From: a virus
Virus record (IMG/VR): IMGVR_UViG_3300036770_002203
Coordinates: 1 to 23,225 of that record
Length of the DNA: 23,225 bases
Direction: 5' to 3' (one strand)
Shown: in pieces, positions 1 through 23,225 of the stretch
Position numbering within the stretch: position 1 is the first letter of the stretch
Layout: each line of letters starts with the position of its first letter
Made by a program: the position numbers and the translations under genes
Notes under the pieces: generated by a model
The model's database searches: none
What the model was told of the DNA's origin: nothing
Seen by the model: only the letters and a program-made list of their open reading frames with translations

Positions 1-2
1 TG

Positions 3-302
3 CAGACCATGGCCAATGCCATGAATGCCGTGCTGGATGACGTGGGCCGTGAAGCCTTTCTTTCCCAGCTCTGCACCGCTTTCGAGATCACGGCACTGAA
101 CGAGCTGCCGGCTGAGCAGTTCGATGCGGTGATGCGCATGCTGGCGATGCCCAAGCGTGTGCAGCTGTGGAACGAGGGCAGGGACGGCAACGGTGATCTG
201 ATCGTCAGCGAGGAGCGCATTGCTGAGCTGCGCCAGCTGGGTGACATTGATCAGGCCGAGCTGATTGAGGGCGAGTTCCTCGAGGATGCGGAGGTGGGGT
301 GA
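3..302 (+). CDS. C-terminal part of an unidentified phage protein (5' end probably outside window)
   Basis: The frame is open to the left edge of the window, and only eight bases precede the first ATG at position 9. No ribosome binding site can be judged, so I treat the gene as 5'-partial. The visible part ends in a very acidic tail (residues GEFLEDAEVG). Its centre reads AFLSQLCTAFEITALNELPA, followed by EQFDAVMRML. That pattern, a short helix and then an L-P-x-x-Q-F-x-x-x-x-x-x-L stretch, resembles C-terminal domains of phage antirepressors (P22_AR_C/ORF6C type) and of some single-strand annealing proteins. I cannot choose between these. Its stop overlaps the ATG of the next gene by one base (TGATG), so it belongs to the same operon. 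An annealing protein would fit the RecE-like nuclease downstream, but that is inference only. Confidence 0.6.
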   Translation, partial: QTMANAMNAVLDDVGREAFLSQLCTAFEITALNELPAEQFDAVMRMLAMPKRVQLWNEGRDGNGDLIVSEERIAELRQLGDIDQAELIEGEFLEDAEVG

Positions 303-637
303 TGCGGGTCAAGGTGCATGCCATACGGCAGCAGGGCCAGCATCACGACCGTGCCCTGGTGGATCTACTTCATCTCAAGGAGCTGGGGTACGTCCCCGGC
401 TCTGTGAAGACCGCGGCATTGATGACCTTGTGGTCATGCAGCCAGCCAAACGTGAGCAGACGGATGGCTGCCATCAACGACCTGGGCGTGGTGACGGTCG
501 TGTCCAGCTGGGGCCGGTACCACGTAATTGATCAACGCCCTGCTGTTACCAGGCCGCGGCCTGAGCCAGTGCCTAACGAACAACTAGCGGAGCGGTGGGA
601 AGCAGTGAGGCAAAAGCTGCGGGGGTTGTTGTCATGA
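302..637 (+). CDS. Small putative winged-helix DNA-binding protein
   Basis: A protein of 111 residues if started at the ATG at 302, which overlaps the preceding stop by one base. A GTG at 299 would add one residue. Residues 38-75 read as a helix-turn-helix with a wing: a helix containing AALMTLWSCSQ, a recognition-type helix PNVSRRMAAINDLG, then a beta strand VVTVVSSWGRYHVI. This is the usual arrangement of small phage winged-helix proteins. The C-terminal third is proline- and arginine-rich and then forms an amphipathic helix. The gene ends in an ATGA overlap with the following DNA-binding gene, so the two are probably translationally coupled. A regulatory role in the early operon is likely by context, but no target site is identifiable. 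Confidence 0.65.
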   Translation: MRVKVHAIRQQGQHHDRALVDLLHLKELGYVPGSVKTAALMTLWSCSQPNVSRRMAAINDLGVVTVVSSWGRYHVIDQRPAVTRPRPEPVPNEQLAERWEAVRQKLRGLLS

Positions 638-1239
638 CCATCCCCGGCGGCACCAAGTGGAGCGCTGCCGAAACCGAGCAGCTCACCTCCTTGGCCAGTG
701 ACTACCCATGGGATCTGGTGGTGCGTCATTACACCCACTGGGCATCCTGCAACGGTTACCCCGCACGCTCTCGCTCGAGCATGCAGAACAGACTCAGGCG
801 GCTGGGTTACACCACCGCCTGCGTTGGGCAATACGTCAGCACCAGCACCATCCAAGAGCTGGCCTCCATCAGTGACACCACCCTCAGCCGCTGGTGTCGC
901 CAAGGATCGATCAGGTGCTTTCGGCAGGGGAAGAAGATCTACATCTCCCGCGAGAGCCTGAAGAGTCTGGCCCGCAAGCGTCCCGAATGCTTTGCCGGTC
1001 AGCCCTACTCCAAGCTCTACCAACTGCTGGAGAGCAAGGAGCTGGCTGAGCACCTGTCCAGCCTGCCCATTGTCCAGAAGCCTGGCACCCGCTGCCCAGT
1101 GCGGTGCATTGAAACCGGCTTCACCTATCGCTGCGCCATGGAGGCAGGCAAGGCGCACTGGTGCACCCGCTCAGCCATCCACTGGGCGGTGAAGACCGGC
1201 AATCGAGCAGCGGGCTACCACTGGGAGCGTGTTGCATGA
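634..1239 (+). CDS. Multi-domain DNA-binding protein (SANT-like, MerR-type HTH, NUMOD1-like)
   Basis: The chosen start is the ATG at 634, which overlaps the previous stop as ATGA; a GTG at 595 would overlap far more. The product has 201 residues. Residues 8-60 look like a SANT/Myb-type module (KWSAAETEQLTSLASDYPWD, later RSSMQNRLRRLGY). Residues 67-115 look like a MerR/excisionase-type helix-turn-helix (ELASISDTTLSRWCRQGSIR then a wing KKIYISRESLKSL). Residues 153-200 match the pattern of NUMOD1 modules: V-x-C-x-E-T-G, a helix, a second helix and a terminal G-Y-H-W. NUMOD1 usually accompanies homing endonucleases, but no HNH or GIY-YIG catalytic motif is present. The protein therefore looks like a stand-alone DNA-binding factor. 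A long reading frame on the opposite strand here (532-1158) is a shadow. Confidence 0.8.
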   Translation: MTIPGGTKWSAAETEQLTSLASDYPWDLVVRHYTHWASCNGYPARSRSSMQNRLRRLGYTTACVGQYVSTSTIQELASISDTTLSRWCRQGSIRCFRQGKKIYISRESLKSLARKRPECFAGQPYSKLYQLLESKELAEHLSSLPIVQKPGTRCPVRCIETGFTYRCAMEAGKAHWCTRSAIHWAVKTGNRAAGYHWERVA

Positions 1240-1502
1240 ATCGACTCCAGACCATTCATGAGCTGCTCAGCGAACTGCAGCAGCAGCAGGTTGAACTGGA
1301 GCAGCGCGAGCAGCAGGTTGCCAAAGCAGCCGAGGAGCTCAGCCAAAGCAATGCCGTACAGCAGGCCCTGCGGTGTGGCCGGCAGGAGGAGCGCGGCCGG
1401 GTGGTCGCACTGATCGATCTCCAGCTCGAGCAGCTCAGCAGGGCCGGCCTCAATGCCATCAGCCTCCAAACCCTTCGACGCCAACTCCTTGAAGACGCAT
1501 GA
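1236..1502 (+). CDS. Small coiled-coil protein, function unknown
   Basis: The ATG at 1236 overlaps the previous stop as ATGA and gives 88 residues. Residues 5-45 are rich in leucine, glutamine and glutamate in heptad-like spacing (LLSELQQQQVELEQREQQVA), which predicts an uninterrupted coiled coil. A short arginine/glycine break (CGRQEERGR) follows, then a second amphipathic helix (VVALIDLQLEQL). No catalytic motif or membrane segment is visible. The gene ends in a four-base overlap with the alpha-CTD-like gene. A dimeric scaffold or accessory role is possible. I do not recognise the family. Confidence 0.75.
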   Translation: MNRLQTIHELLSELQQQQVELEQREQQVAKAAEELSQSNAVQQALRCGRQEERGRVVALIDLQLEQLSRAGLNAISLQTLRRQLLEDA

Positions 1503-1819
1503 CCAAGCCAGTACGCCTATCACCAGGGCAGGCCCTCAGCCTCTGGTACGACCAGCGGGGTAGTGAGGAGAGCAAGGTGATCGCCTTTGCCAATGCCCTC
1601 GCCAATCACTACCTCACCACCAATCACCGGCACGTACCGCTATCTGATCTGCAGCTGCCGACCCTCTACTACGGCGCCCTCCGGCGTGCCGGATACAAGT
1701 GGATCCATGAGGTGGCGCCACTGCCGGAAACCAGCTTGCGCACCATCCGCCATATCGGATCAGTCGGCGCAACGGTCATCACTGATTCCATCGCCAGGTT
1801 CCACCGTGACAAGAACTGA
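1499..1819 (+). CDS. Small protein with RNA polymerase alpha-CTD-like helix-hairpin-helix domain
   Basis: The product has 106 residues and its ATG overlaps the preceding stop by four bases. Residues 47-102 can be laid on the C-terminal domain of the RNA polymerase alpha subunit without gaps. LSDLQLPTLYYGALRRAGY corresponds to the first helices, VAPLPETSLRTIRHIG to the helix-hairpin-helix, and ATVITDSIARF to the last helix. The key E. coli DNA-contact residues are not kept: the R265 position is leucine, N268 is glycine, K298 is valine and S299 is glycine. UP-element binding of the standard type is therefore doubtful. The N-terminal 45 residues are not an alpha-NTD and may carry a different contact. 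A sigma factor in the same operon suggests, but does not prove, a role in altering host RNA polymerase. A general HhH domain is the alternative. Confidence 0.75.
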   Translation: MTKPVRLSPGQALSLWYDQRGSEESKVIAFANALANHYLTTNHRHVPLSDLQLPTLYYGALRRAGYKWIHEVAPLPETSLRTIRHIGSVGATVITDSIARFHRDKN

Positions 1820-1820
1820 A

Positions 1821-1997
1821 ATGGCCCAAGCCCTGGCCAATGCCCAGGACCGCCCCTGGTACGTCGTCACCCCCCGCAACGGGCGGGCATTCATCACGCC
1901 ATCACTGGCACAGGCCGCCAACCACACGTCGATGCTTAAGGTTTTGCCTGTTGCTGATCTCAGTCCAGACCGCTACAGTTCACGGGTCTGGTCTTAG
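1821..1997 (+). CDS. Small hypothetical protein (58 residues)
   Basis: The ATG lies one base after the stop of the alpha-CTD-like gene. The product reads as a compact small protein: an N-terminal helix (MAQALANAQDRP), a strand (WYVVTPRNGRAFIT), a short helix (SLAQAANHTSMLK) and a C-terminal strand and tail (VLPVADLSPDRYS). There are no cysteines and no membrane segment. It keeps the close spacing of the operon, and the following gene begins two bases after its stop. The gene falls below usual length cut-offs for gene calling. No family is recognised. Confidence 0.5.
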   Translation: MAQALANAQDRPWYVVTPRNGRAFITPSLAQAANHTSMLKVLPVADLSPDRYSSRVWS

Positions 1998-1999
1998 TC

Positions 2000-2200
2000 A
2001 TGCGCACCTCTGACGGCAATCACCGGCTGGTCAGCTGCCGCGGCCAGCTCTTTCGAATCGTTGATGGCAGGAGGGTCTGGCTTGATCAGCCCCCTGCCCA
2101 CATCCTTCCTGATCTCCTCCATGGCACTCTCCTCTCGCCTCCACCTGATCGCAGTCTTGATCCTGACTGCCGCGGCCATGCTGCTAGCCGGGCCTGTTGA
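2000..2200 (+). CDS. Small hypothetical protein
   Basis: This 66-residue product starts two bases after the previous stop. The first 45 residues look protein-like, with a beta-rich stretch (HRLVSCRGQLFRIVDGRRVW) followed by LDQPPAHILPDLL. The last 20 residues are rich in serine, proline and arginine (SPPPDRSLDPDCRG) and lie where another frame encodes a membrane segment. The 3' part may therefore be a non-selected overlap. No clear Shine-Dalgarno sequence precedes the ATG. Function is unknown. Confidence 0.45.
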   Translation: MRTSDGNHRLVSCRGQLFRIVDGRRVWLDQPPAHILPDLLHGTLLSPPPDRSLDPDCRGHAASRAC

Positions 2201-2264
2201 AACCAGCCTGCAGCGCTCCTGCTCCAGCTACGCGCCCTCCCCTGCGGCCTGCAGCCAATGGTGA
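2121..2264 (+). CDS. Small exported or membrane protein overlapping its neighbour
   Basis: The ATG at 2121 gives 47 residues: a basic N-terminus (MALSSRLH), one hydrophobic segment (LIAVLILTAAAMLLAGPV), then a short tail with two cysteines (SLQRSCSSYAPSPAACSQW). This is the shape of a signal peptide or single-pass membrane peptide. Third codon positions are strongly G/C, as in the real genes around it. The 5' half overlaps the end of the gene at 2000-2200 in another frame, and the stop overlaps the start of the exonuclease gene by seven bases. A longer form from TTG at 2061 is possible. Function is unknown. Confidence 0.45.
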   Translation: MALSSRLHLIAVLILTAAAMLLAGPVETSLQRSCSSYAPSPAACSQW

Positions 2265-3172
2265 GCGCAACCAAGCACCAAGCGGTGGTGCTGCCGGCAA
2301 TGCCCCGGCAGGACTACGAAAAGCTGAAGGGGTGGAACGCCAGCCTGCTGAAGGTGGCGATCACCCGCACCCCGGCTCACGCATGGCACGCCTTCCTGTC
2401 ACCAGACCGGCCGCCATCGAAGGATTCACCAGCCTTCAGGATCGGCACGCTGCTCCACCAGGCGCTGCTGGAGCCTGAGGAATGGCAGGCGATTGTGCCC
2501 TGCACCAATGGCCCCACCACCAAGGCCTTTGCTGAAGCTGCCAGGGCTGCAGCAGCGGAAGGCAAGACCATCGCCCAGGCCAATGAGCACCAGCTGGCCG
2601 CGGCGATGGCTGAATCTGTCCATCAGCACGCTGCCCTTGGGCCGTGGTTCAAGCCAACGCCGGAGAACCTGCAGCTCAATGAGCTCACCCTGCACTGGAT
2701 TGACCAGACCAGTGGGCACCAATGCAAGGGCCGGCTGGATGCGGTGCGGATCACAGACGACGAGATCCTGATCCTTGACCTGAAGACCACTGCCGACGCC
2801 AGCACGTCGGAGTTCGGCAAGTCAGCAGCGAACTACCACTACCTGCTGCAGGCGGCGTTCTATGCCGATGGCCTGTTCCACTGCGCACGCTCCCTCGAGC
2901 AGGTGCTGGGCCTGCCGGAGGGTGCACTGATCGGCCGGCCGGTGGCGTTTGAGTTTGTGGCGATTGAGAAGGAGCAGCCGTATCAGGTTGCCCGGTATCG
3001 CCTCACCAATGACCAGGCCTCAATGGGTCGGCGGTTGTATCGCCGTGCCCTGCAGGCCGTTGTCGCTGCATCAGAGCTGGGCTGGTGGCCCGGTTACGAC
3101 ATTGCGCCGGTGCCCCTGGAGCTGCCGCCGTGGGCATGGATGCACCTTGAACACCTCGCTTCTGAAGACTGA
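2258..3172 (+). CDS. RecE-like PD-(D/E)XK exonuclease (DUF3799/exodeoxyribonuclease VIII type)
   Basis: A nuclease of 304 residues. The expected motif order of the RecE/RecB/Cas4 nuclease superfamily is present. First comes G-T-L-L-H-Q-A-L-L-E-P at 63-73, with the histidine at 67. A conserved glutamate follows at 142 (LNELTLHW). K-G-R-L-D-A-V at 157-163 contains the metal-binding D161. I-L-D-L-K-T-T at 172-178 contains the D-x-K catalytic pair (D174, K176). Y-H-Y-L-L-Q-A-A-F-Y-A-D-G at 193-205 provides the Q and Y of motif IV. Such enzymes resect double-stranded ends 5' to 3', and the product is loaded with a phage annealing protein. No annealing partner is certain in this window; the truncated gene at the left edge is one candidate. 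The final TGA shares a base with the next ATG. Confidence 0.88.
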   Translation: MVSATKHQAVVLPAMPRQDYEKLKGWNASLLKVAITRTPAHAWHAFLSPDRPPSKDSPAFRIGTLLHQALLEPEEWQAIVPCTNGPTTKAFAEAARAAAAEGKTIAQANEHQLAAAMAESVHQHAALGPWFKPTPENLQLNELTLHWIDQTSGHQCKGRLDAVRITDDEILILDLKTTADASTSEFGKSAANYHYLLQAAFYADGLFHCARSLEQVLGLPEGALIGRPVAFEFVAIEKEQPYQVARYRLTNDQASMGRRLYRRALQAVVAASELGWWPGYDIAPVPLELPPWAWMHLEHLASED

Positions 3173-3342
3173 TGGCCCGTATCGAGATGCCGAACATCCG
3201 CCCTGACCGTTACGCCGGTGTACGGGTGGTGCCTGTTGAAAGCCTGCGTGACCTGCGCCGGCTGATGGTGTCCATCCTCTGGCTGCAAGCACTGTTCCTG
3301 GTGCTGCAGGTGGTGGTGGTAGCGAAGCTGGTGCAGCCATGA
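3172..3342 (+). CDS. Small membrane protein (56 residues)
   Basis: The ATG shares one base with the stop of the exonuclease gene (TGATG), and the stop overlaps the next ATG as ATGA. Coupling on both sides strongly supports a real gene despite its size. The N-terminal 30 residues are polar (MARIEMPNIRPDRYAG, then VESLRDLRRL). The C-terminal half is a single hydrophobic helix (VSILWLQALFLVLQVVVV) ending in AKLVQP, which predicts a C-terminal membrane anchor with the N-terminus in the cytoplasm. No family is recognised. Confidence 0.65.
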   Translation: MARIEMPNIRPDRYAGVRVVPVESLRDLRRLMVSILWLQALFLVLQVVVVAKLVQP

Positions 3343-3533
3343 AGGATCCGTACTGCCTCTGCAGCTCACTCGAATGGAAGCTCGGCATTCACATGGCCGA
3401 GTGGCAGGCGGCACGTGAGCTTGCCTACCGAATGAGCAAGGGTGGCGATCAGATTGAGAAGGCCCACTTTGATGGTGTGGTCCGGCTTCTGCGGGAGCAC
3501 TTGGCTCTGCTCAATGCCGAGCAGCAAGGGTAA
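3339..3533 (+). CDS. Small hypothetical protein (64 residues)
   Basis: It starts in an ATGA overlap with the small membrane protein gene, and its TAA overlaps the sigma factor start by one base (TAATG). The product is mostly helical (EWKLGIHMAEWQAARELAYR and then a leucine-rich stretch VVRLLREHLALLNAEQ). Two cysteines near the N-terminus (CLCSS) do not complete a zinc site. Its fixed place directly before the sigma gene makes it a candidate partner, but nothing in the sequence shows that function. Confidence 0.65.
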   Translation: MKDPYCLCSSLEWKLGIHMAEWQAARELAYRMSKGGDQIEKAHFDGVVRLLREHLALLNAEQQG

Positions 3534-4549
3534 TGGCAGCCGCATCTGGCCTGGGCTGGTGGCTGGATCAGATCGGTCGTATCCCCCTGCTCACGCCAGC
3601 GGAGGAGATCGAACTGGGCAATCAGATCCAGGCCTGGCTGCATCACCCTGATGGCCCTGAAGCCTGCCCCCCTGGTATCAAACGCCGCGGCCGAAGGGCC
3701 AAGGAGCGCTTTGTACGCGCCAACCTCAGACTTGCCGTTTCATACATCAGCAAGCACTGCCACCGGCTGGCCAAGAAGACCACCACCGAGGATCTGATCC
3801 AGGCTGCCAATGAGGGCCTGATCCGTGCGGTGGAACGCTTCGACCCACACCGCGGCTACCGATTCTCCACTTATGCGTACTGGTGGATCCGACAAGCGGT
3901 CAACCGGCACATTGATCAGCACGGCCGGCTGGTCGCTATCCCCGGCTCCCATAGCCAGCACCTGGGCCGCCTCGGGCCAATCACCCGGCGACTCGAGCGT
4001 GAGCTGAACCGCACCCCCACACGCGAGGAACTGGCGGCTGAGCTGGGCGTGAGCATGGCCGTGTTCGAGCAGCTGCTGATCAATGCCCGGCCCATCTCCA
4101 GCCTGGATGTGCAGCTGGATGACGATGGCCCAGATCTAGGTGATGTGGTCGCCACGTATGACCAGACGCTGGAGGAGCAGGAAGAGCAGCAGGATCGGTG
4201 GCGGCAGATTGAGCAGCTGCGTGGCCTGATCCGCAAACTGCCCCGGACAGATCGTGACCTGCTGTCGATGGCCTGGGGGCTGGACGGCGAGGAAGTCAAG
4301 CCGAAGGAACTGGCGGCACGGTATGGGTTGAGCGTGCGGCAGCTGGAGCAGCGGCTGGAGGGCCTGCAGCAGCAGCTACGTCATCAGGCAGTGCAGCTGG
4401 TCTTGATCGCCATCCCCAGGCAGCCGGTGGTGGCGGTGTCAAAGGTGGTGAAGCGGCGGCGGGTGAAGGTGGCGCCGGGGCAGCTCAGCCTCTTAACTCT
4501 TGCGCCCAGCGGTAGTGCTCAGCTGACGGCGCAGGCCATCCCGGCTTAG
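3533..4549 (+). CDS. Sigma-70 family RNA polymerase sigma factor, phage-encoded
   Basis: A protein of 338 residues. Region 1.2 spans about 11-36 (IGRIPLLTPAEEIELGNQIQ, very like cyanobacterial sigma factors). Region 2 spans about 60-135, with core-binding sequence ANLRLAV, EDLIQAANEGLIRAVERFD and the -10 recognition and melting part FSTYAYWWIRQAVNRHI. Residues equivalent to E. coli Y430, W433, W434 and Q437 are kept, while T440 is asparagine. Region 3 spans about 138-215. Region 4 spans about 228-285, but the -35 recognition helix is diverged: the usual V-T-R-E-R-V-R-Q-I-E is replaced by L-S-V-R-Q-L-E-Q-R-L. A basic 50-residue tail (including VVKRRRVKVAPG) extends beyond region 4. It probably directs host RNA polymerase to phage promoters. 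Region 1.1 is absent, so it is group-2-like. Confidence 0.93.
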   Translation: MAAASGLGWWLDQIGRIPLLTPAEEIELGNQIQAWLHHPDGPEACPPGIKRRGRRAKERFVRANLRLAVSYISKHCHRLAKKTTTEDLIQAANEGLIRAVERFDPHRGYRFSTYAYWWIRQAVNRHIDQHGRLVAIPGSHSQHLGRLGPITRRLERELNRTPTREELAAELGVSMAVFEQLLINARPISSLDVQLDDDGPDLGDVVATYDQTLEEQEEQQDRWRQIEQLRGLIRKLPRTDRDLLSMAWGLDGEEVKPKELAARYGLSVRQLEQRLEGLQQQLRHQAVQLVLIAIPRQPVVAVSKVVKRRRVKVAPGQLSLLTLAPSGSAQLTAQAIPA

Positions 4550-4766
4550 GAGCATCTGCCAGTGCCAGCTTCACCTGCATCTGCCGCACCTCACCAAGCG
4601 CCTGATCCAAGCAACTCATGTGTTGGTACCAGCTGATGATCAGGTCATCCACCAGGGCGCACAGCTGATCCCTGCTCATCCTGGCTGCCACCCGCCGATC
4701 CAGTTCCATCTGCGCCTGGGTGATGAGACTGAGCTTGGGGATGAGCCAACTGCTGGAGGGGTCCAT
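4485..4766 (-). CDS. Small hypothetical protein at the end of the late operon
   Basis: Read leftward, the product from ATG at 4766 has 93 residues. ATG at 4709 or GTG at 4820 are alternative starts, but the extra N-terminus from 4820 is an unlikely cysteine run. The C-terminal two thirds look like a real helical protein (MSRDQLCALVDDLIISWYQH, then LDQALGEVRQMQVKLALADA) ending in a tryptophan-containing tail (HYRWAQELRG). Its 3' end overlaps the 3' end of the sigma gene by 65 bases in antisense. Good Shine-Dalgarno sequences are lacking at every candidate start. If real, it would be read by late transcripts that continue past the lysin gene. Function is unknown. Confidence 0.5.
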   Translation of the reverse strand: MDPSSSWLIPKLSLITQAQMELDRRVAARMSRDQLCALVDDLIISWYQHMSCLDQALGEVRQMQVKLALADAPKPGWPAPSAEHYRWAQELRG

Positions 4767-4959
4767 GGCGGTGCAGCAGCTACTGCAACAGTCTGCGCAG
4801 CCTGTATTTCCATTCATCACAGTTGGCCGGGATGAACGCGGATCAGCCTGCTGGCAGGTGGTAGGCCGTGACGTTGCAGTGCGGTGCTACTGCGGGCAGC
4901 GGGCAATAGAGATCATGCGCATGATGTGCCGCAGCAGGGGGATGCAAACGCCTCAGTAA
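4765..4959 (+). CDS. Small hypothetical protein with strong ribosome binding site
   Basis: A 64-residue product. The start at 4765 is preceded by GGAGGGG at 4755-4761, a strong Shine-Dalgarno match at proper distance, which favours it over the upstream GTG/ATG at 4720. The sequence has an N-terminal helix (MAVQQLLQQS), a beta-rich centre (PVFPFITVGRDERGSACWQV) and a short domain VAVRCYCGQRAIEIMRMMC. The cysteine spacing does not give a complete zinc site. The gene lies between two leftward genes, overlaps the lysin 3' end by seven bases and shares the CCATGG at its start with the leftward gene below it. Rightward transcription from the sigma operon would express it. Function is unknown. Confidence 0.45.
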   Translation: MAVQQLLQQSAQPVFPFITVGRDERGSACWQVVGRDVAVRCYCGQRAIEIMRMMCRSRGMQTPQ

Positions 4960-6029
4960 TCCCACCGGACGCGGGGCCGCCCTGCGCGGATACCCAGATG
5001 CACAAAGCCCTTGGGCGCCCCGTAGCCGACAGAGTATTGCCAATACTTGTCGCAGAAGGCCTGTACTGCCTTGATGTCAGCGCCATCGATCAGGAAGTCC
5101 ACGGCCCCCACACCAGGCCCGCTGTACAGGTGCTCGCTGCCACTGGCCCCACCCACCGCCTTGTTAATGGTGGGCGGACGGTAGCCACTGGTGATGATGA
5201 TCGGCTTGTGGCCGAAGTTCATGCGCACCCGCTCCAAGAAGGCTGCTAGTTCTGCCGCAGTCTCGACTTGATAAATATGGTCAAAGCGGCGGGCCTCCTG
5301 ATCCAGGGCGAACTCACCCAGGCGGATGTGAGGCGTCAGGCGGGTGGAGAAGGAGGAATCAGGCGTGACCTTGGCGGGCATGGGTACAGGCTGCTGAAGG
5401 GTCTTGCCCACGAACAGGGCCACCTCCGCATTGCGCCTGCGCGTCAGGCCCTCAAGCACCTTGTCCCCTGCTTTGTTCCAGCGGGGCAACTCCTCTGAAA
5501 CGACCTTGACCCGATCCTCGTTGGCATTCAGCCGCTTGCGCAGGGTCGAGTCTTCCAGTGCAGCAAGGCCCACGTTGTAGGCAAAGGAGACCAGCGCAGC
5601 GATCTGATTGCCGCTCCACTTCTTGCTGTTGGGGATCAGGTGGAACACCCCAGGAGCGAACAGGTCAAAGAGTGCGGTCTGCAGCAGGTAGTCCGCCTGC
5701 TGCACCGTGATCACATCGTCCTTGCGGACAGGGCCACCACTGGGGCCGGGGTATCGCGTGGTGCCGTACCCAATCGTCCACACCCCTGCCGGGCACTTGT
5801 AGGCCTCGAGGCGCAGGCCCTCCCATTCCTTGATCATGGCTAGGGCTGGCGCCAGCCAGTCGGGATCCGGCTGCTTCCCGGCTTGGCTCCAGGTGTGGAA
5901 CCATTCATTCTCCCGGTGCAGCAGGCTGGCGGGGATCAGCTCGCCCAGCTGCTGGATGGCAGCGATCTGATGCGGCAGTCCCTTGTAGTAGCGGAACAGA
6001 TCAAGGAACTGAACGGGCGTCTTGGTCAT
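4953..6029 (-). CDS. Bifunctional endolysin: GH24 muramidase plus M15-type peptidase
   Basis: A protein of 358 residues with two cell-wall hydrolase domains. Residues about 60-210 are a T4/lambdoid-type GH24 lysozyme with the E-8-C-5-T arrangement: E70 in EWEGLRLEAYKCPAG, C79 and T85 in the WTIGYGTT strand. The later AALVSFAYNVG and LTRRRNAEVALF helices are typical of the family. Residues about 232-358 are a peptidase M15-type domain (ITSGYRPPTINKAVGG, SEHLYSGPGVGAVDF and FVHLGIR), giving the expected metal ligands H300, D311 and H344. GH24 cleaves the glycan and M15 enzymes cleave stem-peptide bonds. There is no signal peptide, so a holin should release it. The ATG overlaps the small membrane protein upstream as ATGA. 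Confidence 0.93.
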   Translation of the reverse strand: MTKTPVQFLDLFRYYKGLPHQIAAIQQLGELIPASLLHRENEWFHTWSQAGKQPDPDWLAPALAMIKEWEGLRLEAYKCPAGVWTIGYGTTRYPGPSGGPVRKDDVITVQQADYLLQTALFDLFAPGVFHLIPNSKKWSGNQIAALVSFAYNVGLAALEDSTLRKRLNANEDRVKVVSEELPRWNKAGDKVLEGLTRRRNAEVALFVGKTLQQPVPMPAKVTPDSSFSTRLTPHIRLGEFALDQEARRFDHIYQVETAAELAAFLERVRMNFGHKPIIITSGYRPPTINKAVGGASGSEHLYSGPGVGAVDFLIDGADIKAVQAFCDKYWQYSVGYGAPKGFVHLGIRAGRPRVRWDY

Positions 6030-6229
6030 GGCTCAGCAATCGGCGGCAGATCAGGCAGCCGGTCACCCATGGCCTTGTCTGCCCTGCGGTAAGCCTGTTG
6101 ACCGATATACGCCGCCACCGGCTCGAGGAAGGCCTTGAGCACGATCAGCCTGAGGGCACCAGCCAGCAAGCTGCCGGCGATGATGTCGCCAATGATCCGC
6201 AGGTCATCCCAGCCCCAGTGGACGTTCAT
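6026..6229 (-). CDS. Small membrane protein, candidate holin component
   Basis: This 67-residue product lies immediately before the endolysin and is coupled to it and to the gene before it by ATGA overlaps. It has one hydrophobic stretch of about 25 residues (IIGDIIAGSLLAGALRLIVL), followed by an amphipathic helix and a charged C-terminus (YRRADKAMGDRLPDL). Location next to a signal-less endolysin makes a holin or antiholin role likely, but holins are too diverse to name the class by eye. Confidence 0.7.
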   Translation of the reverse strand: MNVHWGWDDLRIIGDIIAGSLLAGALRLIVLKAFLEPVAAYIGQQAYRRADKAMGDRLPDLPPIAEP

Positions 6230-6432
6230 TTGAACGGCCTCCGGCAGGCATCAACTACCTTCTGCATGAGCTGGCCGTAATCATGCCTCAACCGCCTTTG
6301 TTCATCGACGGTGCCCTGAATTGACCAGGCAAACACCGAGCCGATCAACAGCAGGAACAGAGCACCAATCGGAATGGCCAGCTCCATGATGTGCCAGCGA
6401 TCTGTACCCCTGCGGTGCTGGTGATCGTCCAC
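6226..6432 (-). CDS. Small single-pass membrane protein of the lysis cassette
   Basis: The GTG at 6432 is preceded by GAGG with five bases of spacing (GAGGATTAGGTG on the coding strand). This supports it over the internal ATG at 6387, which has no such site. The product has 68 residues: a histidine/arginine-rich N-terminus, one membrane helix (ELAIPIGALFLLLIGSVFAW) and a helical C-terminal part (VDEQRRLRHDYGQLMQKVVD). This layout fits a holin accessory or an inner-membrane spanin-like protein. No outer-membrane lipoprotein partner (Rz1 type) was found, so the role stays open. Confidence 0.65.
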   Translation of the reverse strand: MDDHQHRRGTDRWHIMELAIPIGALFLLLIGSVFAWSIQGTVDEQRRLRHDYGQLMQKVVDACRRPFK

Positions 6433-6672
6433 CTAATCCTCACGGCGGGTGAAGCGCCCGTGATCATCACGGGGCTGTGGGGTGCGCAGATCAGGGTTGT
6501 AGGTCTGATAACCCCGCTCAAAGCCTGCCCTGGCAGCACCACCAAGACCCATGATGGCCAGCGCACCAGTCCAGCGGCTTTCAGACCAGCCCCCAGTCCC
6601 GGCATAGATCAGGCCGATCAGCACCGGAATGAAAAGGCCGGCATCAATCTGGCCCTTGAAAAAGCGGTTCAT
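6433..6672 (-). CDS. Small membrane protein with two hydrophobic segments, candidate holin
   Basis: The product has 79 residues and its ATG overlaps the preceding gene as ATGA. The first hydrophobic segment (AGLFIPVLIGLIYAGTG) is flanked by the charged MNRFFKGQID. A second, weaker segment (TGALAIMGLGGAARAG) follows. The C-terminal third is charged and ends DDHGRFTRRED, a typical short hydrophilic holin tail. Two-segment topology beside an endolysin is the usual class II holin pattern, making this the best holin candidate of the four. The call depends on context and hydropathy only. Confidence 0.7.
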   Translation of the reverse strand: MNRFFKGQIDAGLFIPVLIGLIYAGTGGWSESRWTGALAIMGLGGAARAGFERGYQTYNPDLRTPQPRDDHGRFTRRED

Positions 6673-6947
6673 CGGAGTTCAAGGCGAATGATCCGCCGGT
6701 CGTGCTCCTGCACCTGCTTCTCCAGGTCGATGAACTTGGAATTGAACAGCTCCTGGTTTTCCACGATCTGAACGATCCTGGCTTCCAGCTGCTGCAGCCT
6801 GGTCGGCAGTTGGATGACAAGCCAGCCCACACCAGCAGCAGTGCCGATCACGGCAGCACTGAGCACCGATGCAGCGGTGGCTTCCATGACCTGGATGCGA
6901 CTGAACTTCCGCCGCTCCACCAATGGCAGCTGTGGCTCAGTCGTCAC
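6669..6947 (-). CDS. Membrane-anchored coiled-coil protein of the lysis cassette
   Basis: The product has 92 residues from a GTG start. A charged N-terminus (VERRKFSRIQVMEATAAS) leads into one transmembrane helix (VLSAAVIGTAAGVGWLVIQL) and then a long coiled coil (LQQLEARIVQIVENQELFNS, continuing to IRLELR). The same architecture is seen in XhlA-type haemolysin/holin-associated proteins and in i-spanin-like proteins. It is the first gene of the lysis cassette and follows the tail genes after 35 bases. I cannot tell which of the two roles applies. Confidence 0.72.
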   Translation of the reverse strand: MTTEPQLPLVERRKFSRIQVMEATAASVLSAAVIGTAAGVGWLVIQLPTRLQQLEARIVQIVENQELFNSKFIDLEKQVQEHDRRIIRLELR

Positions 6948-6982
6948 GACACTGGCAGGTGGCTACACCGTCACCCTATGGA

Positions 6983-7399
6983 TCAGTTCTGCAGCGTGAT
7001 CGTGGTTGAGCCAACTGTGAAGTCAGCAGTGGTCGAACTCACATCGCCGCCAAAGTCCACATACGCCACCAGCTCATCAGCACTGGATGCACCGCCACGT
7101 GACTTGTAGATCACAGCTGCTGCAGCGGTAATGGTTGCCGATGACCAGGTGGTGGCAGCAAAGGCCATGGTCACCCTGTCATCGGTTGTGTTCTTGGTAA
7201 CGGTGCAAGCCGTGGCAGCACCACCACCTGTATATCCTGCGCCGGTGACCTCATTGGTCACGTCATCGCGCTTGTCGTGCGTGTCCTTGTTGGCGGTATA
7301 GGAGCTGGTCACCAGCATCATCTTGAACGTGTCCGCCCCAAAGTCGATATTGTTATTGGCAAGATCCTCGAGGCAGGAGTTGTAGATGAAGGATGCCAC
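6983..7399 (-). CDS. Phage tail-associated structural protein
   Basis: A 138-residue protein starting with GTG at 7399. The sequence is typical of a widespread small phage structural family. The N-terminus (SCLEDLANNNIDFGADTFKM) is followed by MLVTSSYTANKDTHDKRDDV, then a beta-rich body (VTMAFAATTWSSATITAAAA) and a conserved VIYKSRGG motif with ELVAYVDFGGDVSS near the C-terminus. There are no catalytic residues or membrane segments. It is the last structural gene before lysis, so a tail-fibre or tail-tip accessory role is likely. The exact position in the virion is unknown. Confidence 0.75.
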   Translation of the reverse strand: MASFIYNSCLEDLANNNIDFGADTFKMMLVTSSYTANKDTHDKRDDVTNEVTGAGYTGGGAATACTVTKNTTDDRVTMAFAATTWSSATITAAAAVIYKSRGGASSADELVAYVDFGGDVSSTTADFTVGSTTITLQN

Positions 7400-7424
7400 T
7401 GTCGATATCGACTCTCATCGCAGG

Positions 7425-8042
7425 CTATCCACCAGTTGCAGCGCCTGGGCTTAGCGATGCATTGACAGTGATCGTGATGCCTGTGACATTGGCATCACCT
7501 GTTGCGCTGCCGCCAGATACTGATGCAGTTGCCGACAGGGTGGCACCACTGAAGGCTGTATCACCAGCTTGCAGTGATACACCGACAGATGACCGCATAC
7601 CAACTGCGGCAGCGATGCTGGCATTGATCCGCAGCTTGGTGGCTGGGATAACAGCGCCATAATCAAACGCCATTGCCTCAAGCACAACGCTGACATTGGC
7701 CAGGGCACCCTTTCGGCTTTCCACCTGCACCGGCTCTACATACCGCCACCGTGTACCGCCTGACACCAAGTCGGCTGCATGCCCCTGCCAGATCACTGCC
7801 GGCAAGACAAACGGCACCAGCCCGCCCTGCTGCAAGCTGTAGTGCTCAAGCAACAGCAAGGCCTCAGCATCAGAGATGTTTTCGTAGGCAAGCGTCAGGC
7901 GTAGACCAGCATTGGTGAATGGCGTCAGCCCTGTGGCATAGCGCACTGATCCTGATGGCCATGCTTCTTCCGCCACCATCGGGAAATCACCGGCCAGGTC
8001 GTATGACCTGCTTCTTGGTTCAATCGCTGGAAATGCTGGCAT
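7425..8042 (-). CDS. Tail protein with C-terminal low-complexity beta domain (paralogue of the preceding gene)
   Basis: This 205-residue product has a first 130 residues of the same design as the gene transcribed just before it (8045-8428). Shared elements are an initial M-x-A-F-P-A-x-x-P-x-S-R motif, a central stretch (LRLTLAYENISDAEALLLLE), an FVLPA-x-x-W segment and a closing W-R-Y-V-x-P-V-Q-V motif. These resemble minor tail proteins common in cyanophages. Residues 140-205 are extra: alanine/serine/glycine-rich strands (ATLSATASVSGGSATGD) that may form an Ig-like or fibre-like module. It follows the paralogue after only two bases. Confidence 0.75.
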   Translation of the reverse strand: MPAFPAIEPRSRSYDLAGDFPMVAEEAWPSGSVRYATGLTPFTNAGLRLTLAYENISDAEALLLLEHYSLQQGGLVPFVLPAVIWQGHAADLVSGGTRWRYVEPVQVESRKGALANVSVVLEAMAFDYGAVIPATKLRINASIAAAVGMRSSVGVSLQAGDTAFSGATLSATASVSGGSATGDANVTGITITVNASLSPGAATGG

Positions 8043-8044
8043 TG

Positions 8045-8428
8045 TTAGACGGTGACGGTTGCAGCTTCTGGCACCATCTCAAGCTCCAAGGAAAGGTTAT
8101 GCCGCCCGCAACCTACGTCTTGAACCTGCGGACGGTCTACATATCGCCAGCTGTACCCGTTCAGGGTTGGATCAGTCGTCCCCGTCCATGATTCGGCCGG
8201 CAGGTCAAATGTCTTGAACAGCCCAGCGGCACTGATGAAATGAGTTCTGAAGCTGATCATCTGGGCATTGGTCAGCGAGTCGAATGTCAACGACAGCCGG
8301 TAGCCATTCACTGCATTGGAATGCCGCACCTGCGTTTGATAGCCGCCCATTGAACGCAAAGCGGTATGCAGGTGACGACCTGGTGTCAGCCGCCTTGATG
8401 CTGGGATCAGTGCAGGGAATGCCGCCAT
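8045..8428 (-). CDS. Tail protein, first of two tandem paralogues
   Basis: The product has 127 residues. It begins MAAFPALIPASRRLTPG and contains YRLSLTFDSLTNAQMISFRT, then the FDLPAESW segment and Y-S-W-R-Y-V-D-R-P-Q-V-Q. It matches its neighbour 7425-8042 motif by motif but lacks the C-terminal low-complexity domain. Gaps of two bases on both sides place it firmly in the tail operon. It is probably a minor tail or tail-tip protein; the family is common among cyanophage and proteobacterial phage tail genes, but its structure is not known to me. Confidence 0.75.
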   Translation of the reverse strand: MAAFPALIPASRRLTPGRHLHTALRSMGGYQTQVRHSNAVNGYRLSLTFDSLTNAQMISFRTHFISAAGLFKTFDLPAESWTGTTDPTLNGYSWRYVDRPQVQDVGCGRHNLSLELEMVPEAATVTV

Positions 8429-8430
8429 GG

Positions 8431-9375
8431 CTACAAGTTGGGCGGGCTGAAGGCTTCACCGTTGTACCGCAAGCCCTTGGTGTACCGCACGCCAGCTACG
8501 TCAATGTATGAACGTGTCGCCGGGTTTGATGTTTCAGGGTATATGTACTCCGCAGAAGCGCCGCCAACATACGGCATGAATGAATCCAGCTGGCCAAGGT
8601 ATCCAGATGGGATCCTGTCAGGAGTGATTGAGCCACTGGTGGATGTGCCGGTCAGTGGCGTGCCGTCAAAGTAAATCGTGATCTGACCGTCAAACGTGAT
8701 CTCACAAGCGTAGTGATGCCAGCCGGCATCGTCTGAGTCGTTACCAGAAAGCACAGTCTTTCGTACGGCGTATGTACCATTTGAGTTCCTGTACCGGCCT
8801 GCAATCTCGATATACGAGGGATCTTTGTCAATGTCAACGTAGACAAAACCGGTGAGCGAAAGCAGCGGCACCTGAGGTGTCGGCGCATTGAAAGAACCGC
8901 TGTTGTCCTCACCCACTGGTTCAGCTGTAATTGCGCTGATAATCTCTGCGCTCTTTGGTGAGCCGTATGTCACGGCTGGGTGTGGGCCAAAGTCAATCCA
9001 GCTTTCCAGCGTGATGCCCCCCAGCCCAACGCCTGGTGTCACCACTGCCCCCTGATACCCCAGTGATCGCCAGCCCAATGGGTTCACTCGCATCTTGGGC
9101 GCTCCACTGCTGGGGCCACCAGTGCTCGAGTATGCAATCGACCCCTGGTTTGCCGATAGGAAGGTGCCAGTTGCCAGGTCTGTATCGGTCAGGTTGTACA
9201 GGTCTGGCGTCGGGTCACTGGATTGCGCTTGCCAGGTTGCCCCATCAATCGCCGGCCTGAAAATCAGTGATTCAAACCGCACTCCATAATCCTTAGGTGC
9301 TGGCAGCTGACGTGCTGAATATCCACCTTGTGATGCGGATGCAATGCCGACCTTCCTTTTGAGGTTGACGGTCAT
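8431..9375 (-). CDS. Tail protein with LamG/concanavalin-like lectin domain
   Basis: The chosen start is the ATG at 9375, which shares one base with the TAA of the tail-tip gene (TAATG). A longer frame to 9474 lies inside that gene and is rejected. The product has 314 residues. The C-terminal half has the features of a LamG/ConA jelly roll: ITLESWIDFGPHP, PSYIEIAGRYRNSNG, GWHHYACEITFDGQ, then ITIYFDGTPLTG and a late GQLDSFMPYVGGASA. Such domains bind carbohydrates. In this position, right after the tail tip, the protein is a candidate receptor-binding protein for cyanobacterial lipopolysaccharide or capsule. Specificity cannot be read from the sequence. Confidence 0.82.
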   Translation of the reverse strand: MTVNLKRKVGIASASQGGYSARQLPAPKDYGVRFESLIFRPAIDGATWQAQSSDPTPDLYNLTDTDLATGTFLSANQGSIAYSSTGGPSSGAPKMRVNPLGWRSLGYQGAVVTPGVGLGGITLESWIDFGPHPAVTYGSPKSAEIISAITAEPVGEDNSGSFNAPTPQVPLLSLTGFVYVDIDKDPSYIEIAGRYRNSNGTYAVRKTVLSGNDSDDAGWHHYACEITFDGQITIYFDGTPLTGTSTSGSITPDRIPSGYLGQLDSFMPYVGGASAEYIYPETSNPATRSYIDVAGVRYTKGLRYNGEAFSPPNL

Positions 9376-12341
9376 TACTCTTCTTCCACCGGCCTGTGAT
9401 AAGTCAGTCTGCCCACAAGCAGCCCAGTGAAGTCCGGTGCACTCCCGCCAGCGGCTTGCGCTGTGCCGCTCCAAGCGCCTGCGTCATATTCCCACTGCTC
9501 AGCATCTGGCGGGAACGTCGAGCTGTTCTGCGTTGGTGGGCCTGCATTGGGTTCAGTGCCACCAACTGGCCCAATCCACTGCTCGTTGGCCGTATCCCAG
9601 CTCCATTCATCAGCGCCAGCGCCACGCCACTCCCACGCATCACCGGTCCACGCCCAGCCAGCTGGTGGTGAGGGGTACTCCCAGCCGCTTGTCGCTGGGT
9701 TCCATCGCCACGATCCGAAGGTCATGGAGACTGCTGGGATCGTCAGGTTGCCTATCGCCTCAACGGTCTGCAGATCCTCCGACAGATCCGTAATGGCAAG
9801 AATCAGGTCATTGGCGCCGTTGGGGATGGCGGGCTTGTTCACTTCCGCTTGGGCCACCACCGTGTAGTACCCACTCTCTGCTGGTGGCTCGGACGGCAAT
9901 GGCGACACCGGCCCAGATGGAGGGTTTGCAGGCCGCTCAGCTGCATCTGCAGCAGGCAAGGTGCGCAACCACCGCTGCTTTGCTGCTTGCCATGTCCACC
10001 CTGTTACGGCTGCACCGTCGTATGCCCAGCGCTGCTCGGTCTGATCCCATGACCAGTCAGCGTTTGTCCCTGTCCATTCCCACTCCTGGGTGGCGTCATC
10101 CCATGCAAAGTCTCCAAGCTCCTCGGTGCCGGCCCAGCTCCAGCTGCTGCCGCTATACAGCCAGATGCCAGGTGTCAGCAGGGTGACAGCGCCTGCGTAT
10201 GCCTTGATCGTGAACGACTGGGTTGCCGATGTGTCTAACGCCTCTGCTGTCTCCGATTGGTACCCTCCACCAGACCACGACACAATCGACAGCTGCCTAG
10301 TGGTATCAGCACTAAGGCTGTCGCCGTAGCCATTGATTGTCAGGATTGCCGAAGTCTCGCCTGTCGGGATGAAGGCTGAATACTCCTCAATGCCATCAGT
10401 GATCCGAAGGCTGAGGCCAACGTCACTAGGTGGCGTGTTGACAGTGACCGTGACCCTGACCGCAGCAAAGTTGGGCTGCGACAGCAAATACCACACGTCT
10501 GGGTAGCTCACCAGTACCTGGCTGAAGCTCACCGCAGCGGTCAGATCATCACCAGCCGACAAGCCGGAGAGATCTTCCACTTCCTGCACCCCTGGCCCCC
10601 AGCCGTCGCCCTCATCCACCACGCCATCAGGCCATGGGTTTTCCGGTTTGGGATCAGGCGTAGGGTCTGGATCAGGGAACTCAGGATCTAGCACCCACTC
10701 GCCAAGATCTGGATCCCACGTCCAGCCAGGGATATCAGGGTTGGGAATCCAATCACCCTCCTCTGGATCCCACGTCCAATCAGGCTCCTCATCTGGATCG
10801 GGATAGGGGTAGATATCAGGATCTGGCAGCTCTGGCTCCCAATCAGGCCATGGGCCTGGATCAGGATTCACCGTCTCATCATCATCAGCATTGATGTCGC
10901 AGTTGACGCTGGCGCGGCCGGTCGGCAGCAGCAGCCCATTGCCCTGCACCCTGCTCACATCCAGCGCCACCAAGCTCCTGCCTTGGTCGTCCACCGGGAA
11001 GTGCGTGAGCTCGAGCTGGATCTCGCCAGTTACTGACCGCCCCACACGATCCACTTCATACAGGTAGTCATGCACCGTGGCGTCACCAACTGAAGCGGTG
11101 CGGTTCAGACGCAGCCGCACAATGTCGCCAGGTGCAAGGCTTGCATTGAACGCCCCAGGCCTAAGGCTGCATACCATCCGGTGATCGATGTACCGGCGCC
11201 TAGCAAGGATGTATGCCCCCACCTTCAGCGCATGGGGTTCAGTCGTGCAGAACGCAGAAAGGTCGTGCTGCTCAAATGGCCCATCCACAGCGCTTTGCCC
11301 GTAGCGCACCTCTGCTGTACGTGCCAACCCCAGGCCATCATCAGGTTGCTGTCGCCATACAACCCGTACACAGAATGGCTGCCGCTCTACCCTGCTGCTG
11401 TAGCTGATCTCCAAGCTCTCAGGCAGTACATGATCTTCGGTGAAGGTGAAGATCCACGGCACCGCAGAGGTGCTAATGGTGCCGTCTGTGTTCTGCGGTA
11501 GCAGTGGCCGCAGGCCGCGCTTACCTCCACGCCTGGATTCACGCAGCAGGAAGTAGCCAAGATTCTCGGCATACCAGTCCGCCAGATTGGATGGCTCTTT
11601 GATCTCAATGTTGCACCACAGCCCATTGGCATCAGTGAACTCTGCTGCATTGAGCAATGCGTTCTGATCAATCAGCTCCTCTGGCACCCGGGATGTTCTG
11701 CGTAGCAGCCACAGCACCAGGTCGGCAATGTTGTTGCTAGGCCCTTCTGTGCCTTCAATCAGCCGGTCAACATGCATCCCCCCGCGGACAAAGGCATGCA
11801 CCTGCTGATCCCATTGCGTGAACGGATGGGGGATGGTGTTGGTAAAGCTGGCGGTCGTGACACCTTGATACCCACCAGTGCCACTGCCGCAGTACAGCGG
11901 GCAGTTGGGGATGGCATCTTCAAACCCGGTCTGCGCAACAATGAAGTTCCCCGGCGCCCAATTGCCTGCCCTGCGGTTGTACGCCTGCGTGAAGGTGCCA
12001 ACCCTGCAGCTCTGCTGGAATACATCACGCACCTGCAGCCCATCGATCTCGCCCTCGCACAGCAGCAAGTGATACCTCACCGTCACGTCGTTGCTGCTGT
12101 TGTTGGTGTACCTGGCTTCTGTCGCCGCTGGGCTGATCAGCACACCACCGGCATTGTTGATCCGCCGGCCAAAGACAATCGGCACAGGGTCGCCAATTCG
12201 CGCTGCACGCTGCGGTGTTTCCAGCGGGTCACCACCACTCTTGGCACTGGCCTGGGAGTTTGGCGTGCTGATCTGACTGCTTGAACTGGTGGGGCTGCCA
12301 GTCAGGCCAATCGTTTCAACGCGAATCGAGATCTCTGTCAT
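9375..12341 (-). CDS. Large tail-tip / host-specificity protein (J-like) with tryptophan-rich repeats
   Basis: The ATG at 12341 overlaps the previous stop as ATGA; a GTG at 12350 would add three residues. The product has 988 residues. Residues 40-470 match J-like tail-tip hubs: PQRAARIGDPVPIVFGRRIN near the start, VRYHLLLCEGEIDGL, then a region with YILARRRYIDHRM and LAPGDIVRLR. Residues about 492-582 are an acidic, Asp/Pro/Trp-rich linker. Residues about 600-720 and 820-870 look like beta domains. Eight copies of a ten-residue W-x-W-(D/N)-x5-W motif lie in three clusters (residues 522-549, 745-791, 878-922). It should form the baseplate hub and central tip that contacts the host. The hub part is confidently assigned, the C-terminal half is not. 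Confidence 0.85.
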   Translation of the reverse strand: MTEISIRVETIGLTGSPTSSSSQISTPNSQASAKSGGDPLETPQRAARIGDPVPIVFGRRINNAGGVLISPAATEARYTNNSSNDVTVRYHLLLCEGEIDGLQVRDVFQQSCRVGTFTQAYNRRAGNWAPGNFIVAQTGFEDAIPNCPLYCGSGTGGYQGVTTASFTNTIPHPFTQWDQQVHAFVRGGMHVDRLIEGTEGPSNNIADLVLWLLRRTSRVPEELIDQNALLNAAEFTDANGLWCNIEIKEPSNLADWYAENLGYFLLRESRRGGKRGLRPLLPQNTDGTISTSAVPWIFTFTEDHVLPESLEISYSSRVERQPFCVRVVWRQQPDDGLGLARTAEVRYGQSAVDGPFEQHDLSAFCTTEPHALKVGAYILARRRYIDHRMVCSLRPGAFNASLAPGDIVRLRLNRTASVGDATVHDYLYEVDRVGRSVTGEIQLELTHFPVDDQGRSLVALDVSRVQGNGLLLPTGRASVNCDINADDDETVNPDPGPWPDWEPELPDPDIYPYPDPDEEPDWTWDPEEGDWIPNPDIPGWTWDPDLGEWVLDPEFPDPDPTPDPKPENPWPDGVVDEGDGWGPGVQEVEDLSGLSAGDDLTAAVSFSQVLVSYPDVWYLLSQPNFAAVRVTVTVNTPPSDVGLSLRITDGIEEYSAFIPTGETSAILTINGYGDSLSADTTRQLSIVSWSGGGYQSETAEALDTSATQSFTIKAYAGAVTLLTPGIWLYSGSSWSWAGTEELGDFAWDDATQEWEWTGTNADWSWDQTEQRWAYDGAAVTGWTWQAAKQRWLRTLPAADAAERPANPPSGPVSPLPSEPPAESGYYTVVAQAEVNKPAIPNGANDLILAITDLSEDLQTVEAIGNLTIPAVSMTFGSWRWNPATSGWEYPSPPAGWAWTGDAWEWRGAGADEWSWDTANEQWIGPVGGTEPNAGPPTQNSSTFPPDAEQWEYDAGAWSGTAQAAGGSAPDFTGLLVGRLTYHRPVEEE
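9576..9710 (-). repeat. Third cluster of tryptophan decapeptide repeats (coding)
   Basis: Encodes WRWNPATSGW, WAWTGDAWEW and WSWDTANEQW. A partial unit WEYDAGAW follows about 27 residues later near the C-terminus. Repeat spacing is again about 18 residues. Confidence 0.8.
9969..10109 (-). repeat. Second cluster of tryptophan decapeptide repeats (coding)
   Basis: Encodes FAWDDATQEW, WSWDQTEQRW and WTWQAAKQRW with eight- or nine-residue linkers. Aromatic positions 1, 3 and 10 are fixed and the middle is polar. The spacing of about 18-19 residues per unit matches the first cluster, which points to one repeating fold rather than random tryptophans. Confidence 0.8.
10695..10778 (-). repeat. First cluster of tryptophan decapeptide repeats (coding)
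   Basis: Within the tail-tip gene this stretch encodes WTWDPEEGDW and WTWDPDLGEW, separated by IPNPDIPG. The flanks are Asp/Pro-rich (PDPDEEPD before, LDPEFPDPDPTPDPKP after). The two units share W1, W3, D4, P5, G8 and W10. Related units recur in two further clusters of the same protein (coding positions 9969-10109 and 9576-9710). Confidence 0.85.
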
Positions 12342-12802
12342 AGCTGGCACGGAGTCCCGATCAACTGGGAGGTCATTGTGCGAGGAGGAACCTGAATGCC
12401 AATCGGTGCCAGCGTTGATCCCAGTTCTATTTCTAGCCAGGTCAGGCGACCCTTCACCCCAATCACCTCCCCTACATACGACGCAATCAACTGCTGCTGC
12501 TCCTGGGGAGCGTCATTACCTTGCTGTGGATCGAACTCGTACTGGTCAACCTGGATCAGGTAGCCAAAGCGCAGCGCGGTGCGGATGGCAGGCAGTGTGA
12601 CGCTGGTGGATGGAACCCCAACCGTCAGGCTGCCTTCAGCACTTACATCACCAGCGATGATGCCGTCAATACTGAATGGCTGAAAGCTCCACTGCTTACC
12701 ATCCCATGTCACTGTCTGGTTGACGTAATAGCTTTGCCACAGCTGATAGTCGGTAGCCCCTGAGTAAATCCGCAGGTACTGCGAGACTGCAGTGATAGCC
12801 AT
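12338..12802 (-). CDS. Minor tail protein, L-like
   Basis: A 154-residue protein from the ATG at 12802, which shares one base with the tape-measure stop. It sits between the tape measure and the J-like tip, the place of lambda M/L/K-type genes and of the distal tail adaptor. The sequence begins ITAVSQYLRIYSGATDYQLW and has WSFQPFSIDGIIAGDVSAEG in the middle. It ends in an R-x-M-T-S-Q-L-I-G-T-P-C-Q-L tail similar in placement to the cysteine-containing tails of L-like proteins. Only one cysteine is present, so an iron-sulphur cluster as in lambda L is not supported. Function is inferred mainly from order. Confidence 0.72.
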   Translation of the reverse strand: MAITAVSQYLRIYSGATDYQLWQSYYVNQTVTWDGKQWSFQPFSIDGIIAGDVSAEGSLTVGVPSTSVTLPAIRTALRFGYLIQVDQYEFDPQQGNDAPQEQQQLIASYVGEVIGVKGRLTWLEIELGSTLAPIGIQVPPRTMTSQLIGTPCQL

Positions 12803-15534
12803 CACGCCACCCCAATCGCTCGCCGGCCTGCAGGTGTCCGCAGCGTGGCATAGATCTGCGTGGCGGTCTGCTTCACGGCAGACTCCAGATCGCCAAGCGT
12901 GACGTACCGCTCACCCTGCTGTTCCATTACAGGGCCAGTGCTGATGTTGATCATCGGTACCGCTCCGCCACTGGTGGCTTGCCCGCTGTTGGCAGTTGTC
13001 GGGATCACTTCTGCGCCACGGGCACCAGCCAGGTACCGGCTCGAGGCAGCGGCCATCTTGCTCTCCGGCACGATGTACTCCCGCTCGCCACCTTCACCCA
13101 CCATTGCCAGCGTGGGGCGCTGCACAACGCCACCCACTGCAAAGCTGGGAATCGTTACCAGTGGGATGGTTGGAATAGCACTGAGCTTGACCGTAGCCCG
13201 CAAGCTGTTGACACCTGCAATCAGCTTGTTGATCATGCCAATCACGCCATTGATGATCCCACCAATGCCATTGACAACACCCTGAAACGCACCGCGCACA
13301 CTGCCTGCAATCGACTGGTAGGCACGGCTCAGTGCTTCGGCGCCCCTGGTGACGATATCGCCCATCCAATCCTGCAAGCCCTGCCATACGCTCTTGATTG
13401 GTTCAACCACATTGGACTGGAAGAAGCTGCTGATCCCCTGCCATGCTGTCTTTACCAGGTTGGCAATCTGACTGGCAGTAGAGCCGACAAAGGCAATAGC
13501 AGCATTCCATCCCGTCTTGATTGGCTCTACGACATACCGAGTGAACAGGCTGGACAGTGCATCCCAAGCCTGTTGCACCACGCCAGGTAGCTGACGACCC
13601 AAGACAACAAACGGCTCGATCAGCACCTGATACGCCAGGCTTGTCCACCAGGTGAACCAGCCAGATACAAAGGACTTGACCGCATCAAAGGCGGTCACAA
13701 ACAGCTGGCGGATTCCATTAAGCGCATCGGTGATTGGACCCAGGAAGTTCTGCCTGAACCCGGTAGCGACCCAATCAAAGAAGCCACTTACGGTGCCCTT
13801 GACAGCATCCCAGGCGCTCCTGGCTGCATTCACCAGTGCTGTGCCAACCGTGATCCACGGCTGGACGTAAGCCTTGAAGAGGAATCCTGCGAACCATGAG
13901 AAGAAGCCAGTGATCACGGCCTTTACGCCATTCCACACCGTGACGGCAGCCTCTTTCGCTCCTTCCCACAGGCCAATCCAGAACTCACGGATCGGTGCAC
14001 CCCATTCCCATAGCCACTTCACAAACTCAAGCAGCGGCTTGCGGAAGGCAATCACCAATGCCACTACCCCGGCGACCAGTAGAACAGTCAGGCCAACTGG
14101 GCCAGTCACCACCGCCAGCACCGCTACCACCATGGCCTTGAAGGCGGCGATGATGCCGGCCATTACAGGCACCACTGCACCTAACCAGCCGGCAATCGAT
14201 GCCGCAAAGGCTGATGCACTGACTGCCGCGCTGACCGCAAGAATGATTCCCTTCAATGCGGCAAAGGAGGTGATCAATGCCGAGATGAACGGGGCCACTG
14301 CGACAAAGCCGACAAAGGCCACCGACAGCGCCGAGATCACGGGAGCAAGACCTGGCACGTTCTGAACCAGCCAAGTGATTGGCTTGAGGATTTCCGTCAG
14401 TCCCTTGGCCAGCAGGTTCAAGCCGGGCAGCAGCGTGTCACCCACCACAATGGCCAGCGCCTGCATGTTGTTTTTGAACAGCTGGAGCTGGTTGGCAGTT
14501 GTTCCTGACCTTGCCTCAAACTCAGAAAGCATTGAGCCTGCATATTGCGAGCTGTTGGCAACTGAGCCGATGGCCTGATCAAACAGCTTCATGTTGGTAA
14601 TCAGCGGCGTAAGTGCTCGCGCTTCATCGCCAAACACTTCGCTGATCGTTGCTGTCCTTACTTCTGCCGGCAGCTTGCTGATTCGCAGGAACACATCTCT
14701 AATGGTGCCTACAGCGTCCACTTGCATCTGCTTGGCAACATCTCTCGCGGTAAGCCCGAGTCGGTTAAAAGCGCCCTCTTGCCGCTTGGTCGCAGTCTCT
14801 CCTTTGGTTAGTGCCTTGATCAGGTTGTTGAAACTGGTTGATGCAACTTCCGGTGCTGCACCCGCGGCGATCATTGCTGACCCCAGTGCTGCGGTTTGCT
14901 CTGCAGTCATCGCCACCTGCTTGCCAACAGCACCAGAGCGCAACATGAAATCAGTGATCTCCGATGCGGAGCTGGCCATGTTGTTGCTTAGGAAATTGAT
15001 GGCATCAGCCAGGTTCACCACTTCCGGCTGGCTTAAACCCATTGAAGTGCGCATCTTGGCCATGGCCTCACCCGCCTGACCGGCGGTGATATCAAAGGCC
15101 ACACCCATCTGCGCTGCAGTTCGTGTGAAATCCTCCAGGTCATTCTTGGCGATACCAGCCTGACCCGCTGCGGCCATGATCTCAGCCAAGCCTTCAGCGC
15201 TCACAGGGAGCTCTTTGCTTAAGTCCAGAATCGACTGCTTCATAGCATTGAAGCCAGCCGCATCCTCAAGCCCTGGCACCACCTTCCGCACATCGGCCAT
15301 GCTCGACTCGAAGTCGATTGCAGCCTTGACGCTGGCAGCCAGCCCGGCTCCCAAGGCAGCGGCGCCCACCGCAGCGGTCTGCCATGCTGCCGAATCGACC
15401 ATGGCCTTGAAGCCATTCTTTGCCGACTGTGCTGCGGCTTCAGCCTTCCCCAATCCGGCTTCAAGCCTGGTCAGATTTTCCAGGCCAGTGACCTGTGCAG
15501 CGATGCGCAGTACCGCCTGCAGATTCATTGCCAT
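12802..15534 (-). CDS. Tail tape-measure protein
   Basis: A 910-residue protein. Residues about 75-310 are the PhageMin_Tail core shared by tape measures (DFESSMADVRKVVPGLEDAA, LAEIMAAAGQAGIAKNDLED, TSFNNLIKALTKGETATKRQ). Residues about 395-500 are strongly hydrophobic, with several potential membrane segments. Residues about 505-760 carry spaced Trp/Phe residues and a repeated VVEPIK motif. Near residue 800 is the usual tape-measure C-terminal motif (FAVGGVVQRPTLAMVGEGG). The start at 15534 is set by AGGAGGT five bases upstream. At about 1.5 angstrom per residue, the common rule, the tail would be near 135 nm. The protein is packed with chaperones G/GT during assembly and may help DNA cross the membrane. 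Confidence 0.95.
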   Translation of the reverse strand: MAMNLQAVLRIAAQVTGLENLTRLEAGLGKAEAAAQSAKNGFKAMVDSAAWQTAAVGAAALGAGLAASVKAAIDFESSMADVRKVVPGLEDAAGFNAMKQSILDLSKELPVSAEGLAEIMAAAGQAGIAKNDLEDFTRTAAQMGVAFDITAGQAGEAMAKMRTSMGLSQPEVVNLADAINFLSNNMASSASEITDFMLRSGAVGKQVAMTAEQTAALGSAMIAAGAAPEVASTSFNNLIKALTKGETATKRQEGAFNRLGLTARDVAKQMQVDAVGTIRDVFLRISKLPAEVRTATISEVFGDEARALTPLITNMKLFDQAIGSVANSSQYAGSMLSEFEARSGTTANQLQLFKNNMQALAIVVGDTLLPGLNLLAKGLTEILKPITWLVQNVPGLAPVISALSVAFVGFVAVAPFISALITSFAALKGIILAVSAAVSASAFAASIAGWLGAVVPVMAGIIAAFKAMVVAVLAVVTGPVGLTVLLVAGVVALVIAFRKPLLEFVKWLWEWGAPIREFWIGLWEGAKEAAVTVWNGVKAVITGFFSWFAGFLFKAYVQPWITVGTALVNAARSAWDAVKGTVSGFFDWVATGFRQNFLGPITDALNGIRQLFVTAFDAVKSFVSGWFTWWTSLAYQVLIEPFVVLGRQLPGVVQQAWDALSSLFTRYVVEPIKTGWNAAIAFVGSTASQIANLVKTAWQGISSFFQSNVVEPIKSVWQGLQDWMGDIVTRGAEALSRAYQSIAGSVRGAFQGVVNGIGGIINGVIGMINKLIAGVNSLRATVKLSAIPTIPLVTIPSFAVGGVVQRPTLAMVGEGGEREYIVPESKMAAASSRYLAGARGAEVIPTTANSGQATSGGAVPMINISTGPVMEQQGERYVTLGDLESAVKQTATQIYATLRTPAGRRAIGVA

Positions 15535-15537
15535 GCC

Positions 15538-15551
15538 CTACCTCCTACCTC
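15538..15551 (-). promoter_or_regulatory. Strong Shine-Dalgarno site of the tape-measure gene
   Basis: On the coding strand the stretch reads CGAGGTAGGAGGTAG, placing AGGAGGT five bases before the tape-measure ATG at 15534. It overlaps the last codons and stop of the chaperone GT frame, so tape-measure translation can start directly as GT translation ends. Confidence 0.75.
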
Positions 15552-15936
15552 GCGCAGGCCTTGAGGCCTTGCTTGCTTCTCTGGTCTGCTTCTCAGATTC
15601 TTTCTGGAATAGATCTCGAGCGTGTGCCTCCATCACCTGCAGATCCTCCAGCACTTGCCGCTTGTTATTCACAGCGTAAAGATCCATCAGCTGGAGCACC
15701 ACGCCATAGTCCAAACCCACGACGCCAGCCATTGACGTACGCCACTGGGTCTGGCAGCGCAGGAACATCAGCACTGCATCCTCATGCTCAGGCCACACTT
15801 CAAACTCTGATGGCTTGAGCAGGCTGGCTGGCAATGCGGATTCATCTGCGCCATAGGCACGCAGGTCCGCTAACAGCTCGTCATTGGTGCCGCCATCGCC
15901 GGTCCACCAGTGGTCTACAGCCCCTTGGAGGTTGGC
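15538..15936 (-). CDS. Tail assembly chaperone GT extension, expressed by -1 frameshift from G
   Basis: This frame has no good start codon of its own near its 5' end; the only late candidate is a TTG at 15834. It is open without a stop back to the slippery heptamer at 15936-15942, in the -1 frame of the G gene. A slip after lysine 121 of G continues as ANLQGAVDHWWTGDGG and adds 132 residues, giving a 253-residue GT protein. The extension contains a DUF1799-type pattern: FEVWPEHEDAVLMFLRCQTQ, WRTSMAG and GLDYGVVLQLM. The end is basic (KQTREASKASRPARGRR). In lambda the equivalent GT protein bridges tape measure and tube protein during tail assembly and is absent from virions. Position before the tape measure fits exactly. 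Confidence 0.88.
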   Translation of the reverse strand, partial: ANLQGAVDHWWTGDGGTNDELLADLRAYGADESALPASLLKPSEFEVWPEHEDAVLMFLRCQTQWRTSMAGVVGLDYGVVLQLMDLYAVNNKRQVLEDLQVMEAHARDLFQKESEKQTREASKASRPARGRR

Positions 15937-16298
15937 TTTTTTGCTGCCTCAATCGACTGGCCCCAGGCGGTCATGATCTGCGCGGCAATGCCAGGTAGAT
16001 CAAGCAGCTGATTCAGTGCTGTCTCGCTGAACGGGATCTCTTCGCCTTCGTCATCCACCACCCCACTCCAGCCGGCCAGCACTTCTGTCGCCACTTCCTG
16101 GGGCGTCAGCAGCTCACTCACATCCAACCGGCCCTGCTCCTCAAGGAACTGCAGCCGGCGGATCTCATTGATCCGCGCCTGCGGGATCCGGCGGAACTCA
16201 CCATCAAAGGTGTGCTTCTCACGCCTGCCACCATCAGCAGGGATGATCAGGGTCACCGGCCACTTATAGGTAGCCGACTGCTTCAGGACAAATGCCAT
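15915..16298 (-). CDS. Tail assembly chaperone G-like protein
   Basis: The unshifted product has 127 residues. It has the usual gpG shape: N-terminal beta part (YKWPVTLIIPADGGRREKHT followed by FDGEFRRIPQARI) and a helical body (ETALNQLLDLPGIAAQIMTA). It ends just after the slippery site with the tail KPTSKGL. It lies between the tube and tape-measure genes, where all lambda-like phages keep this pair. Most ribosomes should end here and give an excess of G; a minority slip and give GT. A 36-base gap separates it from the tube gene. Confidence 0.9.
   Translation of the reverse strand: MAFVLKQSATYKWPVTLIIPADGGRREKHTFDGEFRRIPQARINEIRRLQFLEEQGRLDVSELLTPQEVATEVLAGWSGVVDDEGEEIPFSETALNQLLDLPGIAAQIMTAWGQSIEAAKKPTSKGL
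15936..15942 (-). promoter_or_regulatory. Slippery heptamer A AAA AAG for programmed -1 ribosomal frameshifting
   Basis: The coding strand reads GCA AAA AAG CC in the zero frame, giving the canonical X XXY YYZ heptamer A AAA AAG in correct phase. The zero frame stops 21 bases later (TAG at 15917-15915), while the -1 frame stays open to 15538. A GAGG lies about six bases upstream of the heptamer (ATTGAGGCAGCAAA), placed like the stimulatory Shine-Dalgarno element of dnaX. A clear downstream stem-loop was not found by eye. Confidence 0.88.
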
Positions 16299-16334
16299 CT
16301 GTTGTCAGGGGTAAGGAGGGAAGAAGAGTGCTGA

Positions 16335-17279
16335 TCAGGTCAGCGTGATGGTCATCTCGTCATTGCCGGCCGAGGTTGGAATCGGCATGAACGGCAGATT
16401 CAGCATCATCACGCCATCCGAGTCTGCATAGCTGGGTGAATCCAGATTGCAGGTGGGGGCGTTGAAGGTAATGATGTTGCCGGCGGTCTGCCCGTGCTGC
16501 CAGGTGATTGCCCCCAGCGTCTGGGCCGACACGGCAGCAAAGAAGTCCTTCTGCCCAGCACTGGAGCCCACGATGGGCGCCTCGATGCTGATCTCCCCAG
16601 ACGGCGCCCGCTCGGTAATGAGCACCTGCTGGGTGCAGCCAGCCAGCTGACGGAAGGGCGTCTCGTTGCCCAGATCCAGGCTGAAGCTCTCCAGGCAAGC
16701 CGAGAAGCTGAAGGCCGACACCGCCGTGGTGTTGACGCTGTTCACCACCACCGGATCCGCCTGGTTGTCGAAGGTGGGCGTTGCAGCCGATGCAGCGGTG
16801 ACGGCGTTGTAAATACCCATCATCTGGAAGCTGATCTTCGGGATCTCACCAGCGTTCAGGTTGAACGTGGCCGTACCCCGGCAGCCGGTCACCAGGTGCT
16901 TGTTGCCGTCAGCGTTGAAGTCCAGCGTGACGCTGGAGAAGGTGCCGCTCACCGGCGTGTAAATCACGTTGACGCCACCGGTGCCGCCTTGAGCAAAGCC
17001 GCAGGCCAGCAGGATTCGGCCCCACTTCGGCGCCGTACCAGCCGTACCAGAACCGGCCAGCTCCACGTCAAAGTTCACCTGGGCCATGCGCTGCCCCACT
17101 ACCTTCTCTGAGTTGCCCAGATACGGAGTGATCAGCTCACGATCCAGCAGTTCAATCTCGAGGGGCGACACCTCAAGATTGGACACCAGCAGTGCATCAG
17201 CACCCTCCGGTGCTGCGCTGGTGCCATAGGTGTCTTCAGTCTTCGCCAGCAGCAGGCGCTTCCGCGTAAGCAGTGCCAT
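16335..17279 (-). CDS. Major tail tube protein
   Basis: A 314-residue beta-rich protein starting MALLTRKRLLLAKTEDTYGT. It has the features of phage tail-tube proteins: the early LEVSPLEIELLDRELITPYL, a VNFDVELAGSGTAGTAPKWG strand-loop, the GCRGTATFNLNAGEIPKISF segment and a late DGVMMLNLPFMPIP. Its place just before the G/GT chaperones and after the tail terminator is diagnostic. It is longer than the lambda V protein and may carry an additional surface domain. Its start lies 44 bases inside the preceding small gene. It polymerises as hexameric rings around the tape measure. Confidence 0.9.
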   Translation of the reverse strand: MALLTRKRLLLAKTEDTYGTSAAPEGADALLVSNLEVSPLEIELLDRELITPYLGNSEKVVGQRMAQVNFDVELAGSGTAGTAPKWGRILLACGFAQGGTGGVNVIYTPVSGTFSSVTLDFNADGNKHLVTGCRGTATFNLNAGEIPKISFQMMGIYNAVTAASAATPTFDNQADPVVVNSVNTTAVSAFSFSACLESFSLDLGNETPFRQLAGCTQQVLITERAPSGEISIEAPIVGSSAGQKDFFAAVSAQTLGAITWQHGQTAGNIITFNAPTCNLDSPSYADSDGVMMLNLPFMPIPTSAGNDEMTITLT

Positions 17280-17430
17280 CGTCGTTGGTGGTTACGGTTT
17301 CCGGCTCAGATGCCGCTGGCGGTGCAGGCTGCGTTTGGCTTTGAAGCACCCACTCACCCGTTGCAGGGTCGATCAGATAGATGCCACCTTCTGATGGCAT
17401 CTTGGCCGGCGTGGGAGTTTTCTTGGCCAT
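17236..17430 (-). CDS. Small hypothetical protein before the tail tube gene
   Basis: This 64-residue product overlaps the tube gene by 44 bases in another frame. It starts MAKKTPTPAKMPSEGGIYLI and then has a DPATGEWVL turn followed by a proline- and acid-rich tail (QTQPAPPAASEPETVTTNDD). The short DP-x-x-GEWVL segment resembles the tryptophan repeats of the tail-tip protein. It is conserved in position, directly upstream of the tube gene, and may be a small tail accessory or a translational leader. Function is unknown. Confidence 0.6.
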   Translation of the reverse strand: MAKKTPTPAKMPSEGGIYLIDPATGEWVLQSQTQPAPPAASEPETVTTNDDGTAYAEAPAAGED

Positions 17431-17467
17431 CAGCTTCTGCTCGCCTCCGTCAACCTATGGACAGCGC

Positions 17468-17896
17468 TCAGCTGCTCAGATCCGTAACACCCGTGCGGTA
17501 GCGGACGGTATAGGTGCAGACGATCCACGCTGCGGACAGGTCGCCCTTGTCGAACTGTGGATCAACCGCCTGCGGCCAGATATCCATCGCCAGTCCACCC
17601 AAGCTGCGATCTGCGAGCAGCTTGCTGTGGAGGCTTTGGATGGTGGCATCTGCCGACTGATCAGGGATGGTGCCGCGGGCATATACCGCCACCACCAACG
17701 TGAATGTCCAGTCGATCTTGCAGGTGCTGACCGGCTCTGGTGCTGCCGTGTCGTTGCCCGGCTCAATGACAATGGCGGGCGCCTCGTTACGAGCAAAGGC
17801 CTCCTGCCGTGAGCGGTAGATCCTGGTGCTCACGCCTGTGGTGCCCGCCAGCGTGGTTGCTACCGCGGCGAGGATCTGTTCCCGTTTGGTGGCCAT
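17468..17896 (-). CDS. Tail terminator / tail completion protein (U-like)
   Basis: A 142-residue protein. The N-terminal helix and strand (MATKREQILAAVATTLAGTT, then RIYRSRQEAFARNEAPAIVI) are characteristic of the small tail-completion family. A long beta strand (WTFTLVVAVYARG), a helix with LHSKLLADRSLGG and the final AAWIVCTYTVRYRT strand follow the same fold plan as lambda U. It stands two genes before the tube protein, as U does before V in lambda. It would cap the head-proximal end of the tail tube and provide the joining surface to the head. Confidence 0.82.
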   Translation of the reverse strand: MATKREQILAAVATTLAGTTGVSTRIYRSRQEAFARNEAPAIVIEPGNDTAAPEPVSTCKIDWTFTLVVAVYARGTIPDQSADATIQSLHSKLLADRSLGGLAMDIWPQAVDPQFDKGDLSAAWIVCTYTVRYRTGVTDLSS

Positions 17897-17914
17897 GCCT
17901 GCAGTCTGTGGAGC

Positions 17915-18271
17915 TCATGGCACATGCGCCCAGAGGCGGCGGTGCACGATCCTGCTGACGTGCCCCTTGGTGATGCCGTACTGCTGCGCCAGTGTGGCGC
18001 GGGAGGCTCCAGCTGCAGCTTGCGCCCTGAGGCGTTGCACATCCTTCACCGTCAGCACGGCATTGGCATTGCGCTCCCCTGGTGCTCGCGGCTTAGGTTT
18101 GCGCTTGGCACCAGGTAGCGGCCCACAGCGATGGCGACCGTGCAGATACGTCTCAAGGGTGCGGGTGGTCTTGCCGCAGGCTTCACACCGCCTCCAGCGG
18201 TGGTGGCCATCAGGGTGCAGCTCGGTGCAGACAACGCTGGTGCGACCGTTGCAGAACGCGCAGGGAAGCAT
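17915..18271 (-). CDS. Zinc-ribbon plus helix-turn-helix protein inside the late operon
   Basis: A 118-residue protein from the only ATG start (18271); in-frame TTG codons at 18322 and 18301 lie in a repeat. Residues 4-42 form a zinc ribbon with C4-x2-C7 and C29-x2-C32. The second half reads RWRRCEACGKTTRTLETY, closely like the zinc ribbon of the NrdR repressor. A basic linker (KRKPKPRAPGERN) leads to a helix-turn-helix of about residues 74-114 (RATLAQQYGITKGHVSRIVH). No ATP-cone domain is present, so it is not NrdR. The HTH half resembles those attached to phage HNH homing enzymes. A DNA-binding regulator, or the remnant of a homing protein, is the best reading. Confidence 0.78.
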   Translation of the reverse strand: MLPCAFCNGRTSVVCTELHPDGHHRWRRCEACGKTTRTLETYLHGRHRCGPLPGAKRKPKPRAPGERNANAVLTVKDVQRLRAQAAAGASRATLAQQYGITKGHVSRIVHRRLWAHVP

Positions 18272-18282
18272 CGGTATAGACA

Positions 18283-18324
18283 GATCGAGGGGAGCTTCCA
18301 ACGGATCGAGGGGAGCTTCCAACG
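18283..18324 (-). repeat. Perfect 21-bp tandem repeat upstream of the zinc-ribbon/HTH gene
   Basis: Two identical adjacent copies of a 21-base unit (plus strand: GATCGAGGGGAGCTTCCAAC, then G) occupy 18283-18303 and 18304-18324. They lie in the 109-base stretch between the stop of the upstream gene and the ATG at 18271. If translation began at TTG 18322 the repeat would encode a duplicated LEAPLDP. Confidence 0.92.
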
Positions 18325-18335
18325 TTTGCCCCGGC

Positions 18336-18371
18336 AGGTTCCACTGTTTAGGACAAGAGGTTCCACTGTTT
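18336..18371 (-). repeat. Two 14-bp direct repeats with 22-bp period, related to the adjacent tandem repeat
   Basis: The sequence AGGTTCCACTGTTT (plus strand) occurs at 18336-18349 and again at 18358-18371. On the coding strand AAACAGTGGAACCT resembles AAACGTTGGAAGCT from the adjacent 21-bp repeat. The stretch can therefore be seen as four degenerate units with 21-25 base spacing. This is the spacing of direct-repeat operators, but there is no direct proof of binding. Confidence 0.8.
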
Positions 18372-18380
18372 GCCGCTTAG

Positions 18381-18956
18381 TCACTGCATCAGCTCCACCC
18401 GCAGGCGATCCACCGGCACACCGGGCAGCACGCCACCCTTCACATCGGCATAGCGATAGATCCGCCCCTGCAGGTCGATCACATCCTCACGCCCGAAGTT
18501 CCTGATCACCACCCGCTGCAGGTGGTTCAGGGGGTGACAGGGGAAGCCGTGCTTCTCGGAGCACTTGGCCACGTCGATCCGGTTGGTGAACGTGAAGCGA
18601 TCCGGGGCGGTGTCCCGCTTGAAGTCCACCACCCCGCCAGATTGCTTACTGATGATGTGCCCCTGCGGGCCGAACTCCAGCGTGTCGGCACCCTTGCTGC
18701 CATCGAAGCGCCAGCGGGTGAAGATGCCCCGATCCAAGTAGAACCCGGTCACGGCCTTGCGTGGGTCACGCTCCCGCTTGAGCGGTGATGCGGTCTTCAT
18801 GCGCAGGCCGGTCAGATGCGCGGCAGGCTCAGCGGTCTGGATTTGGAGCACGACAGCACCAGCATTCCGCACCACGCGGGCGGAGGTGCCTGCGGTGTTG
18901 ATCGCATCCCAGTTCGTGGTGGCCTGCAGCAGGGCCAAGGCAGCAGCGGCAATCAT
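18381..18956 (-). CDS. Hypothetical protein of 191 residues following the metalloprotease
   Basis: The ATG overlaps the protease stop as ATGA. The N-terminus (MIAAAALALLQATTNWDAIN) is hydrophobic but short and lacks a basic start, so a signal peptide is doubtful. The rest is beta-rich with patterns such as VTGFYLDRGIFTRWRFDG and VVDFKRDTAPDRFTF, then a pair of cysteines (AKCSEKHGFPCHPLNH) and a late IDLQGRIYRYADVKGG. The length equals that of lambda tail protein Z and the place is right for it, but I see no sequence likeness. It is probably a virion-associated protein of unknown role, perhaps linked to the protease encoded before it. Confidence 0.7.
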   Translation of the reverse strand: MIAAAALALLQATTNWDAINTAGTSARVVRNAGAVVLQIQTAEPAAHLTGLRMKTASPLKRERDPRKAVTGFYLDRGIFTRWRFDGSKGADTLEFGPQGHIISKQSGGVVDFKRDTAPDRFTFTNRIDVAKCSEKHGFPCHPLNHLQRVVIRNFGREDVIDLQGRIYRYADVKGGVLPGVPVDRLRVELMQ

Positions 18957-19477
18957 TGTTTGGCTCCATAGAAAACGAGCATTCCTCGGCTGCGCTTTGG
19001 CTTGGCGGCAGCCTCAGTCATCAACAGTTCACCCTGGCCCCAGATGGACTTCAACGCCTTCCAGTCCTTCTTGGTGAAGTCGTAGATCCCGTTCATGCTG
19101 GGCTGCATCAGGCTGTCGGTGCCCATTGGCACGTGGCCCAGCCCGAGCACATGACCCAGCTCATGGCGGAAGATGGTGGTGGAGAAGCCGCGTTCAGGTA
19201 GGCGGATCTCCCAGCCGTTGTCATCCCAGACAGCAGCGCCGGATGCACCAGCAGGCAGCTCGCCGTGACCGATGACCAGATCAGCAGAGCGGGATGGCTT
19301 GACCCGCTTGAAGCTGATCCCGGCGAGGCGGTCGTCCACCTCAGCGATCAGACCCTTCATCAGGTCGCGGTACAGGGGTGTGTAGCTGCCTTTGCTGAAG
19401 CGGTAGGTCAGCGTGCCATTGCGTGAGACAAAGGAGCGGGTGTGGTTGACCAGCTCGTCAGCGATCAGGTTTGCCAT
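18953..19477 (-). CDS. Metzincin-type zinc metalloprotease in the structural gene cluster
   Basis: A 174-residue protein. It has the complete metzincin zinc signature H-E-L-G-H-V-L-G-L-G-H (residues 105-115), so the ligands are H105, H109 and H115 and the catalytic base is E106. The Met-turn follows as S-L-M-Q-P with M124, the short spacing typical of matrixin-like proteases. The N-terminal half has the expected alternation (LTYRFSKG, helix to residue 50, ISFKRV, SADLVIGHGELP). No signal peptide or propeptide is visible. A GGAG lies seven bases before the ATG, supporting this start. A protease made with the virion proteins could mature the capsid or tail, or act on the host envelope. Substrate is unknown. 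Confidence 0.85.
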   Translation of the reverse strand: MANLIADELVNHTRSFVSRNGTLTYRFSKGSYTPLYRDLMKGLIAEVDDRLAGISFKRVKPSRSADLVIGHGELPAGASGAAVWDDNGWEIRLPERGFSTTIFRHELGHVLGLGHVPMGTDSLMQPSMNGIYDFTKKDWKALKSIWGQGELLMTEAAAKPKRSRGMLVFYGAKQ

Positions 19478-19595
19478 TGGCTGGCTCCGGTTTGTCGAGT
19501 TTGACCGGGCGATCAGGGCGTTTGCTCAGGCGCTCGGCAGCCTGTTGCTTGACCTTCGGGTGCTTCTTGGCTGCGCGGATGTAGGGGTTGGTCAT
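19458..19595 (-). CDS. Small basic protein (45 residues) coupled to the metalloprotease
   Basis: The ATG at 19595 overlaps the previous stop as ATGA and the gene runs 20 bases into the protease gene. Both couplings support a real gene despite its length. The product starts MTNPYIRAAKKHPKVKQQAA and then has KRPDRPVKLDKPEP before a short end. It is very rich in lysine and arginine and probably unstructured in part. It may bind nucleic acid or simply couple translation into the protease gene. No family is recognised. Confidence 0.6.
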   Translation of the reverse strand: MTNPYIRAAKKHPKVKQQAAERLSKRPDRPVKLDKPEPANGKPDR

Positions 19596-19924
19596 GCGAG
19601 CATCTCCTCCAGGGTTGCGGTATCCGGTGCTTGGGTGGCACCACCTGCGAAGATGCGGGCTGGGGAGTTGACCACCACCAGGTAGGCATCCCAGGCCTCA
19701 GGGGCAAGGCCGAGGGTGTTGACGTGATACCCAGGCAGAGCGGTGGGTGGGGTGATGACCTCGCCCGTCTCGGGGTCATAGGTGCCGCCTTCATGAATTA
19801 GGCCGATTTCATCCACCGCGAAGCCGTGGCCTCCGGTGATCAGCTCATCGTCAGCGTTGATCAGGCCCTCGGCTGCAGCGAGGCTGCGGAACTGTTGGCG
19901 GGAGTCGAAGCGGAAACAGTACAT
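19592..19924 (-). CDS. Small conserved phage protein, probably tail or spike accessory
   Basis: A 110-residue protein starting MYCFRFDSRQQFRSLAAAEG. The centre holds an IGLIHEGGTYDPETGEVITP turn followed by P-G-Y-H-V-N, and the end has VVVNSPARIFAGG. Short proteins of this pattern are frequent next to phage fibre or spike genes. It begins two bases after the LamG spike gene ends, so an assembly or accessory role for that spike is reasonable. The sequence shows no catalytic motif. Confidence 0.68.
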   Translation of the reverse strand: MYCFRFDSRQQFRSLAAAEGLINADDELITGGHGFAVDEIGLIHEGGTYDPETGEVITPPTALPGYHVNTLGLAPEAWDAYLVVVNSPARIFAGGATQAPDTATLEEMLA

Positions 19925-19926
19925 GG

Positions 19927-20988
19927 CTATTGGGTTATGGATTGCAGCGTGGAGTTGGGGAGGCGTTGGGGGAAGTAGGTTATGCGGCGGATTGGGCCAT
20001 TTGCATAAGTAGCAGTGCCCTGAAAACTGCCTATAAACATACGAGTTTGGTTTGCTGGCATGGTGCTGCTTGAGTCTGTTCCGAGTAATGCACCCGCACC
20101 ATTGCTTGCGATTGCCGCAGCGTTTGAAGCATTAGCAAAAGCGACGCGAACATTTAATGCGGGCGGCGCAGGGGCAAGTGATGTATTTATGCTAACATCT
20201 TGAACATTATTGCTCCATGAGTTGCCAGCTGCCAGGAAAGACGAAAATCGAGTTTCCCATCTTTCGGTAATGCTTGCCCCATTGTCAAACATAAAATAGC
20301 GGCCACCATTCTGAATGTTTGCCACATCAGCAAACAACGTCCCCTCATCCTGCCGATACCACGAACTAAAATTAGTCCCGGTAATCGACGCCACATCAGC
20401 CGTGCGCGTCGCGGCGGTGCCGGTGGTTGGTATCCAAGAAGTAGCAAATGACCCGATCTCCAGGTTCGCATTGGTCACACTTCCGCTGACCGTCAGCGTC
20501 AGGCTGCCTGCTGTTGGTGTGAACGTCAGACTCACCCGTGAGTTGGCAGCAGTGCCGACCAGTGGGCCAGCCGTTGAGGTGCCAGAGAGCGTGACCGTGC
20601 CAGTGCCGTAGAAGCTCAGCGTGTGGGCGACAGCCGTGACCGTGACAGTCTGCGTGCTCAGCGTTGCACTGTTGAGCAACAAATTCTGCCGCTGCTCCTC
20701 GACCAGGAGCCCCAGGCACTCGCCCGTGAGTGGGTTGTGGTTGAACCTCGGAACGTCATTCGCTGCGCTGCGGATCACGCCATCGGAGTCAACGTACGTC
20801 CCAGTGCTGGCCCTGGTGAACGTGATCAGGTTCTGACCGCTGACGGAATCGACGAGGGACTTGTTTTCCGCAAACCGCAGGTCGAGGCTCGGCACCGCAC
20901 GCGCACGACGCGACAGCTCATCCTTTGCCCAAGCTGGCGTCCAGGGCGCACGCAGCAGGCCAGCAGCACGGGCAGGATGCAGGCGCAT
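19927..20988 (-). CDS. Spike/fibre protein with LamG-like fold (head spike fibre type)
   Basis: A 353-residue protein. Residues about 33-107 carry a signature widespread in phage spike proteins: SLDLRFAENKSLVDSVSG, then LITFTRASTGTYVDSDGV, PRFNHNPLTGECLGLLVEEQ and QNLLLNS. A carbohydrate-binding-like beta sandwich follows (LSFYGTGTVTLSG to LEIGSFATSWIPTTGTAATR). The C-terminal 150 residues form a second LamG-type half (EGTLFADVANIQNGGRYFMF, ending with GPIRRITYFPQRLP). DNA encoding this last part (about 20000-20340) is clearly less GC-rich than its surroundings. It is a likely adsorption protein. Its location beside head genes suggests a head or neck fibre rather than a tail-tip one. Confidence 0.8.
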   Translation of the reverse strand: MRLHPARAAGLLRAPWTPAWAKDELSRRARAVPSLDLRFAENKSLVDSVSGQNLITFTRASTGTYVDSDGVIRSAANDVPRFNHNPLTGECLGLLVEEQRQNLLLNSATLSTQTVTVTAVAHTLSFYGTGTVTLSGTSTAGPLVGTAANSRVSLTFTPTAGSLTLTVSGSVTNANLEIGSFATSWIPTTGTAATRTADVASITGTNFSSWYRQDEGTLFADVANIQNGGRYFMFDNGASITERWETRFSSFLAAGNSWSNNVQDVSINTSLAPAPPALNVRVAFANASNAAAIASNGAGALLGTDSSSTMPANQTRMFIGSFQGTATYANGPIRRITYFPQRLPNSTLQSITQ

Positions 20989-21491
20989 CAGATCCCAGCC
21001 TCCATAAACCGGGCACGCAGGGTCTTCACTGCACCGCTGCTCGGCGTGAACGTACCTAACGTCTGCAGCTGGACGTACAGGGTATTATCCACAGCCAGCT
21101 TGAACACGCTGCCTGGGTACGTCACCCCAGTGACCAATGTGCTCCCGCGATCAACCGGTGTCGGTAGATCAACGCTGCCCAGCCACTTGGCACGATCATT
21201 CGCCACCAGATCGTATGCCGCGTTATCCAGAATCGCCGTGGGGCTTTCGCTGTAGAAATGCACGCGGAAACCGGCCATCCCAGCCGGCACGGTTGCTACA
21301 TGCACCAGCAGCTGCAGCTCCTGCAGAATCACGTACCGATCTGTACTGGCAACACCACTCAGCACGTGGATGGCGCTGCCTGCATTGGCAGGGGTCCCCG
21401 CATCGGCAATGCCGATCACATCACCAGCCGTGTACTCCGTCGTGTTGCTCGGCCTGGTGATCGTTACCGTCGATTCATGCGCGATTGCCAT
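20988..21491 (-). CDS. Putative virion structural protein (head or neck)
   Basis: A 167-residue beta-rich protein. It starts MAIAHESTVTITRPSNTTEY and continues TAGDVIGIADAG, a pattern common in small phage structural proteins of marine and freshwater phages. The centre has YVILQELQLLVHVATVPAGM and FRVHFYSESPTA. The end has LAVDNTLYVQLQTLGTFTP. No catalytic or membrane features. Its stop shares one base with the ATG of the spike gene, so the two are coupled and the protein may be the spike's virion anchor. The function is inferred from place and fold style only. Confidence 0.72.
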   Translation of the reverse strand: MAIAHESTVTITRPSNTTEYTAGDVIGIADAGTPANAGSAIHVLSGVASTDRYVILQELQLLVHVATVPAGMAGFRVHFYSESPTAILDNAAYDLVANDRAKWLGSVDLPTPVDRGSTLVTGVTYPGSVFKLAVDNTLYVQLQTLGTFTPSSGAVKTLRARFMEAGI

Positions 21492-21514
21492 GATCAGTGC
21501 CTAGGGGAGAGTGG

Positions 21515-21793
21515 TCAGGTCTTCTGGAGAGAGATCAGGCAGAACGTCCCATCATCGATCAGACGGTTCTCCCTCACCGTATAACTCACGCTATTGACGG
21601 TGATGCTGGCGCCATAGGCCAGGCTGCCAAACTTGGATGCTTCACACCGCAAGGTGTAATCCGTGCTGATGACCATCCCATCAGCAATGAGCTCACCAGG
21701 CATGTCGAGGATCCCCAGCCCGCTCACAGCTCCGGCGGTGACAGCCACCCCGAAGTCCTGCAAGAAAACCGTGGGATCCTCAGACAGTGCCAT
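21515..21793 (-). CDS. Head-tail joining protein (FII-like)
   Basis: A 92-residue protein. The sequence MALSEDPTVFLQDFGVAVTA, then GLGILDMPGEL and a strand set ending ITVNSVSYTVRENRLIDDG and FCLISLQK, matches the small beta-barrel head-tail joining family (lambda FII/Phage_attach type). Gene order agrees, because it follows the capsid and two small head genes. The protein would form a ring at the connector where the tail docks. Confidence 0.72.
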   Translation of the reverse strand: MALSEDPTVFLQDFGVAVTAGAVSGLGILDMPGELIADGMVISTDYTLRCEASKFGSLAYGASITVNSVSYTVRENRLIDDGTFCLISLQKT

Positions 21794-21800
21794 CAGGTGA

Positions 21801-22190
21801 TCAGCCGTACTTCTTCAGGCCGTAACCGTTCACGCTGTAGGTGGTGGTGCCACTGGAGGCGATGGTGCCAACAAAGCGGATGTACCGCTTGAGGGCATCG
21901 CGGTTCAGGGTCATCACCTGCTTCGATGCGGCCTGGGCCACAGCGGTGAAGCCGCCACCGGTCACGGCAGAGAAGTCGGCGTTGTCGGTGGTGTCGCTGT
22001 GCTCGATTTTGCCGGTCATCGTGCCGCTGGCAGCAGCAGCACCAGAATCCAGAATGATCTGGATCTCGCCGTCGAAATCCTTCAGGTCGGCAATGTTGGT
22101 CGTGGCACCGGTGAAGGTGGCCGTTTCCTGAGCGAGAGGGTGCAGCGGGAAGTGCTGCAGCTTCTCAAGGGTTTGCTGGAAGATCGCCAT
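21801..22190 (-). CDS. Head-associated structural protein, possible decoration protein
   Basis: A 129-residue protein starting MAIFQQTLEKLQHFPLHPLA. The body is beta-rich: FTGATTNIADLKDFDGEIQI, GTMTGKIEHSDTTDNADFSA, and a C-terminal RYIRFVGTIASSGTTTYSVN strand pair. It lies between a small gene after the capsid and the head-tail joiner. Both the place and the all-beta design fit a capsid decoration or minor head protein. The family is seen beside HK97-type capsids in many phages, but the role is inferred. Confidence 0.72.
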   Translation of the reverse strand: MAIFQQTLEKLQHFPLHPLAQETATFTGATTNIADLKDFDGEIQIILDSGAAAASGTMTGKIEHSDTTDNADFSAVTGGGFTAVAQAASKQVMTLNRDALKRYIRFVGTIASSGTTTYSVNGYGLKKYG

Positions 22191-22192
22191 GG

Positions 22193-22405
22193 TCAGCTTG
22201 AGCGAGGTTTGCGGGAGCGAGGCTTAGGCGCCTCAACCGGTGCCGGCCCATCCAGCACCACTGGGCAAAGACCCGCATCCTTCACCTCCTCTGCTTTGCC
22301 GATACCCACCAGGTAGCGGGCATCAGCCTCAGAGGCATCAATCACATCACCCACCCGTGCGGGCTGGCCATAGATTGAGGTTTGGCGCAGGATGCGGATC
22401 TTCAT
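22193..22405 (-). CDS. Small head-module protein
   Basis: The product has 70 residues from ATG 22405; a GTG at 22408 would add one. It starts MKIRILRQTSIYGQPARVGD and continues VIDASEADARYLVGIGKAEE. This is a well-known small phage pattern found next to major capsid genes: a strand, a D-V-I/V-D/E-x-S motif, a helix and a conserved G-x-A. The tail is basic and proline-rich (APKPRSRKPRSS). Molecular function is not established as far as I know. Confidence 0.75.
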   Translation of the reverse strand: MKIRILRQTSIYGQPARVGDVIDASEADARYLVGIGKAEEVKDAGLCPVVLDGPAPVEAPKPRSRKPRSS

Positions 22406-22416
22406 CACCGTTCAGA

Positions 22417-23225
22417 TCAGAGGGTGTTGTTGCCGCGGGTGAAGGCCTCGGGGTGCCGCACCGCCACATCAACGTCCTGCAGCGCCGTCACCCGCACACC
22501 GCCGCTGGTATCCAGGGCGTAGGGGTTGACCTGCAGATCCAGCGCACCCCACATGCCCATCAGCATCTGGGACCAGACACCGAAGAACACATCACCGGTG
22601 GCCACCTGATTGGAGCGGACAGCGTTGTAGCCGTTCACGGTGCCACCCGGCTCGAGCACGAACTGGGCAGTGCCGGATGCCTTCTCGGTGGTCTTCAGGC
22701 CGCCGTAGATGGTGGCATTGGTGACGTAGGCCATGGCGCCGATATCGGCGTTATCAGCGGCCACCTTGGTCTCCATGCTCACCAGCTCCGCATAGGTAGG
22801 AGCAGCAGCGTTGAAGTCCTCGGTGTTGATGCCGGTGATGTTCTTCAGGCCCAGCGGCTGGTTGGTATTGCCCAGGCCGTACAGCGCAGCCCGGTCAATC
22901 TCCAGCGCGATCACGGTCGCCAGCTCGTTGCGCACCATGTTCTCCACGTCGATGCTCGACTGGAGGATCAGGCGGCGGCTGAACTCGGTGTAGGCGCCCA
23001 GGGTCTTGGGCGTCAGGTTCACCTGGTCCACAGTCGGGTTGCTCTCAGACGGAGCACCCTTTTCAGCTACCCAGTACGCCGTAGCAGCACCGGTCTGGCG
23101 GGGGATGGCCACCGGGCCATTGAGGCCGGTGAGCATCGTCACGCCGAGGCTGCTCAGTGCGAGGCGGTTACGCAGCAGCTCGATGAAGCTGCCGGGGCGG
23201 GCATCGGTGAAGACCAGATCACCAG
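22417..23225 (-). CDS. Major capsid protein, HK97-like (5' end cut by window edge)
   Basis: The frame stays open to the right edge, so the N-terminal part, including any delta/scaffold domain, lies outside. The visible 269 residues follow the HK97 gp5 plan. The N-terminal arm side reads DARPGSFIELLRNRLALSSL, then GLNGPVAIPRQTGAATAYWV and AEKGAPSESNP. The E-loop and spine region has LTPKTLGAYTEFSRRLILQS and VENMVRNELATVIALEIDRA, with LYGLGNTNQPLGL after it. The P-domain ends with VFFGVWSQMLMGMWGALDLQ and VDVAVRHPEAFTRG. Confidence is high. Terminase, portal and protease genes should lie beyond the right edge. Confidence 0.94.
   Translation of the reverse strand, partial: GDLVFTDARPGSFIELLRNRLALSSLGVTMLTGLNGPVAIPRQTGAATAYWVAEKGAPSESNPTVDQVNLTPKTLGAYTEFSRRLILQSSIDVENMVRNELATVIALEIDRAALYGLGNTNQPLGLKNITGINTEDFNAAAPTYAELVSMETKVAADNADIGAMAYVTNATIYGGLKTTEKASGTAQFVLEPGGTVNGYNAVRSNQVATGDVFFGVWSQMLMGMWGALDLQVNPYALDTSGGVRVTALQDVDVAVRHPEAFTRGNNTL

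Follow-up and report, generated by a model that had tools for sequence, protein, structure and literature searches.

Tandem tryptophan-rich units, predicted to fold as beta-hairpins, in the tail-tip protein of a likely cyanobacterial virus

Introduction

The C-terminal half of a viral tail-tip protein carries regularly spaced tryptophans, which raises the question of what these residues build and what they do for the phage. The protein is encoded in the window, a term used here for the whole 23,225-base virus record IMGVR_UViG_3300036770_002203. A preliminary description placed eight units with aromatic residues at positions 1, 3 and 10 in three clusters of the C-terminal half, at 9576-10778, and each of these points was exactly reproduced. 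We describe the gene context of the protein, its repeated units and their predicted structure, and their variation among relatives. We then weigh what the units may do.

Gene order and the conserved hub half

The minus strand of the window encodes, in order, the major capsid protein, small head and tail genes, the tape measure, a 155-residue protein, the J-like tail-tip protein, small tail genes and an endolysin. The main features are as follows.

22417-23223, minus strand: major capsid protein
12802-15534, minus strand: tape measure (PhageMin_Tail)
12338-12805, minus strand: 155-residue protein (phrog_25799), between the tape measure and the J-like gene
9375..12350, minus strand: J-like (Tal-type) tail-tip protein, 991 aa, GTG start (open reading frame and phrog_27845 profile)
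10854..12272, minus strand: conserved hub half, aa 27-499 (phrog_27845; identity to cyanosiphovirus tail proteins)
4953-6029, minus strand: endolysin with phage lysozyme and peptidase M15
3533-4549, plus strand: RpoD-type sigma factor

The profile of phrog_27845, a cyanosiphovirus tail protein, matches residues 27-499 of the J-like protein with an E value of 7.8e-196. This hub half is 46-55% identical to tail proteins of S-LBS1, S-CBS1 and S-CBS3, the cyanosiphoviruses that are the nearest annotated phages, and in all three the tape measure is likewise followed by one small protein and the J-like protein. These phages infect Synechococcus, so the host of the window virus is likely a cyanobacterium, as judged from sequence. 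The Pfam family Phage-tail_3 (PF13550) scored 14.8 bits on the J-like protein, below its curated cut-off of 23. The protein resembles the lambda gpJ and Tal tail-tip proteins in its gene position after the tape measure and in its combination of a conserved hub half with a variable C-terminal half. As in those proteins, the hub half would close the tail tube. To our knowledge, gpJ and Tal proteins contain no tryptophan hairpins. The gpJ protein differs from the J-like protein in having FN3-type repeats and an end of 149 residues that binds the receptor (PMC7291167).

Tryptophan-rich units

Units of the form aromatic-x-aromatic-x6-Trp start in the C-terminal half at residues 525 and 543 (cluster 1), 748, 766 and 785 (cluster 2), and 881, 899 and 916 (cluster 3). 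Their spacing inside clusters is 17-19 residues, in agreement with the roughly 18 first given. The stricter motif W-x-W-(D/N)-x5-W had been ascribed to all eight, and it holds in five (525, 543, 766, 881 and 916). The unit at 748 begins with F, and position 4 is Q in the unit at 785 and T in that at 899. The aromatics at positions 1, 3 and 10 are present in all main units. Two additional degenerate units, at 730 and 953, keep their aromatics in two related viruses, L011 and L012, and bring the total in the window protein to ten, arranged 2+4+4.

10551..10889, minus strand: acidic, Pro-rich linker, aa 488-600, containing cluster 1 (charge count)
10749..10778, minus strand: unit 1, WTWDPEEGDW, cluster 1 (model strands 525-528/533-536)
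10695..10724, minus strand: unit 2, WTWDPDLGEW, cluster 1 (motif and model strands)
10134..10163, minus strand: unit 3, WLYSGSSWSW, degenerate, start of cluster 2 (aromatics kept in L011 and L012; model)
10080..10109, minus strand: unit 4, FAWDDATQEW(EW), cluster 2, DDAT loop (motif and model)
10026..10055, minus strand: unit 5, WSWDQTEQRW(AY), cluster 2 (motif and model)
9969..9998, minus strand: unit 6, WTWQAAKQRW, cluster 2 (motif and model)
9681..9710, minus strand: unit 7, WRWNPATSGW(EY), cluster 3, NPAT loop (motif and model)
9627..9656, minus strand: unit 8, WAWTGDAWEW, cluster 3, shifted loop (motif and model)
9576..9605, minus strand: unit 9, WSWDTANEQW, cluster 3 (motif and model)
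9471..9494, minus strand: unit 10, WEYDAGAW, short and degenerate, near the C-terminus (relatives' alignment and model)

The counterparts of unit 10 are RWTYNGTVW in L011 and RWLWNGSAW in L012. The C-terminal half contains nine loose and five strict matches, the ninth loose match (at 757) being the gap between two units, while shuffled sequences gave means of 0.29 and 0.02 and reached the observed counts in 0 of 20,000 cases. Shuffles within clusters that preserve the Trp content also reached them in 0 of 20,000. Cluster 1 lies, as proposed, in an acidic linker: its 113 residues have a net charge of -35, with 32% D+E and 23% P. The corresponding linker of L011 has a net charge of -74.

The repeat had not been recognized in known tail-tip families, and sequence searches of Pfam, PHROGs and the PDB returned no credible match for the C-terminal half. 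Carbohydrate binding had been suggested for the units, but none of the known carbohydrate-binding families matched them.

Predicted structure of the C-terminal half

An AlphaFold model of the C-terminal half, built from four input sequences (protein residue = model residue + 494), has a mean pLDDT of 55.7 and a pTM of 0.40. Each of the ten units coincides exactly with one predicted beta-hairpin, at low to moderate confidence, and the blocks of cluster 2 reach a mean pLDDT of up to 83. The predicted strand pairs are 525-528/533-536 and 543-546/551-554 in cluster 1; 728-733/736-739, 748-751/756-759, 766-769/774-777 and 785-788/793-796 in cluster 2; and 881-884/889-891, 899-901/906-908, 917-919/924-926 and 954-956/959-961 in cluster 3. 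A separate model of six units from the cluster 1 array of L011 also gave six hairpins of like shape (mean pLDDT 59.5); its pTM is 0.25, and therefore no packing between units is predicted. Both models favor the earlier idea of a modular repeat with one hairpin per unit. They lend no support to the self-stacking that had also been proposed, as the unit resembles a hairpin that folds by itself. Two further domains appear in the model.

10191..10523, minus strand: Calx-beta or Ig-like beta-sandwich, aa 610-720 (fold prediction and structure matches)
9738..9869, minus strand: second beta-domain, strands aa 828-871 (DSSP on the model, inferred)
9390-9419, minus strand: last strand of the second beta-domain, aa 978-987 (DSSP on the model, inferred)

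The best Foldseek match of the first domain is the Calx-beta structure 3fq4 (prob 0.94, E 0.038). VIA aligned the same domain with CALX-CBD1 3ead (Z 6.7, 3.4 A over 98 residues) and best with a mastigoneme protein (Z 7.3), and these Z values may reflect only a common arrangement. In the model, cluster 3 appears to be inserted in the second beta-domain, between its third and fourth (last) strands. Foldseek found nothing in BFVD at E<=0.001.

Comparison with the Trp-zipper and the GB1 hairpin

Short tryptophan-rich hairpins that fold alone are known mainly from designed peptides. Each phage unit would be a 12-residue hairpin, [W/F]-x-W-[D/N]-x5-W-x-[W/Y], with cross-strand aromatic pairs, followed by a linker of about 6 residues. 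The register of the units equals that of the designed Trp-zipper TrpZip4 (PDB 1LE3), whose core is WTWDDATKTWTW (PMC2427033), and that of the C-terminal hairpin of protein G, GB1 (PMC9885153), which reads W43-x-Y45-D-D-A-T-x-x-F52. With TrpZip4 the units share aromatics at positions 1, 3 and 10, in many units also at 12, as well as a six-residue loop, and an autonomous hairpin is expected. Unit 4 reads FAWDDATQEWEW, with the DDAT loop of GB1 and TrpZip4. Unit 7 reads WRWNPATSGWEY, with NPAT as in the NPATGK loop of 2evq, a hairpin solved by NMR. Against a profile of the family's loops, NPATGK ranks among the best 0.4% of 299 aromatic-matched 12-mers. DDAT alone is weak as evidence, since the GB1 loop DDATKT gets no further than the best 9% of the same set.

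TrpZip4 and 2evq are single peptides and the GB1 hairpin is a single element inside a globular domain, whereas the phage units are natural, tandem and part of a tail protein. TrpZip4 also has a fourth aromatic, which the cluster 1 units lack. Of the 19 units of clusters 2-3, 12 have an aromatic at position 12, as against 0 of 13 units of cluster 1, so cluster 1 would at best be a reduced zipper. No sequence relationship of the units to the GB1 hairpin was detected, and phmmer of single units against the PDB gave only matches with E>1. The likeness is read as convergence on one folding solution, not as descent.

Relatives, copy number and selection

Relatives were collected by scanning IMG/VR with the hub half, and the best 80 of 469 were taken. 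Among these 80, the tryptophan-rich half is present only in the window's own species (L008/L005, L006 and L007) and in L011 and L012, whose hub halves are 78% and 70% identical to that of the window. In the others the C-terminus is unrelated, about 120-340 aa long and free of such units. In a quick tree, the three distinct tryptophan-rich sequences are monophyletic with a support of 100, in a clade of only three independent sequences. Used alone as a query, the C-terminal half found no contigs beyond the window's species, L011 and L012, and an 18-residue two-unit pattern found no J-type protein outside the clade in viral contigs and 85,000 genomes.

Repeat expansion and variation, which had been suggested for all three clusters, is confined largely to the first. 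Cluster 1 has 0 copies in L012, 2 in the window and 11 in L011, where it forms a tandem array of the 18-residue unit GWTWDPVNEEWVADDDLL encoded by 54-bp DNA units. The number of units in cluster 2 is constant in the clade, and cluster 3 has one extra unit in L012. The host-range evolution invoked earlier gains no support from this pattern, in which cluster 1 expands while clusters 2-3 hardly vary in number and keep their aromatics. Within clusters 2-3, 24/24 Trp are invariant and 29/29 aromatics stay aromatic, compared with 27/103 invariant positions among other residues. These clusters contain no DNA repeats, yet every Trp is kept.

Most pairs of L011 units differ at 15-35% of their nucleotides. 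Over the 16 pairs used, with saturated pairs left out, the mean dN is 0.09 and the mean dS is 1.16. The unit sequence is thus held by selection, and the array is not newly duplicated, since the synonymous divergence between its units is high. Between the window and L006, the first 487 codons differ at 23 bases and at no amino acid, and the remaining codons at 50 bases and 13 amino acids. All 13 amino-acid differences lie at or after residue 550 and none affects an aromatic. The C-terminal half thus changes faster than the hub half, with its aromatics nonetheless held. Regions that contact the host often change faster.

Possible roles of the units

An explanation that we place just on the probable side is that the C-terminal half is an adhesin-like extension of tandem, autonomously folding hairpins of the Trp-zipper type, in which cluster 1 is a stalk and clusters 2-3 contact the host. 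Cluster 1 would be a strongly acidic string of hairpins, running from the hub to the first beta-sandwich and forming a stalk of changeable length. Clusters 2-3 would be nearly fixed hairpin blocks, carried on the Calx-beta-like sandwich and inside the second beta-domain. They probably lie at the far end of the protein, which in lambda gpJ is the part that binds the receptor (PMC7291167). Their most likely job would be to touch the cyanobacterial cell surface, because they would lie where gpJ-type proteins meet the host, and the putative ligand sites are the aromatic grooves between hairpins. The variation of one block from 0 to 11 units among close relatives points to a sticky element that can be lengthened and that sits on the host-facing part of the phage.

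The units could instead form one continuous aromatic solenoid that binds ligands between successive hairpins, like a choline-binding module. Choline-binding repeats (PF01473, as in LytA and LytB) are also tandem and aromatic-rich and may work similarly, and they have the same plan of a hairpin and a linker of about 6 residues, in repeats of 18-20 residues (PMC4471590). The aromatics are invariant, and Foldseek ranks the choline-binding module of LytB, 7pl2, first for the array model. However, this match has weak scores (E 0.22, prob 0.12) and is absent from the VIA rows, the low-pTM array model does not provide inter-unit packing, and the gene context is different. Moreover, Choline_bind_1 (PF01473) has no match at E<=10 in the window or the L011 and L012 contigs, although five control genomes match. 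We consider the solenoid unlikely. We give a similarly small chance to a purely mechanical role, in which the units are a stiff negative stalk with decoration, and host binding belongs to the beta-domains or neighboring proteins. The variable copy number of cluster 1 within an acidic, Pro-rich linker fits a spacer, as do the strong purifying selection on the unit itself and the presence of such units on an unrelated tail protein (L095, described below). A mere spacer, however, would not need clusters 2-3 to be nearly fixed with every aromatic kept.

Since gpJ-type proteins are trimers, the array might also be a trimeric fiber shaft of the triple beta-spiral type, as in adenovirus fiber and reovirus sigma1. 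All three VIA rows of the array model are fiber proteins (1qiu, 1v1i and 6gao), and reovirus sigma1 is also among the Foldseek matches, but Z values of 2.4-3.1 and rmsd values of 7.4-8.4 A are far below trust. The triple beta-spiral has a 15-residue repeat and a small hydrophobic core, as opposed to the 18-residue, Trp-rich repeat found here, and we hold this fold to be very improbable. The tandem 54-bp units of L011 could point to a functionless low-complexity repeat produced by slippage. The divergence of these units at the nucleotide level with their amino acids held, and the retention of Trp in clusters 2-3 outside any DNA repeat, leave this a negligible chance.

Similar units in other proteins

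Returning to the adhesin-like hairpin extension, its unit type is, on sequence evidence, not unique to the window phage. Small marine phage proteins of phrog_7759 contain pairs of [YW]-x-W-[DN]-E-x4-W units, and in the records examined their genes lie near tail genes in some phages. Unlike the J-like protein, they are small and carry only such pairs as separate proteins, and their Pro/Gly spacing is longer. The phrog_7759 profile gave no hmmscan match to the J-like protein at E<=10. Aligning hairpin pairs with phrog_7759 in hhalign gave a probability of 82%, equaled in 0/200 column shuffles, for a motif that is short and dominated by Trp. A tail-like protein of L095 (IMGVR_UViG_3300042905_002642) has three tandem [YW]QWDDQT[ST]SWR units; unlike in the J-like protein, they are N-terminal and are followed by Ig/FN3-like domains. 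The arrangement of the units in a tail-tip protein appears to be new, and no description of it was found in the open-licence literature.

A bolder and rather doubtful proposal is that natural tandem tryptophan zippers have evolved in a phage tail tip as an adhesive array of adjustable length, which holds on to the host envelope by the aromatic grooves between hairpins, and that the mini-motif, shared with tail and accessory proteins of other marine phages, marks an undescribed, widespread family of phage hairpin repeats. An array that keeps every Trp while its copies vary as 0/2/11 would be a case of a tunable minimal module for adhesion or spacing at a tail tip. If the link to phrog_7759 is true, it would offer a structural reading for marine phage proteins that are now listed as unknown.

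Several other candidates were set aside. Matches of tblastn to Pseudomonas phage ThyX (E 0.1) were judged to be chance. Among the listed matches of the DNA pattern W-D-x5-W...W-x-W-D in viral contigs, many were helices like those of tape measures (WLWDKLKSVW), and others were ORFs of low complexity or in the wrong frame; all of these were rejected after their reading frames were inspected. Bacterial matches to the two-unit pattern in the 85,000 genomes seem to be of the same low-complexity or wrong-frame kind, except for an actinobacterial WWWDGAHARW pair. As a separate observation, L011 was weakly matched by phrog_7187 (E 6e-4).

Genes and spacers around the tail-tip gene

The features considered, in the window unless a record is named, are:
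8431-9378, minus strand: protein adjoining the tail-tip protein J, downstream; Laminin_G_3 match below threshold (E 2.8e-4)
7425-8042 and 8045-8428, minus strand: two neighbouring genes of one family
L011:5144-5220: tandem repeat of Pro-Gly-Pro-Gln type, after the W-hairpin array (predicted Trp-zipper-like hairpins)
L095:163-3633: tail-like protein distinct from J; its [YW]xWDDQT[ST]SW unit occurs three times in tandem
18283-18324: perfect 21-bp tandem duplication at an ORF start (LEAPLDPLEAPLD)
18953-19477, minus strand: Matrixin-like metalloprotease (PF00413, E 1.1e-6; HELGHVLGLGHV)
19927-20988, minus strand: tail-protein-like ORF (phrog_5939, E 2.5e-52)

The protein directly after J shares its GGYSARQLP N-terminus with the relative L011 and, more loosely, with the relative L012; beyond this stretch it appears divergent. 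The next two genes both match phrog_15525 (minor tail protein) and therefore look like a tandem gene duplication. The Pro-Gly-Pro-Gln type repeat, present in L011 and missing from the window, is a second length-variable spacer.

Similar units in other proteins

In the L095 protein, Ig/FN3-like domains follow the Trp-rich units. Small secreted-looking proteins of Pseudonocardia (L235, L255, L259) carry C-terminal tandem HAGWWWDGAHARWAPP units of 18 residues each, perhaps another natural W-hairpin pair.

Head-tail gene block

The metalloprotease gene sits within the head-tail gene block, for which this protease type is unusual. The phrog_5939-type ORF has capsid genes on one side and tail genes on the other. 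The 21-bp duplication may be of recent origin, or the start site of its ORF may be wrongly assigned.
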